A DNA stretch of 64,000 bases. It comes from Mitsuaria chitosanitabida ATCC BAA-476 = NBRC 102408 (lineage in GTDB: Bacteria > Pseudomonadota > Gammaproteobacteria > Burkholderiales > Burkholderiaceae_C). The position numbers and the translations under genes were made by a program. The stretch lies in NCBI RefSeq assembly GCF_001598255.1, contig NZ_BCYP01000018.1:186001-250000 (forward strand). Direction: 5' to 3'. A model generated the notes under the pieces. The model did no database searches, was not told the DNA's origin, and saw nothing but the letters and a program-made list of their open reading frames with translations. Every line of letters begins with the position of its first letter. Within the stretch, counting starts at the first letter, position 1. Shown in pieces: positions 1-64,000 of this stretch.

Positions 1-108
1 TTCGTTGAAATGAATGGAGGGATTCTTTACGAGACAATGCGCGGTTTCTTGCTCGGTTTGCTCGATCCGTCGACTTGATCGATTGATCCATTCTCAAAAG
101 AGGCTGGA

Positions 109-579
109 ATGGAGAATGAACGTTTCGATCGTGCCACGCGCCTGATCCTGGAGGCGCTCCAGGCCGACGCGCGCCAGAGCACCCAGCAGCTGGCGGACCG
201 GGTGGGGCTGTCGGCCACGCCGGTGTGGCGCCGGGTCAAGGAACTGGAGGAGCGCGGCGTGATCCGCCGCCATGTGGCGCTGGTCGACCGCGAGCAACTG
301 GGGCTGTCCATCTGCGTGCTGGCCAACGTCAGCCTGGTGAGGCACACCGAGGGCGCGGTCGACGCCTTCGAGGCGATGGTCGCCGGCAGCCCGGAGATCG
401 TCGAATGCCAGGCCATCACCGGCGAGGCCGACTACGTCATGAAGATCGTCGCCCCGGACATGAAGGCCTACGACCAGTTCCTGCAGAGCAAGGTGTTCAA
501 GGTGCCCGGCGTGGCCAGCGTGCGCAGCAACGTCGTGCTGCGCGAGGTGAAGTACGAGACGGCTTATCCGGTGCCCTGA
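109..579 (+). CDS. Lrp/AsnC family transcriptional regulator
   Basis: 156 residues, the usual length for the family. An N-terminal winged helix-turn-helix (about residues 5-60, with a LADRVGLSATPVWRRVKELEERG-type recognition region) is followed by a RAM/AsnC ligand-binding domain (about 70-150) containing the conserved EITGEADY-like turn (here AITGEADYVMKI). Such proteins are octameric DNA-binding regulators that sense amino acids, often controlling an adjacent transporter or catabolic gene; the neighbour to the left is outside the window, so the target is unknown. An AGAGG ribosome-binding site lies just before the ATG. A short inverted repeat (89-95 with 112-118) brackets that site and the start codon. 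Family assignment is firm; ligand is not. Confidence 0.93.
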   Translation: MENERFDRATRLILEALQADARQSTQQLADRVGLSATPVWRRVKELEERGVIRRHVALVDREQLGLSICVLANVSLVRHTEGAVDAFEAMVAGSPEIVECQAITGEADYVMKIVAPDMKAYDQFLQSKVFKVPGVASVRSNVVLREVKYETAYPVP

Positions 580-696
580 GGGTCGTCGGCCCCATCGAGA
601 CCCGGATCGACGCGCCGCGCGCGACCGGGGCGCGGCGCCGATGGATGCTGGTTCTCCTCAATGTGCGCCGCTGAACAAAGTGACATTCTTCCGCCC

Positions 697-1395
697 ATGT
701 TCTCCGTCTACGGCACATCCGGAAAGATCCTGACCGGCGGTCTGGAGCAGGTCCGCGACCTGGCGCCCGTGCAGGCCGTGGCGCGTACCCGCGCCGTCGC
801 GCCGATCGCGCGCCAGGGCGATCTGACGCCCTCGTCCGTGGTGCTGGCCGCGCTGGGGCAGGGCGGCGGGGGCAACACCGGCGGGCCGCTGCCGACCGGG
901 CCGTCGGCCTATGTCGCCAACGAGGCGCTGGCCGCCTATGCCGGCGACACGACCCGCCAGGTGCTCACCCAGGTCCACCAGCTGATGAGCCGCAAGCTGA
1001 TCAGCGTGCGCTCCGGCGCGACGCTGCGCCAGGCGCAGCGGACCATGTCCCGCGCGGGTGTGGGTCAGGCCCCGGTGCTGGGGCCGGCGGGCGAGGTGCG
1101 GGGGCTGTTCACGCGCGCCGATCTGATGCGCGGCCTGCCGGACGACCTGGACGAGGCGGCCGAGATGGCCGTGGTCGCCCATCGGCTGGCGTCGCCGGTC
1201 GACGAGGTGATGTGGACGCCGGTGCCGGTGGCGCTGTCGGACACGCCGCTGCGCGAGGCCGCGCAGCTGATGCTGGATCTGGGACTGCCGGGCTTGCCCG
1301 TCTCGCAGGACGACGGCCAGCTGATCGGCTTTCTCTCGCGCAGCGACCTGCTGCGCGGCATGACGCACGAGCCGCCGCTGGACCTCTGGTCCTGA
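697..1395 (+). CDS. CBS domain-containing protein
   Basis: 232 residues from the ATG at 697, which begins MFSVYG, the start I recall for this family in Burkholderiales; an in-frame ATG at 661 would add 12 residues. The N-terminal third is low-complexity and of unknown role. Two CBS motifs follow (about residues 105-160 and 170-225), each with the hydrophobic strand / helix pattern and residues such as TRADLMRG and SRSDLLRG near their ends. CBS pairs usually bind adenine nucleotides and act as energy sensors. No enzyme domain is attached, so this is a stand-alone Bateman-type module. Function is unassigned. No operon partner is evident. Confidence 0.85.
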   Translation: MFSVYGTSGKILTGGLEQVRDLAPVQAVARTRAVAPIARQGDLTPSSVVLAALGQGGGGNTGGPLPTGPSAYVANEALAAYAGDTTRQVLTQVHQLMSRKLISVRSGATLRQAQRTMSRAGVGQAPVLGPAGEVRGLFTRADLMRGLPDDLDEAAEMAVVAHRLASPVDEVMWTPVPVALSDTPLREAAQLMLDLGLPGLPVSQDDGQLIGFLSRSDLLRGMTHEPPLDLWS

Positions 1396-1463
1396 GTCGA
1401 CGGCGTCGATCGGGCCATCGGCCCGTGGTCATGGCGACGTCGGCCGTGACCTGCGAGGCGCGA

Positions 1464-1898
1464 TCAGTATTTGCGGCCGCCGCGCTGCGCTTCTTCCAGC
1501 TCGATGGCCTGCTGGGTGCGCCAGTCGGTGCAGACGAAGTAACCGTCCTCCACGATGCGATCCCGCAGCGAGTCGTCGCCGCGCGCGATGCGCCCGTCCT
1601 TGCACACCAGGCTGCCGGTGGGCGAGCCCTGCTCGGACAGCGCCTTGCCGACCATCATGCTGTCGCGCGTGTAGAGCGTCAGCGCCAGCAGCGCCGCGAG
1701 CACGCTGAGCATCAGCACCACGCCGACCACGATCTCGCTGGCGTCGCGCAGGGCCGATGGCACCGGCGCTGCGGCGGCGGCGCGGGGCGCGGCGGCGAAG
1801 CTGGCGGCCTCTCTCGAGGCCTGCGCGGACGAGGCGCCGCGCGACTGCAGATTCGACCGGTTGACGCCGGTCGACGGACGGGTGGTGGCCATGTTCAT
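1464..1898 (-). CDS. hypothetical single-span membrane protein
   Basis: 144 residues that I do not recognise as a named family. The first 50 residues are Ala/Ser/Pro-rich and probably cytoplasmic. One transmembrane helix lies at about 54-76 (VVGVVLMLSVLAALLALTLY). A C-terminal periplasmic domain of about 65 residues has two cysteines (C99 and C123) that could form a disulfide. The end is basic (GGRKY). The start is uncertain: ATG at 1898 or 1892, neither with a strong ribosome-binding site. The gene is divergent from cheZ, and the 177 bases between them must hold both promoters. Confidence 0.7.
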   Translation of the reverse strand: MNMATTRPSTGVNRSNLQSRGASSAQASREAASFAAAPRAAAAAPVPSALRDASEIVVGVVLMLSVLAALLALTLYTRDSMMVGKALSEQGSPTGSLVCKDGRIARGDDSLRDRIVEDGYFVCTDWRTQQAIELEEAQRGGRKY

Positions 1899-2075
1899 GG
1901 GACTGATCGCAAGTACAGACGGTCAGTGGACGGACGGGATGAAGGCTACAGGCGACCGGCCCGGGGAACTACTTAAATGCTGGATCAAGGCCCAAAAATG
2001 CACGGGTCCCACCACCCCTTTCCGTTGGTTACAGCAGTTGCAGAACTAAGATTTCGGGCTACAGGAACGCCCCTC

Positions 2076-2624
2076 ATGACCACGTCCACCCCCCCTTCCG
2101 CGGCCGCCGCGCAGGCCTTGCACAAGCTCTCCAGCGAGCTGCCGGATGCCTGCGAGCGTCTGGACTACGTCAAGCGCATGACCGATCAGGCGGCCAACAA
2201 GGTGCTGGGTCTGGTGGAGGGCGCCCAGGAGGATGCCGAGGCGGTGCGCCGTCAGGGCTCGGAGCTGTCCGAGTCGCTGCAGCGCCTGGCGGCGGCGCCC
2301 GACCTGAGCGTCGAGCGGGCGCGCGCCATGATGCGGCTGTGCGCGGCCTATGCGGCCAGCGCGTCGGGCTTCGCCGATCGCGTCAAGGGCCTGCAGACCG
2401 AGATCATGATGGCGCAGGACTTCCAGGATCTGTCCGGCCAGGTGATCAACAAGGTGCTGGGCATGCTGCGTCCGGCCGAGGAGCCGCTGCAGCAACTGCT
2501 CGCCGAGCACGACCAGATCCACCACGTCGCCCCGGAAGCCGAGCAACTGGCCGGCGTGCAGACGCCCGACAAGGCGCTGCAGCAGGACGACGTGGACGCG
2601 CTGCTGGCGGAAATGGGCTTCTGA
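2076..2624 (+). CDS. cheZ: Chemotaxis protein CheZ, CheY-P phosphatase
   Basis: 182 residues. The signature AQDFQDLSGQVINKV (about 113-127) holds the two residues known to be catalytic in E. coli CheZ, an Asp (here D118) and a Gln (here Q122). The C-terminal QDDVDALLAEMGF matches the CheY-binding tail. Between them is a long helical hairpin. CheZ removes the phosphate from CheY-P to end a tumbling signal. The ATG at 2076 has AGGAA eight bases upstream. No other che or flagellar gene lies nearby, which is unusual because cheZ normally sits beside cheY; the rest of the pathway must be elsewhere. Confidence 0.93.
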   Translation: MTTSTPPSAAAAQALHKLSSELPDACERLDYVKRMTDQAANKVLGLVEGAQEDAEAVRRQGSELSESLQRLAAAPDLSVERARAMMRLCAAYAASASGFADRVKGLQTEIMMAQDFQDLSGQVINKVLGMLRPAEEPLQQLLAEHDQIHHVAPEAEQLAGVQTPDKALQQDDVDALLAEMGF

Positions 2625-2646
2625 GCGGGACGCCCGCCCGAACGAG

Positions 2647-2672
2647 AAAGCGCGCCGACCGGCGCGCTTTTT
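2647..2672. terminator. Intrinsic terminator between cheZ and mtfA
   Basis: A perfect 10-bp stem (AAAGCGCGCC / GGCGCGCTTT) with a GACC loop is followed by T residues. It lies between the convergent ends of cheZ and mtfA, and because the stem is flanked by A and T it could serve both strands. Confidence 0.85.
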
Positions 2673-2712
2673 CGTGGGAGCCCGAGACGGCGTCCGGGCC
2701 CCGGAGCCGCCC

Positions 2713-3531
2713 TCAGGCCCACAGCATCGGATCGACCTCGTAGAAGCGGCGCAGCTCCGCGTAGAGCATGGGGTGCGCCTGCGCCAGCGCCCAGGGCTGG
2801 CCGAAGAAGCGCTCGCTCGCCACGGCGAAGAACTCCGCCGGTTCGGTGGCGGCGTAGTCGCCCAGCGGATCGGGCTCGCCGGCCGCGAGCCGTGCCCGCA
2901 GCAGATCGAAGCTGCGCTGCATCACCTGCGCCCAGCGCGCCTGACGCGCGCGGCCACCCAGCCAGGGCGCGCCGTTCGCGACGCCCTTGACCTGGTCCAG
3001 CTGATGCGCGAACTCGTGCACCGCCACGTTGTGGCCCAGGCCCGGCTGCGACGCGTCGCGCAGCACGTCGTCCCAGGACAGCACGACCTGGCCCTCGCCC
3101 CAGGATTCGCCGCTCAGCACCTGGCGCTGCTGCATCTGCAGCGGGCCCTGCGCGCGGACGCGGTCCACGATGAAGGCGCCGGGATAGACCAGCACCGAAT
3201 GCAGCTTGGGGTAGTAGCCCCGCGCGCGGCCCAGCAGCGGCAGGCAGGCGAGGGCGGCGATGGTGATGCGCACCTCGTCGGTGATGGCCTGGCCGGCGCA
3301 GCCGATGAAGGACTTCTCGTCGAGGAACACCTGCATGTCGCGCTTGAGGCGCAGCTGCAGGTCGGCGGGCAGGCGTGCCACCTGGGGCACGGTGCGGCGC
3401 AGGATCGCGCGCCACGCGGCCGGGAAGGCCCGCGCGCGCAGCGACGCGCGGCGGCGCGCCTGACGCCAGGGCTGGCTCATCAGCCAGAAGCAGATCAGCG
3501 CCGCGATCAGCGCCAGGACGACGAGGGCCAT
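2713..3531 (-). CDS. mtfA: Zinc-dependent peptidase, MtfA (Mlc titration factor) family
   Basis: 272 residues. A hydrophobic N-terminal segment (about 2-20) suggests membrane anchoring, unlike soluble E. coli MtfA. The catalytic motif HEFAH (about 172-176) with a downstream AEFFAVASE (about 232-240) matches the gluzincin-like MtfA family, where the second Glu helps bind zinc. E. coli MtfA binds the glucose repressor Mlc (DgsA) and has aminopeptidase activity; whether Mlc exists in this organism is unknown. The ATG at 3531 has a good GAGGAAAGG site upstream; longer in-frame extension to 3831 is Arg-rich and lacks homology features, so I rejected it. Confidence 0.9.
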   Translation of the reverse strand: MALVVLALIAALICFWLMSQPWRQARRRASLRARAFPAAWRAILRRTVPQVARLPADLQLRLKRDMQVFLDEKSFIGCAGQAITDEVRITIAALACLPLLGRARGYYPKLHSVLVYPGAFIVDRVRAQGPLQMQQRQVLSGESWGEGQVVLSWDDVLRDASQPGLGHNVAVHEFAHQLDQVKGVANGAPWLGGRARQARWAQVMQRSFDLLRARLAAGEPDPLGDYAATEPAEFFAVASERFFGQPWALAQAHPMLYAELRRFYEVDPMLWA

Positions 3532-3891
3532 GTCTTGCGCCTTTCCTCTTTCGAGGGCGAGGACGTGCGTGGGGCCGCGTCGGGTGCGGGCGTCGGACGC
3601 GCGGGGCGATCGAGGCGGCGATCCTGCCCAGATGCGAACGGCGTCACGCCTTTCAAGGCCCCCCGGGCGCAGCCCGCCCCGGCATCGTCGCGGCGACGCG
3701 CGCGCACGACAGCGGCGGGGCCTGGTGCCCGGACAATCGCGCCCTCGGCCACCGGTCGGAAAACTTGAGCCCGATCTTCGGCCCGCGCTTAAGGACCGAC
3801 AAGCCCCGGTCGCCAGATCAGACAAGGACAAGAGAACGAGAGGGAGCGGCCGCGCGCGCCAGGGGCGTCAGCAGCGGTCCGTCGGGTCGGA
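3532..3891. other. Intergenic region between divergent mtfA and the 3892 gene
   Basis: About 360 bases with no gene I can support; all open frames across it are Arg/Pro-rich and lack ribosome-binding sites. It must hold the mtfA promoter and the promoter of the gene at 3892, but I see no convincing -35/-10 pair or operator. The last 100 bases are purine-rich (GACAAGGACAAGAGAACGAGAGG). Confidence 0.5.
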
Positions 3892-4278
3892 GTGAATCTT
3901 TCGGAAGTGCTGGCGACGCCGCTGAGGACGTCGCCTTTCGACGTCGAGCCCCTGCGCGCCTACCGCGCCCAGGTGCAACAGGAGATGCTGCAAGGGCCCG
4001 AGCCCTCGGTGCAGCTGCGCCTGTCGCCGTTCATCAACGAGCCTTCGCCGCTGGCGGCGATGCGCGCGCAGAACAGCGCCGACGTCACCTACGGCCGGCA
4101 TCCGCTGGGCCAGGAAGCGCCTCCCGTCAGCCGCGTCGAGACCCCGTCCTACACCCGCAGCAGCTTCACCGCGGTCAGCTATCCCGACTTGTCGGTGCAG
4201 GTGACGCTGGGCCCGGTCCTGTGGAGCCATGTCGAGCGCGCCGGCGGGACGCCACGCGTGCTGGACGCCACCGCCTGA
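3892..4278 (+). CDS. hypothetical protein
   Basis: 128 residues starting at GTG; no recognisable domain, signal peptide or membrane span. The sequence is rich in Ser, Pro, Val and Leu and ends in a region with beta-strand-like alternation (SFTAVSYPDLSVQVTLGPVLW). The GTG has only a weak GGAG upstream, so both start and reality of the gene are moderately uncertain, but codon bias at third positions looks coding. Its stop is 80 bases before the DUF3011/lectin gene on the same strand. Confidence 0.55.
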   Translation: MNLSEVLATPLRTSPFDVEPLRAYRAQVQQEMLQGPEPSVQLRLSPFINEPSPLAAMRAQNSADVTYGRHPLGQEAPPVSRVETPSYTRSSFTAVSYPDLSVQVTLGPVLWSHVERAGGTPRVLDATA

Positions 4279-4358
4279 AGCCCCTAGCATCGTCCGCGCC
4301 GCCCTGGGCGGCGTCGCCCGCGCGCGCCTGATCGCGCGGGTCCAGCGGGAGGATGCGG

Positions 4359-5165
4359 ATGACAGGAACGAGCAGCGCGCCGCGGCGCGCGATCGCGGCG
4401 GCGGTGTCCGCCGGTCTGGTGCTGACGGGCCTGCCCGCGCGTGCCGACGAACAGACCGTCGAGCTGCGCTCGCGCGGCGGCAACGAGACCTACCGGCTGC
4501 CCGACGGCACCACCGAGGTCGACCTGGTCGAGCAACTGGCCGGCGGCTGTCGCTTCGGCCGCACCTGGGGCTACGACCTGGCGGTGAAATCGCTGTGGGT
4601 GGATGGCGGTTGCGGGGGGCGCTTCAAGGTGACCACGGCGGCGACGGAATCCAACCGGGACGGATCGAGCAACGTGGGCGCGGCGATCGCGGCGGCGGCG
4701 GTGATCGCCGGCATCGCGTTGATCGCGAGCAGCAAGGACCGCAAGGACGACCGGCCCGACGACCCCTACCCCGGCAATCCGGGCAACGGCTGGGGCTCGA
4801 ACGAGATCCGCGGCAAGGGCAACCTGTGCATGGACATCGAGGGTGGCGCGCGGCCCGGCCGCGGCCTGATCGTCTACAACTGCAACGGCGGCGGCAACCA
4901 GCGCTTCGAATGGGGGCGCGGCGGCGAGCTGCGGGTGTCGGGCCTGTGCCTGGACGTCGAGGGCGGCCGGACCAACGACGGCGCGCGCGTGATCGCCTAC
5001 AGCTGCAACGGGAATCGCAACCAGCGCTGGCGTGCGCGGGGCGGCGAGATCCGCAGCGCCGACAGCGGCAAGTGCCTGGACATCGAGGGGGGGCGCGCCC
5101 GGCCCGGCCAGCGCGTCATCGTCTACAGCTGCAACGGCAACGACAACCAGCGGTGGTCGTGGTGA
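4359..5165 (+). CDS. Exported DUF3011 / ricin-type beta-trefoil lectin protein
   Basis: 268 residues. A signal peptide (about 1-30, ending in PARADE) leads into a DUF3011 domain (about 30-90, with SRGGNETYRLPDG and WGYDLAVKSLWVDGGCGG). A hydrophobic Ala/Ile stretch (about 108-128) may be a membrane span. The C-terminal half has three ricin-B repeats, each with CLDIEGG-type and QRW/QRF motifs (C(M/L)D(I/V)EGG ... CNGNxNQRW), so it probably binds carbohydrate outside the inner membrane. I prefer the ATG at 4359 because GGGAGG ends six bases before it; the ATG at 4353 directly abuts that site. The following EF-hand gene begins 11 bases after the stop, suggesting an operon. Confidence 0.85.
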   Translation: MTGTSSAPRRAIAAAVSAGLVLTGLPARADEQTVELRSRGGNETYRLPDGTTEVDLVEQLAGGCRFGRTWGYDLAVKSLWVDGGCGGRFKVTTAATESNRDGSSNVGAAIAAAAVIAGIALIASSKDRKDDRPDDPYPGNPGNGWGSNEIRGKGNLCMDIEGGARPGRGLIVYNCNGGGNQRFEWGRGGELRVSGLCLDVEGGRTNDGARVIAYSCNGNRNQRWRARGGEIRSADSGKCLDIEGGRARPGQRVIVYSCNGNDNQRWSW

Positions 5166-5176
5166 GGGGGCCTCTC

Positions 5177-5701
5177 ATGCGGACAGCAACGGTGGTCGCG
5201 GCGATGCTCGCCGCGGCGGCGGGGGCGACGTCTCCGGCGCGGGCCGCGGAGCCGGCGGCCCATGGCGCATCGGCCGCGACGACCTCGTCGGCAGCCAGGA
5301 CCCAGGCCGCCGCGCATCGGCACGCCACCGCGGGCGGCGAGGCGCGCGGCCCGTCGCCGACGGAGATCCGACGCGCCTTCGACGCCGCCGATCTCGACCA
5401 CGACGGCTACATCAGCCTGGAGGAGTTCCACAAGAACGCGCTCCAGGCCTTCAACGCGCTGGACTCCGACCACGACGGCTACATCTCGCGCGAGGAACTG
5501 GCGCCGTTGCCGCGCGCCCTGCGCCAGAGCCTGCTCGGCTCACTGCGCCATGCCGACCAGGATGGCGACCTGCGCCTGAGCTTCAAGGAAGTGATGGAGG
5601 CCCGCATGGCCGACTTCGCCGCCGCGGACACCGATGGCGACGGCCGGCTCTCGCTGCGCGAGGTGCTGGACTTTCACTCGAAGCGGTCGAGGATGCCCTA
5701 G
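5177..5701 (+). CDS. Exported EF-hand calcium-binding protein
   Basis: 174 residues. A cleavable signal peptide (about 1-24) is followed by a low-complexity Ala/Thr/His linker and then four EF-hand loops: DLDHDGYISLEE, DSDHDGYISREE, DQDGDLRLSFKE and DTDGDGRLSLRE. The first, second and fourth are canonical; the third has D-x-D-G-D-x-R spacing and is a little irregular. Bacterial calmodulin-like proteins of this type are periplasmic or secreted. The gene lies 11 bases after the lectin gene with a GAGGGGG site, so the two are likely co-translated; a calcium-dependent partner role for the lectin protein is only an inference. Confidence 0.88.
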   Translation: MRTATVVAAMLAAAAGATSPARAAEPAAHGASAATTSSAARTQAAAHRHATAGGEARGPSPTEIRRAFDAADLDHDGYISLEEFHKNALQAFNALDSDHDGYISREELAPLPRALRQSLLGSLRHADQDGDLRLSFKEVMEARMADFAAADTDGDGRLSLREVLDFHSKRSRMP

Positions 5702-5764
5702 GACGGCATCCGCCGTGCCGCGCGGCCACCCACGGGACCGGCGGAGGTGATGGGAGTCAGCGGG

Positions 5765-5845
5765 ATCCGGTACCCCCTGAGCGATTTGCGGAGACTGCGT
5801 CGCGTGCGGCGCAGTTGGAGCGTATGAGCGAAGGGGGTGCCGGAT
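5765..5845. repeat. Nested inverted-repeat element
   Basis: Two 14-base arms (5765-5778 and 5832-5845) are complementary at 13 of 14 positions and enclose a smaller perfect 6-bp inverted repeat (5794-5799 with 5810-5815). The element sits between the convergent EF-hand gene and ylqF. It has no T-run and so is a poor intrinsic terminator; it may be a small mobile repeat or an mRNA-end structure. Confidence 0.5.
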
Positions 5846-5878
5846 GCTGCTGACGACGGCTCGGTGGTGGCGAAGGCC

Positions 5879-6907
5879 TCAGCGGTGCTCGCCGTCACTC
5901 GGATCGTCGTCGTCGAGGTCCTCGACCTCGTCGTCATCGACCTCATCGCCTTCATCGGGCTCGTACGCCGACTGCGCGTCCCGCGTGCCGCGTCTGGCTT
6001 CCGCGCGACGGGCTTCCTTCTCCGCTTCCTTGGCCGCCTCGGCGGCTTCGGCCGCGGCGGTCCACTCGTCGAATTCCTCGGGCGTCTCCAGCGTGATGCG
6101 TCCGAGCTGACCTTGTCGCAGGTCGTAGAGCAGGATCTCCGCCGCCTTCTGCGTGTTGATCCGCCCGCCCGACAGCACCGCGCCGCGGCGCTTGCCCAGC
6201 GCCTCCAGCACCTCGCCGTCGAGCATCGACGCATCCGGCTCCAGCTGGTAGCGCTTCTTCAGCGATTGCGGATAGTGCCGGCGCAGATAGCCCATCAGGT
6301 CCAGCGCGACGACCTCCTCCTCGAAGGCGTTGCGGCCGATCGCGCCGCTGGCGGCCAGGTTGATGCCGGCCTCCGGCACGCGGATCTTGGGCCACAGCAT
6401 CCCGGGGGTGTCGAACAGGTAGACGCCCTTGTCGAGCAGGATCTTCTGCTCGATCTTGGTGATGCCCGGTTCATCGCCGGTGGCCGCGGCGCGCTTGCCC
6501 ACCAGCGTGTTGATCAGCGTGGACTTGCCCACGTTGGGAATGCCGCAGATCAGCACCCGCAGCGGCTTGTCCAGCCCGCCGCGGTTGGGCGCCAGCGCGC
6601 GGCACTCCGCCGCGATCGCCTTCGCCAGGCCCGGTTGGCCCTGGTGGATCGCGATCGCGCGGGTGTCGGGCTGGGCGCGGTAGAACGCCAGCCACTCGTC
6701 CGTGCGGGCCTGATCGGCCAGATCCTGCTTGTTGAGCAGCTTCAGCGCGGGTCGGCCCTGGGTCAGCTGCGCGAGCAGCGGATTGGCGCTGCTCGCGGGC
6801 ACGCGGGCATCGAGCATCTCGATGACCACGTCGATCCCGCTTTTCATGCGCTCGCGGATCGCGCCCCGGGTCTTGTGCATGTGCCCGGGAAACCATTGAA
6901 TCGCCAT
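5879..6907 (-). CDS. ylqF: Ribosome biogenesis GTPase YlqF/RbgA
   Basis: 342 residues. The motifs are in the circularly permuted order typical of this family: NKQD (G4, about 59-62), then GIPNVGKST (G1, about 122-130), then DTPG (G3, about 166-169). The N-terminus WFPGHMHKT is the family hallmark. RbgA acts in late assembly of the large ribosomal subunit in Bacillus; the role in betaproteobacteria is less studied. Unusually, the last 27 or so residues are a strongly acidic tail (mostly Asp and Glu), which the Bacillus protein lacks. The gene stands alone between convergent and divergent neighbours. Confidence 0.93.
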   Translation of the reverse strand: MAIQWFPGHMHKTRGAIRERMKSGIDVVIEMLDARVPASSANPLLAQLTQGRPALKLLNKQDLADQARTDEWLAFYRAQPDTRAIAIHQGQPGLAKAIAAECRALAPNRGGLDKPLRVLICGIPNVGKSTLINTLVGKRAAATGDEPGITKIEQKILLDKGVYLFDTPGMLWPKIRVPEAGINLAASGAIGRNAFEEEVVALDLMGYLRRHYPQSLKKRYQLEPDASMLDGEVLEALGKRRGAVLSGGRINTQKAAEILLYDLRQGQLGRITLETPEEFDEWTAAAEAAEAAKEAEKEARRAEARRGTRDAQSAYEPDEGDEVDDDEVEDLDDDDPSDGEHR

Positions 6908-7038
6908 CGCGCGATTGTCGGTGATCCGGCGCCGCTTTCCACCCGCGAGCGCTCGACGCGTCGCCGCCAGGGCCGGGGGTGCCCGGCGACCAGCGCCGAA
7001 ACCCCGCCGGCCGTCCCTGACGGGGCGGCCGGCCGACC

Positions 7039-7443
7039 TCAGTTCGAGGCCGCGGCCTGACGGAGCTCGACGATCACCAACTGGCCTTGCTGCTGCTCGA
7101 TGCGGGCCTCGATCCTGTCGCCGACCTTGAGCGCGGCGAGCTGCTCCGCGCTCAGCAGGCCCGGCTTCAGGCGGAAGGCCATGGTCATGCCGGGCATGTC
7201 GAGGTGGCGGATGTCGCCGTGCTTGAGCGTCAGCTTCTGCTGCGCGGCGTCGACGCGGCGGATCTCGGCCGGGGTCCAGTCCACGGCGGCCGGCGCGACC
7301 TCCGAGGCGGGTTCGGCGGCCGCCGCGTGGTGCGCGTGCGGGTCCTGCGGCAGCGCGTGCTCCTGGGCTTGGGCGAAGGCGGACGTGGCCGCGAGGACGG
7401 TGGTGATCAGGGCGACGAGGAGGGGCGTGGCATTGCGGGTCAT
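7039..7443 (-). CDS. Periplasmic copper-binding protein, CusF-like
   Basis: 134 residues. A signal peptide (about 1-24, ending AFAQAQ) and a His-rich linker (HAHHAAAA) precede a CusF-type small beta-barrel. The metal-site segment HLDMPGMTMAF (about 80-90) corresponds to the CusF strand carrying its Met ligands; the Trp that caps copper in E. coli CusF is replaced by Met here, as in many CusF-like proteins. It is the last gene of a minus-strand copper cassette, 70 bases after the multicopper oxidase. Likely role: periplasmic Cu(I) chaperone or buffer. Confidence 0.88.
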   Translation of the reverse strand: MTRNATPLLVALITTVLAATSAFAQAQEHALPQDPHAHHAAAAEPASEVAPAAVDWTPAEIRRVDAAQQKLTLKHGDIRHLDMPGMTMAFRLKPGLLSAEQLAALKVGDRIEARIEQQQGQLVIVELRQAAASN

Positions 7444-7513
7444 GGGGATCTCTTCAGAAGTGGGATGTGGATGTGGATGTGGGCTGGATGGCGATGCCGA
7501 GGACGGGCGCGGC

Positions 7514-8947
7514 TCAATGGCCCTGATGTCCGTGGCCATCGGGCTTGCGCACGCGCAGCGGCTCGGGCGTCGGCGCGGAGGCGGCAGGAGAGGCCGGATG
7601 CGCGTGGGGCGCGGCCGGCGCGCGAGGGGCATCGGCGGGCGCATCGACGCGACGGGCGACGGTGCCCGCGGGCGCCGCGTACCAGCCCGGATCGCGGTAG
7701 TCCCCGGGCGGCTGGTCCTTGCGGACCTTCACCACGCTGAACATCCCGCCCATCTCCAGCGAGCCGTGCGGCCCCTGGCCGGCCATCATGGGCGCGGTGT
7801 TCTCGGGGATGGGCATCTCCATCTCGGACATGTCGGCCATGCCGCGCTCGCCCATGGCCATGTAGTCGGGGATGACCTTGTTGATGCGCGCCGCCAGGCC
7901 GCGGTGGTCCACGCCGATCAGCGTGTCGACCTGGTGGCCCATCGCATTCATCGTGTGGTGGCTCTTGTGGCAGTGGAAGGCCCAGTCGCCGGGCTCGTCG
8001 GCGATGAACTCCACCTGCCGCATCTGGCCCACCGCGATGTCGGTGGTGACCTCGGGCCAGCGCGCCGACTTGGGCACGGGACCGCCGTCCGTGCCCGTCA
8101 CCTCGAACTCATGCCCGTGGATGTGGATCGGGTGGTTGGTCATGGTCAGGTTGCCGACGCGGATCCGCACCCGGTCGCCCTGACGCACGTTCAAGGTGTC
8201 GATGCCCGGGAAGATGCGGCTGTTCCAGGTCCACAGGTTGAAGTCGGTCATGGTCATCGTGCGCGGCGTGTAGCTGCCGGGATCGATGTCGTAGCTCGAC
8301 AGCAGGAAGCAGAAGTCGCGCTGGACCTCGGCGATCTGCGGGTGACGCGTCTTCGGATGCGTGACCCAGAAGCCCATCATCCCCATCGCCATCTGCGTCA
8401 TCTCGTCCGCATGCGGGTGGTACATGAAGGTGCCGGGCCGGCGCGCGACGAACTCGTAGACGAAGGTCTCGCCCGGCTTGATGGCCGGCTGCGTCAGGCC
8501 CGAGACGCCGTCCATCCCGTTGGGCAGGCGCTGGCCGTGCCAGTGCACGCTGGTGTGCTCGGGCAGCTTGTTGGTGACGTAGATGCGGACGCGGTCCCCC
8601 TCGACGACCTCGATGGTCGGGCCGGGCGACTGGCCGTTGTAGCCCCACAGGTGCGCGGTGCAGCCGGGCGCGAGCTCGCGCAGCACGGGCTCGGCGACCA
8701 GGTGGAACTCCTTGACGCCGTCGCGCATCCGCCAGGGCAGGGTCCAGCCGTTGAGGGTGACCACCGGGTGGTAGGGCCGGCCGTCGGGCGGCGTGAGCGG
8801 CGGCGCGGTGTCGGGGCCCTCGCGCAGGACGGGCTCGGGGAGCGCCGCCATGGCCACGCGCGAGACGCTGCTCGCGTTGACCGCGCCGGCCGCGCCGAGC
8901 GCCGCGCCAGCGGCCGCGCGGGCGAAGAGATTGCGTCGGGAAATCAT
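7514..8947 (-). CDS. Multicopper oxidase, Tat-exported (copper resistance)
   Basis: 477 residues. SRRNLF at residues 3-8 followed by an Ala/Gly-rich hydrophobic stretch is a twin-arginine signal, consistent with export folded and copper-loaded. Four copper motifs are intact: HWHG (about 135-138), HPH (about 177-179), HPIHIHGH (about 272-279) and HCHKSHHTM (about 325-333). A long C-terminal tail (after about 400) is Ala/Pro-rich and ends HGHQGH, a probable extra metal site. Such enzymes oxidise Cu(I) to Cu(II) in the periplasm. The ATG at 8947 has an AAAGGA site; the same frame stays open further upstream inside the TolC-type gene, which I rejected. Gap to that gene is 23 bases. Confidence 0.92.
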   Translation of the reverse strand: MISRRNLFARAAAGAALGAAGAVNASSVSRVAMAALPEPVLREGPDTAPPLTPPDGRPYHPVVTLNGWTLPWRMRDGVKEFHLVAEPVLRELAPGCTAHLWGYNGQSPGPTIEVVEGDRVRIYVTNKLPEHTSVHWHGQRLPNGMDGVSGLTQPAIKPGETFVYEFVARRPGTFMYHPHADEMTQMAMGMMGFWVTHPKTRHPQIAEVQRDFCFLLSSYDIDPGSYTPRTMTMTDFNLWTWNSRIFPGIDTLNVRQGDRVRIRVGNLTMTNHPIHIHGHEFEVTGTDGGPVPKSARWPEVTTDIAVGQMRQVEFIADEPGDWAFHCHKSHHTMNAMGHQVDTLIGVDHRGLAARINKVIPDYMAMGERGMADMSEMEMPIPENTAPMMAGQGPHGSLEMGGMFSVVKVRKDQPPGDYRDPGWYAAPAGTVARRVDAPADAPRAPAAPHAHPASPAASAPTPEPLRVRKPDGHGHQGH

Positions 8948-8970
8948 GCGGATTCCTTTCGAGGCCGCGC

Positions 8971-10422
8971 TCAATGCGCGGCGCCGCCGGCGGCCTCGGG
9001 GGCGGCGGCGGTCGATGAAGCGGGGGAAGCGGAGGCGTCGCGCACGGGGCCCAGCAGGCTCTGCGACAGCGCCGATTCGGCGAGCCAGTAGTCGCGCTGC
9101 GCGTCCAGCGTCGCGGCGACGGCACGTGCCTGCGCGCGCGCGTCGGCCAGCAGGTCCATGACGCCGACGAGCATGCCGTTGTAGCGCAGCAGGGTCTCGT
9201 CGGAGACCTGCCGGGCGAGCGGAAGCACCTCGTCGTGATGGCGGCGCGCGATGCGCCACGCGGTCTCGGCGTGCAGCCGCGCGACGCGAACCTCGGAGCG
9301 CGCATCGATCGCGACCTGCGCCGTGCGCTCGAGCGACTGCTGGTAGGCCTCGCGCGCGCCGGACACGCGCGCCTGGCCCCAGTCGAAGAGCGGCAGATCG
9401 ACGGTCAGGTCGACGCCGCGCTGCGTGGGCTCGAGGTTGCTGCTGTTGCGCTGGACGCCGAGTTGCAGCACGTTGATGCGTCCCGTCGTGCGCGTGAGAC
9501 CGAGTTGCGCGGCGAGCTGCTCCGACTCGCGCTTGGCGGCCTGGATGTCGACGCGCTGCGCGACGGCCTGGCGCTCGAGGTCGTTGGCCGCGCGGAAGTC
9601 GGTCGGCACCTCGGGCAGGCGATCCGGCAGCTTCAGCGCGGCGACATCCTCGCCCCACAGGCCGATCGCGCGGATCAGCGCCTCGCGCTCGCGCACGGCT
9701 TGCAGCTGCGCCTGCTCGAGCGCGAGCTGGGCCTCGGCGAGCACGGTGCGCTCGCGCGCCAGACGCAGCGCGCTGACATTGCCGGCCTGCCGCATGCGCA
9801 GCGCGAGCTCGGCGCCCGCGGACGCGGAGTCCAGCACCGTCCGCGCCTGCTTGAGCTGTTCCTGCGCGGCGACGGCCAGTACCCAGGCGCGGCGCGCCTG
9901 GCCGGCGACATCGAGCAGCTGCTGCGCGACGCGCGCCTGCTCGCGCTCCAGCGCGCGGGCGCCGGCCTCCTGACGGGCGCCGCGGCCGAGCAGGCTCAGC
10001 AGGTTGAACTCGAGACCGCGTTCGATCTCGCGCTCGTCGCCGCGGATCATGCGGCCGATGTTCAGCACCGGGTTGGGCCAAAGTAGCGTCTGCACGCGCT
10101 CGGCCTCGACCAGGCCCAGGCCGTGGAGGCTCGCGCGCAGGTTCCGGTTGTTGAGCAGCGCGAGCTGCACCGCGCCTTGCGCGTCGAGCGGCTGGGCGAG
10201 CAGGGCCTCGCTGCGCGCGCGGGCGGCGGCGCGTTGGTCGTCGTCGCGCTGCAGCGGCAGTTCGGCGCCCAGCCAGTCGCGGCTCTTCTGCTGCACGGGG
10301 GCGGCGGCTTGCTCGGGAGAGTAGCTTGCGCAGCCGGTGAGGAGGGCGACGGCGGCCAGCGCAAGCGAGCTGAAGCCGCGCGTCATGTGGCCCGCCATCG
10401 GGCGTTTCATGTGGAAGGACAT
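8971..10422 (-). CDS. TolC/CusC-type outer membrane efflux lipoprotein
   Basis: 483 residues. A lipoprotein signal (lipobox LTGC, cysteine about residue 28) is followed by two outer-membrane efflux repeats with long Ala/Arg/Gln coiled-coil helices, as in CusC and related channels. The C-terminus is Ala-rich. Channels of this family pair with RND pumps or other exporters; no inner-membrane pump or fusion protein is encoded in this cassette, so it either borrows a pump or acts with the oxidase in some other way. GGAG upstream of the ATG. The gene starts 10 bases after the preceding His-rich gene ends, indicating co-transcription. Confidence 0.9.
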   Translation of the reverse strand: MSFHMKRPMAGHMTRGFSSLALAAVALLTGCASYSPEQAAAPVQQKSRDWLGAELPLQRDDDQRAAARARSEALLAQPLDAQGAVQLALLNNRNLRASLHGLGLVEAERVQTLLWPNPVLNIGRMIRGDEREIERGLEFNLLSLLGRGARQEAGARALEREQARVAQQLLDVAGQARRAWVLAVAAQEQLKQARTVLDSASAGAELALRMRQAGNVSALRLARERTVLAEAQLALEQAQLQAVREREALIRAIGLWGEDVAALKLPDRLPEVPTDFRAANDLERQAVAQRVDIQAAKRESEQLAAQLGLTRTTGRINVLQLGVQRNSSNLEPTQRGVDLTVDLPLFDWGQARVSGAREAYQQSLERTAQVAIDARSEVRVARLHAETAWRIARRHHDEVLPLARQVSDETLLRYNGMLVGVMDLLADARAQARAVAATLDAQRDYWLAESALSQSLLGPVRDASASPASSTAAAPEAAGGAAH

Positions 10423-10432
10423 GGCGCGCTCC

Positions 10433-10768
10433 TCAATGGTGGTGGTGGCCGGACGGCGCCGACGCCGCTGGGGCCGCTGATGCCGCCGAGCCCGCGGGCA
10501 TTGCGGCCGTGGGCCTGTCACGCATCAGCTGGCGCCAGCCGCCGGCCTCGTGGACGGCGCGGTTGGCCGCGCGCCAGTTGCCGACGCCAGGATCGGCAAC
10601 GGCCGCGCTGGAAGGGGCGGCGGGCGGCGTCGGACGCGGCGCCTTGGAACTCAGGCGAGCATCGGTGGGGTCAGGCGGCGGCGCGGTCGCGGCCAGGGCG
10701 GCACCTGTCGCGATGGTCGCGCCCAGGCACGACGCCAGCGCGATCGCCGGAAGGATTCGAGAAGACAT
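10433..10768 (-). CDS. Small exported protein with His-tag-like C-terminus
   Basis: 111 residues, no family I recognise. A signal peptide (about 1-27, ending ALAATA) precedes a Pro/Ala-rich linker and a short conserved-looking core (GNWRAANRAVHEAGGWRQLMRD, shown here in shortened sense as GNWRAAN...GGWRQLM). The protein ends in GHHHH, suggesting metal binding. Position between the His/Met-rich protein and the TolC-type gene supports a periplasmic role in copper handling, which is an inference from context. Its stop codon is 10 bases before the next start. Confidence 0.75.
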   Translation of the reverse strand: MSSRILPAIALASCLGATIATGAALAATAPPPDPTDARLSSKAPRPTPPAAPSSAAVADPGVGNWRAANRAVHEAGGWRQLMRDRPTAAMPAGSAASAAPAASAPSGHHHH

Positions 10769-10878
10769 GGCTTCCTCGCGGAATGAACGGAGATGGAGCC
10801 GTCATCGCGGCCTGCGCTCGCCTCAGGCGAGGCGGGCACCGGCGTGACGGATCGAGCGGCGCGCGATGGCGCCGGCGT

Positions 10879-11355
10879 TCAGGCGAGGAGAGGTTTTGGC
10901 GGCCGGTCGAGCGACTGCGGCAGCTGCTCCGGCGCGCCGATGGCGCCGAGCGTGGGGGGGGCGTCGCGCAGGTCCTGCGCGGCGACGATCAGCGGCGCGA
11001 CCGGAATCGCGGCGCCGATGCAGCACTGCAGGCAGATGCCGCAGTGGTGGTCGGAAGAAGAAGCTGCGCCGTCATCGGCATGATCGCCGCCGTGGTCCAT
11101 GCCATGGGCGATCGCGTGATCCATGCCGAGGTCCGTCGCACTCATGCCCTGCATGTCGGCGAGGCCCATGTCCTCGCAATGCGTGGGCATGGTCATGACG
11201 GCGCCGTGCGAGCTCGCGGGAGCCATCAATGTCATCCCGATCGCCATCGTCGCGGCCAGCGCGCCCTGCAGCGGCAGCGTCAGGCTCAACAGCGCGAGCA
11301 CCAGCCAGCGGCTCCAGAGGAGCCGGCGCGGGGTGGACGCGATCGGGCGGGACAT
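10879..11355 (-). CDS. His/Met-rich exported protein, DUF2946-like
   Basis: 158 residues. A hydrophobic segment (about 16-36) looks like a signal peptide or anchor. The middle is packed with Met and His (for example MDHAIAHGMDHGGDHADD) and is followed by HHCGICLQCC, a cysteine cluster like the one in DUF2946 proteins. Met/His-rich stretches bind Cu(I) and Cu(II) in known copper proteins. It is the first gene of the copper cassette. The start is uncertain: ATG at 11355 fits the signal peptide best but has no clear ribosome-binding site; an in-frame ATG at 11415 lies inside a terminator hairpin. Confidence 0.72.
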   Translation of the reverse strand: MSRPIASTPRRLLWSRWLVLALLSLTLPLQGALAATMAIGMTLMAPASSHGAVMTMPTHCEDMGLADMQGMSATDLGMDHAIAHGMDHGGDHADDGAASSSDHHCGICLQCCIGAAIPVAPLIVAAQDLRDAPPTLGAIGAPEQLPQSLDRPPKPLLA

Positions 11356-11419
11356 GGGGCGTGAGTGTAGGCGAGTGCGAGGCGCCGGGCCCTTAGATGC
11401 CCCTGAACGCCCCATGACA

Positions 11420-11445
11420 AAGGGCCGCTCGCGCGGCCCTTCGGG
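11420..11445 (-). terminator. Terminator downstream of the TonB-like gene
   Basis: A perfect 9-bp stem (AAGGGCCGC / GCGGCCCTT) lies about 60 bases past the stop of the gene ending at 11505. The T-tract on the minus strand is short (TTT), so termination may be modest. Confidence 0.55.
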
Positions 11446-11504
11446 TGTCCGGGCGGGCCCGGGCTGAGGGTCGCCGCCGCCGGCAGGGGGCGCGACCTCG
11501 AGGA

Positions 11505-11843
11505 TCAGTCCTCGTTCTTGAACACCAGCTTCACTTCGTGGGTTTCCTTCTGGCCGCTCGGCTCGAACTTCCAGTCCATCAGCGCGCGGGTCACGGCCTT
11601 GTCGAAGACCTTGCGCGGCTCGGCTTCCAGGATTTCCACGCCCGAGACCTTGCCGTCCGGCTCGATGTTCATCTTGGCGCGCACGGAGCCCTGCGAGATC
11701 GACTGGCGGGCGGCCTCGGCCGGGAACTCCGGCGGCACCTTCTTGATGATCTTGGGGGTGGCATGGGCGCCCATGCTCAGCGCCAGCGCGGCGGCCAGGC
11801 CCAGCAGGCCACGGGAAACGGTCTTGGTCAGGTTCTTGCTCAT
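11505..11843 (-). CDS. TonB C-terminal domain protein
   Basis: 112 residues. A signal peptide or anchor (about 1-28, ending AHA) leads straight into a single TonB C-terminal fold: KKVPPEFPAEAARQ, a GSVRAKMNIEPDGKVSGVEIL strand pair, and a final ALMDWKFEPSG motif. The proline-rich spacer and ExbB/D-contacting region of true TonB are missing, so it is unlikely to energise receptors alone; such short proteins are common in Burkholderiales and their role is unclear. GAGG precedes the ATG at 11843. It lies downstream of, and on the same strand as, the chemoreceptor gene, 86 bases away. Confidence 0.85.
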   Translation of the reverse strand: MSKNLTKTVSRGLLGLAAALALSMGAHATPKIIKKVPPEFPAEAARQSISQGSVRAKMNIEPDGKVSGVEILEAEPRKVFDKAVTRALMDWKFEPSGQKETHEVKLVFKNED

Positions 11844-11929
11844 CTTGGGACCTCGTACGTCTTGGGTGAGGAAAAGGGGATGTCCGGTAGGAACTCTTGA
11901 AGGCGGGTGTCGAACGGCGGGGGCGCCGA

Positions 11930-13489
11930 TCACGTCGCGGAACGCGCGGTGCTGAAGAAGCCCACGGCCTGCACCAGGCGCGAGCTGCTGTCGCGCAGCG
12001 AATCGGTCGAACGGGTCAGCTCGTCCACCAGCGTGGTGTTCTGCTGCGTGGCGCGGTCCAGCTCGTTCATCGCGTTGTTCACGACGCCGACGCCAGCGGC
12101 CTGCTCCTGGGCCGAGTGCGAGATCTCCTCGATCAGCTGGCCCATGTTGTTGACCTCGTCGACGACGGAGCGGATGGTCGCGCCGGCGTTGTTGACCAGG
12201 GCGGTGCCGTTCTCGACCTTGACGGACGATTCCTGGATCAGCACCTTGATTTCCTTGGCGGCCTGCGCCGAGCGCGAGGCCAGCGCGCGCACTTCCGACG
12301 CCACCACCGCGAAGCCCTTGCCGTGCTCGCCGGCGCGGGCCGCTTCCACGGCGGCGTTCAGCGCCAGGATGTTGGTCTGGAAGGCGATGCCGTCGATCAC
12401 GCCGATGATGTCGCCGATCTTGCGCGAGCTGGCGCTGATCTCTTCCATCGTCGACACGACCTGGCTCACCACCGTGCCGCCGGCCGAGGCCGACTGGCGG
12501 GCCTTGGTGGCGATGCCGGCGGCCTTGCGGGTCAGCTCGCTGGCGCCGTTCAGGTTGGAGGCGATCTGCTCGACCGACGCGGCGGTGTTCTGCAGGCTCT
12601 CGGCGGAACGCGCGGTGCGGTCAGACAGATCGACGTTGCTGCCGGCGATCTCGTTGGAGTTCTGCGCCACCTCGCCGGCCGCCGCGCTCACGCTGGCGAC
12701 CACGCCGGACAGGGCAGTCTGCATGTCGCGCATGGCGTGCAGCATCTGGGCCAGCTCGTCGGAGCCCTGCACCTCGATGTGCTGCGACAGGTCGCCCGAG
12801 CTGATCGCCTGGGCGGCGTCCTTGGCCTTGCGGGCCGGGACGATGATGGAGCGGCCGATGGTCAGGCCGCCGACACCGCCGATGACGACGGCGATCAGCA
12901 CCAGCGCGCCGGTGATGAAGATGGACTGGTTGGCCAGCTTGGCGCCGTTCTCGGCCAGTTCGCGGCCGTTGGCGAACTGCAGGTCCACCAGGCCCTTGAG
13001 CGCGTCCTGGTAGTCCTTCTGCACCGGACGCACTTCCTTGATCAGGGCCTCGCGGGCCTCGTCGGGGCTGCCGTCCTGCTGCACCTTCAGGAAGTTGGTG
13101 ACGGCGCCGACGAACTTGGCCTGCTGCTCGCGCACCTTGGCGACGGAGTCCTTGTCCTTGGCGTCGGAGACCTTGCCTTCCAGGTCGGCCAGTTGCTTCT
13201 GGCCGTCTTCCAGCGCTGCGGCGATGTCGGTCTTCTGACGCTTGATCGCGTTGGCGGTGTCGAGCAGCAGCAGGTCGCGGGAAGCGCGGGCGATGACGTT
13301 GACGTCGCTCTCCAGCGCGTTGGCCAGGGCGATCTTGACCAGGCTGGAGTTGGCCGTGGTGGTCAGGTCGTGGGACAGACGGCTGGCGTTGTGGGCACCG
13401 AAGGCGCCGATCACGACCAGCAGCAGGATCAGCAGCGCGTAGCTCAGCGTCAGGCGCTGGCCGATACGCAGGCGGGACAGAAACGACAT
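11930..13489 (-). CDS. Methyl-accepting chemotaxis protein
   Basis: 519 residues. Two transmembrane helices (about 13-33 and 189-209) flank a four-helix-bundle periplasmic domain of about 155 residues; a HAMP domain follows (about 211-263), then the cytoplasmic coiled coil with the highly conserved hairpin around [21 protein letters not shown] and [10 protein letters not shown]. Ligand is not predictable. It ends without the C-terminal pentapeptide that recruits CheR/CheB in some receptors. It signals to CheA, whose gene is not in the window. A possible flagellar sigma-28 promoter lies upstream (13578-13605). Confidence 0.95.
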
Positions 13490-13876
13490 CGATTCCCTCG
13501 CAACGAGATGAGTTGTTGAATGGCGGACTCGCGGGCAAACAGCGGCGCTCGTGGCGCTCGGCGCGGACCGTCCATCGGCTTCGGCGCGATCATCGTTGGA
13601 CTTGATTCGGGTTCACCATGCCGTCGCGGAGGTGACGTGAATTCTGACGCGGCACTTGCAACTGAATGAAAACGACTGTCGCGAGGGTCATCCCACCTCT
13701 CGGGGAAAGCCCTGATAGGGTTCTCATCCGGGTTTCATCGAAACGCAACTTTCGGCACTTCCGCGGTGCGGCGCGTGTCTCTCGACGCGCATGCGCGGAC
13801 GCCCGACGAGCCCGTCGTCATCGCGGTCGTTTCGAGGTACCCGGGCCGTAACCGGCCCGATGGGGGGGCTCCGGGG
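13490..13876. other. Intergenic region upstream of the chemoreceptor
   Basis: About 390 bases without a gene. On the minus strand it must carry the end of the diguanylate cyclase transcript and the chemoreceptor promoter. A GC stem (about 13844-13861, CGGGCCG with CGGCCCG) follows the cyclase stop but has no T-tract. The region 13660-13760 is less GC-rich than its surroundings. I found no open frame with coding character. Confidence 0.5.
13578..13605 (-). promoter_or_regulatory. Candidate sigma-28 (flagellar) promoter for the chemoreceptor
   Basis: On the minus strand TCAAGTCC, a 12-base spacer and GCCGAAGC resemble the flagellar consensus TAAAGTTT-N11-GCCGATAA. The first five bases of the -10 element match and the spacing is one base long. 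It lies about 90 bases upstream of the chemoreceptor start, a class of gene often under sigma-28. Weak match, so tentative. Confidence 0.3.
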
Positions 13877-15397
13877 TCAGGACTTGCCCGCGGCGCCCGG
13901 CATGGTGGCGGTGCCAGGGGCGGCGGCGTCCAGCTCGACGCGGTCGCGACCGCCCTGCTTGGCGCGGTACATCGCCGCGTCCGCGCGCCGCAGCGAGTCC
14001 TCGATGCCGGCGTCGTCCTCGCGCATGACCGTCACGCCGATGCTGACGGTGTACGTCACCGGCGCGCCGCCGGGGATCTCGACGGGCGCGGCGGCGATGC
14101 GCTCGCGCAGCCGCTCGGCGAAATGGCGGGCGCCCTCGAGGTCGGTGTGGGCCAGCCCGACGACGAACTCCTCGCCCCCGAAGCGTCCGGGCAGGTCCAC
14201 GTCGCGCGACGTGTCCTTCAGCGCCCGCGCCAGCGCGCGGATCACCACGTCGCCCGCGGCGTGGCCGTGCCGGTCGTTGACCTGCTTGAAGTGGTCGATG
14301 TCCAGCATCAGCAAGGCGGCCGGTGTACGGTAGCGCCGCACGGTGCGCAGCAGCGCGCGCAAGCCCTCCTCGGTGGCCATGCGGTTGGCCAGGCCGGTCA
14401 GGCCGTCGGTGCGGGAGCGTTGCTCCAGCTCCGCGTTCACCTTGGCCAGTTGCGTCACCAGGGCCTCGGTCGAGCGCAGCCAGCGCGCCAGCGCCTGGTA
14501 CCCGAACTGCGCCACGAAAAGCACGATCAGCACGAAGACCCAGAAGAACACCCAGGCCGTGCTGACCATCACCCGGGCCGCCTCCTCCAGCCGCGCCCAC
14601 TCGCCGCTGTGCAGCGCCTCGCGCAGCTGCAGCGAGCCCAGGCCCAGGCTCACCAGTCCGTAGGCCTGCACCGCCAGGACGATGGCGAACAGCAGGCCCA
14701 GGCCCATCGCGCGGCGGCCGCGGGGCGGCGGCGAGAACAGCGTCGGTCGCGCGACGATCCAGCGCGAGAGCCGCGGCCAGGTCAGGGTCATCAGCGCGCC
14801 GCCGAAGACCGCGCTCTGCAGGAAGGCGCCCAGCCACCAGCCTTGCCAGATGGGCAACTGCTCCTGGGCGGAGAGGTGCCGGCTGAAGGTCCAGAGCAGC
14901 GCGCCGGCGGAACTGAACACCGCCGCGACGAAGCACAGCGGCAGGAAGAACAGCCAGGCGCGCAGGCTGCGCAGCCCGCGCGCGGCGCCGACGGCGCGGT
15001 AGCCCAGCGCCATCACGGCGAAGCCCAGCGGATTGGCGCAGGCGAAGATCGCCGCCCAGGCCGGCGGCATGCCGGCGTCCAGCGCCAGCACGAAGGTGGC
15101 CAGCCAGGCGGGCAGGGCCCCCCAGCGCCAGCCGAAGCACAGCGTCCACCACAGGCACAGCGGGATGGGCGGGTAGAACGTGAGGAAGGCGGTGGCGCCG
15201 CCCAGGTCCAGCGGGATGCCGGACCAGCCGCGGCGGACGGTCGCCAGGCCCAGCAGGAGGCAGGCGGCCACGGTCAGGGTCCAGCCGCCGAGCACGCGCC
15301 AGCGCTCGGCCGGGGTGCCGTCGTGCCACAGCGCCCGGAGCGACAGGCTGCCCGGGGTCTCCGGGACCAGGTCGTCGGGGCGCTGCAGCGGGTTCAC
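13877..15397 (-). CDS. Membrane-bound diguanylate cyclase (GGDEF domain)
   Basis: 506 residues. The N-terminal 330 residues hold eight or so hydrophobic helices resembling a MASE1-type sensor. A short coiled coil (LAKVNAELEQRSRTDGLTGLANR) joins it to a GGDEF domain. The active site is GGEEF (about 407-411), and RDVD five residues upstream matches the inhibitory I-site RxxD, so the enzyme should make c-di-GMP from two GTP and be product-inhibited. No EAL domain. c-di-GMP governs the switch between motility and surface life, fitting the nearby chemoreceptor and pilT/pilU. Its start lies two bases from the yggS stop at 15399, so the two are probably co-transcribed. Confidence 0.92.
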   Translation of the reverse strand: MNPLQRPDDLVPETPGSLSLRALWHDGTPAERWRVLGGWTLTVAACLLLGLATVRRGWSGIPLDLGGATAFLTFYPPIPLCLWWTLCFGWRWGALPAWLATFVLALDAGMPPAWAAIFACANPLGFAVMALGYRAVGAARGLRSLRAWLFFLPLCFVAAVFSSAGALLWTFSRHLSAQEQLPIWQGWWLGAFLQSAVFGGALMTLTWPRLSRWIVARPTLFSPPPRGRRAMGLGLLFAIVLAVQAYGLVSLGLGSLQLREALHSGEWARLEEAARVMVSTAWVFFWVFVLIVLFVAQFGYQALARWLRSTEALVTQLAKVNAELEQRSRTDGLTGLANRMATEEGLRALLRTVRRYRTPAALLMLDIDHFKQVNDRHGHAAGDVVIRALARALKDTSRDVDLPGRFGGEEFVVGLAHTDLEGARHFAERLRERIAAAPVEIPGGAPVTYTVSIGVTVMREDDAGIEDSLRRADAAMYRAKQGGRDRVELDAAAPGTATMPGAAGKS

Positions 15398-15398
15398 G

Positions 15399-16103
15399 TC
15401 AGCCGCCGGGGCGTGGACGGGCGCCGAAGATGGCCGAGCCGACGCGCACCATCGTGGCGCCTTCCAGGATCGCGGCGTCCATGTCGGCGCTCATGCCCAT
15501 GCTGAGCGTGTCCAGGGCCAGGCCGTGCGTCTCGTTGATCGCGGCCAGCAACGCGGCCAGCGCGCGGTGCGGGCGGCGCTGCTCGTCCAGGGTCTCGGCG
15601 GGCTCGGGGATGGCCATCAGGCCGCGCAGGCGCAGGTTCGGGAGCGCGGCCACCTGGCGCGCCACCTCGGCCACCTCGTCCGGGGTCAGGCCGCTCTTGG
15701 TGTCCTCGCCGCTGATGTTGACCTGCAGGCAGACGTTGAGCGGGGGCAGCGACGCGGGCCGCTGGTCGGACAGGCGCTGGGCGATCTTGAGCCGGTCCAC
15801 GCTGTGCACCCAGTCGAAGCGCTCGGCCACGACCCGGGTCTTGTTGCTCTGCAGCGGGCCGATCATGTGCCACTCGATGCGGTCGCGCAGGTCGGCCAGC
15901 GCGTCGATCTTGTCGACGCCCTCCTGCACGTAGTTCTCCCCGAAGCGATGCTCGCCCGCCTCGAAGGCTTGTCGCACATCCAGGGGGCCGAAAGTCTTTG
16001 TTACCACCAGCAGCGTGACGCTGTGCACGGCCCGCGACGCCTGGAGGCAAGCCCTCTCAATGCGGCCATGGAGCTGTTGTATGTTCTCGGAGATCGTCGC
16101 CAT
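15399..16103 (-). CDS. yggS: YggS/PLPBP family pyridoxal-phosphate homeostasis protein
   Basis: 234 residues, single alanine-racemase-like barrel. Lys36 in LLVVTKTF is the expected Schiff-base lysine; RFGENYVQE, WHMIGPLQSNK and the C-terminal MGMSADMDAAI...VRVGSAIFG are family signatures. The protein has no known catalytic activity and buffers PLP. The ATG at 16103 was chosen over an in-frame TTG at 16112. It is divergent from pilT with only 26 bases between start codons, a pairing widely conserved in proteobacteria. Confidence 0.94.
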   Translation of the reverse strand: MATISENIQQLHGRIERACLQASRAVHSVTLLVVTKTFGPLDVRQAFEAGEHRFGENYVQEGVDKIDALADLRDRIEWHMIGPLQSNKTRVVAERFDWVHSVDRLKIAQRLSDQRPASLPPLNVCLQVNISGEDTKSGLTPDEVAEVARQVAALPNLRLRGLMAIPEPAETLDEQRRPHRALAALLAAINETHGLALDTLSMGMSADMDAAILEGATMVRVGSAIFGARPRPGG

Positions 16104-16129
16104 AATCGCCAACGCCTTTTTTTCATCCC

Positions 16130-17173
16130 ATGGACATCACCCAACTGCTGGCATTCTCGGTCAAGAACAAGGCATCCGACCTTCACTTGTCCGCGGGGCT
16201 GCCGCCCATGATCCGCGTCCATGGCGACGTGCGCCGCATCAACGTCGAGCCGCTCGAGCACCGCCAGGTGCACGACATGGTCTACGACATCATGAGCGAC
16301 GCCCAGCGCAAGATGTACGAGGAGACGCTGGAGTGCGACTTCTCGTTCGAGATCCAGGGCCTGGCGCGCTTCCGGGTGAACGCCTTCAACCAGAACCGCG
16401 GCGCCGGCGCCGTGTTCCGGACCATCCCGAGCAAGATCCTGACGCTGGAGCAGCTGAACTGCCCCAAGGTCTTCGGCGACCTGGCGATGAAGCCGCGCGG
16501 CATGGTGCTGGTGACGGGCCCGACGGGCTCGGGCAAGAGCACGACGCTGGCCGCGATGATCAACCACCTCAACGAGAACGAGTACGGCCACATCCTCACC
16601 GTCGAGGATCCGATCGAATTCGTCCACGAGTCCAAGAAGTGCCTGGTCAACCAGCGCGAGGTGGGCCCGCAGACGATGAGCTTCTCGAACGCGCTGCGCT
16701 CGGCGCTGCGCGAGGACCCGGACTGCATCCTGGTCGGTGAAATGCGGGACCTGGAGACCATCCGCCTGGCGCTGACCGCGGCGGAGACGGGCCACCTGGT
16801 CTTCGGCACGCTGCACACCTCGTCCGCCGCCAAGACGGTGGACCGGATCGTCGACGTGTTCCCGGCGGCGGAGAAGGAGATGGTCCGCGCGATGCTGTCG
16901 GAGTCGCTGCAGGCGGTGATCTCGCAGACGCTGTGCAAGACCAAGGACGGCAATGGCCGGCTGGCGGCGCACGAGATCATGCTGGGCACCTCCGCGATCC
17001 GGAACCTGATCCGCGAGAACAAGATCGCCCAGATGTACTCGTCGATCCAGACCGGCCAGAACCTGGGCATGCAGACCCTGGACCAGAACCTGACCGACCT
17101 GGTCCGCCGCAACATGATCACGCCGGCCGAGGCCCGCCAGAAGGCCAAGTTCCCCGAGAACTTCCCGGGCTGA
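16130..17173 (+). CDS. pilT: Type IV pilus twitching motility ATPase PilT
   Basis: 347 residues, full length. N-terminal PAS-like domain (about 1-100), then a RecA-like ATPase with Walker A GPTGSGKST (about 130-138), Asp/His boxes (EDPIEFVHESKK, GTLHTSSAAKT) and the AIRNLIRE motif needed for PilT retraction. It powers depolymerisation of type IV pili. Divergent from yggS and followed after 142 bases by the related pilU, the standard arrangement. Other pilus genes are elsewhere. Confidence 0.97.
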   Translation: MDITQLLAFSVKNKASDLHLSAGLPPMIRVHGDVRRINVEPLEHRQVHDMVYDIMSDAQRKMYEETLECDFSFEIQGLARFRVNAFNQNRGAGAVFRTIPSKILTLEQLNCPKVFGDLAMKPRGMVLVTGPTGSGKSTTLAAMINHLNENEYGHILTVEDPIEFVHESKKCLVNQREVGPQTMSFSNALRSALREDPDCILVGEMRDLETIRLALTAAETGHLVFGTLHTSSAAKTVDRIVDVFPAAEKEMVRAMLSESLQAVISQTLCKTKDGNGRLAAHEIMLGTSAIRNLIRENKIAQMYSSIQTGQNLGMQTLDQNLTDLVRRNMITPAEARQKAKFPENFPG

Positions 17174-17315
17174 TCGGCCCGTACCCAGCGCGGGCGCGAC
17201 GGCAGGGCCGTCGCCCGCGCCCCGAGAGATTTCCAGAAGAAGAACCCGACCGGCGCCCCCGGGTGCCGCGCGACCGCGCGGCGAGGCGTGCCGGCACACA
17301 GGACAGGACCCCGTC

Positions 17316-18453
17316 ATGGAACGCGACCAGGCCACCAAGTTCATCAACGACCTGCTGCGCCTGATGGTGTCGCGCAAGGGGTCCGACCTCTTCCTGACGG
17401 CGGAGTTCCCGCCCGCGATCAAGGTCGACGGCAAGGTGACCAAGGTGTCCCCCCCAGCCGCTGACCGGCCAGCACACGCTGCAGCTGGCGCGCGCCATCA
17501 TGAACGACAAGCAGGCGGCCGATTTCGAGCGCACCAAGGAGTGCAACTTCGCGATCTCCCCGCAGGGCATCGGCCGCTTCCGCGTCAACGCCTACATCCA
17601 GCAGGGCCACGTGGCGCTGGTGCTGCGGACCATCCCGCAGACGCTGCCGACCATCGAGTCGCTGGATCTGCCCCCCATCCTCAAGGACGTGGTGCAGACC
17701 AAGCGCGGCCTGGTGATCCTGGTGGGCGCGACGGGCTCGGGCAAGAGCACGACGCTGGCGGCGATGGTCGACCACCGCAACGAGACCACGCACGGCCACA
17801 TCATCACGATCGAGGATCCGGTCGAGTTCGTGCACCCGCACAAGAACTGCATCGTCAGCCAGCGCGAGGTGGGCCTGGACACCGAAGGCTGGGAGCAGGC
17901 GCTGAAGAACACGCTGCGCCAGGCGCCGGACGTGATCCTGATGGGCGAGATCCGCGACCGCGAGACCATGGAGCACGCGGTGGCCTTCGCCGAGACCGGC
18001 CACCTGTGCATGGCCACGCTGCACGCCAACAGCGCCAATCAGGCGCTGGACCGGATCATCAACTTCTTCCCGGAAGAGCGGCGCGCGCAACTGCTGATGG
18101 ACCTGTCGCTCAACCTGAAGGCGCTGGTCTCGCAGCGGCTGCTGCCGCGCCAGGAGGGCAAGGGCCGGGTGGCCGCGGTCGAGATCCTGCTCAACACCCC
18201 CCTGATCAGCGACCTGATCTTCAAGGGCGAGGTGGGCGAGATCAAGGAGATCATGAAGCGCTCGCGCGAGCTGGGCATGCAGACCTTCGACCAGGCGCTG
18301 TTCGACCTCTACGAGTTCGGCCGCGTCACCTACGAGGACGCGCTGCGCAACGCCGACTCGGTCAACGACCTGCGCCTGCAGATCAAGCTCAACAGCGAAC
18401 GGGCGCGCAGCGGCGATCTGTCGTCGGGGACGGAGCACCTCACCATCGTGTGA
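17316..18453 (+). pseudogene. pilU: pilU, PilT-like ATPase, apparent +1 frameshift in a C7 tract
   Basis: The reading frame starts as normal PilU (MERDQATKFINDLLRLMV, SDLFLTAEFPPAIKVDGKV) and continues in another frame to 18453 with the rest of the protein, including Walker A GATGSGKST and the EDPVEFVHPHKN box. The break is at seven C residues (17449-17455): with six, the codons would read S-P-Q-P-L-T-G-Q-H-T and join the two parts perfectly. So one C is extra. The downstream part could also be read from ATG 17500 as a 317-residue protein lacking the first domain. PilU assists PilT in pilus retraction under load. Whether this is a sequencing error, a fixed mutation or phase variation cannot be told here. 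Confidence 0.85.
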
Positions 18454-18508
18454 GCCGAAGGAAGGGCCACAATCGGCGGGTTCTCATCCACCCATCGACA
18501 GGTCCCTC

Positions 18509-19411
18509 ATGAGCAGCATCGGCCAGCGTTCCTACGAATCGACCCCTTCCCTCCGCGTGTCCTTCCTGGGACTGGGCGTGATGGGTTATCCGATGGCGGG
18601 CCATCTGGCCAAGGCGGGGCTGACGGTCACGGTCTACAACCGCACCGCGGCCAAGGCGCAGGCCTGGGCGGCGGAGTTCGGCGGCCAGGCGGCCACCACG
18701 CCGCGCGAGGCGGCGAAGGACGCGGACATCGTCTTCTGCTGCGTCGGCAACGACGCGGACCTGCGCTCGGTGGTGCTGGGCGAGCAGGGCGCCTTCGCCG
18801 GCATGAAGCCGGGCGCGATCTTCGTCGACCACACGACCGCGTCGGCCGAGGTGGCACGTGAGCTCTACGAGGCCGCGAAGCAGGCGGGACTGCAGTTCGT
18901 CGACGCGCCGGTGTCCGGCGGCCAGGCGGGCGCGGTGAACGGCGCGCTGACCGTGATGTGCGGCGGCGACCAGGCCGCCTTCGACGCGGTCCGTCCGAGC
19001 GCGATGCATTTCGCCAAGGCGGTCACCCGCATCGGCGAGGCCGGCGCGGGCCAGCTCGCCAAGATGGTCAACCAGATCTGCATCGCGGGCCTGGTGCAGG
19101 GCCTGTCGGAGGCCATCGCCTTCGGCCAGAAGAGCGGTCTGCCCATGCCGCTGGTGCTGGACGTCATCGGCAAGGGCGCCGCCCAGAGCTGGCAGATGGA
19201 CAACCGCGGCAAGACCATGGTCGAGGACAAGTTCGACTTCGGCTTCGCCGTGGACTGGATGCGCAAGGACCTGGGCCTGGTGCTGGACGAGGCCCGCCGC
19301 AACGGCGCCCGCGTGCCGGTCACCGCGCTCGTGGACCAGTTCTACGCCGACGTGCAGTCGCAAGGCGGCGGCCGCTTTGACACCTCCAGCCTGATCAAGC
19401 GGCTGCGCTGA
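18509..19411 (+). CDS. NAD(P)-dependent beta-hydroxyacid dehydrogenase
   Basis: 300 residues, 3-hydroxyisobutyrate / tartronate-semialdehyde reductase family. N-terminal Rossmann motif GLGVMGYPMAGHL (about 20-32), substrate-binding loop DAPVSGGQAGA, and the helix with the catalytic lysine GQLAKMVNQ. The usual length is 290-300. Members reduce glyoxylate, succinic semialdehyde or tartronate semialdehyde, or oxidise 3-hydroxyisobutyrate; the sequence alone does not decide which. It stands 55 bases after pilU and is probably transcribed separately. A strong terminator follows. Confidence 0.88.
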   Translation: MSSIGQRSYESTPSLRVSFLGLGVMGYPMAGHLAKAGLTVTVYNRTAAKAQAWAAEFGGQAATTPREAAKDADIVFCCVGNDADLRSVVLGEQGAFAGMKPGAIFVDHTTASAEVARELYEAAKQAGLQFVDAPVSGGQAGAVNGALTVMCGGDQAAFDAVRPSAMHFAKAVTRIGEAGAGQLAKMVNQICIAGLVQGLSEAIAFGQKSGLPMPLVLDVIGKGAAQSWQMDNRGKTMVEDKFDFGFAVDWMRKDLGLVLDEARRNGARVPVTALVDQFYADVQSQGGGRFDTSSLIKRLR

Positions 19412-19489
19412 TCGCGGAGAGGGGCGGACGGCGGGATCGTCCACCGGCCGTCACCCTCCATGGGCCGGCGACCCGAGGCACCCATGAGA

Positions 19490-19513
19490 AAGGGACCGCC
19501 GAGGCGGTCCCTT
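19490..19513. terminator. Bidirectional terminator
   Basis: An 11-bp perfect stem (AAGGGACCGCC / GGCGGTCCCTT) with a tight loop lies between the convergent dehydrogenase and BON-domain genes. T-tracts are short on either side. Confidence 0.75.
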
Positions 19514-19536
19514 GCTCGTGGGCGATGCGACGCGGC

Positions 19537-20175
19537 TTACTCGCTCGGCGTGGCCCGCTTCGATTGCGCCTGACCCATCGCGGCCAGTTCCTGCTCGCTG
19601 ATGATCTCCATCGCGCGGACCACCTTCTGCACGCCGCGCACGCCGCGCGCGATCTCGGTGGCGCGATTGGCCTCGCGCTCGGTGACGCGGCCCATGATGT
19701 AGACGTTGCCGCGTTCGACGACGACGTAGAAGGCGTTGGAGATCAGGTCCTTCGCGTCCACCAGGCTGGCCTTGACCTTGGCCGAGATGGTCACGTCGTT
19801 GGCCCGGCTCGACAGCGAGCTCAGCATGCCCACGCCGACCTCGTTGAGCACGCTGCTCACGTTCTCGACGCCCTGCGCGATGCGCTCGACCGCCGCGCGG
19901 TCCTCGTCGGTGCGGGTCTCGCCCGTCAGCAGCACCATGCGGTTGTAGCTGTTGACGTTGATGTGGACCCGGTCGCCCAGCTGCTCGCGGATGCGGTTGG
20001 AGGTCTTGAGCTCGATGCCCTGGTCTTCCAGCTGCGTGCCGGAGGTGCGGCGATCGGTCGCGACCAGCGCGCCGCCCACCGCCGCGCCGCCGACGATCAG
20101 CGGCACGCAGGCCGTCTGAAGAAGGGCGCCACCGAGCGCGGCAGCCAGGATCAGGCAACGGGTCTTGGTCATCAT
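19537..20175 (-). CDS. dolP: BON-domain outer-membrane-associated protein (DolP/YraP-like)
   Basis: 212 residues. A signal peptide ends near LLQTAC, a somewhat atypical lipobox, then VPLIVGGAAVGGALVATDRRTSGTQLEDQGIE, which closely resembles the start of E. coli DolP. Two BON domains follow (about 50-115 and 125-195) with GVENVSSVLNEV and GVRGVQKVVRAME motifs. DolP binds anionic phospholipids and supports outer-membrane integrity. The downstream position after diaA on the same strand matches the E. coli yraN-diaA-yraP order. Start codon 20175 or 20172; AAGGA lies upstream. Confidence 0.9.
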   Translation of the reverse strand: MMTKTRCLILAAALGGALLQTACVPLIVGGAAVGGALVATDRRTSGTQLEDQGIELKTSNRIREQLGDRVHINVNSYNRMVLLTGETRTDEDRAAVERIAQGVENVSSVLNEVGVGMLSSLSSRANDVTISAKVKASLVDAKDLISNAFYVVVERGNVYIMGRVTEREANRATEIARGVRGVQKVVRAMEIISEQELAAMGQAQSKRATPSE

Positions 20176-20271
20176 CGTGAGGTCCTTGGAGACTTCATTG
20201 GAAAGCAAGGTCCGGCGTCGGCGCCGGGACCCCTCGAAACACTCGCAACAGGCGGCGTCAGCGGGTCCGCC

Positions 20272-20841
20272 TCATTCGCTGGCGCCCAGCAGCTGCAGGT
20301 CGATCGCGTCGCTCAGGCAGTGCGACAGCAAGCGGTGTGCCTCCGCGACCCGCGCGAAGCGGCTATGGGGCACGCGCAGTTGCACGTCGGTGTCCAGCAG
20401 CGTGCCGCGCCAGTCGTCGTCCTGGGTGCCGCTCAGCACGATGACGCTCATCTCCTGGCCGTGCGCCACCTGCAGCAGCGCGCCGGCGGCCTCGCTGGCC
20501 TGCGACTCGAACAGCAGCAGCAGGTCGCCCGGATGACCGAAGGTCTGGATCTGGCGCATCAGCGCCGAGGCCGGATCGGCGTAGCCCTGGGCATGCGCGT
20601 CGAGCGCGATGGCGGCCAGGCCGGGACGTTCCTGTTCGAAGCGACCCGAGAGCAGCGAGGCCATGTAGGTCGCGTCCGCGGCCGAGATGCCCAGCCCGGC
20701 GCACAGCACCCGGCCGCCGCCCGTCAGGGCGTCCACCATCATCTGCGCCGCCACGGCGAGCGGGCGCGACAGGTTCTCGGCGACCTGATAGAGCAGGTCG
20801 GCGCTTTCGAAGAATTGTTGTTGTATGCGTTGTTCCAACAT
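20272..20841 (-). CDS. diaA: SIS-domain protein, DiaA / phosphoheptose isomerase family
   Basis: 189 residues, one SIS domain. MLEQRIQQQFFESADLLYQVAE at the N-terminus (given in part) and the phosphosugar-binding loop GGRVLCAGLGISAADA are typical. In GmhA this loop reads GNGGSA; here CAGLGISA differs, and the gene context (yraN upstream, dolP downstream) favours DiaA, which stimulates DnaA binding at oriC, over lipopolysaccharide heptose synthesis. Annotation pipelines often call such genes phosphoheptose isomerase. It is separated from yraN by 194 bases containing a cluster of GC repeats. Confidence 0.85.
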   Translation of the reverse strand: MLEQRIQQQFFESADLLYQVAENLSRPLAVAAQMMVDALTGGGRVLCAGLGISAADATYMASLLSGRFEQERPGLAAIALDAHAQGYADPASALMRQIQTFGHPGDLLLLFESQASEAAGALLQVAHGQEMSVIVLSGTQDDDWRGTLLDTDVQLRVPHSRFARVAEAHRLLSHCLSDAIDLQLLGASE

Positions 20842-20867
20842 GAGCGCGCAATGATAAAGGCTGGGAA

Positions 20868-21012
20868 GACCCTCTCCCTAGCCCTCTCCCGCAAGCGGGC
20901 GAGGGGGCCCATGCAGGCTCCCGCGCTTGCGGGTGAGGGGGCAATGCAGGCTCTCGCGCTTGCGGGCGCGGGGGCCCATGCAGGCTCTCGCGTTTGCGGG
21001 CGAGGGGCCATG
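20868..21012. repeat. Cluster of REP-like palindromic repeats, about 33-bp period
   Basis: Four copies of a CTCTCGCGCTTGCGGGCGAG-like palindrome are joined by GCCCATGCAGGCT spacers. The spacer word ATGCAGGCT recurs at 20911, 20944 and 20978 (steps of 33 and 34), with a degenerate fourth near 21010. The first palindrome, CCCGCAAGCGGGCGAGGG, is the reverse complement of units found at 42.3 kb. They lie inside the yraN-diaA intergenic region and would form stem-loops in the mRNA. Confidence 0.75.
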
Positions 21013-21035
21013 CGGGCGGGTTCCTTGCGCGGGCC

Positions 21036-21479
21036 TCAGTGTTCCTGCGGCACGTCGAAGGCGCCGCGCAGCCACTCGATGCGGTCGCCGTCGATGGCCA
21101 CCACGTCGAAGCGGCAAGGCGGCGTCACCGCCTGCGTGCGCAGGAAGCAGGTGGCCGCGAAGATCACCCGCGCCTGCTTGGCGCGCGTCACGCTCGCCGC
21201 CGCGCCGCCATGCGCGGCGTCGCCCCGCGCCCTCACTTCGATGAAGAGCAGCGTACCGTCCGGGGCCCGCATGATCAGGTCGACCTCGCCCCCGCGTGCC
21301 CGCGGACCGCGCGCCACTCGATAATTGCGCGCCACCAGCCGCAGGCCTTGCCGCCGCAGGTGGTCCAGCGCGCGGCGTTCGGCGTCGTCGCCCAGGCCCT
21401 TGGTCGTGTCCCCGGGCGCTTCCCTGGCCATTTCCTTGGCCGCTCGCTTGACCGTTTTCGTGGAGAGCTTCTTGAACAT
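21036..21479 (-). CDS. yraN: YraN/UPF0102 family nuclease-like protein
   Basis: 147 residues, slightly longer than the usual 120-130 because of a basic N-terminal extension (FKKLSTKTVKRAAKE). The core carries the restriction-endonuclease-like pattern GDDAERRAL...LRLVARNYR...GGEVDLIM...LLFIEVRAR, with the E-D-(E)VK-like acidic residues kept. Biochemical role is not established. It is divergent from rsmI, and the two annotated start codons overlap by two bases, so at least one true start may be further in. GGGGA precedes this ATG. Confidence 0.9.
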   Translation of the reverse strand: MFKKLSTKTVKRAAKEMAREAPGDTTKGLGDDAERRALDHLRRQGLRLVARNYRVARGPRARGGEVDLIMRAPDGTLLFIEVRARGDAAHGGAAASVTRAKQARVIFAATCFLRTQAVTPPCRFDVVAIDGDRIEWLRGAFDVPQEH

Positions 21480-22434
21480 GTCGTCGTCCCCGTCCGCCTC
21501 GATGTCCGCCGCCGCGGCCGCCGCCGCGGGCCATCAGCAGTACCCGGGCGGCACGCTCTACATGGTGGCCACGCCGATCGGCAACCTCGCCGACCTCAGC
21601 CTGCGCGCCATTCACGTGCTGGGGCTGGTCGACGCGGTGGCCTGCGAGGACACCCGGGTCAGCGCTCAGTTGCTGCGTTGGCTCGGATTGCACAAGCCGC
21701 TGGTGGCGCTGCATCAGCACAACGAGCAGCAGGCCGCGGAAGGCCTGGTCGCGCGGCTGCTGCAGGGCGAGCGCATCGCCTACGTCAGCGACGCGGGCAC
21801 GCCGGCGATCTCGGATCCCGGCGCGGCGCTGGTGGCCGCGGCCGCGAAGGCGGGGGTGCGGGTCGTGCCGCTGCCGGGCGCGAGCAGCGCCGCGGCGGCG
21901 CTCAGCGTCGCGGGCGACACGCGGGGGCAGGGATTCCGGTTCGTGGGCTTCCTGCCGACCAAGGCGGCGGAACGGCGTAGCACATTGCAGGCGCTGACCG
22001 GCGCGCCCCACAGCCAGGTGCTGTTCGAGGCCCCCCATCGCATCCAGGAACTGATCGCGCTCCTGGCCGAGTTGGCGCCGACGCAGACGCTGACGGTCTG
22101 CCGCGAGGTCACGAAGCAGTTCGAGACCATCCATACCGCGCCATGCGCGTCGCTGCCCGCCTGGATGGCCGAGGACAAGCAGCGCGAGCGCGGCGAATTC
22201 GTGCTGGTGCTGCATGCGGCCACGGCACAGCAGGACGCCGACGGGCTGCCCGAGGAGGCGTTGCGCACGCTGCGGGTGCTCGTGCGGGACCTGCCGCTGA
22301 AGCAGGCGGCGGCGCTGGCGGCCGAGCTGACCGGCGTGTCGCGCAAGGCGCTGTATCAGCAGGCCCTGGACTGGAAGCAGGGTGCCGACGACGACGGCAG
22401 CGATGCAGCTGCCGGAGAAGACGAAGGTCGGTGA
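21478..22434 (+). CDS. rsmI: 16S rRNA (cytidine-1402-2'-O)-methyltransferase RsmI
   Basis: 318 residues. Tetrapyrrole-methylase fold with LYMVATPIGNLADLS near residue 30, EDTRVSAQLL, and YVSDAGTPAISDPG, all RsmI hallmarks. It methylates the ribose of C1402 in 16S rRNA with AdoMet, fine-tuning decoding. The first 20 residues are Ser/Ala-rich and not part of the fold, so the true start could be the ATG at 21502. The frame also extends upstream through yraN, which I rejected. Divergent from yraN as in many proteobacteria. Confidence 0.94.
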   Translation: MSSSPSASMSAAAAAAAGHQQYPGGTLYMVATPIGNLADLSLRAIHVLGLVDAVACEDTRVSAQLLRWLGLHKPLVALHQHNEQQAAEGLVARLLQGERIAYVSDAGTPAISDPGAALVAAAAKAGVRVVPLPGASSAAAALSVAGDTRGQGFRFVGFLPTKAAERRSTLQALTGAPHSQVLFEAPHRIQELIALLAELAPTQTLTVCREVTKQFETIHTAPCASLPAWMAEDKQRERGEFVLVLHAATAQQDADGLPEEALRTLRVLVRDLPLKQAAALAAELTGVSRKALYQQALDWKQGADDDGSDAAAGEDEGR

Positions 22435-22543
22435 CCATGGCGGCTGGAGAGAAGCGACGAACGCCCCGAAGGGCGTCCGTCTCATCGTTCAATCATGGGC
22501 CGAACGTCGGTCGATGATCTGATCGACCCACCGCTCAGCGGAT

Positions 22544-22909
22544 TCAGCTGGTCTTGGCGACGCGCTTGTTGTGCTTGGCGCGGCGGATGTCGGCGCTGGC
22601 GACGTCCTGTTCCTTCTGCAGGTGGCGGCGTTCCTTGGCGGTGACCACGCCGTCCGACTTGGCCTTGGCTTCCGTCTTGTCGATGTGGGCCTGTTCCTTC
22701 TCCAGACGCTGCGTTTCCTTGGCGGTCAGCTGGCCGGAGGCGGCGCCGTTGGCGATGCGCTGCTGCTGGTTGGCCTCGCGCTGATCGACGCGCGGCGTGG
22801 CGGTCGGGCTGACCGGGGCCGTCGGCGCGGTGGTCTGCGCGAAGGCCGTGGCGGTCGTCAGGGCCATCAGGCCGGACACGAGGGCGAGGGTCAGGGAATG
22901 GCTTTTCAT
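22544..22909 (-). CDS. Small exported protein with degenerate EF-hand-like repeats
   Basis: 121 residues. A signal peptide (about 1-24, ending AFAQ) and a Thr/Pro linker precede a charged helical region with two copies of a motif: GQLTAKETQRLEKEQ and GVVTAKERRHLQKEQ. The spacing (small residues, G, hydrophobic-Thr-x-x-Glu, helix) resembles an EF-hand exit loop that has lost its Asp ligands. The family is common in Burkholderiales as a hypothetical protein; no function is known to me. It stands alone between rsmI (convergent) and tldD (divergent). Confidence 0.78.
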   Translation of the reverse strand: MKSHSLTLALVSGLMALTTATAFAQTTAPTAPVSPTATPRVDQREANQQQRIANGAASGQLTAKETQRLEKEQAHIDKTEAKAKSDGVVTAKERRHLQKEQDVASADIRRAKHNKRVAKTS

Positions 22910-23121
22910 CGAGGGTCTCCTGGGGAGGTTGGACGCGGCAATCGCGCCGCTGAGGGTGACAACGACGCCTGTGAGAAATCGGCGGACCGGGTTCCGGTAA
23001 AGAACCGTGTAGCGATTGCATCCACCCGTTCCGCCCCTGGGCCGGCCCGGTTCTCCCCGCCCGGGACCCTGTCATCGGCGCGGCCATCCGGCGCGGCCCG
23101 GGCGCTGCCTACAATCGCCCG

Positions 23122-24585
23122 ATGATTTCGCGCGAACCCACCCTTGCCCGCCTGGTCACGGCCCGTGCCCAGCTGCTGGAACCCTTCGGCCTGACCGACG
23201 CGACGCTCTCGAAGGCGCTGCGCCTGATCACGGAACATCGCGTCGACGACGCCGACCTCTACTTCCAGACCACCCGCGCGGAGGGTTGGAGCCTGGAGGA
23301 GGGCATCGTCAAGAGCGGCAGCTTCTCCATCGACCAGGGCGTCGGCGTGCGCGCCGTCGCGGGCGAGAAGACCGCGTTCGCCTACTCGGACGACATTTCC
23401 GAGGCCGCGCTGCTGGACGCCGCCCGCACCGTGCGCGCGATCGCGTCGGCCGGACAGAGCAAGCGGGTGAAGGTCCCGAGCGAACCCATCGTGTCCGCGA
23501 GCCGCGCCCTCTACGGCGACGCCGACCCCATCGCCAGCCTGGACAGCACGCAGAAGGTCGCCTTGCTGGAGCGCACCGAGCGCCTGGCCCGCGCCAAGGA
23601 TCCGCGTGTCGTGCAGGTGATGGCCGGCCTGGCCGCCGAGCATGAGGTCGTGCTGATCGCGCGCGCCGACGGCACGCTGGCCGCGGACGTGCGACCGCTG
23701 GTGCGTCTGTCCGTGACCGTGATCGCCGAGAGCAACGGCCGCCGCGAGGTGGGCTCGGGCGGCGGCGGCGGCCGCTTCGGTCTGGCTTATTTCACCGACG
23801 AGATGATCGCGTCCTACGTCGAGCAGGCGGTGAGCGCGGCCCTGACCAACCTGGAATCGCGCCCGGCTCCGGCGGGCGAGATGACCGTGGTCCTCGGCCC
23901 GGGCTGGCCCGGCGTGCTGCTGCACGAGGCGGTCGGCCACGGCCTGGAGGGCGATTTCAACCGCAAGGGCTCGTCGACCTTCTCCGGCCGCATCGGCGAG
24001 CGCGTCGCCGCCAAGGGCGTGACGGTGCTGGACGACGGCACCATCCCGGACCGCCGCGGCTCGCTCAACGTCGACGACGAGGGCTGCGCCTCGCAGCGCA
24101 ACGTCCTGATCGAGGACGGCATCCTCAAGGGCTACATCCAGGACGCGATGAACGCGCGCCTGATGAAGGTCGCGCCCACCGGCAACGGCCGTCGCGAGAG
24201 CTATGCCCACGTCCCCATGCCGCGCATGACCAACACCTACATGCTGGGTGGCGACAAGGATCCGGCGGAGATCATCGCCAGCATCGACAAGGGCCTGTAC
24301 GCGACCAACTTCGGCGGCGGCCAGGTGGACATCACCTCGGGCAAGTTCGTGTTCTCCGCGAGCGAGGCCTTCTGGGTCGAGAACGGCAAGATCCAGTACC
24401 CGGTCAAGGGCGCGACCATCATCGGCAACGGCCCGGACGCGCTGACCCGCGTCAGCATGATCGGCACCGACATGCAGCTGGACACCGGCGTCGGCGTCTG
24501 CGGCAAGGAAGGCCAGAGCGTCCCGGTGGGCGTGGGCCAGCCGACGCTGCGCATCGACGGCCTGACCGTCGGCGGCACCGCCTGA
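23122..24585 (+). CDS. tldD: Metalloprotease TldD
   Basis: 487 residues, family length. The zinc-site motif HEAVGHGLEGD (about 268-278) and the N-terminal YFQTTRAEGWSLEEG region identify TldD rather than PmbA/TldE. TldD/TldE form a heterodimeric tunnel protease that degrades unfolded peptides and matures microcin B17 and the CcdA antitoxin in E. coli. tldE is not in the window. Followed by a clear intrinsic terminator. Confidence 0.95.
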   Translation: MISREPTLARLVTARAQLLEPFGLTDATLSKALRLITEHRVDDADLYFQTTRAEGWSLEEGIVKSGSFSIDQGVGVRAVAGEKTAFAYSDDISEAALLDAARTVRAIASAGQSKRVKVPSEPIVSASRALYGDADPIASLDSTQKVALLERTERLARAKDPRVVQVMAGLAAEHEVVLIARADGTLAADVRPLVRLSVTVIAESNGRREVGSGGGGGRFGLAYFTDEMIASYVEQAVSAALTNLESRPAPAGEMTVVLGPGWPGVLLHEAVGHGLEGDFNRKGSSTFSGRIGERVAAKGVTVLDDGTIPDRRGSLNVDDEGCASQRNVLIEDGILKGYIQDAMNARLMKVAPTGNGRRESYAHVPMPRMTNTYMLGGDKDPAEIIASIDKGLYATNFGGGQVDITSGKFVFSASEAFWVENGKIQYPVKGATIIGNGPDALTRVSMIGTDMQLDTGVGVCGKEGQSVPVGVGQPTLRIDGLTVGGTA

Positions 24586-24639
24586 GGCGCGTGCCCGCCC
24601 GGAAGACGGCGCCCCGAGGCGCCGTCGGTCCATGCCATG

Positions 24640-24666
24640 ACCCGGCTCAGGCCGGGTTTCGTTTTT
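24640..24666 (+). terminator. Terminator after tldD
   Basis: Stem ACCCGGC / GCCGGGT with a TCAG loop, then TTCGTTTTT. A second GC hairpin (GACGGCGCC / GGCGCCGTC) precedes it by about 15 bases. Confidence 0.8.
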
Positions 24667-24765
24667 CCGCGAAGGCTCGGTTGCCCGATGTCGTCGCGCG
24701 ACGCGTGCGGCTGTCACCCCTTCGCGCTTGACGCGGTGCAGCAAGCCCAGGCACCATTGGCTCTT

Positions 24766-24843
24766 ATGCGTTCCGCCCCGAAGTTTTACTTTGCTTTTTT
24801 TTGGTTCTCGCACCGCCCCGGCGGAGGAGAGGCGAACGCATAA
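24766..24843 (+). CDS. Aromatic amino-acid leader peptide of the DAHP synthase attenuator
   Basis: 25 codons, ATG to TAA, containing the run KFYFAFFWF (codons 6-14): five Phe, one Tyr and one Trp in eight consecutive positions after the Lys. Such a density is the hallmark of pheA- and trp-type attenuation leaders. The stretch ends 60 bases before a strong intrinsic terminator (24867-24900) and 140 bases before the DAHP synthase gene. Codons for Phe are mostly TTT, rare in this GC-rich genome, which would slow ribosomes further. The ribosome-binding site is weak. Stalling at the aromatic codons would decide whether the downstream hairpin forms. Confidence 0.82.
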   Translation: MRSAPKFYFAFFWFSHRPGGGEANA

Positions 24844-24877
24844 GCTGAACGCCGAGAATCCTCAAGAAACCGCCGGG
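24813..24877 (+). promoter_or_regulatory. Attenuator segments 1, 2 and 3 (competing hairpins)
   Basis: CCGCC (24813-24817) can pair with GGCGG (24820-24824) as a 1:2 hairpin. CCCGGCGG (24817-24824) is also perfectly complementary to CCGCCGGG (24870-24877), the left arm of the terminator, giving a 2:3 antiterminator. A ribosome held at the FFWF codons (24796-24807) would cover segment 1 and leave segment 2 free to block the terminator. Pairings read from sequence; the mechanism is inferred. Confidence 0.65.
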
Positions 24878-24900
24878 CCCAAAGCCCGGCGGTTTTTTTT
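24867..24900 (+). terminator. Attenuator terminator upstream of DAHP synthase
   Basis: A perfect 9-bp GC stem (CCGCCGGGC / GCCCGGCGG), extended by A-T pairs, with a CCAAA loop and eight T residues. It is 85 bases before the DAHP synthase start and after no complete gene other than the leader peptide, so it acts as a conditional terminator. Confidence 0.9.
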
Positions 24901-24984
24901 CGGCCGGGCTCCCCGTCCCCCCAGATGCACCTCATCGGTGGTCCTTGAGCGGCACCCCGCACACCACCAGAAAGCGTGATTCCC

Positions 24985-26133
24985 ATGAATGCCAAGTCGA
25001 CCAGTTATCCCAGCGCTCAACAGGCGGAGCGCTGGTATTCGCCGCAGGACAAGACCTCCCAGACCGACGACGAACGCATCCTGGACATCACGCCCTTGCC
25101 GCCTCCTGAACACCTCATCCGCTTCTTCCCGATCCGTGGCACGGCCATGGAGCAACTCGTCGTCGGCACGCGCCAGCGCATCCGCGACATCATGCAGCGC
25201 AAGGACGACCGCCTGCTCGTGATCATCGGGCCCTGCTCGATCCACGATCCGGCCGCGGCGCTCGAGTACGCCAAGCGCCTGACCGCGCTGCGCGAGCAGC
25301 ACGCCGACACGCTGGAGATCGTGATGCGCGTCTACTTCGAGAAGCCGCGCACGACGGTGGGCTGGAAGGGCCTGATCAACGATCCCTACCTGGACGAGAG
25401 CTACCGCATCGACGAGGGCCTGCGCATCGCGCGCCAGCTGCTGCTCGAGATCAACCGCCTGGGCATGCCGGCCGGCTCGGAGTTCCTGGACGTGATCTCG
25501 CCGCAGTACATCGGCGACCTGATCAGCTGGGGCGCCATCGGCGCGCGCACGACCGAGAGCCAGGTCCACCGCGAGCTGGCCTCGGGCCTGTCCGCCCCCA
25601 TCGGCTTCAAGAACGGCACCGACGGCAACATCAAGATCGCCACCGACGCCATCCAGGCCGCGGCGCGTCCGCACCACTTCCTGTCGGTGCACAAGAACGG
25701 CCAGGTCGCCATCGTCGAGACCAAGGGCAACCAGGACTGCCACGTGATCCTGCGCGGCGGCAAGGCGCCCAACTACGACGCCGAGAGCGTCGCCGCCGCC
25801 TGTGCCGACCTGGTCACCTCCAAGCTGCCGGAGCGCCTGATGGTGGACTGCTCGCATGCCAACAGCAGCAAGAAGCACGAGCGCCAACTGGACGTCGCGC
25901 GCGACATCGCCGCGCAGATCCGCGCCGGCAGCACGCGCATCTTCGGCGTGATGGTCGAGAGCCACCTCAAGGGCGGCGCGCAGAAGTTCAGCCCGGGCAA
26001 GGACGATCCCTCCAAGCTGGAGTACGGCAAGAGCATCACCGACGCCTGCCTGGACTGGGACGATTCCATCGAGGTGCTGGACGTGCTGAGCGAGGCCGTC
26101 CGCGCCGCGCGCGTCGAGGCCGCCGTCAGCTGA
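24985..26133 (+). CDS. aroG: 3-deoxy-7-phosphoheptulonate (DAHP) synthase, class I
   Basis: 382 residues, close in sequence to E. coli AroF/G/H: GPCSIHDP (PEP/metal site), EKPRTTVGWKGLINDP, GAIGARTTESQVHRELASGLS, GFKNGTDG and VDCSHANSSK are all present. It joins phosphoenolpyruvate and erythrose 4-phosphate, the first step of the shikimate pathway. The N-terminus is about 25 residues longer than E. coli AroG. Which amino acid inhibits the enzyme cannot be decided by eye. The ATG at 24985 is preferred; a GTG at 24976 would add three residues. Expression is very probably controlled by the upstream Phe/Tyr/Trp attenuator. Confidence 0.95.
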   Translation: MNAKSTSYPSAQQAERWYSPQDKTSQTDDERILDITPLPPPEHLIRFFPIRGTAMEQLVVGTRQRIRDIMQRKDDRLLVIIGPCSIHDPAAALEYAKRLTALREQHADTLEIVMRVYFEKPRTTVGWKGLINDPYLDESYRIDEGLRIARQLLLEINRLGMPAGSEFLDVISPQYIGDLISWGAIGARTTESQVHRELASGLSAPIGFKNGTDGNIKIATDAIQAAARPHHFLSVHKNGQVAIVETKGNQDCHVILRGGKAPNYDAESVAAACADLVTSKLPERLMVDCSHANSSKKHERQLDVARDIAAQIRAGSTRIFGVMVESHLKGGAQKFSPGKDDPSKLEYGKSITDACLDWDDSIEVLDVLSEAVRAARVEAAVS

Positions 26134-26165
26134 TTCCCTGCCCGGCGGACCGGGCATGGCGGCCT

Positions 26166-27077
26166 ATGATCGCCGCCATGCCCGCAACGCTCGACGGCCG
26201 CCTGGTGGTGGCCCTTTCCTCCCGCGCGCTGTTCGACTTCGAGGAAGAGAACCAGCTCTTCGAGAACAGCGATGACCGCGCCTACATGCGCCTGCAGCAG
26301 GAGCGCCTGGACGAGCCGGCCAAGCCTGGCACCGCGTTCTCGCTCGCGCGCAAGCTGCTCGCGTTCAACGTACCCGGGCAGACGCCACGGGTCGAGGTGG
26401 TCGTGCTCTCGCGCAATGACCCGATCTCGGGCATGCGAGTGTTCCGCTCGGCCCAGCATTACGGTCTGTCCATCGAGCGCGGCGTGTTCACGCGCGGTCA
26501 GAGCCCGTGGCGCTATCTGAAGCCGCTCAAGGCGCAGCTCTTCCTGTCGGCCAACGAGGACGACGTGCGCTCCGCGCTGGCCGCCGGCGTGGCCGCGGCG
26601 CGGGTCTTCCCGCAGTCCGCGCGCGCCTCGGCCGCCTATCCGGATGAACTGCGCATCGCCTTCGACGGCGACGCGGTGCTGTTCTCCGACGAGGCCGAGC
26701 AGATCTACCAGCGCGACGGTCTGGACGCTTTCCAGGCCCATGAGCGCGAACGCAAGCTCACCCCGCTCCCAGCCGGGCCGTTCAAGCAGGTGCTGCATGA
26801 GCTGCAACGGCTGCAGGCGGCCGCGCCCGTGCCGATGCGTCTGCGTACCGCCCTGGTGACGGCGCGCAGCGCGCCCGCCCATGAGCGCGCCATCCGCACC
26901 CTGATGGACTGGGAGGTGGAGGTCGACGAGGCCATGTTCCTCGGCGGCCTGCCCAAGGGCGAGTTCCTGCGGGAGTTCGAGCCCGATTTCTTCTTCGACG
27001 ACCAGCAGGGCCACATCCAGAACGCGGTGCCGCACGTGCCTTCGGGCCATGTGGCCATGGGTGTGACGAACCGCTGA
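26166..27077 (+). CDS. 5'-nucleotidase, cytosolic NT5C1 family
   Basis: 303 residues. RLVVALSSRALFDFEEEN at the start, VVVLSRNDPISGMRVFRSAQHYGL, LFLSANEDDV and IAFDGDAVLFSDEAE match the bacterial relatives of cytosolic 5'-nucleotidase 1, which dephosphorylate nucleoside monophosphates such as AMP. The FDGDAVLF segment is the HAD-like acidic motif. Start is ATG at 26166 or 26178; neither has a good ribosome-binding site. It is 32 bases after the DAHP synthase gene and could be co-transcribed with it. Confidence 0.88.
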   Translation: MIAAMPATLDGRLVVALSSRALFDFEEENQLFENSDDRAYMRLQQERLDEPAKPGTAFSLARKLLAFNVPGQTPRVEVVVLSRNDPISGMRVFRSAQHYGLSIERGVFTRGQSPWRYLKPLKAQLFLSANEDDVRSALAAGVAAARVFPQSARASAAYPDELRIAFDGDAVLFSDEAEQIYQRDGLDAFQAHERERKLTPLPAGPFKQVLHELQRLQAAAPVPMRLRTALVTARSAPAHERAIRTLMDWEVEVDEAMFLGGLPKGEFLREFEPDFFFDDQQGHIQNAVPHVPSGHVAMGVTNR

Positions 27078-27167
27078 CGTCCGACACGGCGCCAGAATGC
27101 GCGCCGCATGACTTCCGGCAGCGGTCGGGCCGGGGTCTCCCATTCATTCCCACAAGGAAGCCACACG

Positions 27168-30100
27168 ATGCGCATCACCTTCCGCCGCCTGGCCATCGCC
27201 TCGGCGTGCACCCTGGCCACCATGGCCTTCGCTGCCGAGACCACCACGACCACGGCGTCCGCGGCCGCCGCCACGGCGGCCGCGCGCGGCGCGGTCTCCG
27301 ACCCGTCGCTGGGCTTCTACCGCATGCCGGCGCTGCGCGGCGACCAGCTGGTCTTCGTCGCCGAGGGCGACCTCTGGCGGGCCAACGCGGCAGGCGGTGT
27401 CGCCCAGCGTCTGACCACGCATGCCGGCGCGGAGTCCTTCCCGGCGATCTCGCCGGATGGCCGCTGGGTCGCCTTCGTCGGCCAGTACGAGGGCGCGGGC
27501 GATGTCTTCGTGATGCCCGCCGCGGGTGGCGTGCCCAAGCGTCTGACCTGGGACACCGGCGCGGTGCGCGTCTGGGGCATCACCGCCCAGAACGAAGTGC
27601 TCTACACCGGCGCCACGGAGCGTGGCGAGCCCGGCACCCAGCTGCACCTGGTCGACCTGAACACCGGCAAGCATCGCGCGCTGCCGGTCGGCCAGGCCAG
27701 TGACGGCGCCCTGAGCGCCGACGGCAAGACCCTGTACTTCACCCGCAACGGCCTGCGCGGCGACAACGCCCGCCAGTACCGCGGCGGCGCGCTCGCCCGT
27801 CTGTGGGTGATGGACCTGGGCGCCAAGACCGAGGCCCGTCCGCTGGTCGCCGAGGGTGCCAACGACCGTCGCCCCATGCCCTACACCGACGCCGCCGGCA
27901 ACGCCCGCGTGGCCTTCCTGTCGGACCGTGACGGCACCTTCAACCTGTGGTCGGTGAAGGCCGACGGCAGCGATCCGCGCGAGCACACCCATCACAAGGG
28001 CTGGGACATCCGCCACGCCAGCCTCAGCGACGGCGTGGTCGCCTACGCGCTGGGCGCCGATCTGTACCGCGTCGATCTGAACGGCACGGCGGCGGAGCAG
28101 AAGCTGACCGTGACGCTGGGGGGCGACTTCGACCAGCAGCGCAAGCGCTGGGTCGCCAAGCCGCAGGACTTCCTGACCAACGTGTCGCTGTCGCCGGACG
28201 GCGAGCGCGTGGTGATGACCTCGCGCGGCCGCCTGGCCACGCAGGGCGTGGGCCCGCTGCGCCGCGCCGAACTGCAGATCCCCGCCAGCCTGGGCGACGC
28301 CGGCCGCTGCCGCGACGCCGCCTTCAGCAGCGACAGCCGCGATGTCTTCGCCCTGTGCGACTACAGCGGCGAGCTGGAGATCTGGCGCTTCGCCGCCAAT
28401 GGCACCGGCCAGCCCAAGCAGATCACCGAGGGCGCCACGGCCATGCGCCGCAACCTGTCGCCGTCGCCGGACGGCCGCTGGATTGCGCACACGGACAAGG
28501 AGAGCCGACTCTTCCTGACCGACCTGAAGAACCCGAATCGCGCCGCCGCGACCCGCGAGGTCGATCGCGACACGATGGGCGACGGCGCCGCCTGGATGAG
28601 CTGGTCCGCCGACGGCAAGTCGCTGGCCTACGTCCGCAACACCGACAACGCCTACCGCGAGCAGCTGATGCTGCTGACCGTCGCCGACGGCAAGGTCCAT
28701 CAGCTCGGCAGCGACCGCTATGCCGCCACCGCGCCGGCCTTCAGCCCCGACGGCCAATGGCTGTACTTCCTGTCGCGCCGCAGCTTCAACGTGACCGGCA
28801 ACCCCGGTCCCTGGGGCGACCGCAACATGGGGCCCTACTTCGACAAGGGCTGGAAGATCTACGCGCTGGCGCTGCAGCCGGGGCTGCGCTTCCCGTTCGC
28901 GGCGCCGGACGAGCTCCAGTCGATGAAGGCCCGCGAGGAGGCCGAGGTCCGCGAGCAGGAGAAGGACAAGCCGGACAACAAGGAATCCAAGCAGAAGGTC
29001 GAGGAGGCCAAGGCCGCGACCGCCAAGGAAGCGCCGGCCGCCAAGCCCGCCGCCAAGGGCAAGCCGGAGATCCAGATCCCCGGCCTGGCCCTGCGCCTGT
29101 ACGAGCTGCCGGTCCCGGCCGGCAACTACAACGGCCTGGCCGTCGATTCCAAGCGCCTGTACGTCCAGGAAGGCGCGGCCTTGCGCCAGCTGCCGATCGG
29201 CCCGCAGGAGAGCAAGCTCGAGACCTTCGCCGACGGCGTGGCGGGCTGGGACCTGAGCGCGGATGGCAAGAAGCTGTTGATCCGCCGTCCGGCCGCGCCG
29301 GGCGTGGCGCCGGAGATCCTGATCGTCGACGCGGGTCCCCGCATCCCCGGCGACCTGGACAAGGCCCGCGTGCGCTGGAGCGACTGGCAGATCCAGGTCG
29401 ATCCCAAGGCCGAATGGCGGCAGATGTTCGCCGACGCCTGGCGCATGCAGCGGGACTTCTTCTACGACAAGGACATGCACGGCGTGGACTGGGTCGCGAT
29501 GCGCGCCAAGTACGCCCCGCTGGTCGAGCGCGTCACCGACCGCTACGAGCTGGCCGACCTGATGGGCCAGATGGTGGGCGAGCTCAGCCTGCTGCACAGC
29601 CAGGTCGCCCCGGGCGACGTGCGCAAGGGCGCGGACGAGCCGGGTTACGCTGGCCTGGGCGCGCTGCTCGACCGCGACGCCAAGGGCTGGAAGGTCTCGC
29701 GCATCTTCGCGGGCGATCCGGAACTGCCCTCCGAGGCGGGCCCCCTGGCCGCGCCGGGCGTGAACGTGCCGGTGGGCTCGGTGATCACCGCGATCAACGG
29801 CCGCGACGCGACCCAGGTGCCGGACCCGAGCGAGCTGATGCGCGGTCAGGCCGGCAAGCAGGTGCTGCTGCAGCTGCGTGATCCGTCGGGCAAGGACCGT
29901 CCGGTGGTGGTGACCCCGGTGGACCTGCGTCGTGAAGGCCAGCTGCGTGTCAACGACTGGCGCTATGGGCGCGCCAAGGCGGTCGAGACCGCCGGCGGCG
30001 GCAAGATCGGTTACCTGCACCTGCGCGCGATGGGTCGCGACGACATCAACGATTTCGTCCGCGAGTTCTATGCCCAGAGCGATCGCGAGGGTCTGATCAT

Positions 30101-30617
30101 CGATGTGCGCCACAACAACGGCGGCAACATCGACAGCTGGATCCTGCAGACGCTGCTGCGCCGCGCCTGGGCCTTCTGGCAATCGCGCTCGCCGGCCGGC
30201 AGCAAGCCGTATCCCAACATGCAGCAGGTGTTCCGCGGCCATGTCGTGGTGCTGGCCAACGAGGAGACCTACTCGGACGGCGAGACCTTCTCCGAAGGCT
30301 TCAAGCGCCTGGGCCTGGGCCCGGTGATCGGTCAGACCACCTCGGGCGCCGGCGTGTGGCTGTCGGACCAGAACCGGCTGATGGACAACGGCCTGATGCG
30401 CGCCGCCGAGAACGGCCAGATGAGCATCGACGGCCAGTTCCTGGTCGAGGGCAAGGGCGTGACGCCGGACATCGCGGTCGACAACCCGCCGCGCGCGACG
30501 GCCGAGGGCCAGGACGCGCAGCTGGACGCCGCCGTCGCCTGGCTCAAGAACGCGATCGCCAAGGAGCCGATCAAGACGCCGAAGCCGGGTCCGTACCTGC
30601 GTCCGATCAAGCAGTGA
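27168..30617 (+). CDS. Tricorn-like periplasmic S41 protease with PDZ domain
   Basis: 1149 residues. Signal peptide (about 1-22). WD40/TolB-like beta-propeller repeats (ISPDGRWVAFVG, LSPDGERVVMTS, FSPDGQWLYFLS and others) fill about 50-600; a Lys/Glu/Ala-rich insert (about 583-631) looks disordered or coiled. A core region (WRQMFADAWRMQRDFFYDKDMHGVDW) leads to a PDZ-like segment (about 860-935) and the S41 peptidase domain, with DVRHNNGGNIDSW near residue 980 and ETYSDGETF near 1035, where the nucleophilic Ser is expected. Archaeal tricorn trims peptides from the proteasome; bacterial exported homologues are less understood. AAGGAAG precedes the ATG. Confidence 0.9.
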   Translation: MRITFRRLAIASACTLATMAFAAETTTTTASAAAATAAARGAVSDPSLGFYRMPALRGDQLVFVAEGDLWRANAAGGVAQRLTTHAGAESFPAISPDGRWVAFVGQYEGAGDVFVMPAAGGVPKRLTWDTGAVRVWGITAQNEVLYTGATERGEPGTQLHLVDLNTGKHRALPVGQASDGALSADGKTLYFTRNGLRGDNARQYRGGALARLWVMDLGAKTEARPLVAEGANDRRPMPYTDAAGNARVAFLSDRDGTFNLWSVKADGSDPREHTHHKGWDIRHASLSDGVVAYALGADLYRVDLNGTAAEQKLTVTLGGDFDQQRKRWVAKPQDFLTNVSLSPDGERVVMTSRGRLATQGVGPLRRAELQIPASLGDAGRCRDAAFSSDSRDVFALCDYSGELEIWRFAANGTGQPKQITEGATAMRRNLSPSPDGRWIAHTDKESRLFLTDLKNPNRAAATREVDRDTMGDGAAWMSWSADGKSLAYVRNTDNAYREQLMLLTVADGKVHQLGSDRYAATAPAFSPDGQWLYFLSRRSFNVTGNPGPWGDRNMGPYFDKGWKIYALALQPGLRFPFAAPDELQSMKAREEAEVREQEKDKPDNKESKQKVEEAKAATAKEAPAAKPAAKGKPEIQIPGLALRLYELPVPAGNYNGLAVDSKRLYVQEGAALRQLPIGPQESKLETFADGVAGWDLSADGKKLLIRRPAAPGVAPEILIVDAGPRIPGDLDKARVRWSDWQIQVDPKAEWRQMFADAWRMQRDFFYDKDMHGVDWVAMRAKYAPLVERVTDRYELADLMGQMVGELSLLHSQVAPGDVRKGADEPGYAGLGALLDRDAKGWKVSRIFAGDPELPSEAGPLAAPGVNVPVGSVITAINGRDATQVPDPSELMRGQAGKQVLLQLRDPSGKDRPVVVTPVDLRREGQLRVNDWRYGRAKAVETAGGGKIGYLHLRAMGRDDINDFVREFYAQSDREGLIIDVRHNNGGNIDSWILQTLLRRAWAFWQSRSPAGSKPYPNMQQVFRGHVVVLANEETYSDGETFSEGFKRLGLGPVIGQTTSGAGVWLSDQNRLMDNGLMRAAENGQMSIDGQFLVEGKGVTPDIAVDNPPRATAEGQDAQLDAAVAWLKNAIAKEPIKTPKPGPYLRPIKQ

Positions 30618-30691
30618 CGACCTGACCCCCGGCACCCGCCTCGCGCGGGTGCTCGGGCCGTCATCCACGCGGGCGCGCGATGCGCCAAGCA

Positions 30692-30717
30692 AAACGGGAG
30701 GCCAAGGCCTCCCGTTT
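30692..30717. terminator. Bidirectional terminator
   Basis: A 12-bp perfect stem (AAACGGGAGGCC / GGCCTCCCGTTT) lies between the convergent tricorn-like gene and tyrS. Confidence 0.85.
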
Positions 30718-30753
30718 CTCGTTGGGCGTCGCGCCGGGCGTGGCGCGGCGTGA

Positions 30754-32001
30754 TCAGCTCAGCGTGACGCGCGCGAACTTGCGCTTGCCCACCTGCAGCA
30801 CCATCGAGCCGGCCTCGAGCTTCAGGCCCTTGTCGCTGATGGTGGTGCCGTCGATCTTGACGCCGCCCTGGTCGATCATGCGGTTGCCCTCGCTGGTCGA
30901 CGGGACCAGGTTGGCCGCCTTCAGCAGCGCGGCGACGCCGATGGGCGCGCCGCTCAGCGCGACTTCCGGGATGTCGTCCGGGATGCCGCCCTTGGCGCGG
31001 TTGTTGAAGTCGGCCTCGGCCTCGTCGGCCGCCTGCGCGCTGTGGAAGCGGGCGGTGATCTCCTTGGCGAGCATCACCTTGGCTTCCTTCGGATTGCGGC
31101 CGCCCTCGATCTCGCGCTTGAGCGCCGCGATCTCCTCGATCGACTTGAAGCTCAGCAGGTCGAACCACTTCCACATCTGCACGTCGCTGATCGACAGGAT
31201 CTTGGCGAACATGCTGTTCGCCGGCTCGGTGATGCCCACGTAGTTGTTCTTGGACTTGGACATCTTCTCGACGCCGTCCAGACCCTCCAGCAGCGGCATG
31301 GTCAGGATGCACTGCGGCTCCTGGCCGTACTCGGCCTGCAGGTGGCGCCCCATCAGCAGGTTGAACTTCTGGTCCGTGCCGCCGAGTTCCAGGTCGGCCT
31401 TCAGCGCCACCGAGTCGTAGCCCTGCATCAGCGGATAGAGGAACTCGTGCACCGAGATCGGGGTCCCGGCGGCGTAGCGCTTGGTGAAGTCGTCGCGCTC
31501 CATCATGCGGGCCACGGTGTACTTGGCGGCCAGCTGGATCAGGCCGCGCGCGCCGAGCGGGTCGGACCATTCGCTGTTGTAGCGGATCTCGGTGCGGGCC
31601 GGGTCCAGCACCAGGCTGGCCTGCTTGTAGTAGGTCTCGGCGTTGTGCTTGATCTGCTCGGGCGTCAGCGGGGGGCGCGTCGCGTTGCGGCCGGAGGGGT
31701 CGCCGATCATCGAGGTGAAGTCGCCGATCAGGAAGATCACCTGGTGGCCCAGGTCCTGCAGCTGGCGCATCTTGTTGAGCACCACCGTGTGACCGACGTG
31801 GATGTCGGGCGCCGTCGGGTCCAGACCCAGCTTGATCCGCAGGGGCTGGCCGGTCGCTTCCGAGCGCGCCAGCTTCTTCAGCCACTCGTCCTGCGGCAGC
31901 AATTCCTCGCAGCCGCGCAAGGACTGCGCCATGGCGGCGCGGACCCGGTCCGTGATCGGAAATTCGGGGGTCGACGGGGACTCGGTTCGGATGTCAGACA
32001 T
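30754..32001 (-). CDS. tyrS: Tyrosyl-tRNA synthetase
   Basis: 415 residues. Class I signature HVGH (about 68-71), the KMSKS loop intact (EKMSKSKNN), and [26 protein letters not shown] as in TyrZ-type enzymes. A C-terminal S4 RNA-binding domain (about 345-410: [13 protein letters not shown]). Charges tRNA-Tyr with tyrosine in the cytoplasm. Convergent with the tricorn-like gene and divergent from the M23 peptidase; the latter pairing recurs across Burkholderiales. Confidence 0.97.
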
Positions 32002-32302
32002 GGCACTTCGGAGCCCGCACGGGCTTACGTAAAGTCTTGATTTGTCGGGTTTTCTAGCGCTTTGTAGCCCGGACGCGCCGGTATACTGCCGGCTGTTTTG
32101 CGGGGCGCCCAGGAAGGCAAAAAGCGTTCCTGGCGCACGTCGTTCCGCAAAGCGACCGATTCTAGTGGACGCCCCTGACCCCAGCGGGCGTCCGTCGCTT
32201 GACAGGGCGGTGAATCACCAGCACGGGCCGTTCGGGCCGCGTCGACCGGACGCGGTGGCGAAGGGCAGTCCCAGGTTTCCGAAGGAAGGTCTTCAGCGCG
32301 TG
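32002..32302. other. Divergent promoter region of tyrS and the M23 peptidase
   Basis: About 300 bases without a gene. A TATACT at 32082-32087 on the plus strand is the best -10 candidate, with TTTGTA or GCTTTG as a poor -35. No T-box would be expected in this phylum, and none is seen. The frame upstream of the peptidase is open but Arg/Pro-rich and does not look coding. Confidence 0.5.
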
Positions 32303-33688
32303 ATGAATTGGAAAGACGAATGGCAGCGCGTGCAGCGCTCGCTCGCTCGCGCTGAAGCCTTCGCGGCCAAGCATCCTCGTGCACTGACCGGCACCGTCGT
32401 CGGCACGCTGAGCTGTTTCGCCGTCACCGCCTTCGGCATCGCGCCGATGGCCCCGGACGCCGAGGATCTCCCGCAACGCGTCATCAGCGAATCCATCCCG
32501 CTGCAGTCGCTCGACGAGCAACTGGCGCAGCTGGCCGCCTTCGACCCCGGCCTGTCGCGCAGCGACCAGACCCGCGCCGGCGACACGGCCGACACGCTGC
32601 TCAAGCGCATGGGTGCCTTCGACACGAGCTTCGCGGCGTTCCTGCGCAGCGACGACACCGCCAAGAAGCTGCTGTCGGGTCGCACCGGCAAGCGCGTGCA
32701 GGTCGTCGCGACCGCCAGCGGCGAAGTGCAATCGCTGGTGGCCCGCTACGCCGCGGAGGCCTCGGACCAGCAGGACACCCAGTTCACCCGCCTGAGCATC
32801 ACCCGCGACGGCGACCGCTTCGTCTCCAAGCTGGAGACCGTCCCGCTGCAGAGCCAGACGCGTCTGGGCAGCGGCACGATCCAGTCCTCGCTGTTCGCCG
32901 CGACCGACGAGGCCAATGTGCCCGACGCCATCGCGACGCAGCTGGCGGACATGTTCTCCGGCGACATCGACTTCCACCGAGAGCTGCGCAAGGGCGACCG
33001 CTTCTCCGTGGTCTATGAGACCCTGACCGCCGACGGCGAGCCGGTGAACTGGGGCAACCGCTCCGGCCGCCTGCTGGCCGCCGAGTTCGTCAACAACGGC
33101 AAGAGCTACCAGTCCGTCTGGTTCCGCGACGCGGCCAGCGGCAAGAGCAACTACTACGGCTTCGACGGCGAATCCAAGCGCCGCTCGTTCCTGGCCAGCC
33201 CGCTGGAGTTCTCGCGCGTGACCTCCGGTTTCGCGATGCGCTTCCATCCGATCCTGCAGACCTGGCGTCAGCACCAGGGTGTGGATCTGGGTGCGCCCAG
33301 CGGCACGCCGGTGCGCAGCGTCGGCGACGGCAATGTCGAGTTCGCCGGCTGGCAGAACGGTTTCGGCAACGTCATCCAGCTCAAGCACAGCGGCAACCGC
33401 ATGACGGTCTATGCGCACCTGAGCCGCATCGACGTCAAGAAGGGTCAGAAGATCGAGCAGGGCCAGAAGATCGGCGCCGTCGGCGCGACCGGCTGGGCGA
33501 CCGGCCCGCACCTGCACTTCGAGTTCCGCGTCAACGGCAAGCAGCAGGATCCGCGCGTCATCGCCAAGGCCTCCGAGGCCTTGACCCTGCCCGCGACCGC
33601 CAAGGCCGCGTTCAAGGCGCAGGTCGCCAGTGCCAAGGTGCAGCTGGAAGCCGCGGCGACCATCAACGAGGGCGTCGTCGGCGAGTGA
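32303..33688 (+). CDS. M23 family murein DD-endopeptidase, MepM-like
   Basis: 461 residues. N-terminal cytoplasmic segment, one transmembrane helix (about 27-52), a central OapA/LysM-like region, then the LytM domain (about 310-430) with HPILQTWRQHQGVDLGAPSGTP and GPHLHFEFRVNG. The zinc ligands H-x(n)-D and HxH are present (HQGVDLG, HLHFE). It should cleave peptide cross-links of peptidoglycan in the periplasm. AAGGAAGG lies 12 bases upstream of the ATG. The next gene, anmK, recycles a peptidoglycan product, and the two are nearly contiguous. Confidence 0.92.
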   Translation: MNWKDEWQRVQRSLARAEAFAAKHPRALTGTVVGTLSCFAVTAFGIAPMAPDAEDLPQRVISESIPLQSLDEQLAQLAAFDPGLSRSDQTRAGDTADTLLKRMGAFDTSFAAFLRSDDTAKKLLSGRTGKRVQVVATASGEVQSLVARYAAEASDQQDTQFTRLSITRDGDRFVSKLETVPLQSQTRLGSGTIQSSLFAATDEANVPDAIATQLADMFSGDIDFHRELRKGDRFSVVYETLTADGEPVNWGNRSGRLLAAEFVNNGKSYQSVWFRDAASGKSNYYGFDGESKRRSFLASPLEFSRVTSGFAMRFHPILQTWRQHQGVDLGAPSGTPVRSVGDGNVEFAGWQNGFGNVIQLKHSGNRMTVYAHLSRIDVKKGQKIEQGQKIGAVGATGWATGPHLHFEFRVNGKQQDPRVIAKASEALTLPATAKAAFKAQVASAKVQLEAAATINEGVVGE

Positions 33689-33711
33689 GCTGGCGACCCG
33701 CGGGCGCGCCC

Positions 33712-34833
33712 ATGTCTCCGGAGCTCTACATCGGCCTGATGTCGGGCACCTCGATGGACGGCGTCGATGCCGTGCTGCTGCGTGCCGAACCCGATGGCCG
33801 CGTGCACGCGCTGGCGCATGATCACCAGCCTTTCGGCGCTGAATTGCGCGCCGAGCTGATGGCGCTGAACGCACCGACCGACAACGAATTGCAGCGCGCC
33901 GCGCTCGCGGCGAACGCGGTCTCGCGCGTGTACGCGCAAGCCTGCCGTGCGCTGCTGATGGCGCAACGCCTGTCCCCGACGGAGATCCGAGCCCTGGGCG
34001 CTCACGGGCAGACCGTGCGGCATCGGCCTGGCGAGTTCGACGGGACGGGTTTCTCGATCCAGTTGCTGAATGCGCCGCTGCTGGCGGAGCTGACCGGCGT
34101 CGCTGTCGTTCATGATCTGCGTGGTCGTGACGTCGCGGCGGGCGGGCAGGGGGCGCCATTGGTGCCGGCCTTCCATCGCGCGGTGCTGGCGCAGCCAGGC
34201 GTCGATGTCGTCGTGCTGAACGTCGGCGGCATCAGCAACGTCAGCCTGCTGCGAGCCGATGGCCAAGGTGGCGGCTTCGATTGCGGTCCTGGCAATTGCC
34301 TGATGGACGGCTGGATCCATCGCCATCAGGGGTTGGACTACGACGCTGGCGGTCAGTGGGCATCGCAGGGCAGCGTGCATGGCGCACTGCTGGAGGCGCT
34401 GCTGGCCGAACCCTACTTCCGCCTGTCGCCTCCGCGCAGCACGGGTCGGGATCTCTTCCACCTCGCTTGGCTGGACGCGAGGATCGCCACGCATGCGCCA
34501 GCCATCGCGCCGGTCGACGTGCAGGCGACCTTGCTCGAGCTGACCACGCGCTGCGTGGTCGACAGCCTGGCCGCCTTCGCACCGGGAAGCTGGCGCGAGT
34601 TGCTGGTCTGCGGCGGTGGCGCGTTCAACGACGCGCTGCTGCGCCGTCTGCGCGCGCTGCTGCCGGCGGTGGCCGTCGACACGACCGAGGTCAAGGGCTT
34701 GCCGCCCATGCTCGTCGAAGGCGCGGCCTTCGCCTGGTTGGCGATGCGGCATGTGCGCGGGCTCTCGGGCAATCTGCCCGAGGCGACCGGTGCCACCGGG
34801 CCGCGCATCCTCGGCAGCTACACGCCGGCCTGA
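33712..34833 (+). CDS. anmK: Anhydro-N-acetylmuramic acid kinase
   Basis: 373 residues. IGLMSGTSMDGVDAVL at the N-terminus (phosphate loop), LGAHGQTVRHRP, NVGGISNVS, and DCGPGNCLMDGW are AnmK signatures. It phosphorylates and opens 1,6-anhydroMurNAc to MurNAc 6-phosphate in cell-wall recycling. The ATG at 33712 gives the family length; an alternative GTG at 33685 overlaps the M23 stop codon and would allow translational coupling. Followed by a strong terminator. Confidence 0.95.
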   Translation: MSPELYIGLMSGTSMDGVDAVLLRAEPDGRVHALAHDHQPFGAELRAELMALNAPTDNELQRAALAANAVSRVYAQACRALLMAQRLSPTEIRALGAHGQTVRHRPGEFDGTGFSIQLLNAPLLAELTGVAVVHDLRGRDVAAGGQGAPLVPAFHRAVLAQPGVDVVVLNVGGISNVSLLRADGQGGGFDCGPGNCLMDGWIHRHQGLDYDAGGQWASQGSVHGALLEALLAEPYFRLSPPRSTGRDLFHLAWLDARIATHAPAIAPVDVQATLLELTTRCVVDSLAAFAPGSWRELLVCGGGAFNDALLRRLRALLPAVAVDTTEVKGLPPMLVEGAAFAWLAMRHVRGLSGNLPEATGATGPRILGSYTPA

Positions 34834-34886
34834 GGGCTGAACCCGACGGGGCGCGCGCAAGCGCCCTTTGTCCACGCCAGAAGCGA

Positions 34887-34912
34887 AAAGACCGCCCGAG
34901 GGCGGTCTTTTT
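34887..34912. terminator. Bidirectional terminator
   Basis: An 11-bp perfect stem (AAAGACCGCCC / GGGCGGTCTTT) plus TT, between convergent anmK and erpA. Confidence 0.85.
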
Positions 34913-34956
34913 CATGGCGCGGTGGGCTGAGGGGCCCCGATCTCGTCGATCGTCGA

Positions 34957-35331
34957 TCAGACCGAGAAGCTGGAGCCGCAGCCGCAGGTGGTGGTCGCGT
35001 TCGGATTCTTGATCACGAACTGGGCGCCTTGCAGGTCTTCCTTGTAGTCGATCTCGGCGCCCATCAGGTATTGCAGGCTCATCGAGTCGATCAGCAGGGT
35101 GACGCCGTTCTTGGTCATCGGCGTGTCGTCGTCATTGACCGCTTCGTCGAAAGTGAAGCCGTACTGGAAGCCGGAGCAGCCGCCGCCTTGCACGAATACG
35201 CGCAGCTTCAACTCGGGGTTGCCTTCTTCCAGCACCAGCTCGCGGACCTTCTCGGCGGCGCTGTCGGTGAAGACCAGCGGCACGGGCATCGCGCCGGTGT
35301 CGGGGGTGGTGGTGTCGAGGACTGCGCTCAT
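34957..35331 (-). CDS. erpA: Iron-sulfur cluster insertion protein ErpA
   Basis: 124 residues, A-type carrier fold. The three cluster-binding cysteines are in [10 protein letters not shown] and the C-terminal [10 protein letters not shown]. ErpA delivers Fe-S clusters to enzymes of respiration and isoprenoid synthesis. Conserved location between anmK and rpsI in Burkholderiales. Confidence 0.96.
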
Positions 35332-35451
35332 CGTGGATCCTGTGATGTCGGAGTGATGCGGGGATTATCTCAAACCGCTTCCAGAGCGGTCGGCCTTGCC
35401 GCCGGATATCCCCACTCGATGTGGATGGGCTCCCACATGGCGGGCGAGGCA

Positions 35452-35484
35452 CAAAAAAACAAGGCCGCTGAGAAGCGGCCTTGT
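35452..35484 (-). terminator. Terminator of the rplM-rpsI operon
   Basis: On the minus strand, stem ACAAGGCCGCT / AGCGGCCTTGT with a four-base loop followed by seven T residues, about 60 bases after the rpsI stop. Confidence 0.88.
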
Positions 35485-35543
35485 CTTGGATTTCGCGTCG
35501 CCGCGGATCCGCCGAAGCGGATCGTGCGGCGATCGGAAGTCGA

Positions 35544-35936
35544 TCAGCGCTTGCTGAACTGCTTCCGGCGACGGGCGCCGTGCAGACCGACCTTCTTACG
35601 CTCGACTTCACGCGCATCACGCGTGACGAAGCCGGCGCGGCTCAGTTCGGGCTTCAGGGCTGCGTCGTAGTCGATCAGCGCGCGGGTGATACCCAGGCGG
35701 ACCGCGCCGGCTTGGCCGGACTCGCCGCCGCCGTGCACGTTGACCTTGATGTCGAACGCTTCGCCGTTGTTCGTCAGCAGCAGGGGCTGACGAGAAATCA
35801 TGATCGACGTCTGACGGCCGAAATATTGCTCGATCGAGCGGCCATTGACGGTGATCTGGCCAGTGCCCTTCTTGATGAAGACACGAGCCACAGACGACTT
35901 GCGACGGCCGGTACCGTAGTTCCAGTTTCCGATCAT
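35544..35936 (-). CDS. rpsI: 30S ribosomal protein S9
   Basis: 130 residues. [19 protein letters not shown] at the start and the basic tail [19 protein letters not shown] at the end are universal S9 features; the C-terminal Lys-Arg reaches the P-site tRNA. Second gene of the rplM-rpsI operon, nine bases after rplM. Confidence 0.98.
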
Positions 35937-35945
35937 CTCCGCTCC

Positions 35946-36374
35946 TTAGATTTCCAGAGCCTTGGGCTGCTGGGCAGTGTGCGGATGCGTGTCGCCCGCG
36001 TACACCTTCAGCTTCTTGATCATCGCGTAGCCGAGCGGGCCCTTGGGCAGCATGCCCTTGACGGCCTTCTCCAGGGCGCGGCCCGGATGCTTGGCTTGCA
36101 TGTCCTTGAACTTGGTGGCGTAGATGCCGCCCGGGAAGCCCGAGTGACGGTAGTACACCTTGTCCGTGGCCTTGTTGCCAGTGACGCGCAGCTTCTCGGC
36201 GTTGATGATGACGATGAAATCACCGGTATCGACGTGAGGCGTGTAGATGGCCTTGTGCTTGCCGCGCAAACGGAGTGCCACTTCGCTGGCAACACGTCCG
36301 AGCACCTTGTCGGTGGCGTCAATCACAAACCACTCGTGCGTCACTTCGGCCGGCTTGGCGCTGAAGGTCTTCAT
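35946..36374 (-). CDS. rplM: 50S ribosomal protein L13
   Basis: 142 residues, standard length. [36 protein letters not shown] and [12 protein letters not shown] are family signatures. First gene of the operon with rpsI; in E. coli L13 represses its own operon through the mRNA leader, and whether that holds here is unknown. The 170 bases to the divergent GNAT gene hold its promoter. Confidence 0.98.
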
Positions 36375-36547
36375 GAGATTCTTTCAAAAGGCTTGATTCC
36401 GGGCGATCTGCCCCCGTACGCTCGGTGCGCGCTTGTGGATGCGGCCTCTCACGGACGTCTTCCCTGCTGCCTTGGAAACAGGAAAGCCGACGAGTCTACC
36501 AGAATCCCTCGCGGACCGCTAGCATCGGCCCCATCCCGCCTTCCGTC

Positions 36548-37288
36548 ATGACCGCTCCCCAGGATTCCCGCCCCCCGCCCCCCGACGCGCCTCCGGACGC
36601 GGCAGGCCCGCGTTCGCGCTGGCACCCGTCGACGGTGCTGGCGCGCTGGACCGCCTGGGTACCGATCCGCTCGCTGGGCCGACGGCACCGCAAGCGCATC
36701 CTCCAGCACCTGCTGGCCTTGGGCGAGCGCGACCGCTATCTGCGCTTCGGCTACCAGGCGCGCGATGAGCAGATCGAGAAGTACGTCACCGGCCTCGATT
36801 TCACCCGGGACGAGGTGCTGGGCATCTTCAACCGCCGGCTGCAGCTGATCGCGGTGGCTCACCTGGCCTACGCGCCGGCGCCGCAGATCAAGGGCCGGCC
36901 GGCGATGGCGGAGTTCGGCGTCTCGGTCGCCAAGTCCGCTCGGGGCCGGGGTTTCGGCGCCCGGTTGTTCGAGCGCTCCGCCCTGCACGCCCGCAACCGC
37001 GGCATCGACACCCTGTTCATCCACGCGCTGAGCGAGAACGCCCCCATGCTGGCCATCGCTCGCAAGGCTGGCGCCAAGGTCGAGCGCGACGGCGGCGAGT
37101 CCGAGGCCTGGTTGCGGCTGCCGCCGGATTCGGTGTCCTCGCACGTGGACGAGGCGCTGGAGCGCCACATGGCTGAATGGGACTTCCAGTTCAAGCGCCA
37201 CATGCGGACCGTGGGCGACATCCTGGACGGGGTGGCCGAGGTCAAGTCCAAGCTGTCCGGGAAGGGCCGCGAGGGACGCGAAAAGTAG
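36548..37288 (+). CDS. GNAT family N-acetyltransferase
   Basis: 246 residues. A Pro-rich start (DSRPPPPDAPPD) precedes a GNAT fold with the acetyl-CoA loop VAKSARGRGFGARLF (about 125-140, the R-x-x-G-x-G/A pattern) and a HALSENAPMLAIARKAG helix. A C-terminal helix of about 50 residues (HMAEWDFQFKRHMRTVGDIL) is extra to the fold. Substrate unknown. It faces away from rplM. The ATG at 36548 follows an in-frame region lacking coding features. Confidence 0.86.
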   Translation: MTAPQDSRPPPPDAPPDAAGPRSRWHPSTVLARWTAWVPIRSLGRRHRKRILQHLLALGERDRYLRFGYQARDEQIEKYVTGLDFTRDEVLGIFNRRLQLIAVAHLAYAPAPQIKGRPAMAEFGVSVAKSARGRGFGARLFERSALHARNRGIDTLFIHALSENAPMLAIARKAGAKVERDGGESEAWLRLPPDSVSSHVDEALERHMAEWDFQFKRHMRTVGDILDGVAEVKSKLSGKGREGREK

Positions 37289-37451
37289 CTCGCGCCGGGC
37301 TCGGCATCCGGCCGGCGTCGATATTCCTTGGGCGCCACCCTATTTCAGGGGGAACCCTCGATGCAATTTGTAACGACTTTCGGCTACATTCGCGCGATCG
37401 TAGAGGGAGGGCGCCTGGCGCGCCCATTGTGTTCGTCCGGGTCGTTGGGAT

Positions 37452-38378
37452 ATGCAAAGCACGCTTCCGTGGATCATCGCGGGACTGTCGGCGTTGGCGG
37501 TCCTGGGGCTGCTCGTCGCCATGGCGCTGAAGCGGCCTCGCCGCTCGCGCAAGCCATTGCCGGGCGAGTGGTCGCTCACGCCTCGGCCGGTCTTCAGCGC
37601 CGACGAGCGCCGCGTCTTCCGCCTGCTGCGGGAGGCGCTCCCGCATCACGTCGTCATGTGCAAGCTGCCCATGGTGCGTTTCTGCCAGCCCACCGAGGCC
37701 AAGGAAGTGCGCTACTGGTATGAGCTGCTGGGCGGCATCAGCGTGAACTTCGCGATCTGCAGCCCGAACGGCCGCGTGCTGGCCGCGATCGACCTGGAAA
37801 CCGAGCGCGCCGGCTCCGCGCGCAGCCTGCAGATCAAGCAGGCGGTGCTGGCGGCCTGCCGCATCCGCTACCTGCGCTCCACCGTGGACGAGCTGCCCAG
37901 CGCCAGCGAGCTCCAGCTGCTGGTCCCGTACAGCAACCAGAACGCCCGTTCCACCACGCCGATGAGCACGCGCGGCGCCCCGCGTCTGGCCCCGGCACCG
38001 GTGCCCGCGCCGGCGCCCCGTCGCGCCCCGCAGCCGGCCGCCGGTGCCCGCAACACGCTGTGGAACGACTCGCCGGTGTTCAGCGATTCCTTCTTCGCGC
38101 CGGACAGCCGCTTCGATGCCTTCCCCGGCGCCGAGCCGACCACCCCGGCGCCCCTGCCCGAACCGCGTCATGAACCGCGCCACGAGGTTCGCCACGAGGC
38201 GCCCCGGCATGACCCGCGCCCCGAACCGCGCGTGCGTGGCTACCGGCCGCGCGCCGGCGTGGCGGGCGAGGGTGGCGACTCGCAGTTCGGTCACGAGTTC
38301 CCGGCCTTCCAGGACGAACCGGCGGCGCCCGACATCGGTGGCGTGGTCGTCGACTCGCCCCGCTACGGGCGGCGCTAA
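37452..38378 (+). CDS. Membrane-anchored DUF2726 protein
   Basis: 308 residues. One N-terminal transmembrane helix (about 8-26) then a DUF2726 domain (about 45-165: FSADERRVFRLLREALPHHVVMCKLPM, NFAICSPNGRVLAAIDLE), a fold related to nucleases of the topoisomerase/restriction group though no clear catalytic set is visible. The C-terminal half is Pro/Ala/Arg/His-rich and probably disordered, with short PEPRHEPRHE-like repeats. Function unknown. Transcribed separately from its neighbours. Confidence 0.82.
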   Translation: MQSTLPWIIAGLSALAVLGLLVAMALKRPRRSRKPLPGEWSLTPRPVFSADERRVFRLLREALPHHVVMCKLPMVRFCQPTEAKEVRYWYELLGGISVNFAICSPNGRVLAAIDLETERAGSARSLQIKQAVLAACRIRYLRSTVDELPSASELQLLVPYSNQNARSTTPMSTRGAPRLAPAPVPAPAPRRAPQPAAGARNTLWNDSPVFSDSFFAPDSRFDAFPGAEPTTPAPLPEPRHEPRHEVRHEAPRHDPRPEPRVRGYRPRAGVAGEGGDSQFGHEFPAFQDEPAAPDIGGVVVDSPRYGRR

Positions 38379-38452
38379 GCTACGCGACCTGCCCGCTCTC
38401 CAGACGGACCTGACGGCGCTTCGGCGCCGTCGTCGTTTCCGTCCCGCCTTCG

Positions 38453-39439
38453 ATGACTGATGCCCCGGCCGGATTCGGCCACCTGACTCCCGAGCTGATG
38501 CTCGACGCGCTCGAGCATGCCGGCCTGCGACCCGACGGTCGCCTGCTGCAGCTCAATTCCTACGAGAACCGCGTGCTCCTCGCCCATCTGGAGGAGGGGC
38601 CCGCCGTCGTGGCGAAGTTCTACCGCCCCGGCCGCTGGAGCGATGCGCAGATCCTGGAGGAGCACGCCTTCGCGCGTGATCTGGCCGAGGCCGAGGTGCC
38701 GGTCGTCGCGCCGATGCCGGTCGACGAGGCGGGCGGCACGCTGGGGCATTTCGCCGGCCATCGTTTCGCGGTCACGCCGCGGCAGGGCGGTCGCGCGCCG
38801 GAGCTCGAGGATCCCGAGGTGCTGGCCTGGATCGGCCGTTTCCTGGCGCGGATGCATGACGTCGGCCAGCGCGAGCCCTTCCGCGAGCGCCTGTCCTGGA
38901 ACAGCGCGGCGCCGGCGCGCGACGCGCGCGACTGGCTGCGCGAGCACGACACGCTGCCGCCCGAGCTGGCCGCCAACTGGCACGACGCGGCGGCCCGCTG
39001 CATCGAGGCCATCGACGCCGCCTTCGAGCGCCTGCCCGATCGCCGGGCACTGCGCCTGCACGGGGACTGCCACCCCGGCAACATCCTCTGGACGCCGGAC
39101 CGCGGCCCGCACTTCGTCGACCTGGACGACGCGGTGCAGGGCCCGGCCGTGCAGGACCTGTGGATGCTGCTGTCGGGCGACCCCGAAGCCGCGCGGCGTC
39201 AGCTGCACGCGCTGCTCGACGGCTACGAGAGCGTGCGCGAGTTCGACTGGCGCGAGCTGCGTCTGATCGAGGCCCTGCGCACGCAGCGCATGATCCATCA
39301 CAGCGCCTGGCTGGCGCGCCGATGGGACGATCCGGCCTTCCCGGCCGCGTTCCCGTGGTTCGGCACGCCGAACTACTGGAGCGACCAGGTCGTGAAGCTG
39401 CGGGACCAGCTCGACGCGATGCAGACGCGCGAGGAATGA
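38453..39439 (+). CDS. srkA: Stress response serine/threonine kinase SrkA (YihE)
   Basis: 328 residues, the normal length. The ATP/phosphotransfer motifs are present: VAKFYRPGRW (Lys of the N lobe), LRLHGDCHPGNILW (HxDxxxxN catalytic loop) and FVDLDDA (metal-binding Asp). In E. coli SrkA counters the MazEF toxin and envelope stress responses. It stands between the DUF2726 gene and the convergent htpG. Confidence 0.93.
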   Translation: MTDAPAGFGHLTPELMLDALEHAGLRPDGRLLQLNSYENRVLLAHLEEGPAVVAKFYRPGRWSDAQILEEHAFARDLAEAEVPVVAPMPVDEAGGTLGHFAGHRFAVTPRQGGRAPELEDPEVLAWIGRFLARMHDVGQREPFRERLSWNSAAPARDARDWLREHDTLPPELAANWHDAAARCIEAIDAAFERLPDRRALRLHGDCHPGNILWTPDRGPHFVDLDDAVQGPAVQDLWMLLSGDPEAARRQLHALLDGYESVREFDWRELRLIEALRTQRMIHHSAWLARRWDDPAFPAAFPWFGTPNYWSDQVVKLRDQLDAMQTREE

Positions 39440-39549
39440 CGGGCCGGGGCTGTCCGGGCGGCCATGAAGAAGGGCCTCGATGACGAGGCCCTGGGCGGTG
39501 GGGGTTCAGGCCGCCGGCGCGGCGGCCCGGATCGGGGGCGAGTCCCCGA

Positions 39550-41442
39550 TCAGCCCAGCAGCAGCGCGTTGACGCGCTTCACGTAGGCGGCCGGATCTTC
39601 CAGGACGCCGCCTTCGGCCAGCAGCGCCTGGTCGAACAGCACCTGCGCCAGATCGCCGAAGCGCGTGTCCGCGGCGTCGAGTCCGCCCAGTTTCTTGACC
39701 AGCGCGTGATCGGGGTTGATCTCCAGCGTGGGCTGCGAGGTGGGCGCCGCTTGGCCGGCCTGCTTCAGCATGCGGGCCAGGTGGCCGCTGATGTCGCCTT
39801 CATCGACGACCACGCAGGCGGGCGAGTCCACCAGACGCGTGGTCACCCGCACCTCCTTGGCGCGGCCTTCCAGCGCGGCCTTCAGTCGATCGAGCACCGG
39901 CTTGAACTGCTCGGCGGCCTCCTCGGCCTTCTTCTTCTCTTCCTCGTCCTGCAGGTCGCCCAGGTCCACCGCGCCCTTGGCGACGGATTGCAGCGGCTTG
40001 CCTTCGAACTCGAAGAGATGCGACAGCATCCACTCGTCGACGCGCTCGGTCAGCAGCAGCACCTCGATGCCCTTCTTGCGGAAGATCTCCAGCTGCGGGC
40101 TGTTCTTCGCGGCGGACAGGCTGTCGGCGGTGATGTAGTAGATGACGTCCTGGCCGTCCTTCAGGCGCGACACGTAGTCGGCCAGGGACACGCCGGTGTC
40201 GGCGTGCGTGGACGAGAAGCGCAGCAGCTTGACCAGACGCTCCTGGTTCGCGTGGTCCTCGCCGACGCCTTCCTTCAGCACCTGGCCGAAGTCCGTCCAG
40301 AAGCGCGCGTACTTGTCGCGCTCGCCGGCATCCTCGCTGTTGGCCAGCGATTCCAGCATCGAGAGCACGCGCTTGGTCGAGCCCTCGCGGATCGCCTTCA
40401 CGTCGCGGCTTTCCTGCAGCAGCTCGCGGCTGACGTTCAGAGGGAGGTCGGCCGAGTCGATCACGCCCTTGACGAAGCGCAGGTAGACCGGCATCAGCGC
40501 CTCGGCGTCGTCCATGATGAAGACGCGCTTGACGTAGAGCTTCACGCCGCCGCGCTTGTCGCGGTTCCACAGGTCGAAGGGGGCCTTGGCCGGGATGTAC
40601 AGCAGCTGCGTGTACTCGCTGCGGCCTTCGACGCGGTTGTGGGTGAAGGCCAGCGGGGCTTCGGTGTCGTAGCTGATCTGCTGGTAGAAGGCGTCGTACT
40701 CGGCCTGTGTCACCTCGCTCTTGGAGCGGGTCCAGAGCGCGGAGGCCTTGTTGACGGGCTCCCACTCGTCCTTCAGGACCTGCTTGGCGTTGTCGGCGTC
40801 CCACTCCTCCGCGCGCATCAGGATGGGCAGCGAGATGTGGTCGGAGTACTTGCTGATGACCGACTTCAGGCGCCAGGTCTTGAGGAACTCGTCCTCGCCC
40901 TCGCGCAGGTGCAGCACGACGTCCGTGCCGCGGCTGGGCTTGGTGATGGCCTCGACCTCGAAGTCGCCGGTGCCTTCGGAGCTCCAGCGCACGCCCTGGT
41001 CCGCCGGCAGGCCGGCGCGGCGCGACTCGACGGTGATGCGGTCGGCGACGATGAAGCCCGAGTAGAAGCCCACGCCGAACTGGCCGATCAGGTTGGCGTC
41101 CTTCTTCTGGTCGCCTTCCAGCTTGGCCATGAACTCGCGCGTGCCGCTCTTGGCGATGGTGCCCAGATGCGCGATGGCCTCTTCCGCCGACAGGCCGATG
41201 CCGTTGTCGCTGATGGTGACGGTGCGGGCCTGCTCGTCGAAGCTGACGCGGATCCGCAGGTCGGGCTGGTCCTCGAAGAGCTGCGGGTGGTCGAGCGCCT
41301 CGAAGCGCAGCTTGTCGCAGGCGTCGGAGGCGTTGCTGACCAGCTCGCGCAGGAAGATCTCCTTGTTCGAGTACAGCGAATGGGTCACCAGATGCAGGAT
41401 CTGCTTGACCTCGGCCTGGAAGGAGTGGGTTTGCTTGTCCAT
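39550..41442 (-). CDS. htpG: Chaperone HtpG (bacterial Hsp90)
   Basis: 630 residues, full length. The N-terminal ATPase domain has [32 protein letters not shown] and [12 protein letters not shown] (GHKL motifs); the middle and dimerisation domains follow. The C-terminus lacks the eukaryotic MEEVD. It is a cytosolic ATP-dependent chaperone for stress-labile clients. Divergent from the TRIC channel gene; no heat-shock promoter was clear to me. Confidence 0.98.
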
Positions 41443-41598
41443 CGTTCGTGAGAAGGGTGGGGGCGGAAGAAATGGCGACGCGTCTCGCCGGGCGGCGAGG
41501 TGGCGGGGCCGGGATTATCGCGGGCCCAGATGGACGCGCTGGCGGCGATTTCAAGAGGGCTGCTGCGCGGCGATCGCCGCGCCTACACTCCGCGCCCT

Positions 41599-42216
41599 AT
41601 GCCGATGATCTACTGGTTCGACTTGTTGGGCGTGGCGGTGTTCGCCATCAGCGGAGCGCTGGCCGCGATGGCGGCGGGGCTGGACCTGTTCGGCCTGCTG
41701 GTGCTGGCGGCGATGACGGCCGTGGGCGGCGGGACGCTGCGCGACGTGCTGCTGAATCGGCATCCGGTGTTCTGGATGAAGGATCCGCGCTATCTGCTGG
41801 TGATCATCGGGAGCGCGCTCCTGGCGTTGGCGGTCGGGCCGTTCCCGGACCACGCGATCATGGTCCTCAAGATCGCCGACGCGCTGGGCCTGGCGCTGTT
41901 CGCGCTGTGCGGGACGGAGATCGCGGAGGAGCAGGGCGTGCGGCCCTTGCCCGCGCTGCTGATGGGCACGCTGACGGCCTGCGGCGGCGGCGTGCTGCGC
42001 GACGTGCTCAGCGGTCAGGCGCCGCTGTTGCTGCGCAAGGACATCTATGCGACGGCCGCGATCGGCGGCATCGCGCTGTACTTCCTGCTCAAGCACCTGG
42101 GCATGTCGCTGCGCTGGGCCTTCGTGCTGGGCATGCTCGGCGTGGCCGGGCTGCGCCTGGCGGCGCTGTACTTCGGATGGCAGCTGCCGGCGCTGCAGAT
42201 GCTGCGGGTGCATTGA
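41599..42216 (+). CDS. Trimeric intracellular cation channel (TRIC/YadS) family protein
   Basis: 205 residues, seven transmembrane helices arranged as two similar halves. Each half carries the conserved Gly-rich AAMTAVGGGTLRDVLLN or GTLTACGGGVLRDVLSG motif. Bacterial TRIC proteins conduct K+ and Na+ as trimers. The ATG at 41599 is chosen; an upstream ATG at 41500 would add a hydrophilic extension not seen in the family. Confidence 0.92.
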   Translation: MPMIYWFDLLGVAVFAISGALAAMAAGLDLFGLLVLAAMTAVGGGTLRDVLLNRHPVFWMKDPRYLLVIIGSALLALAVGPFPDHAIMVLKIADALGLALFALCGTEIAEEQGVRPLPALLMGTLTACGGGVLRDVLSGQAPLLLRKDIYATAAIGGIALYFLLKHLGMSLRWAFVLGMLGVAGLRLAALYFGWQLPALQMLRVH

Positions 42217-42258
42217 GCTGGCGAGGCGAGGGGCTGTTGAGGCTCTGGTCTGCGACGG

Positions 42259-42420
42259 CCCTCACCCCAACCCCTCTCCCACTTCATGGGAGAGGGGCTC
42301 CCTCGGCGCCCGGTGCGTATGGCCCCTCGCCCGCTTGCGGGAGAGGGGTTGGGGTGAGGGCCGGCGCACACAGCGAGCCACCCCCTCGCCCGCTTGCGGG
42401 AGAGGGCGGGGGTGAGGGTC
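42259..42420. repeat. REP-like palindromes with a 22-bp perfect inverted repeat
   Basis: Three copies of a CCCTCGCCCGCTTGCGGGAGAGGG-type palindrome. The outermost pair is framed by perfect 22-base arms (42259-42280 and 42339-42360) reading CCCTCACCCCAACCCC... and its reverse complement. The third copy ends at the base before the gspF stop codon. The family also occurs at 20.9 kb. Located between convergent TRIC and gspF genes, where it may act as a terminator. Confidence 0.8.
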
Positions 42421-43629
42421 TTACTGCGTCGCCAGCTTGTTCATGTCGATGATCGGCAGCAGCACCGACAGCACGATCAGCATGACCACGCCGCCCATGG
42501 CCACGATGAGCAGCGGCTCCAGCAGCGTGGCCAGCGTCATCGCGCGGCGCTTGACCTCGTTGCCCAGCTGTTTCGCGGCGCGCTGCAGCATGTCGGGCAG
42601 CTGACCGGTCTGCTCGCCCAGACGGGCGAACATCGACAGCAGGCCCGGGAAGCGCTTCTTGCCCGCGAGCGCCGCGCCCAGCGGCGCGCCCTCGCGCACC
42701 ATGGCCAGCGCGTCCATCGCGTCGGCGCGCATCGCGTGATTCGACAGGGTCTCCGCCGCCGCCTGCAGCGCCTTCAGGATGGGGACGCCGGCACCGGCCA
42801 GCATGGCCAGCGTGCCGGAGAAGCGCGCCGCGTTGTAGCCCCGCGAGAGCCGGCCCAGCAGCGGCAGGTTCAGGAAGGCCGCGTCGAAACGCTGGCGAGG
42901 TCCCTCGCGCTTGAGCACCTGGCGGATGCCGAAGCCCGCGCCCACCAGCACGACCACGATGGCCAGGCCCCAGTGCCGCAGCACGTCGGACATGCCCATC
43001 ATCACGCGCGTCAGCAGCGGCAGCGTCTGCCGCGTCTGCGTGAACACGGCCGCGACCTGCGGCACCACGTAGGTCAGCAGGAAGCTCACCGCCAGGATGG
43101 AGATGATGCAGACGATCACCGGATAGGCCAGCGCGCCGAACAGCTCCGAGCGCAGCCGCTGCTGCTCCTCGAGGTCGTCGGCCAGGCTCTCCAGGACCGG
43201 CCCCAGCGCGCCGCTCTGCTCGCCGGCGGCGACCACGGCGCGATAGACGTCGTCGAACTCCCGGGGCGCGATCGCCAGGGCCCGAGCGAAGGACGAGCCG
43301 GCATTGACCTCGGACTTGAGCTGCGACATCAGCTCGCGCTGACGCGGCTCCTCGGCCTCGTCCGCCAACGCGGCCAGCGAGCGCTCCAGGGGTAGCCCGG
43401 CCGAGACCAGGCCGGCCAGCTGCCGGGTCCACACCGTCAGCGTCGCCGCCTTGAAGGCGCGGCGCGACCAGCGCGAGCGCGTCTTCTCCGCCGCCACGGG
43501 CTGCACCTCCATCGGCACCAGGCCCTGCGCGCGCAGTTGCGTGCGGGCGGCCTTGACCGTGTCGGCCTCCAGCAAGCCCTGATGGGCTTTGCCGGCGGCG
43601 TCGAGGGCGTCGTACTTGAAGGCGGGCAT
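42421..43629 (-). CDS. gspF: Type II secretion inner-membrane protein GspF
   Basis: 402 residues. MPAFKYDALDAAGK at the start and two T2SSF helical repeats (about 65-190 and 270-390), each followed by transmembrane segments (about 168-190, 215-240, 370-395). GspF anchors the cytoplasmic ATPase to the platform. Last gene of the gsp operon, 47 bases after gspE; GAGG nine bases before the ATG at 43629. Confidence 0.95.
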   Translation of the reverse strand: MPAFKYDALDAAGKAHQGLLEADTVKAARTQLRAQGLVPMEVQPVAAEKTRSRWSRRAFKAATLTVWTRQLAGLVSAGLPLERSLAALADEAEEPRQRELMSQLKSEVNAGSSFARALAIAPREFDDVYRAVVAAGEQSGALGPVLESLADDLEEQQRLRSELFGALAYPVIVCIISILAVSFLLTYVVPQVAAVFTQTRQTLPLLTRVMMGMSDVLRHWGLAIVVVLVGAGFGIRQVLKREGPRQRFDAAFLNLPLLGRLSRGYNAARFSGTLAMLAGAGVPILKALQAAAETLSNHAMRADAMDALAMVREGAPLGAALAGKKRFPGLLSMFARLGEQTGQLPDMLQRAAKQLGNEVKRRAMTLATLLEPLLIVAMGGVVMLIVLSVLLPIIDMNKLATQ

Positions 43630-43676
43630 CGCTCGGAACCTCGTCGTTGACTGCGTGTGCGGCGGCGTGCGCGCGC

Positions 43677-45110
43677 TCATTCGCGCGTGACGCGCAGCAC
43701 TTCCTCTTCGGACGTGACGCCCGAGGCCACCAGCCGGTCACCGTCCTCGCGCATCGAGCGCAGGCCGTTGGCGCGCGCCGCGGCCAGCAGCTCGGACTCG
43801 GCCGCCTGGTTGTGGATCAGGCCGCGGATGGTGTCGTCGCAGACCATCAGCTCGTACACGCCGGTGCGGCCCTTGTAGCCGCTGGACGAGCAGGCCGGGC
43901 AGCCCACCGGGTGGTAGCGCGAGCCGCCGTCCGCCAGCGGCTCGGCCGACTTGCACACCGGGCAGAGCTTGCGCACCAGCCGCTGCGCCAGCACGCCCAG
44001 CAGCGAGGAGCTCAGCAGGAAGGGCTCGACGCCCATGTCGGTCAGACGCGTGACCGCGCTGACCGCGTCGTTGGTGTGCAGCGTGGCCAGCACCAGGTGA
44101 CCCGTGAGCGAGGCCTGGATCGCGATCTGCGCGGTCTCGTAGTCGCGGATCTCGCCGATCATGATCACGTCCGGGTCCTGGCGCAGGATCGCGCGCAGGG
44201 CCTTGGCGAAGCTCAGGTCGATGCGCGAGTTGACCTGCGTCTGGCCGATGCCGGGCAGCTCGTACTCGATCGGATCCTCGACGGTCAGCACGTTGGTCGT
44301 GGCCGTGTCGACGGTCTGCAGCGCCGCGTACAGCGTGGTCGTCTTGCCGGAGCCGGTCGGGCCGGTCACCAGCACGATGCCGTGGGGCTGCTGCACCAGG
44401 CGCTGGAAGCGCTCCAGGCGCTCACCGTCCATGCCCAGCGCGGACAGGGTGAAGCGCGATTCGGACTTGTCGAGCAGACGCAGTACCGCGCGCTCGCCGT
44501 GCGCCGACGGGAGCGTGGAGACCCGCACGTCGATCGCGCGGCCGCCGATGCGCAGCGAGATGCGGCCGTCCTGCGGCAGACGCTTCTCGGCGATGTCCAG
44601 CTCGGCCATGATCTTCAGGCGCGAGATCAGCGCCGCGTGCAGCGCGCGATTCGGGCGCACCACCTCGCGCAGCGTGCCGTCGACGCGGAAGCGCACCGAG
44701 CTCTCGCGCTCGTAGGGCTCGATGTGGATGTCGCTCGCGCCGTTGTTGGCGGCCTGCGTCAGCAGCGCGTTGAGCATGCGGATGATGGGCGCGTCGTCGG
44801 CCGCCTCCAGCAGGTCGGCCACGGCGGGCAGGTCCTGCATCAGGCGCGACAGGTCGACGGCGCTCTCGACCTCGCCGACCACCAGCGCGGCGCTGTCGTC
44901 GCCGCCGGCGTAGGCGGTCTGGATGCGCTGCGACAGCTCGGCCGCGGACAGGCTCTCGATGCGGCGCGGCGCGTAGACGCGCTGCAGCTCCGACAGCGTC
45001 GGCAGCGACAGCGCCGGCGTGGCCCACAGCGTGCGCTGCTGGCCGTCGTCCTCGATCAGGACCTGCTGGCCCTTGGCGACCGCGTAAGGCAGGGGATGGC
45101 GGGTGGCCAT
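43677..45110 (-). CDS. gspE: Type II secretion ATPase GspE
   Basis: 477 residues. N-terminal T2SSE domain, Walker [12 protein letters not shown] (about 253-263), [30 protein letters not shown], and the four-cysteine zinc element CPVC...CPAC (about 382-405). It hydrolyses ATP to drive pseudopilus assembly. It sits between gspD (23 bases upstream) and gspF. Confidence 0.97.
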
Positions 45111-45132
45111 GGTGTCTCCCGTCCTGCGGCGC

Positions 45133-47439
45133 TCAGCGCGCCGGCACCGAACCCGGCGCCGAGCCGGCCGGCGACGAGGCCGGATTGATCGGCAGCGGCA
45201 ACTGGCTGGGGCTGAAGTTGCCCGGCGCCGAGGCCGGCTTCTCCGGCAGCAGCGGGGCGCCGGTGTCGGGCAGCACCAGGTTGGACTTGGGTTGCGCGTC
45301 CTGCTGGTAGGCGCGGATCGCGTCGTAGCGGTCCATGGTCAGCGCGGTGGCGTTCTCCGGCGTGCGCAGCACCACCGGACGCAGGAAGATCATCAGGTTG
45401 GACTTCACCCGCTTGCGGCTCTGGTTCTTGAACAGGTTGCCCAGCAGCGGAATGTCGCCCAGGCCGGGGACCTTGTCCTCGCCGTCGGTGTACTCGTCTT
45501 TCAGCATGCCGCCCAGCACCAGCACCTGGCCGTCCTCCAGAGTGACCGAGGTCTCCACCGCGCTCTTGTCGAAGGTCGGTCCCTGCGTCCCCGAGTTGAC
45601 CGTGGCCACCACGCTGGAGTTCTCCTGGTAGACCTTCATGCGCACGGTGCCGTTCTCGCCGACCTGCGTGCGGACCTTCAGGCGCAGACCGACGTCTCGG
45701 CGCTCGAAGGTCTGGAAGGGGCTCGTGGTACTGCCCGAGGTCGTGGTCGTGTTGCCGGTCAGCACGGGCACGTTGCTGCCGATAAGCAGGTCAGCCTCCT
45801 CGTTGTCCTGAACGACTAGCGATGGCGTGGACAGGACATTCGTGCCGCTGACGGAGCCCAGCGCGTTGGCCACGGCGCCCAGGGTGTAGTAGCTGCCAAC
45901 CTTCTTCAGGAAGCCCAGGTTCAGGCCGGAAGGGATCTGGCCGGAAGTCAACGCGGCGCCGATCCCCGTCGATGTCGTGCTGGAGACGCCCTGCGCCGCG
46001 GCGCCCGAGAGGTTCAGGATGTTGCTGAAGCCGGTGCCGAAATTGGTGCCGAATCCAGAGATCGTCGAATCCCCCTTGTTGCCGAACAACTGCGTGAACT
46101 GCACGCCGAACTCACCGAGCTTGCTGGCGTCAACCTTGACGATCAGGGCCTCGACGTAGATCTGCGCGCGGCGCGTGTCGAGCTGCTCGACCACGGCGCG
46201 GATCTGGCGGTACATGGGCTCGGGCGCCGTGATGATCAGCGAGTTGGTCGCCGGGTCGGCCTGCGCGAAGCCACCGGTGTTGACCTGCGCGGTCTGGGCC
46301 ACCTGGGTGGACGCGCTGCCGCTGGAGCCGCTGCTGCCCGAGGTGCCGCCGCTGCTGCCGCCTCCGAAGGAGCTGCTGTTGCCCGCGAAGCTGCCGCCGC
46401 CGGTATTGGCGCCGCCGCCGGTCTGCGCGCTGGCGAAGCTGCCGGTACTGCCACCGCCGCCGCTGCCCTGACCGCCGCCCGAGCCGCTGGCGCTGGCATT
46501 GGTGAAGGCGGCGCGCAGCACGGTGGCCAGGCGCACCGCGTCGGCGTTCTTCAGGTAGATGACCCGGATGTTGCCGTTGGCCGCGTCGACGCCGGGCTGG
46601 TCCAGCTTGGCGATCATGGCGCGCAGCTGCATCAGCTTGGCCGGGTTGGAGGCGCGCACGATCAGCGCGTTGCTGCGCGGGTCGGCCATCACGTTGCTGC
46701 TGCCGCCGGAGCCCTGCGCCACCGCGACGCCGGGCGTGGCGCCGCCGCCCTCGGACAGGCGTTGCACCAGCTGGACGATGTCGGAGGCCACCGCGTTGCG
46801 CAGCGGGATCACCTCGATGTCGGTGTTGGACGGCTGGTCCAGCGCCGAGACGATGCGCGCCAGGCGCTGCAGGTTGTCGGCGTAATCGGTGATCACCAGG
46901 CTGTTGTTGCCGGGGTTGGCGTTGATCGTGTTGTTCGGCGTGATCAGCGGACGCAGCACGGCCACCAGGTTGTTGGCGTTCTCGTGGTTGAGCTTGAAGA
47001 TCTGCGTCACCACCTGGTCGCCGCGGGCGCGGCCCTCGCCGGCGACGGTGACGTTGCCGGTCTGCAGCTTGGCCTCGGCCTCGGGCACCAGCTTGAGCAG
47101 GCCATTGGCCTCCACCATCGCGAAGCCCATGCCGCGCAGCGTGGCCAGATAGCTCAGGTAGGCCTCCTGCACGGGGACGGGCTGCTCGGCGGTCAGGGTC
47201 ATCGTGCCCTTGACGCGCGGGTCGACCAGGATGGCCTTGCCCATCGCGGCGGACATGGCGCGGGTGACGGCCTCGATGTCGGTGTTGACGAAGTTCAGCG
47301 TCACCGGCGTGCTGGGTCTCACGGCGGGGGCGCGGCGGTTGGCCTGGCCGGTCTGCGCGCCGGCCTGCAGCGGCAGGCTGGAGGCGATCATGCTGATCGC
47401 CAGGGCCAGCGCCGTCGGACGCATCGAGTGCTTGTTCAT
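45133..47439 (-). CDS. gspD: Type II secretion outer-membrane secretin GspD
   Basis: 768 residues, longer than the usual 650-700. Signal peptide (about 1-27), N0 and three N1-N3 repeats (about 40-440), then the secretin barrel domain (about 480-720) with [13 protein letters not shown] and [15 protein letters not shown]. An N3-domain insert of about 55 residues is almost entirely Gly and Ser (near 300-360). The tail is Pro/Ala-rich. The start at 47439 has GGTGGG six bases upstream; an ATG at 47445 overlaps the gspN stop as ATGA. The multimer forms the exit channel. Confidence 0.94.
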
Positions 47440-47441
47440 GC

Positions 47442-48272
47442 TCATCCCACCGAGATGATCGAGCGCGCGCCCTCGCGGCGCCCGATGATGTTCAACAAAT
47501 TGGCCAAGGCGGCCTCGCTGCCGGGAGCGGGCGATGCCTCGCCCCGGAACTGCGGCCGCGCGCCCAGGTGTCCCTGGCCGCTCAACTGCAACGGACCCTG
47601 GTCGGTCCTGAGCATCAGCTGCGGCTCCGCGCCGCCGCCGATCAGATTCATGCGATAGCTGCCCAGCGGGGACAGCTGCGACAGGCGCGAGGAGAAGTCC
47701 CGCAGTTCGACCTGCGCGATGCCCTGCACCTTCACCGTCTTGTCCTGCGCGTCGACGACGAAGCCCTGCGCGCTGAAGGCCAGCAGGCCGTCCGGCGCGA
47801 CGGTGTTCCAGGGCGTGCCCAGGCCCGTCAGCCAGCTGGCCGGCCAGCGGATCCACGGGCGGTCGGGCGTGGCGTCGGGCAGGCGCAGCGTCATGCGGTT
47901 CATGCCCAGGCGCAAGGTCAGCGGACGGTCCGGCGCGACGCAGCAGGACTGGTCCAGCGTCAGCCGGATGCCCAGTCCGCCGTCCAGCCACGCCGGCCGG
48001 AGCCGCCAGCCGAGGCGCTCGGGCAGCTCGCTCGCGTCGTTGCTGCCGGCGCCGGGGCTGAGGATCACCCGCGCGCTGCCGTTCCAGAGGCTGCCCCGCG
48101 CGTCGGCCAGCAGCAGGCGCTGGTTGGACATGGCCGCGAGCGCCGAGCCCAGCCAGGCGGCCGGTGCCCAGGTGACCACGGCGACGGCCACGCCGAGCAC
48201 GGCGCCGCCCAGGGCCCAGCGTCGCGCGCGGATCGCCGCGGGGGTGTCGGTGTTCGCAAGCGTGAGCGCCAT
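47442..48272 (-). CDS. gspN: Type II secretion protein GspN
   Basis: 276 residues. One N-terminal transmembrane helix (about 20-42) and a beta-rich periplasmic domain with LADARGSLWNGSARV and the conserved C-terminal half; GspN is optional in many systems and its role is uncertain. It starts 10 bases after gspM and ends overlapping gspD. A C-terminal Arg-Glu-Gly-Ala-Arg segment precedes the stop. Confidence 0.9.
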   Translation of the reverse strand: MALTLANTDTPAAIRARRWALGGAVLGVAVAVVTWAPAAWLGSALAAMSNQRLLLADARGSLWNGSARVILSPGAGSNDASELPERLGWRLRPAWLDGGLGIRLTLDQSCCVAPDRPLTLRLGMNRMTLRLPDATPDRPWIRWPASWLTGLGTPWNTVAPDGLLAFSAQGFVVDAQDKTVKVQGIAQVELRDFSSRLSQLSPLGSYRMNLIGGGAEPQLMLRTDQGPLQLSGQGHLGARPQFRGEASPAPGSEAALANLLNIIGRREGARSIISVG

Positions 48273-48282
48273 CGTCCGATGC

Positions 48283-48777
48283 TCAGTTCGACGCTGCCGG
48301 GACCAGCAGCGTCAGCTTGCCGGTATAGCCGTTCGCGCCGGTCTGCAGCTCGGCGTCCTGCACGCGGGCGCGGGCGCCCTGGCGGGCTTCGCCGAGGAAG
48401 GCGGTCAGGGCCGCGCCGGGCACGCCGCGCAGGCGCACCTGCGCCTGGGTGCCGGCGACGGTCAGTTCGGCGGCGGGGCCGAGGCGGGCGGTGGCGGCGC
48501 GCAAGGCGGTGATCGATTGCTCGGCCGAGACCGGGACGGCCTGCTTCAGCGCCTGCGTCTGCTGCGCCATGGCGCGCATCTGCTGGAGCTCGCGGTCGAG
48601 CCGATCGATCTCTCCCGGCACGCGCCGCAGGGTGGCCCAGGCCGGGGCCAGCGCGATCGCCCACAGCAGCAGCAGCCCGACCAGCACCGCGGTCACGCGG
48701 GCGATCAGGCGCTCGCGCGGCGCGGCCGCCTGCCAGCGGGCCCGGAGGTCGCCGCGCATCGTCGTGAAGCTGTTCAT
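48283..48777 (-). CDS. gspM: Type II secretion protein GspM
   Basis: 164 residues. A cytoplasmic stub, one transmembrane helix (about 27-46) and a periplasmic ferredoxin-like domain. It pairs with GspL at the inner-membrane platform. Its start overlaps the gspL stop by four bases, the usual sign of coupling. Confidence 0.9.
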   Translation of the reverse strand: MNSFTTMRGDLRARWQAAAPRERLIARVTAVLVGLLLLWAIALAPAWATLRRVPGEIDRLDRELQQMRAMAQQTQALKQAVPVSAEQSITALRAATARLGPAAELTVAGTQAQVRLRGVPGAALTAFLGEARQGARARVQDAELQTGANGYTGKLTLLVPAASN

Positions 48778-49985
48778 CGGGCGTCGGGTCGCAGGCTGAG
48801 TTGGAGCGCGTCACCGTCCTCGGTCACGCGCAGGGAGGCGTCCTGCGCCAGCCGGTCGCGCAACTGCGCGCGCTGGGGCGGGGTCAGGCCGGTGAGTTGC
48901 AGGCGGCCCGGCTCGAAGCGCAGGCCGGGCAGGGGCGCCTCGCCGGGCGGCCAGCCGCGGGCCACCGCGGTCAGCAGGTCCTCGAGATCGCCCGGGCCGA
49001 CCTGGCCGGCGCCGCCGCGCAGCGCCTCGGTCTCGCGGACCATCTGGGCGCGGGCGTCGCGGATCACGCGCACCTGCGGGAAGCTCTGGCGCAGCAGGGC
49101 TTCCTGCTCCGCCTTGCGGGCGTCGACGGCGCGACCCTGCTGCCAGGCCATCGCGTTCAGGCCGACGACCTGCACCAGCAGCAGGCCGATCACGCCCCAG
49201 CGGAACGGTCGCCAGGCTGGTGCCTGCAGCGCCTGCCAGGCGAGATGCACGCGCTGCCAGCCGCGTTGGCGCGGGGTCAGGTCGAACTGCAGCAGGTTGA
49301 TCGGCGCGCGGCGGGCGGCCCAGGCGCGCTCGGTGTCGTTCAGGACCTGCACCGGGCGGCCGAGCCATTGTTCGGCGGAAGCCGCCGCCGCCGGCGTGGC
49401 GGTGACGGCGGCGCGGGACAGCCAGTCCTCGCCCAGCCAGGCGCGCAGGCCGCCGCTGTCCAGCGGCAGCGTGGCGACGCCGTCGGCGCGCCAGGCGCGC
49501 AGGCGGGGGTGGTCGTCGCTGCCGGCGTGCACGTGTCCGCCGGGCGTGGCCTGGGGCCAGGACAGCGGCAGCAGGGCCTCGACCAGCAGGCCCGCGGCCT
49601 CGATGGCCTGCAGGTGGGCCCGCAAGGGTTCGCGCGCGGTGACGGCGACCCAATGGGTCGCGCCGGCGTCGTCGGTCCGCTCCAGCAGCGCGAAGTGCAG
49701 GCGCTCGGCATCGTCGAGCAACTGGTCCTCCATCACGCCGACGACCGCGCCGCGCAGCTTCGCGCCCTTGACCTTGGGCAACTGCGCCGGGAGCCAACTG
49801 AGCTGGTCGTCCCCGAGCAGCGCCATCACGCGGTCGGCGCGAGGCATCGCGGACAGCGGCGCGCGCTCGCCGTGGCCCGGGGCATGGGCCGGCGCTTGCG
49901 CGTCGTGGCTGAACCAGTATTCGTAGTCTTGCGCGCCGGCGCTCGAGGGTGCGGACGCGGGCAGCAGGATGAGCAGGGTACTCAT
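48774..49985 (-). CDS. gspL: Type II secretion protein GspL
   Basis: 403 residues. A cytoplasmic actin-like domain (about 1-240) that contacts GspE, one transmembrane helix (about 260-280, WGVIGLLLVQVVGLNAMAW) and a periplasmic ferredoxin-like domain. It is 91 bases downstream of gspK, the largest gap inside the operon, so a secondary promoter here is possible. Confidence 0.92.
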   Translation of the reverse strand: MSTLLILLPASAPSSAGAQDYEYWFSHDAQAPAHAPGHGERAPLSAMPRADRVMALLGDDQLSWLPAQLPKVKGAKLRGAVVGVMEDQLLDDAERLHFALLERTDDAGATHWVAVTAREPLRAHLQAIEAAGLLVEALLPLSWPQATPGGHVHAGSDDHPRLRAWRADGVATLPLDSGGLRAWLGEDWLSRAAVTATPAAAASAEQWLGRPVQVLNDTERAWAARRAPINLLQFDLTPRQRGWQRVHLAWQALQAPAWRPFRWGVIGLLLVQVVGLNAMAWQQGRAVDARKAEQEALLRQSFPQVRVIRDARAQMVRETEALRGGAGQVGPGDLEDLLTAVARGWPPGEAPLPGLRFEPGRLQLTGLTPPQRAQLRDRLAQDASLRVTEDGDALQLSLRPDAR

Positions 49986-50076
49986 GAGAACGCGGATTCT
50001 AGGAGGGCTTCCATGACGGAACGGGGCTTAACGTCTCCGAACAAGCCCGTAGACATGGCGTCGGATCTGACCTTGG

Positions 50077-51048
50077 TCATCTGTCCGCCTGCTGCTGCAG
50101 CCGCTGGCGGTCCAGGATCATCATGTCCAGGCCGCGCCGCTGGACCAGCGAGCGTTGCCGCAGCACGCGGTCGTCCAGGCGCAACTGGCCCTCGACGAAG
50201 AAGAAGGCGCTGGTGAAGGCGCTGCGCTCGGCCGTGAGTTCCAGACCTTGCGGGGTGTAGGCCTTGAGCTCGTCGATCGTGCGGAAGGGTTTGCTCTGAC
50301 GGGCCCGCACGATGCGGTCGGCGCTGCCCAGGTCCATGCCCTCGAAGACGGCGGCCAGCACCTCGCGCGGCGCGGTGTTGACGTTGATCGGCGTCTGCAC
50401 CGGCAGCAGCACCGCCAGCGGGCGCAGGCGCTCGATCTGCTCGTCGCTCAGGCCCAGCCAGCGCAACTGCTCCAGCCGGGCGGGCATCAGGGGGAGGTCA
50501 CCCTGGGGGGCGCTGGCGGCGTTGGCGGCCTCGCGCAAGGCGGTCTGCACCTGGCTGGCCAAGTGGGTCGGCAGACCGGCTGCCTGGAAGATGCGCTGCC
50601 CGATGCGCAGCTCCACCGGCGTGCCGTTGGCCAGGTTGCGCAGGTTGTAGCGGGCCTGGGCGTCCTCGATGTGGCCGGACAGGAAGGCGTCAGGGCCGGC
50701 ATCGGCCGAATGGTTGTCGTCGGCGGCCAGGAAGCTGGAGAGCCGGGCCTCGGCCAGCGGCACCGCCCAGACTTCGCCCAGATGGTCGACCGCATCCTTC
50801 TGGTTGGCGCGGGCGTCCTCGCGCAGGATCAACCGGGCGTAGTCCAGCGCGCCCTGCAGCACCCAGTCCGCCTGCGCGCGGCCACGGTCGGCGGACTCGA
50901 TCTGGATGCTGCGCGCCTGGCGCCACAACATCGCGGCGGCCAGCGTCGTCACCAGCACCACGATGAGCAGCGCGGTCAGCAGCGCCGCGCCGCGGCTGCG
51001 CCGGGCATCGACCGCGTGGCGAGGGGAGGGGCGAAGCCGGTGCGTCAT
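50077..51048 (-). CDS. gspK: Type II secretion minor pseudopilin GspK
   Basis: 323 residues. The prepilin leader ends before GAALLTALLIVVLVTTLAAAML, which lacks Glu5 as in other GspK tip proteins. The large globular insert (about 100-300) and SADRIVRARQSKPFRTIDEL are typical. It caps the pseudopilus with GspI and GspJ. Overlaps gspJ by four bases. Confidence 0.93.
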   Translation of the reverse strand: MTHRLRPSPRHAVDARRSRGAALLTALLIVVLVTTLAAAMLWRQARSIQIESADRGRAQADWVLQGALDYARLILREDARANQKDAVDHLGEVWAVPLAEARLSSFLAADDNHSADAGPDAFLSGHIEDAQARYNLRNLANGTPVELRIGQRIFQAAGLPTHLASQVQTALREAANAASAPQGDLPLMPARLEQLRWLGLSDEQIERLRPLAVLLPVQTPINVNTAPREVLAAVFEGMDLGSADRIVRARQSKPFRTIDELKAYTPQGLELTAERSAFTSAFFFVEGQLRLDDRVLRQRSLVQRRGLDMMILDRQRLQQQADR

Positions 51049-51713
51049 GAGCCGGTGCTCTCCACCGGGACCTCACGGATGAGCTCGCCGCGATAGCCGC
51101 TGTCGTCGGCGAACTGCAGTCGCAGGCGCACGCCGGTGGGCACCAGGCGACGTTGCGCGGCCTGCTGTCCGGTGGGGTCGGACGCGCCATTCGACGGTCC
51201 CTGGACCACGTCGTCGCTGGATTGGGCGTTGCTCCAACCATTGCCGCGGAAGAAGTAGATCTGCCAGCCGGCGACGCCGCCCAGGCCGGGCAGGGCGCGC
51301 AGTTCCTCGGGGCTGAGCTGGTGGCTGCGGAACCAGGCGTCCTGCAAGGCGTCGCGGCCCGAGGCGGGCGCCGATTCCCAGCGGCTGAGCCGGCCGTCGC
51401 GCAGCTGCCAGCTGACGAGCTGCAGCCCGGTCTCGCGGCGTCGGGTCAGGCGCAGCGTCGCACCGTCGAAGGACAGCGCCGGGACCAGCGTGCTGTCCTG
51501 GACCTCGCGCAGGTCCAGCTCCCACTGCCGCATCAGGGTCTGCAGGGTCTCGGCGCGGTCCATCGCGGCCTCGTTGTGGTCGCGGCTGCCCGTCAGCGCG
51601 GACACGGCGCGCCAGGCCATCACCGTCATCACCGCCATCAGCACCAGGGCGACGATGACCTCGATCAGGGTGAAGCCGCGCGCGGCGCGGCGGGCATGGC
51701 GGGGCGCGCGCAT
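51045..51713 (-). CDS. gspJ: Type II secretion minor pseudopilin GspJ
   Basis: 222 residues. Leader followed by GFTLIEVIVALVLMAVMTVMAW with Glu5 intact, then the GspJ globular domain (WELDLREVQD, SPEELRALPGL, a YFFRGNGW strand). Its ATG shares a base with the gspI stop (TGATG), so the two are translationally coupled. Confidence 0.93.
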   Translation of the reverse strand: MRAPRHARRAARGFTLIEVIVALVLMAVMTVMAWRAVSALTGSRDHNEAAMDRAETLQTLMRQWELDLREVQDSTLVPALSFDGATLRLTRRRETGLQLVSWQLRDGRLSRWESAPASGRDALQDAWFRSHQLSPEELRALPGLGGVAGWQIYFFRGNGWSNAQSSDDVVQGPSNGASDPTGQQAAQRRLVPTGVRLRLQFADDSGYRGELIREVPVESTGS

Positions 51714-52084
51714 CAGTACCGCCCCACGATGGTGGCGATGGTCAGCAGCGGTCGCTGGTCCTCGTCGAAGACCTGGGCCTCGACGCGGCGGAAATTCGGG
51801 TTGGGCGTGCCCTGCACGGTCATGCGGCCGCTGAAGTTGCGGCCCAGCTGCGTGCAGCTGAAGCTGCTCTCGCCGACGCCCGGGAAGAGCTTGGTCAGGC
51901 GCATCTCGGTGAGCTCGTTCTCCGCGCACCACTGCGCCAGCGAGTTGGTGGCGAGGCGATCGGCGTTCGAGGTCATCGCGCCCGCCGCGCGCAGGCCGGC
52001 GGCCAGGCACAGCGCCACGATGGTGAGCGCGACCAGCACTTCGATCAGCGTGAAGCCGGCCTCGCGCCGCGCGAGCCGCGTCAT
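51713..52084 (-). CDS. gspI: Type II secretion minor pseudopilin GspI
   Basis: 123 residues. Leader then GFTLIEVLVALTIVALCLAAGL with Glu5, and a short domain with WCAENELTEMRL, a GspI marker. Two cysteines (one in WCAEN, one in SCTQLG) could bridge. Starts four bases before the end of gspH. Confidence 0.93.
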   Translation of the reverse strand: MTRLARREAGFTLIEVLVALTIVALCLAAGLRAAGAMTSNADRLATNSLAQWCAENELTEMRLTKLFPGVGESSFSCTQLGRNFSGRMTVQGTPNPNFRRVEAQVFDEDQRPLLTIATIVGRY

Positions 52085-52587
52085 GACGCCGCCCCCTTGA
52101 CCACGGCGAAGGGCCGCAGGCCGTCGGTGGCCAGGCTGATGCGGTGGTCGCCGCGGATCAGGGTGACGCGTTGCGCGCCGATCAGCGGCTCGGGGCCGAG
52201 CTTGATGCTGCGGCCGTTGGCGGACGGTCCCTGGATCTCGACGATGGGGGTCTCGCCCAGCCAGGGTTGTTCCAGGCCGAGGCGCTTGACGAGCGCGGGC
52301 GGGAGACCGGTCATGCGAGCGCGGCCGCCTTCGGCGCCCGTGTCGGGGATCCAGCGCACGTCCAGCGAGGCCGCGCGGGCCTCGGCCCGGGCGGTCTCGA
52401 GCACGGTGGCCAGGTGCAGGGCCTCGCGCTCGAGTTCGGTGTCGGCGCGATCACGGATCGCCAGCGCCACGGTGGCGCTCGCGATCGCGACGATGGTGAT
52501 CGCCACGATCAGCTCGATCAGCGTGAAGCCACGCGCGGCGCGAGCGCGTCGGCGCTCGCGTGGACGGCCGGTCAGGCGCGCGCGCAC
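52081..52587 (-). CDS. gspH: Type II secretion pseudopilin GspH
   Basis: 168 residues. A long basic leader then GFTLIELIVAITIVAIASATVAL with Glu5; the first dozen residues of the helix are identical to those of GspG here, more alike than usual. The C-terminal domain has DTGAEGGRARM and a final DGLRPFAVV strand. 54 bases downstream of gspG. Confidence 0.9.
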   Translation of the reverse strand: MRARLTGRPRERRRARAARGFTLIELIVAITIVAIASATVALAIRDRADTELEREALHLATVLETARAEARAASLDVRWIPDTGAEGGRARMTGLPPALVKRLGLEQPWLGETPIVEIQGPSANGRSIKLGPEPLIGAQRVTLIRGDHRISLATDGLRPFAVVKGAAS

Positions 52588-52641
52588 GGCGGGTTCGATC
52601 GGTCGGATCGGCGGGAAGAGCGGAGGCCCGGATGCCGGGGC

Positions 52642-53076
52642 TTATTCCCAGGAGCCGATGTCGGCGTCGCTGCCTTCGCCGCCCGGCTTGCCGTCGGCGC
52701 CCAGGCTGTAGACGTCGACCTCGCCCTTCAGGCCGGGGTTGTCGTACTGGTAGGGGTTGCCCCAGGGATCCTTGGGCAGCTTCTCGACATAGACCTTCCA
52801 GTTGGCCGCGGCGGGCCCGCTGGTGGGCTTGTTGACCAGCGCGGCCAGGCCTTGCTCGCCGGTCGGGTAGCGCCCGTTGTCCATCTTGTAAAGCTTGAGG
52901 GCCTGCATCAAGGTGTTCACGTCGGACCGAGCGGCCGTGCGGCGCGCCTCGGACACGTGGTTCATCACCGCCGGGACGACCACCGCGCCCATGACCGCGA
53001 CGATGGTGATGGCGACGATCAGTTCGATCAGCGTGAAACCGCGCTGGGCGCGGCCAGAAGAATGAGTCCGGCGCAT
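52642..53076 (-). CDS. gspG: Type II secretion major pseudopilin GspG
   Basis: 144 residues. Leader, then GFTLIELIVAITIVAVMGAVVVPAV with Glu5 and the Pro that kinks the helix. KMDNGRYPTGEQGLAALV, DPWGNPYQY and VYSLGADGKPGGEG...DIGSW are GspG signatures; the C-terminal Asp-rich loop binds calcium in known structures. First gene of the operon, with GAGGA eight bases before the ATG at 53076. Divergent from gspC. Confidence 0.96.
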   Translation of the reverse strand: MRRTHSSGRAQRGFTLIELIVAITIVAVMGAVVVPAVMNHVSEARRTAARSDVNTLMQALKLYKMDNGRYPTGEQGLAALVNKPTSGPAAANWKVYVEKLPKDPWGNPYQYDNPGLKGEVDVYSLGADGKPGGEGSDADIGSWE

Positions 53077-53135
53077 GTGTGGAATCCTCGCGGAGCCGCC
53101 CTCGGCGGCCCATCGCGCTGCATCATAATCGGCGG

Positions 53136-53750
53136 ATGCATGCACGATGGTTAAGCTTCGTCGTCTGGGCGCTGCTGGCGGCCAGCCTCGCGTATTGGGT
53201 GCTGACGCTGAGCGTCAAGGGCCCGCAGGCGCCCGCGAACGCGCGCGCCGCGACCACCGATTCCGCGCCCGCCGACTGGACCCGCCTGTTCGCCAGCGCG
53301 CAGGCCCAGACGGCGCCGGTGGAGAGCGCCTCGGCCCGCTACCAACTGCTGGGCGTGGTCGCGCCGACGGCCGCCGGCCAGCATCCGGGCGAGGGCGTCG
53401 CGCTGATCGCGGTGGCTGGCGCGCTGCCGAAGTCGGTGCGCATCGGCCAGGTCGTCGACGGCGACCTGAAGCTCGTGGAGATCAACCGCCGTGACGTGGG
53501 CCTGGGCGCCGATGGCGCGGTGTCCGTGCGGCTCAGCCTGGCACCGGGCGCCGCCGGCGCGCCGACGCCGGGCCAACCCGCGGTCGGCATGAGTGGCGGC
53601 CCCATGTCCCAGCCCCCCGGCTTCGGCGGCCCGTCGGGTCCCCCGCAGCTGGCGCCGGGCAGCGAGAACATGGTGGTGCCGACCCAGGTCGGCGGCTCCC
53701 TGCCGGTGGCGCCGCCCCCGGGCGATGGCAGCGCGAATCCGTTGAAGTGA
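53136..53750 (+). CDS. gspC: Type II secretion protein GspC
   Basis: 204 residues. One N-terminal transmembrane helix (about 6-26), then the HR domain (YQLLGVVAPTAAGQHPGEGVALIAV, IGQVVDGDLKLVEI). A PDZ domain is missing; the tail (about 140-204) is Gly/Pro/Met-rich. GspC links the inner platform to GspD. It is transcribed away from gspG; the 59-base gap contains CATAAT, a plausible -10. Confidence 0.9.
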   Translation: MHARWLSFVVWALLAASLAYWVLTLSVKGPQAPANARAATTDSAPADWTRLFASAQAQTAPVESASARYQLLGVVAPTAAGQHPGEGVALIAVAGALPKSVRIGQVVDGDLKLVEINRRDVGLGADGAVSVRLSLAPGAAGAPTPGQPAVGMSGGPMSQPPGFGGPSGPPQLAPGSENMVVPTQVGGSLPVAPPPGDGSANPLK

Positions 53751-53801
53751 CGCGATCCTGCCGCGAGCCGTCGCGACATCGGGAACATCACGGGAAGAGA
53801 A

Positions 53802-53828
53802 CAGGGGCGGTTTGACCGCCCCTTGTCG
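53802..53828. terminator. Terminator between gspC and cobT
   Basis: A stem of about eight base pairs (AGGGGCGG / CCGCCCCT) with a TTTGA loop, between the convergent gspC and cobT. The T-tract is poor. Confidence 0.5.
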
Positions 53829-53840
53829 TTGAGGGACGGC

Positions 53841-54974
53841 TCAGTACTTGGAGCCGAAGCCCGACCGGCCCGCTCCGGTCGTCAGCGCGCCGGGGTGCGT
53901 GGAGGGCGTGCCGCCCGATCCGGTCTCGCGCAGGTCCGAGGGCCGGCTGTGGACGGGGCCGTCGGGAATGTCCTGGACTTCCGTCAGCAGCGCCGCCGCG
54001 CAGCGGATCAGGGGCCAAGCCACCGTCGCGCCGGTGCCGTCGCCACATTCCATGCCCAGCTCCAGCAGCGCGGCCGCGTGGAACAAGGCCAGCGCCTCGT
54101 CGAGGCCGCGATGCGTGGTGCTGCGGCAGAAGACAGCGTAGTCGGTGACCGGGGGCGCGATCATCGACGCGACCTTCAGCGCTGCGCAGGCGGGCAGACC
54201 GTCGACCAGGATCAGCTGCCGCTTGGACGCCGCCACCAGCATCGCGCCGACCATCACCGCCAGCTCGAAACCGCCGAAGGCGGCGAGCACGGCCATCGGC
54301 TCCTGCACCTCGCGGTGACGCGCCTGGGCCCCCTGCAGGACCAGCATCAGGTGGGCGAGGTCCTCGTGCGGCATGTCCGGACCGGACACGATGAAGTCCT
54401 GCACCGGCATGTCCATCAGCCGGGACAGCACCAGGGCCGCGGCCTCCAGCGAGCCCTGGCCCAGCCCGGCGCAGGCGATCACGTTGCCTGCGAGGTTGTC
54501 GGAAATCTCCATGCCGACCCGCACGCCCGCATGGGCCTGCTCCAGCGTCATCGCCGGACCGGCCCGCGAGTTGCGGGTGCCGTGCGCGATCTTGCGCGCG
54601 AGCAGCCGTTGCTGCGGGCTGAGCGGTTCGGCGATCCCGCAATCGACGACGGTGACATGCATGCCCTGGCTGCGCGCGAACACGGTGGCCGGCAGCCGGT
54701 GCTGCAGCGCGAGCAGCGCCTGCTCCCGCGTGGTGCGGCCGTTGGGCAGCGCGATGCCGTCGACGGCCAGACCATGGTCGGCGGCGAACAGCACCAGGGT
54801 CGGATCGCGGAACTTGGGCGTCAGGGTGCTCTGGATCAGACCGAGGCGGACCGCCAGCGGCTCCAGCTCGCCCAGCCGGCCCGCGATCGCGCAGCGCCGC
54901 TCCAGGCGCTGGCGCAGGGCGCGCTCCAGCTCCGGGTTGGCGGTCGGCGAGATGAGGGACTGATGGATGGACAT
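53841..54974 (-). CDS. cobT: Nicotinate-nucleotide:dimethylbenzimidazole phosphoribosyltransferase
   Basis: 377 residues. LFAADHGLAVDGI, the GKIAHGTRNSRAGPAMT-like centre and DGLPACAALKVAS are CobT features. It makes alpha-ribazole phosphate for the lower ligand of cobalamin. In Salmonella CobT the general base is Glu317 in the LGEGTGA loop; here the equivalent (about residue 312) reads CGDGTGA, an Asp. A tail of about 40 residues (rich in Gly, Ser and Thr) is extra. Start uncertain: ATG at 54974 or 54986, neither with a strong site. No other cob gene is nearby. Confidence 0.88.
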   Translation of the reverse strand: MSIHQSLISPTANPELERALRQRLERRCAIAGRLGELEPLAVRLGLIQSTLTPKFRDPTLVLFAADHGLAVDGIALPNGRTTREQALLALQHRLPATVFARSQGMHVTVVDCGIAEPLSPQQRLLARKIAHGTRNSRAGPAMTLEQAHAGVRVGMEISDNLAGNVIACAGLGQGSLEAAALVLSRLMDMPVQDFIVSGPDMPHEDLAHLMLVLQGAQARHREVQEPMAVLAAFGGFELAVMVGAMLVAASKRQLILVDGLPACAALKVASMIAPPVTDYAVFCRSTTHRGLDEALALFHAAALLELGMECGDGTGATVAWPLIRCAAALLTEVQDIPDGPVHSRPSDLRETGSGGTPSTHPGALTTGAGRSGFGSKY

Positions 54975-55125
54975 GGGGAGCGCCATTCTCGGTCCGCGCC
55001 GCGCGGCGGCCATCGGCAATTGCCCCGGCGCACGCTGTCTGCCCCTCGTCCCTGGGGCAGATGTTGGTGTCGAGCTGTAACGTCGCGCGAGACTCGCCCG
55101 GCGAGCCTCGCGCCCAGACCGGGTC

Positions 55126-56724
55126 TCAGCGCAGGAAGAGGCGGTAGACCGGGTTGTCTGTCTCTTCAGTGTACGGGTAGTTCAGCTGATCCAGGAAGTT
55201 CTTGAAGGCTTTCCCGTCGCCCTTCGGAACCTGGATGCCGACCAGGATGCGACCGTAGTCCGCGCCCTGGTTGCGGTAATGGAAGAGGCTGATGTTCCAG
55301 TCGGGGCTCATGCTCGACAGGAAGCGCATCAGCGCGCCGGGTCGCTCCGGGAAGATGAAGCGGAACAAGCGCTCGTTCTCCGCCAGTTCGGTCCGGCCGC
55401 CGACCATGTGCCGCACGTGCTGCTTGGCCAGTTCGTCGTCGGTCAGGTCGACGGTCGGGAAGCGGTGCTTCTCGAAGCCGCGGGCAAGTTTCTCCGCCTC
55501 GTCGCGCTTGCCGATGGAGACGCCGACGAAGACATGGGCCTCGTCCCGGTCGGAGATGCGGTAGTTGAACTCGGTCACGCTGCGGCCGCCGACCAGCTCG
55601 CAGAAGCGGCGGAAGCTGCCGCGCTCCTCGGGGATGGTGACGGCGAACAGGGCCTCGCGCTGCTCGCCGACCTCGGCCCGCTCCGCGACGAAGCGCAGGC
55701 GGTCGAAGTTCATGTTGGCGCCGCAGGTGATGGCGATGAAGGTCTGGCCCTTCAGGCCGTGCTCGGCCGCGTACTGCTTGACCGCCGCGACGCCCAGGCC
55801 GCCCGCGGGTTCCAGGATGCTCCGGGTGTCGACGAAGACGTCCTTGATCGCCGCGCAGACGGCGTCGGTGTCGACCAGCACATAGTCGTCGACCAGCTCG
55901 CGGCAGATGCGGAAGGTCTCCTCGCCGACCAGCTTGACGGCGGTGCCGTCGGAGAACAGCCCCACGTCGCTCAGCGCCACGCGCTTGCCGGAGCGCACCG
56001 AGCGCACCATCGCGTCCGAGTCCCGGGTCTGCACGCCGATGATCTTGATCTCCGGCCGCACCGCCTTGATGTAGGCCGCGATCCCCGAGATCAGGCCGCC
56101 GCCGCCGATGGCGACGAAGATGGCGTCGATCGGGCCGGGATGCTGGCGCAGCAGCTCCATCGCGATCGTGCCCTGGCCGGCGATCACATCCGGATCGTCG
56201 AAGGGATGGACGAAGCTCAGGCCCTGGTCGCGCTCGAGGACCAGCGCCTGTTCGTAGGCGTCGGTGAAGGACTCGCCGGCCAGCACCACCTCGCCGCCCA
56301 GGGCCTGGACGGCGTCGATCTTGAGCTTGGGCGTGGTCACCGGCATCACGATGACGGCCCGGCATCCGAGTTTCTTCGCCGACAGCGCCACGCCCTGGGC
56401 ATGGTTTCCGGCGGACGCGCAAATCACGCCGCGCGCGAGTTGCTCCGCGCTCAGATTCGCCATCTTGTTATAGGCGCCGCGCAGTTTGAAGCTGAATACC
56501 GGTTGTTGATCCTCGCGTTTGAGCCAGACCTTATTGCCGATGCGCTTGGAGAGATTGCGGGCGGCGTCCAGGGAGGTTTCCTGCGCGACCTCGTAGACCT
56601 TGGCGTTCAGAATTCGCTGCAGGTAACTCTGGTCCGCGGGCAATAACGCGGGGTGAGCGGCTGCGGGGCGCGCCGAAGGGCGCTGCGAAGTGGTCTTGCG
56701 CGGTGCGCGGCGGGTGCCGGCCAT
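55126..56724 (-). CDS. ilvA: Threonine ammonia-lyase, biosynthetic
   Basis: 532 residues. The PLP lysine is K80 in FSFKLRGAYNK; the phosphate-binding Gly-loop is GGGGLISG. Two ACT-like domains (about 340-425 and 435-532) are the regulatory region by which isoleucine inhibits and valine activates. It makes 2-oxobutanoate, the first step to isoleucine. A Thr/Pro/Arg-rich N-terminal extension of about 30 residues precedes the fold. GGAGGGAATTCC directly precedes the ATG at 56724. The upstream leader holds a terminator, so transcript elongation is probably regulated. Confidence 0.95.
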   Translation of the reverse strand: MAGTRRAPRKTTSQRPSARPAAAHPALLPADQSYLQRILNAKVYEVAQETSLDAARNLSKRIGNKVWLKREDQQPVFSFKLRGAYNKMANLSAEQLARGVICASAGNHAQGVALSAKKLGCRAVIVMPVTTPKLKIDAVQALGGEVVLAGESFTDAYEQALVLERDQGLSFVHPFDDPDVIAGQGTIAMELLRQHPGPIDAIFVAIGGGGLISGIAAYIKAVRPEIKIIGVQTRDSDAMVRSVRSGKRVALSDVGLFSDGTAVKLVGEETFRICRELVDDYVLVDTDAVCAAIKDVFVDTRSILEPAGGLGVAAVKQYAAEHGLKGQTFIAITCGANMNFDRLRFVAERAEVGEQREALFAVTIPEERGSFRRFCELVGGRSVTEFNYRISDRDEAHVFVGVSIGKRDEAEKLARGFEKHRFPTVDLTDDELAKQHVRHMVGGRTELAENERLFRFIFPERPGALMRFLSSMSPDWNISLFHYRNQGADYGRILVGIQVPKGDGKAFKNFLDQLNYPYTEETDNPVYRLFLR

Positions 56725-56886
56725 GGAATTCCCTCCGAATCCGGCCCGCCTGGATGACGGGACCTGGGCGGTCGATGATACGGGGCGGGTGTCCGGCGGC
56801 GGTCGCCGTGGCGTGGGCCGGGTGCGGCCCCGCGTTCGTGATTGGAGGAGCGACGCTTGCGTTCGCGCGCTGGGCGCGATCCGGGC

Positions 56887-56918
56887 AAAAAAAGGCCCGA
56901 GGCTTGTGGCCTCGGGCT
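56887..56918 (-). terminator. Intrinsic terminator in the ilvA leader
   Basis: On the minus strand, stem GCCCGAGGC / GCCTCGGGC with a CACAA loop and seven T residues, about 160 bases upstream of the ilvA start and downstream of the putative ilvA promoter. There is no gene upstream on that strand whose transcript needs ending, so it is probably a conditional terminator. Confidence 0.8.
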
Positions 56919-56977
56919 GAATCCACCATGGAGGCGGTGGAGGAGACAATCGGCGCGATGCAGACCCTACAGAGAGG

Positions 56978-57007
56978 GATAGCGCTATCGCATGCCTAGA
57001 ATTCTAG
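56978..57007. promoter_or_regulatory. Three abutting perfect palindromes
   Basis: GATAGCGCTATC (56978-56989), GCATGC (56990-56995) and CTAGAATTCTAG (56996-57007) follow one another with no gap. The last contains the candidate -10 element of the ilvA promoter and the first lies at the expected transcript start, a location suited to operator sites. Confidence 0.55.
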
Positions 57008-57029
57008 GGCGGAGCATGTTGCGCTGCAA
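57001..57029 (-). promoter_or_regulatory. Candidate ilvA promoter
   Basis: Minus-strand TTGCAG (57024-57029), a 17-base spacer and TAGAAT (57001-57006); the -10 matches TATAAT at five of six bases, the -35 at three of six. Confidence 0.45.
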
Positions 57030-57155
57030 TATTTTTCGAGCGCCCGGCCCTGGAGTCGGGCCTCTAAATGCGCAAAATCACCGCCAGAGTCGACCGGCGT
57101 GCCGGTCTTGTGGCGAAAAAACGGGGTCAGACTGGCTGACCGGAAGGAACGAGCG

Positions 57156-57578
57156 ATGGAATGCACGATCAACTGGATGGGCGCCGACGGCATGGGTTTC
57201 GTCGCCGAGACCGGCAGCGGCCACATGATCAACATGGACGGCGCGCCTGACGGCGGCGGCCGCAACCTGGCACCGCGCCCGATGGAGACGGTGCTCGCGG
57301 GCACCGGCGGCTGCACCGCCTATGACGTCGTGCTGATCCTCAAGCGGGGGCGCCACGATGTGCGCGGTTGCCAGGTGAAGATGAGCGCGGACCGCGCCGA
57401 GGTGGATCCCAAGGTCTTCACCAAGATCCACATGCACTTCGTCGTCACCGGCAAGGGGCTGCCGCAGGGCGCGGTCGAGCGCGCGGTCGCGCTGTCGCAC
57501 GAGAAGTACTGCTCGGCCAGCATCATGCTGGCCAAGACGGCCGAGATCACCACCTCGGTGGAGATCGTGGAGGCCTGA
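57156..57578 (+). CDS. OsmC family protein
   Basis: 140 residues, standard length. LAGTGGCTAYDVVLILKRGRHDV carries the first redox cysteine (about residue 53) and HEKYCSASIML the second (about residue 118), the pair used by OsmC/Ohr proteins to reduce hydroperoxides. No extra features separate OsmC from the YhfA subgroup; the Met-Glu-rich start fits YhfA-like proteins. AAGGA precedes the ATG. Divergent from ilvA. Confidence 0.9.
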   Translation: MECTINWMGADGMGFVAETGSGHMINMDGAPDGGGRNLAPRPMETVLAGTGGCTAYDVVLILKRGRHDVRGCQVKMSADRAEVDPKVFTKIHMHFVVTGKGLPQGAVERAVALSHEKYCSASIMLAKTAEITTSVEIVEA

Positions 57579-57638
57579 TCGGCCGATGGTCCGATCTTCG
57601 GGGTGGCATCGCACCGCCCCGGATTCCAACCGCTCTTT

Positions 57639-58298
57639 CTATATATGGTGAGCGGTACGGGTCATGACCTTGGCCGCGAGCCGCATCAGCCCCTTGACGG
57701 GCGATGGCAGCTCGACGGCGCCGCGGTTCCGCGCGTCCTCGGCATGACGGGCCTCCTCGTCCTTCATCTGGGCGACGATCGCCCTTGAGCTGCGATCGCC
57801 TTCGGGCAGTCGCTCGAGGTGGCTGGCGAGGTGTGCTTCCACTTGGCGCTCGGTCTCGACGACGAAGCCGAGGCTGACCTTGTCGCCCACCAGCCCGGCG
57901 ATCGTTCCGATCGCGAAAGCGCCGCCGTACCACAGCGGATTCAGCAGGCTGGGACGATCGTTCAGGTCGCGGAGTCGTTGCGCGGTCCAAGCCAAGTGGT
58001 CGATCTCTTCCTGGGCGGCGTGCTCCAGATGCTGGCGCAATTCGTCGTCGCGGGTGGTCAGCGCCTGGGCCCGATAGAGTGCCTGGGCGCAGATCTCGCC
58101 GACGTGGTTCACGCGCATCAGCGCGGCGGACAGCTTGCGTTGCGGCTCGTCCAACGCGTCGTCGGTGATGGGCGCCGCGGGCACCGGCCGCGCCATCGGC
58201 GCGACGCCCGCGAGCGTGCGCAGGCTGTGATCCAGTGTGGAAATCCACGCGTCCGCGCGGGTCGGGGAGCGCGCCGGGCGCTGAGGTTGGGCATTCAT
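57639..58298 (-). CDS. coq7: Demethoxyubiquinone hydroxylase, Coq7 type
   Basis: 219 residues. Di-iron motifs: E in [19 protein letters not shown] and later ERQVEAH and [10 protein letters not shown]. Hydroxylates 2-polyprenyl-3-methyl-6-methoxy-1,4-benzoquinol in ubiquinone synthesis. Coq7 replaces UbiF in most betaproteobacteria. Hydrophobic stretch [20 protein letters not shown] lies against the membrane. Convergent with the OsmC gene. Confidence 0.95.
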
Positions 58299-58528
58299 CT
58301 GGGGCGCATGACGAGGCCGGGAAGGCCGATTACCGGGAGTTTAGGAGCCTCGCGTCAAGCGGCCGGACTCGGCCGAGCGGTCCATTGTGCGAATGCGTGA
58401 TGACACAAGTTCTTAACCTCATACGCGTTGCTTCGATCCAACGAAATCAGGACTTTTACGGGGTGCTTGCTGGTCAGGCGGGATCGGACCTGTTGCAATA
58501 CGCCACAGCTTCATTGCAGGAGCTTGGT

Positions 58529-58546
58529 TTGCGGACGTATCCGCAA
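58529..58546 (+). promoter_or_regulatory. Hairpin in the leader of the first porin
   Basis: TTGCGGA and TCCGCAA flank a four-base CGTA spacer, 26 bases before the porin start and just upstream of its AGGAG site. It could be an operator or an mRNA-stabilising 5' stem. Confidence 0.45.
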
Positions 58547-58572
58547 CCTCATTGAAGATCTAGGAGTCTCTA

Positions 58573-59601
58573 ATGAAGAAATCTCTCGTCGCGCTGGCTG
58601 TGCTGGCTGGTTTCGCTGGTGCCGCTTCCGCTCAATCGTCCGTGACGCTGTTCGGCGTGATCGACGTGGCTGCCCGTTACACCAAGGCCCACGGTCAAGA
58701 CACCAAGCAACTGGCCAAGGACGGCAGCAGCTCGAGCCGCATCGGCGTCCGTGGCGTTGAAGACCTGGGTGGCGGCCTGAAGGCCGGCTTCTGGCTGGAA
58801 GGCGCTCTGTCTGCCGACACCGGCACCGCCGACAGCAGCCGCTTCTGGGGCCGTCGCGCTTCCGTGAGCCTGATGGGCGACTTCGGTGAAGTCCGTCTGG
58901 GCCGTGGCAAGACCTCGACCCGTCTGGTCGTTGACGACTTCGACGTCTACAGCACCACCGGTCTGGGCGACGTGACCCGTTCGTACTCGACCTTCGGTCT
59001 GACGTCGGCTCTGTACGACACCAACAACCGTGCTGACAACCTGGTTCAGTACTTCCTGCCGAGCGATCTGGGCGGTGTCTACGGCTCGTTCGACGTCGCC
59101 GCTGGCGAAGGCGCTCAAGGCAAGAAGATGTACGGCGGCCGCCTGGGCTACAAGGTGGACGACCTGAACGTCGCCGCCGGCTACCAGACCACCGACACGC
59201 AGAACACCAAGTTCAAGCAGCTGTCGCTGGGCGGTTCGTACGACTTCAAGGTCGTCAAGGTCTCGGCTCTGTGGAGCCAGCTGAAGCTGTCGCAGTTCAA
59301 GCAGAACATCTACACGATCGGCGCCGTGGTGCCCGTGACGGCCGCCGGTTCGGTGACCGCTCAGTTCAGCAAGGCCAGCACGAACAGCGCTGCTGACGCG
59401 GCTGCCGCTACTGCCGGCGACGCCAAGGTCTTCACGATCGGCTACCAGCACAACCTGTCGAAGCGCACCGCGCTGTACACGACCGCTTCGTACATCAAGA
59501 ACGACGGCCGTACCAAGTTCAGCGTGGCTGACAACGCCGTGCAAGCCTTCTCCGGCGGCAAGTCGGGCGGCCTGGACGTCGGTATCAAGCACAGCTTCTG
59601 A
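58573..59601 (+). CDS. Gram-negative trimeric porin
   Basis: 342 residues. Signal peptide (about 1-20, AASAQS), then the porin start SSVTLFGVIDVAARYT, SRIGVRGVEDLGGGLKAGFWLEG and a C-terminal Phe (KHSF), the outer-membrane insertion signal. Sixteen beta strands are expected. Its codons are less GC-biased at third positions than neighbouring genes (frequent GCT, CGT, GGT), the pattern of a highly expressed gene. An AGGAG site precedes the ATG and a strong terminator follows. Confidence 0.95.
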   Translation: MKKSLVALAVLAGFAGAASAQSSVTLFGVIDVAARYTKAHGQDTKQLAKDGSSSSRIGVRGVEDLGGGLKAGFWLEGALSADTGTADSSRFWGRRASVSLMGDFGEVRLGRGKTSTRLVVDDFDVYSTTGLGDVTRSYSTFGLTSALYDTNNRADNLVQYFLPSDLGGVYGSFDVAAGEGAQGKKMYGGRLGYKVDDLNVAAGYQTTDTQNTKFKQLSLGGSYDFKVVKVSALWSQLKLSQFKQNIYTIGAVVPVTAAGSVTAQFSKASTNSAADAAAATAGDAKVFTIGYQHNLSKRTALYTTASYIKNDGRTKFSVADNAVQAFSGGKSGGLDVGIKHSF

Positions 59602-59632
59602 TCCCCTGCGGATCTACGCGCATCGCGCATCG

Positions 59633-59660
59633 AAAGCCGCCCTTCGGGGCGGCTTTTTTT
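59633..59660 (+). terminator. Terminator of the first porin
   Basis: Stem AAAGCCGCCC / GGGCGGCTTT, TTCG loop, then four more T residues. Confidence 0.92.
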
Positions 59661-60068
59661 CGTCCCTGCGTTCTTGCGCGGTCCGCCGTTGGATGACGGA
59701 TGGCGAGCACTTCACTCCACCATCCGAGAGCGCGCCGCATCTGCCGGAATGCATGGGCGCCCGGTCATACGCATCTGGGCGCTCTGCGTTCTCCGGAGGA
59801 TTTTCAAACCGAGACCCCGTCCTGCGTGTTTCCCCCGACGCCATCGCGCCGATCAGGGTCAGGTATTGCGCTCGTTGATTCACCACTGTCGTCGCAACGG
59901 ACTGTTGTTGATTTTGTTGATAGTGATTGCGGGTTTTCCCTCTGACGTGTCGTCACGAACTTGACAGGGTTAGCTCGCGTGGGCGATGTGCAACACAAAG
60001 CGTCTCCCTTTGTAGCGTTCGCTCAGAATCGACCACGGCGACCAAACATCAAACAAAGGAGACATCAC
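59661..60068. other. Intergenic region between the two porins
   Basis: About 400 bases without a gene. The stretch near 59895-59945 is A/T-rich (TGTTGTTGATTTTGTTGATAG) and is the likely promoter zone for the second porin. No palindrome stands out. Confidence 0.45.
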
Positions 60069-61130
60069 ATGAAGAAAGCCGCCTTGGCTCTGGGCATCCT
60101 GGCAGCCAGCACGAGTGCCGCTTGGGCCCAGTCGAGCGTGCAGCTCTACGGCATCATGGACGTGGGTTTGCGTGCGACCAGCAACGCCAACGCTGGCTCT
60201 TCGAAGTACCAGGTCGTGCCCGGTGGCATGTCCCAGAGCCGTCTGGGCATCAACGTGACCGAGGACCTCGGTGGTGGCCTGAAGGCGATCGCCAACCTGG
60301 AACACCGCCTGAACTCCGACACCGGCACGGTCGCGGCCGCCGACTTCTGGCGCCAGTCCTGGGTCGGTATCCAGTCGAGCGACTTCGGTCGGATCACGCT
60401 GGGTCGCCAGTACAACATCCTGTTCGACATCTACACGTCGACCTACGCCTCCTTCAAGTACTCGCCCTACATCGAGGCCTACAAACCCGAGATCGGCCTG
60501 TCCATGGGCGCGCGCCAGGACAACATGGTCAAGTACCTGTTCGAGACCGGCCCCGTGCGCGGTGAGATCCAGGTCTCCGCTGGCGAGGGCAACTCCCAGA
60601 ACAAGTCGGTCGGCGGCCTGCTGCGCTACGCCGAAGGCGCGTTCTCCCTGGGCGGTGCCGCCCTGCAGGTGACGGACACCCTGGGCAAGAAGGTCAAGGG
60701 CTTCACCGCCGGTGGCGCCTACACCGACGGTCCCCTGTACGTGAACCTGTCCTGGGCGACCAACAAGTTCGACGCGGGCGGCCTGCTCGGCACGGCCTAC
60801 ACGGCCGGTCTGCTGGGCACGGTGCTGAACACCGCCGCGAACGACGTGAAGAAGCGCGACATGGTGTCCGCCGGCTTCACCTACCAGTTCACGCCGCAGT
60901 GGAACCTGGGTGCGCATTACTGGTACGCCCAACAGACCCACTACAGCGCGGCGCTGGCCAACACCAAGAGCAAGGGCCACTACTTCGCCGTCGTCGCCGA
61001 CTACGCCTTCTCCAAGCGTACCGACGCCTACGTCGAACTGGACTACACCAAGCACAAGGGCGCCGTCGCCTTTGCCAACGGCGAGACCAGCCGCACCGGC
61101 ACGATGGTCGGTCTGCGTCACCGCTTCTGA
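60069..61130 (+). CDS. Gram-negative trimeric porin, second copy
   Basis: 353 residues. Signal peptide (about 1-20, AAWAQS), SSVQLYGIMDVGLRAT, SRLGINVTEDLGGGLKAIANLEHR and a C-terminal Phe (RHRF). Similar in layout to the porin at 58573 but clearly diverged, so an old duplication. The codon use is closer to the genome average than that of the first copy. AAAGGAG precedes the ATG. Has its own terminator, so it is a separate unit. Confidence 0.94.
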   Translation: MKKAALALGILAASTSAAWAQSSVQLYGIMDVGLRATSNANAGSSKYQVVPGGMSQSRLGINVTEDLGGGLKAIANLEHRLNSDTGTVAAADFWRQSWVGIQSSDFGRITLGRQYNILFDIYTSTYASFKYSPYIEAYKPEIGLSMGARQDNMVKYLFETGPVRGEIQVSAGEGNSQNKSVGGLLRYAEGAFSLGGAALQVTDTLGKKVKGFTAGGAYTDGPLYVNLSWATNKFDAGGLLGTAYTAGLLGTVLNTAANDVKKRDMVSAGFTYQFTPQWNLGAHYWYAQQTHYSAALANTKSKGHYFAVVADYAFSKRTDAYVELDYTKHKGAVAFANGETSRTGTMVGLRHRF

Positions 61131-61177
61131 TCGCGCGGCGATCGCGGGCCTCGGGTGGCCCGCGACTCGACGCCGAG

Positions 61178-61201
61178 AGGCCGCCTTCGGGCGGCCTTTT
61201 T
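61178..61201 (+). terminator. Terminator of the second porin
   Basis: Stem AGGCCGCC / GGCGGCCT, TTCG loop and a T-tract. Confidence 0.92.
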
Positions 61202-61415
61202 CATTTCGAGTCTCCGCCGATTCTCGACCTGAGCTGCGATTTCGTCGATGTCCGCCGCAGGGTGGGGCGAAGCGAGGTTCAGGTGCCGTTAAGGGCTACC
61301 CCACTTGCCCGCCGGGAGCGCGTCCCGGATGATGGTCGCTTCCGAAGCGTCCAGCCCCCGGGGTCAGGTCGTGCCAGGGCCACAAGCCCGGCCCGCCGCC
61401 GGAGGGCCTTCCCTC

Positions 61416-62393
61416 ATGCTGGTTTTCATTCTTCGCCGCCTGGCGCAGGCCCTCATCGTCATGCTGACGGTGGCCTTCATCGCCTTCATGCTGTTCCAGT
61501 ACGTCGGTGATCCGGTCAACAACCTGCTCGGCCAGGACGCCACGCCCGAGCAGCGCGAGCAGCTGCGCAAGGATCTGGGCCTGGACCAATCCTTCATCGT
61601 CCAGTTCGCGCACTTCGCCGGCAATGCCGCGCAGGGCGAGTTCGGCGTCAGCCTCAAGCAGGGGCGCAAGGTGTCCTCGCTGATCGCCGAGCGCTTCCCC
61701 GCCACCTTGGAGTTGTCCGCCGTGGCCGCGCTGATCGCGCTGGTCTTCGGCATTCCGCTCGGCGTCTATGCCGCGCTGCGGCGGGGCTCGATCGGCACGC
61801 AGATCCTGATGACGCTGTCGCTGCTGGGCGTGGCCTTGCCCACTTTCCTGATCGGCATCCTTCTGATCCTGTTCTTCGCGGTGCAGCTCGCGTGGCTGCC
61901 CAGCTACGGTCGCGGCGAGGTCGTGATGTTCGGCGAGTGGAGCTCCGGCCTCCTGACCGGCGACGGCCTGCGGCATCTGCTCTTGCCGGCGACGACGCTG
62001 GCCATCTACCAGCTGACGCTGATCATGCGCATCGTGCGCTCGGAGATGCTCGAGGTCCTGCGCGCCGATTACATCAAGTTCGCCCGTGCCCGTGGCCTCA
62101 CCGACCGGACCATCTACTTCGGTCATGCGCTCAAGAACACGCTGGTGCCCGTGATCACCATCACCGGCCTGCAGCTGGGATCGCTGATTGCCTTTGCGAT
62201 CATCACCGAGACCGTGTTTCAATGGCCCGGCATGGGCCTGCTGTTCATCCAGGCGGTGCAGTTCGCCGACATCCCGGTGATGGCGGCCTATCTCTGCCTG
62301 ATCTCGCTGATCTTCGTGGTGATCAACCTCGTGGTGGACCTGCTGTACTTCGCCGTCGATCCTCGCCTGCGCGTGCGGGGCGGAGCGCACTGA
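61416..62393 (+). CDS. Peptide-type ABC transporter permease, DppB/OppB family
   Basis: 325 residues. Six transmembrane helices, the first at about 8-30 (LAQALIVMLTVAFIAFMLF), and the permease loop RADYIKFARARGLTDRTIYFGHALKNTLVPVIT, which docks onto the ATPase. Dipeptide, oligopeptide, nickel and glutathione transporters share this family. The next gene starts one base after the stop and encodes a hydrolase, then a DppC-like permease, so the operon is dppB - hydrolase - dppC. Confidence 0.92.
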   Translation: MLVFILRRLAQALIVMLTVAFIAFMLFQYVGDPVNNLLGQDATPEQREQLRKDLGLDQSFIVQFAHFAGNAAQGEFGVSLKQGRKVSSLIAERFPATLELSAVAALIALVFGIPLGVYAALRRGSIGTQILMTLSLLGVALPTFLIGILLILFFAVQLAWLPSYGRGEVVMFGEWSSGLLTGDGLRHLLLPATTLAIYQLTLIMRIVRSEMLEVLRADYIKFARARGLTDRTIYFGHALKNTLVPVITITGLQLGSLIAFAIITETVFQWPGMGLLFIQAVQFADIPVMAAYLCLISLIFVVINLVVDLLYFAVDPRLRVRGGAH

Positions 62394-62394
62394 C

Positions 62395-63615
62395 ATGAGC
62401 GCGACCCCCGTCGTCAGCAGCGCCGCGACCGGCACCTATCAGCGCCTCTTCGACGCTCGCGGTGAACTGGTCGCGCTGCGCCGCGAGCTGCACGCGATGC
62501 CCGAGCTCGGCTTCGAGGAGCACCGCACCGCCGCACGCATCGTGCAGGCGCTCAAGGCCTGCGGCGTCGATGAGCTCCACCAGGGCCTGGGCCGCACCGG
62601 TGTCGTCGCCCTCATCCATGGCCAGGCCACGCCCGGCACGCCACCGCGCCTGATCGGCCTGCGCGCCGACATGGATGCGCTGCCGCTGCGCGAGCAGAAC
62701 GACTTCGCGTGGCGCTCGTCCACCCCGGGACTGATGCATGCCTGCGGCCACGACGGCCATTGCGCGATGCTGGTGGGCGCCGCCCGCTACCTGGCGCAGA
62801 CGCGGCGCTTCTCCGGCACCGCGGTGCTGGTCTTCCAGCCCGGCGAAGAGGGCTACGGCGGCGCGCGCGAGATGATCGCCGACGGCCTGTTCGATCGCTT
62901 CCCGGTCGAGTCCATCTACGCGATGCACAACTGGCCGCACCTGCCGCCGGGCAAGATCGGCCTGAACCGAGGCGCGATGATGGCCGCGGCCGACCGGGTG
63001 CAGATCAGCATCCAGGGACGAGGGGGTCATGGCGCGCATCCGCACCTGAGCGTCGACCCGGTGCTGATCGCCGGGCATGTGATCACGGCCGTTCAGAGCC
63101 TGGTCTCGCGCAACATCGCGCCGATCGATCAGGCGGTGGTGAGCCTGTGCTCGATGCAGGCCGGCGAGCCGAGCGCCTTCAGCGTCATTCCCGAGCTCGC
63201 GCAACTCACCGGCACCGTGCGCAGCTTCAAGCCCGAGGTGCAGCAACTGCTCGAGGAGCGGATGACGCGCCTGGTCGAGTCCGTCGCGCTGGGCTTCGGC
63301 GCGAGTGCCAAGGTCGATTACCAGCGGCTCTACCCGGCCACCATCAACAGCGCGGCCCAGGCCGATTTCGCGGTGTGCGTGTCGCAGTGGCTGGTCGGCG
63401 CGGAGAACGTCGACGACAAGCTGCCGCCCAGCATGGGCTCCGAGGACTTCGCCTTCATGCTGCAGGCGCGCCCGGGCGCGTATCTGCGCCTGGGGCAGGG
63501 CGGTCCCTGCGGTCTGCACCAGCCGCGCTACGACTTCAACGACGAGGTGCTGCCGCTCGGGTCGGCGCTGTTCGCGGCGCTGGTCGAGCAGGGGCTGCCG
63601 CTCGCGCCGCATTGA
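62395..63615 (+). CDS. M20 family metallopeptidase / amidohydrolase
   Basis: 406 residues. Metal-binding HACGHDGH (about 118-125), FQPGEEGYGGAREM, the dimerisation-domain segment GRGGHGAHPH, and PSMGSEDFAFML near the end are the signatures of the IAA-amino-acid-hydrolase/hippuricase/aminoacylase group. It hydrolyses an amide or N-acyl amino acid; the substrate is unknown. Position between two permease genes suggests it processes the imported compound in the cytoplasm. Starts one base after the dppB-like stop. Confidence 0.93.
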   Translation: MSATPVVSSAATGTYQRLFDARGELVALRRELHAMPELGFEEHRTAARIVQALKACGVDELHQGLGRTGVVALIHGQATPGTPPRLIGLRADMDALPLREQNDFAWRSSTPGLMHACGHDGHCAMLVGAARYLAQTRRFSGTAVLVFQPGEEGYGGAREMIADGLFDRFPVESIYAMHNWPHLPPGKIGLNRGAMMAAADRVQISIQGRGGHGAHPHLSVDPVLIAGHVITAVQSLVSRNIAPIDQAVVSLCSMQAGEPSAFSVIPELAQLTGTVRSFKPEVQQLLEERMTRLVESVALGFGASAKVDYQRLYPATINSAAQADFAVCVSQWLVGAENVDDKLPPSMGSEDFAFMLQARPGAYLRLGQGGPCGLHQPRYDFNDEVLPLGSALFAALVEQGLPLAPH

Positions 63616-63742
63616 GGCGCCCGATCGCCGCGCCGTCGTCGCCTCCCGTGTTTCCTCGCATTCCCCCGTGTCGCCGGCCCGCCGGCCTCGCTTCCGCCAT
63701 CCTTTCAGACAGCCGCATGATCCCGACCGGAGAATCCGCCGC

Positions 63743-64000
63743 ATGAGTTCCACCGTACCGACCGCTTCGACCGGCCAGAAGGCGCCGGGCGCGCTGCGGC
63801 GCTTCCTCGACGGCGACGTCTGGCATTCCTTCACCCGTTCGCCGCTGGCGATGATCGCGGCCTTCGTCGCCCTGGTGTGTCTGGTGTGCGCGGTCTTCGC
63901 GACCTGGATCGCGCCGCACGATCCCTTCGACCTCTCGGCGCTCGAGCTGATGGATTCGCGCCTGCCGCCGGCCTGGATCGACGGCGGATCGACCAAGTAC
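63743..64000 (+). CDS. ABC transporter permease, DppC/OppC family, partial
   Basis: Only the first 86 codons lie in the window; the gene continues past 64000. The visible part has an N-terminal cytoplasmic stretch, one transmembrane helix (about 36-56, LAMIAAFVALVCLVCAVFATW) and the family motif IAPHDPFDL. It should pair with the DppB-like permease. GGAG lies about ten bases before the ATG. 127 bases after the hydrolase. Confidence 0.85.
   Translation, partial: MSSTVPTASTGQKAPGALRRFLDGDVWHSFTRSPLAMIAAFVALVCLVCAVFATWIAPHDPFDLSALELMDSRLPPAWIDGGSTKY

Follow-up and report, generated by a model that had tools for sequence, protein, structure and literature searches.

The window, a stretch of 64,000 nucleotides of Mitsuaria chitosanitabida DNA, carries a gene for a type I DAHP synthase, aroG, on the same strand as tldD and downstream of it, and the gap between the two genes holds a short leader ORF followed by an intrinsic terminator (Table 1). 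DAHP synthase sets the flux into the shikimate pathway. The identity of aroG is clear from a profile search, in which TIGR00034 matches with 532 bits against a cut-off of 173. Codons 7-14 of the leader read FYFAFFWF, so that seven of eight residues are aromatic (Phe, Tyr or Trp). Only 1 of 20000 mononucleotide shuffles of 24586-24987 contained at least 7 F/Y/W per 9 codons in any plus-strand frame. An earlier note on this DNA had proposed a 25-codon leader peptide with an aromatic run ahead of a DAHP synthase gene, and this description holds for the ORF, the run and the TIGR00034 gene downstream. A tyrosine--tRNA ligase gene (tyrS, TIGR00234) lies about 4.6 kb behind aroG, on the minus strand at 30754-32001.

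Table 1. Features of the aroG leader region and its neighbourhood, in window coordinates.
Feature	Position	Strand	Remarks
tldD, neighbour 5' of the leader	23122..24585	+	terminator-like site of its own at 24639-24658
Putative promoter: -35 TTGACG (24728-24733), 18 nt spacer, -10 CACCAT (24752-24757)	24728..24757	+	8 nt before the leader ATG
Start/stop stem, 11 bp, 24763-24773 x 24834-24844	24763..24844	+	predicted fold; genus-level feature only
Leader peptide ORF MRSAPKFYFAFFWFSHRPGGGEANA, 25 codons + TAA	24766..24843	+	no Shine-Dalgarno, probably leaderless
Control codons TTT TAC TTT GCT TTT TTT TGG TTC (F Y F A F F W F)	24784..24807	+	codons 7-14
Candidate 1:2 hairpin; region 1 = 24805-24816	24805..24831	+	predicted fold; 3' side overlaps region 2
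Region 2 CCCGGCGG, antiterminator 5' arm	24817..24824	+	within the leader ORF; pairs with 24870-24877; concerted change across families
Region 3 CCGCCGGGC, antiterminator 3' arm and terminator 5' arm	24870..24878	+	pairing, concerted change
Region 4 GCCCGGCGG + eight T, intrinsic terminator 3' arm and U tract	24884..24900	+	sequence, fold
aroG, type I DAHP synthase, regulated gene	24985..26133	+	alternative start GTG 24976

Region 2 (CCCGGCGG) forms a perfect 8 bp pairing with CCGCCGGG in region 3, and region 3 also provides the 5' arm of the terminator, whose stem (24870-24878 with 24884-24892, loop CCAAA, eight T at 24893-24900) is predicted at -27.0 kcal/mol. Folding 24740-24900 gives -66.6 kcal/mol (z -4.10), with an equally stable fold in 0 of 200 shuffles. 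The perfect terminator with eight T residues described earlier is confirmed. The accompanying claim of two alternative pairings for the 8-base segment 24817-24824 stands in part: the 8 bp pairing with region 3 is there, whereas the local hairpin engages just 4 bp of region 2 (CCGC/GCGG), together with an outer UUCUC/GAGAG-like arm. A simple terminator scan of 24586-25000 did not list the leader terminator, and our guess is that this is because its maximal stem extends into the T tract. Within the leader ORF, 3' of region 2, a purine run resembling a Shine-Dalgarno sequence (GGAGGAGAGG, 24823-24832) might slow the ribosome close to the stop codon.

The 11 bp stem that joins the start and stop regions of the ORF would, according to the fold, hide the start codon when the RNA is untranslated. 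Its inner arms, ATGCGTT and AACGCAT, are kept in the leaders of the same genus (with one change in locus L281); the wider named set described below has just scattered pairings of 4-12 bp there, and we rejected the stem as a general feature. Rfam families were likewise rejected as an identity for the window leader. Neither Phe_leader (RF01859) nor Trp_leader (RF00513) matched 24000-26000 up to E 10, and every Rfam match in the window region was below threshold, the highest-scoring being Hrs12 with 26.6 bits (gathering score 70). In 14 relatives, Phe_leader gave one sub-threshold match on the sense strand that covers a whole aroG leader (L175 in genome G110, family f22; 30 bits against 55, E 0.074), a hint of a build shared with pheA leaders.

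The leader recurs widely among relatives. From more than 595 loci in a scan of named genomes, the best 80 were retained; of these, L046 was too short to read, and an aromatic leader ORF precedes aroG in 78 of the 79 readable ones, the exception being L081. By record title the loci with a leader belong mainly to Comamonadaceae-type and Roseateles/Aquabacterium-type genera, with some Polynucleobacter. The leader is also present in each of the 15 genomes of the same genus that were searched. In 14 of these, a 44-base stretch that begins at the Trp codon and extends beyond the stop codon is identical to the window, even at silent sites (L281 differs). In a sample of the order comprising 150 genomes, 116 had a DAHP synthase match; the upstream DNA of 109 such matches, paralogues included and L130 with only 224 nt, yielded 33 leaders, leaving 76 regions without one. 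These 33 leaders cover 13 families (f1, f3, f4, f7, f9, f10, f11, f12, f19, f22, f31, f39 and f43). Outside the order, class-level loci placed by tblastn and inspected by eye had a leader in one case out of 29 (L206; L217 was represented by 350 nt of upstream DNA). The absence of the leader ORF from relatives, which the earlier note had named as evidence against its proposal, is thus not what we find.

For the comparisons that follow, 129 ORFs passed a loose aromatic filter and 17 were dropped by hand, having no set of regions 2, 3 and 4 (L117, with a weak repeat, is among them). The resulting 112 leaders consist of the 78 named loci, the window and the 33 from the order sample. A terminator with regions 3 and 4 was found in 111 of them; the leader at L070, in whose sequence no terminator was found, was kept in the set but omitted from the 111. 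This recurrence bears on whether the ORF could be a chance occurrence in front of a plain tldD terminator or in a free small RNA. A terminator together with a defined 5' end would indeed give an RNA of about 135 nt. That reading is nevertheless very improbable, as the ORF and regions 2-4 with aromatic codons recur at 111 of the 112 collected loci, as the shuffles reproduce the aromatic run so rarely (1 in 20000), and as tldD has a terminator-like site of its own, so that the leader terminator need not belong to it. A trans-acting role of the terminated RNA beside attenuation is possible.

A covariance model built from 48 leaders has a single match in the genome of the window and finds aroG leaders in further genomes. 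With E up to 1e-8 it matches 76 of 300 genomes of the order, a number in which the matches were checked in part and G072 (E 6.4e-9) proved false. In a phylum sample of 150 genomes, 9 matches outside the order reach E up to 1e-8 and all nine precede DAHP synthases, as do 3 of 7 weaker matches fetched from outside the order (G438, G513 and G522). Among 20 further matches that were fetched, a DAHP synthase follows 9 of 10 with at least 43 bits, the exception being G072, and 3 of 10 with less than 41 bits. One match (L301, G434:C43) is to a terminator behind an ORF ending in FWWSFWWS, which looks like a trp leader.

On a tree of 88 chosen DAHP synthases, 46 of them with a leader (row L025 was lost through a wrong start), the leader label is clustered, requiring 11 changes against a shuffled mean of 29.6. 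The second DAHP synthase of the genome is encoded on another contig and starts about 13 nt after the end of the upstream gene; no leader was found before it, and all nine tree rows in the paralogue clade that includes it are without one. Leaders are also missing from the orthologue loci L081, L108 and L126, where tldD abuts aroG. As this arrangement leaves no room for a leader between the genes, the sequences suggest that it was lost there. At L148 (G123, family f43) the same kind of terminator stands before aroG and an aromatic run was not found; this is possibly a decayed leader.

The pairing between regions 2 and 3 is conserved along with the terminator. Contiguous 2:3 pairing of at least 6 bp through the core is present in 91 of 111 leaders, compared with a mean of 9.0 and a maximum of 14 after shuffling of the tails, and pairing of at least 7 bp in 73 of 111 (shuffled mean 4.9, maximum 10). 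The core is broken in 8 of the 111, and 12 have the five core pairs only. Since the core itself, GGCGG/CCGCC, is near-invariant, it is uninformative for covariation. The base before it (position -1) is more telling: across regions 2, 3 and 4 it reads C-G-C in 68 leaders, and the 15 that read T-A-T come from families f4, f10, f12, f22, f31 and f43 and, once, from the named set (L024). Swapping arms between leaders weakens both 2:3 and 3:4: three separate draws of 26 representatives each gave 0 of 2000 permutations that matched the observed mean; inside the named set, 20 (2:3) and 2 (3:4) of 2000 permutations match it. These permutations leave shared ancestry in place. In alignment A2 (48 rows), 92.9% of the 2:3 cells and 98.8% of the 3:4 cells are paired, and sliding the alignment by up to three columns leaves at most 59% and 62%, respectively. 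Two-sided changes occur at 3 of 9 pairs in 3:4 and at 1 of 7 pairs in 2:3, where the number of pairs does not exceed that of the shuffles and the number of cells does (15 versus 6.0); the 2:3 signal could come from few ancestral changes. The earlier note had also expected hairpins that covary in relatives, and their absence is not borne out: 2:3 and 3:4 change in concert.

The same cannot be said of the 1:2 hairpin. In 99 of 111 segments its local fold is more stable than the mean of the shuffles, with z < -1 in 59 and a mean z of -1.17. In the swap test, 22 of 1000 permutations were as low within the named set, and 256 of 2000 between families (26 representatives), which is no better than composition; we rejected 1:2 as a covarying element. 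Alignment A1, which is gap-free, does not align the 1:2 arms.

Region 2 lies inside the leader ORF and is read differently in different leaders. The GGCGG core is in frame 0 in 66 leaders and in frame 2 in 7 for the named set plus the window; for the order set, frames 0, 1 and 2 account for 5, 3 and 23, and 8 leaders are missing the exact core after the aromatic run. The core is read mainly as Gly-Gly (GGRE) in the named set and falls within PLAEEG or LAAG in other families. Because the frame differs across families, it is the RNA and not the peptide that is conserved there. Judged from these sequences, what is kept after the aromatic run is an RNA element, and the run itself is kept as codons. 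This has consequences for an alternative in which the nascent peptide arrests the ribosome on sensing either an aromatic amino acid in free form or a metabolite derived from chorismate. TnaC is an example of such a switch, and the string FYFxYFWFSxxGGRE, conserved in much of the named set, would suit it. An arrest peptide, however, is expected to keep its residues, whereas the residue order within the run varies and the part behind it shifts in frame and sequence (GGRE, PLAEEG, LAAGGLRS) around a constant RNA core. The changing frame past the run in particular disfavours peptide arrest, which we consider improbable.

The start of the leader transcript appears to lie at the ORF itself. A strict scan found no sigma-70 promoter in 24586-25000. 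The window and 15 same-genus genomes all (16 of 16) have TTGACG no more than 45 nt from the leader ATG, and 15 of the 16 have CAnnAT 6-9 nt ahead of it. Across the larger set, TGnTAnnnT ends 6-9 nt ahead of the ATG in 88 of 112 leaders, against a shuffled mean of 0.26 and a maximum of 2. This form of the box, which the window leader does not have, is found in 77 of 79 leaders from the 78 named loci and the window, and in 11 of 33 from the order sample. By eye, TATATG-, TATCAA- or TACATA-like boxes occupy the same position in most of twelve leaders from outside the order. In 110 of the 112 leaders there is no Shine-Dalgarno sequence (at least a 4 nt match to AGGAGG at -18 to -4). With a -10-like box 6-9 nt before the ATG and no Shine-Dalgarno sequence, the leader mRNA is probably leaderless, a sigma-70 start likely falling on or beside the leader ATG. 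Leaderless mRNAs are known from B. cenocepacia and C. metallidurans, according to PMC4603805 and PMC7563307.

Which amino acids does the leader read? All three aromatic residues are represented in 90 of the 112 leaders; 18 have Phe and Tyr, 2 Phe and Trp, and 2 Phe only, so that Tyr, Trp or both are missing from 22. For the 79 leaders of the named loci plus the window and the 33 of the order sample, respectively, the numbers are 71 and 19 with all three, 7 and 11 with Phe and Tyr, 1 and 1 with Phe and Trp, and 0 and 2 with Phe only. The positions of Tyr and Trp shift within the run (FYFWFF, YFFWFWF, FFFWF, FYFWYY). The first base of the last aromatic codon is found 11-15 nt before GGCGG in 91 of the 104 leaders with a core. 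In a model in which the footprint of the ribosome is assumed to reach 13 nt past the first base of the A-site codon, the exposed RNA folds into the 2:3 antiterminator whichever of the seven aromatic codons of the window the ribosome stalls at, although at the last Phe codon the footprint is already over the first base of region 2. In 62 of these 104, GGCGG starts at least 21 nt before the stop codon, which puts the core at the margin of the stretch shielded by a terminating ribosome, or outside it. Five aroG leaders (L009, L023, L047, L060 and L072) mix His codons into the run, as in YHFWHFHIQH; four of them have two to four His, and region 2 in these five reads CCGGCG, lacking the last G.

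The composition of the run leaves some room for an attenuator that senses mainly Phe, with the Tyr and Trp codons tolerated or serving RNA structure and pacing. Phe is present in 112 of 112 leaders and, at 20.0% of residues, is more frequent than any other; there are families with Phe only or with just Phe and Tyr; and TTTTGGTTCTC recurs as a nucleotide string in part of the leaders. The AroR leader of C. glutamicum (Phe-Tyr-Phe) is described as answering to Phe and not to Tyr (PMC11802643). Against this speaks that 92 of 112 leaders retain Trp, a residue that is rare in general, even though its position moves, and that each of the 12 leaders confirmed outside the order has all three residues, albeit in few families and in leaders chosen by a model of the first set. 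We regard sensing of mainly Phe as the less likely case, though one to be taken seriously, and sensing of all three aromatic amino acids by the aroG leader as likely from the pattern of codons.

The leaders also differ from neighbouring genes in their Phe codons, a point that, like the -10-like box, goes beyond the earlier note. In the 79 leaders of the named loci and the window, 232 of 346 Phe codons are TTT; the aroG match, counted over its first 350 codons, has 121 of 665. The window leader has TTT at 4 of its 5 Phe codons, compared with 0 of 55 for tldD, aroG and the peptidase gene that comes next. The last Phe codon of the leader is mostly TTC (61 of 79 leaders). The preference for TTT might reflect slow decoding or a U-rich run free of structure.

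In E. coli, DAHP synthase genes are under repressor control. A search of the genome to which the window belongs gave no match for TrpR (E. coli, one of the controls, was positive); for the TyrR-type HTH it gave two matches, both below the cut-off. The same genome has a leader ORF (MFITRKHIKGSNDRGAWPWRSWHDFT; L222, contig C24) about 337 nt before a trpE model match; its control codons look Trp-only, and TGCTACACT ends 10 nt ahead of its ATG. By its sequence, trpE may have its own, nearly leaderless attenuator.

Together, our data speak for the aroG leader being a ribosome-mediated transcription attenuator that monitors charged tRNA-Phe, tRNA-Tyr and tRNA-Trp together, a reading to which we assign a probability of roughly 90% and which supports the interpretation of the earlier note. 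The ORF holds codons for the products of the pathway to which the gene behind it belongs; the 2:3 and 3:4 pairings, the latter with its U tract, are mutually exclusive according to structure prediction, shuffles and concerted change; and the control codons are so placed that a stalled ribosome, as modelled, frees region 2. Leader, control codons, alternative pairings and terminator, as well as their conservation and concerted change, can be read directly from the DNA, and on this ground transcription attenuation of aroG by the leader appears well supported. In the scheme that we infer for the start site, leaderless initiation, stalling and the response to each amino acid, RNA polymerase would start at, or a few bases from, the leader ATG, and a ribosome would initiate on the leaderless 5' end. 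A shortage of any aromatic tRNA would make the ribosome halt within FYFAFFWF, leaving region 2 free to pair with region 3, so that no terminator would form and aroG would be transcribed. With all three tRNAs plentiful, the ribosome would pass through region 2, 3:4 would pair, and transcription would end at the U tract. We also lean, by a narrow measure, towards a wider view, in which this is an old, Proteobacteria-wide attenuator family whose single leaderless ORF polls three aromatic tRNAs, sets entry into the shikimate pathway and replaces repression of the TyrR/TrpR type. The aroG leader appears to be a repressor-free switch that adds up three end-product signals; it offers an explanation of aroG control for a large bacterial group and a testable case of multi-input attenuation.

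The proposed architecture is that of E. coli trpL and pheL, with leader codons, alternative 2:3/3:4 pairings and an intrinsic terminator; these leaders respond to one amino acid each and precede other genes. Nor is the aroG leader the first attenuator known or predicted for a DAHP synthase, given those of C. glutamicum, Acholeplasma and Vibrio. Our literature search found no account of this leader before aroG in Burkholderiales or other Proteobacteria; an earlier prediction is possible, subscription papers having been outside the search. The closest case is the leader peptide attenuator aroR-aroF of C. glutamicum (Neshat et al. 2014, via PMC11802643 and PMC4046766), which shares aromatic leader codons before a DAHP synthase gene and ribosome-mediated transcription attenuation. 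As far as the descriptions go, it differs in having Phe-Tyr-Phe with no Trp mentioned, in responding to Phe and not Tyr, and in belonging to an actinobacterium. The uORFC-13-1 motif before aroF in Acholeplasma is a computational finding with 24 unique representatives from one genus and environmental sequences (PMC8632094); as reported there, it likewise combines a uORF containing at least one Phe codon with a terminator before a DAHP synthase gene, and differs from the aroG leader in being Phe only. The same paper cites an older hypothesis of attenuation for E. coli aroF. Putative attenuators before Vibrio DAHP synthase-tyrA operons, from the Merino database (PMC1173090), were also predicted for a proteobacterial DAHP synthase gene, in another operon and group and, in that account, with the leader codons not described. 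With regard to the 5' end, the attenuator transcript rnTrpL of Sinorhizobium meliloti trpL starts, according to PMC7298713, at the ATG of the leader ORF, like the start proposed here; it is described as having Trp codons only and preceding trpE(G). A C. glutamicum leader is said, in the title of a reference listed in PMC4046766, to be without a ribosome binding site. Alongside these two, the aroG leader offers an example of an attenuator apparently without a 5' UTR. Measured against all these systems, the mechanism itself is classical, and the novel points would be the sensing of three amino acids, the leaderless start and the breadth of the distribution.
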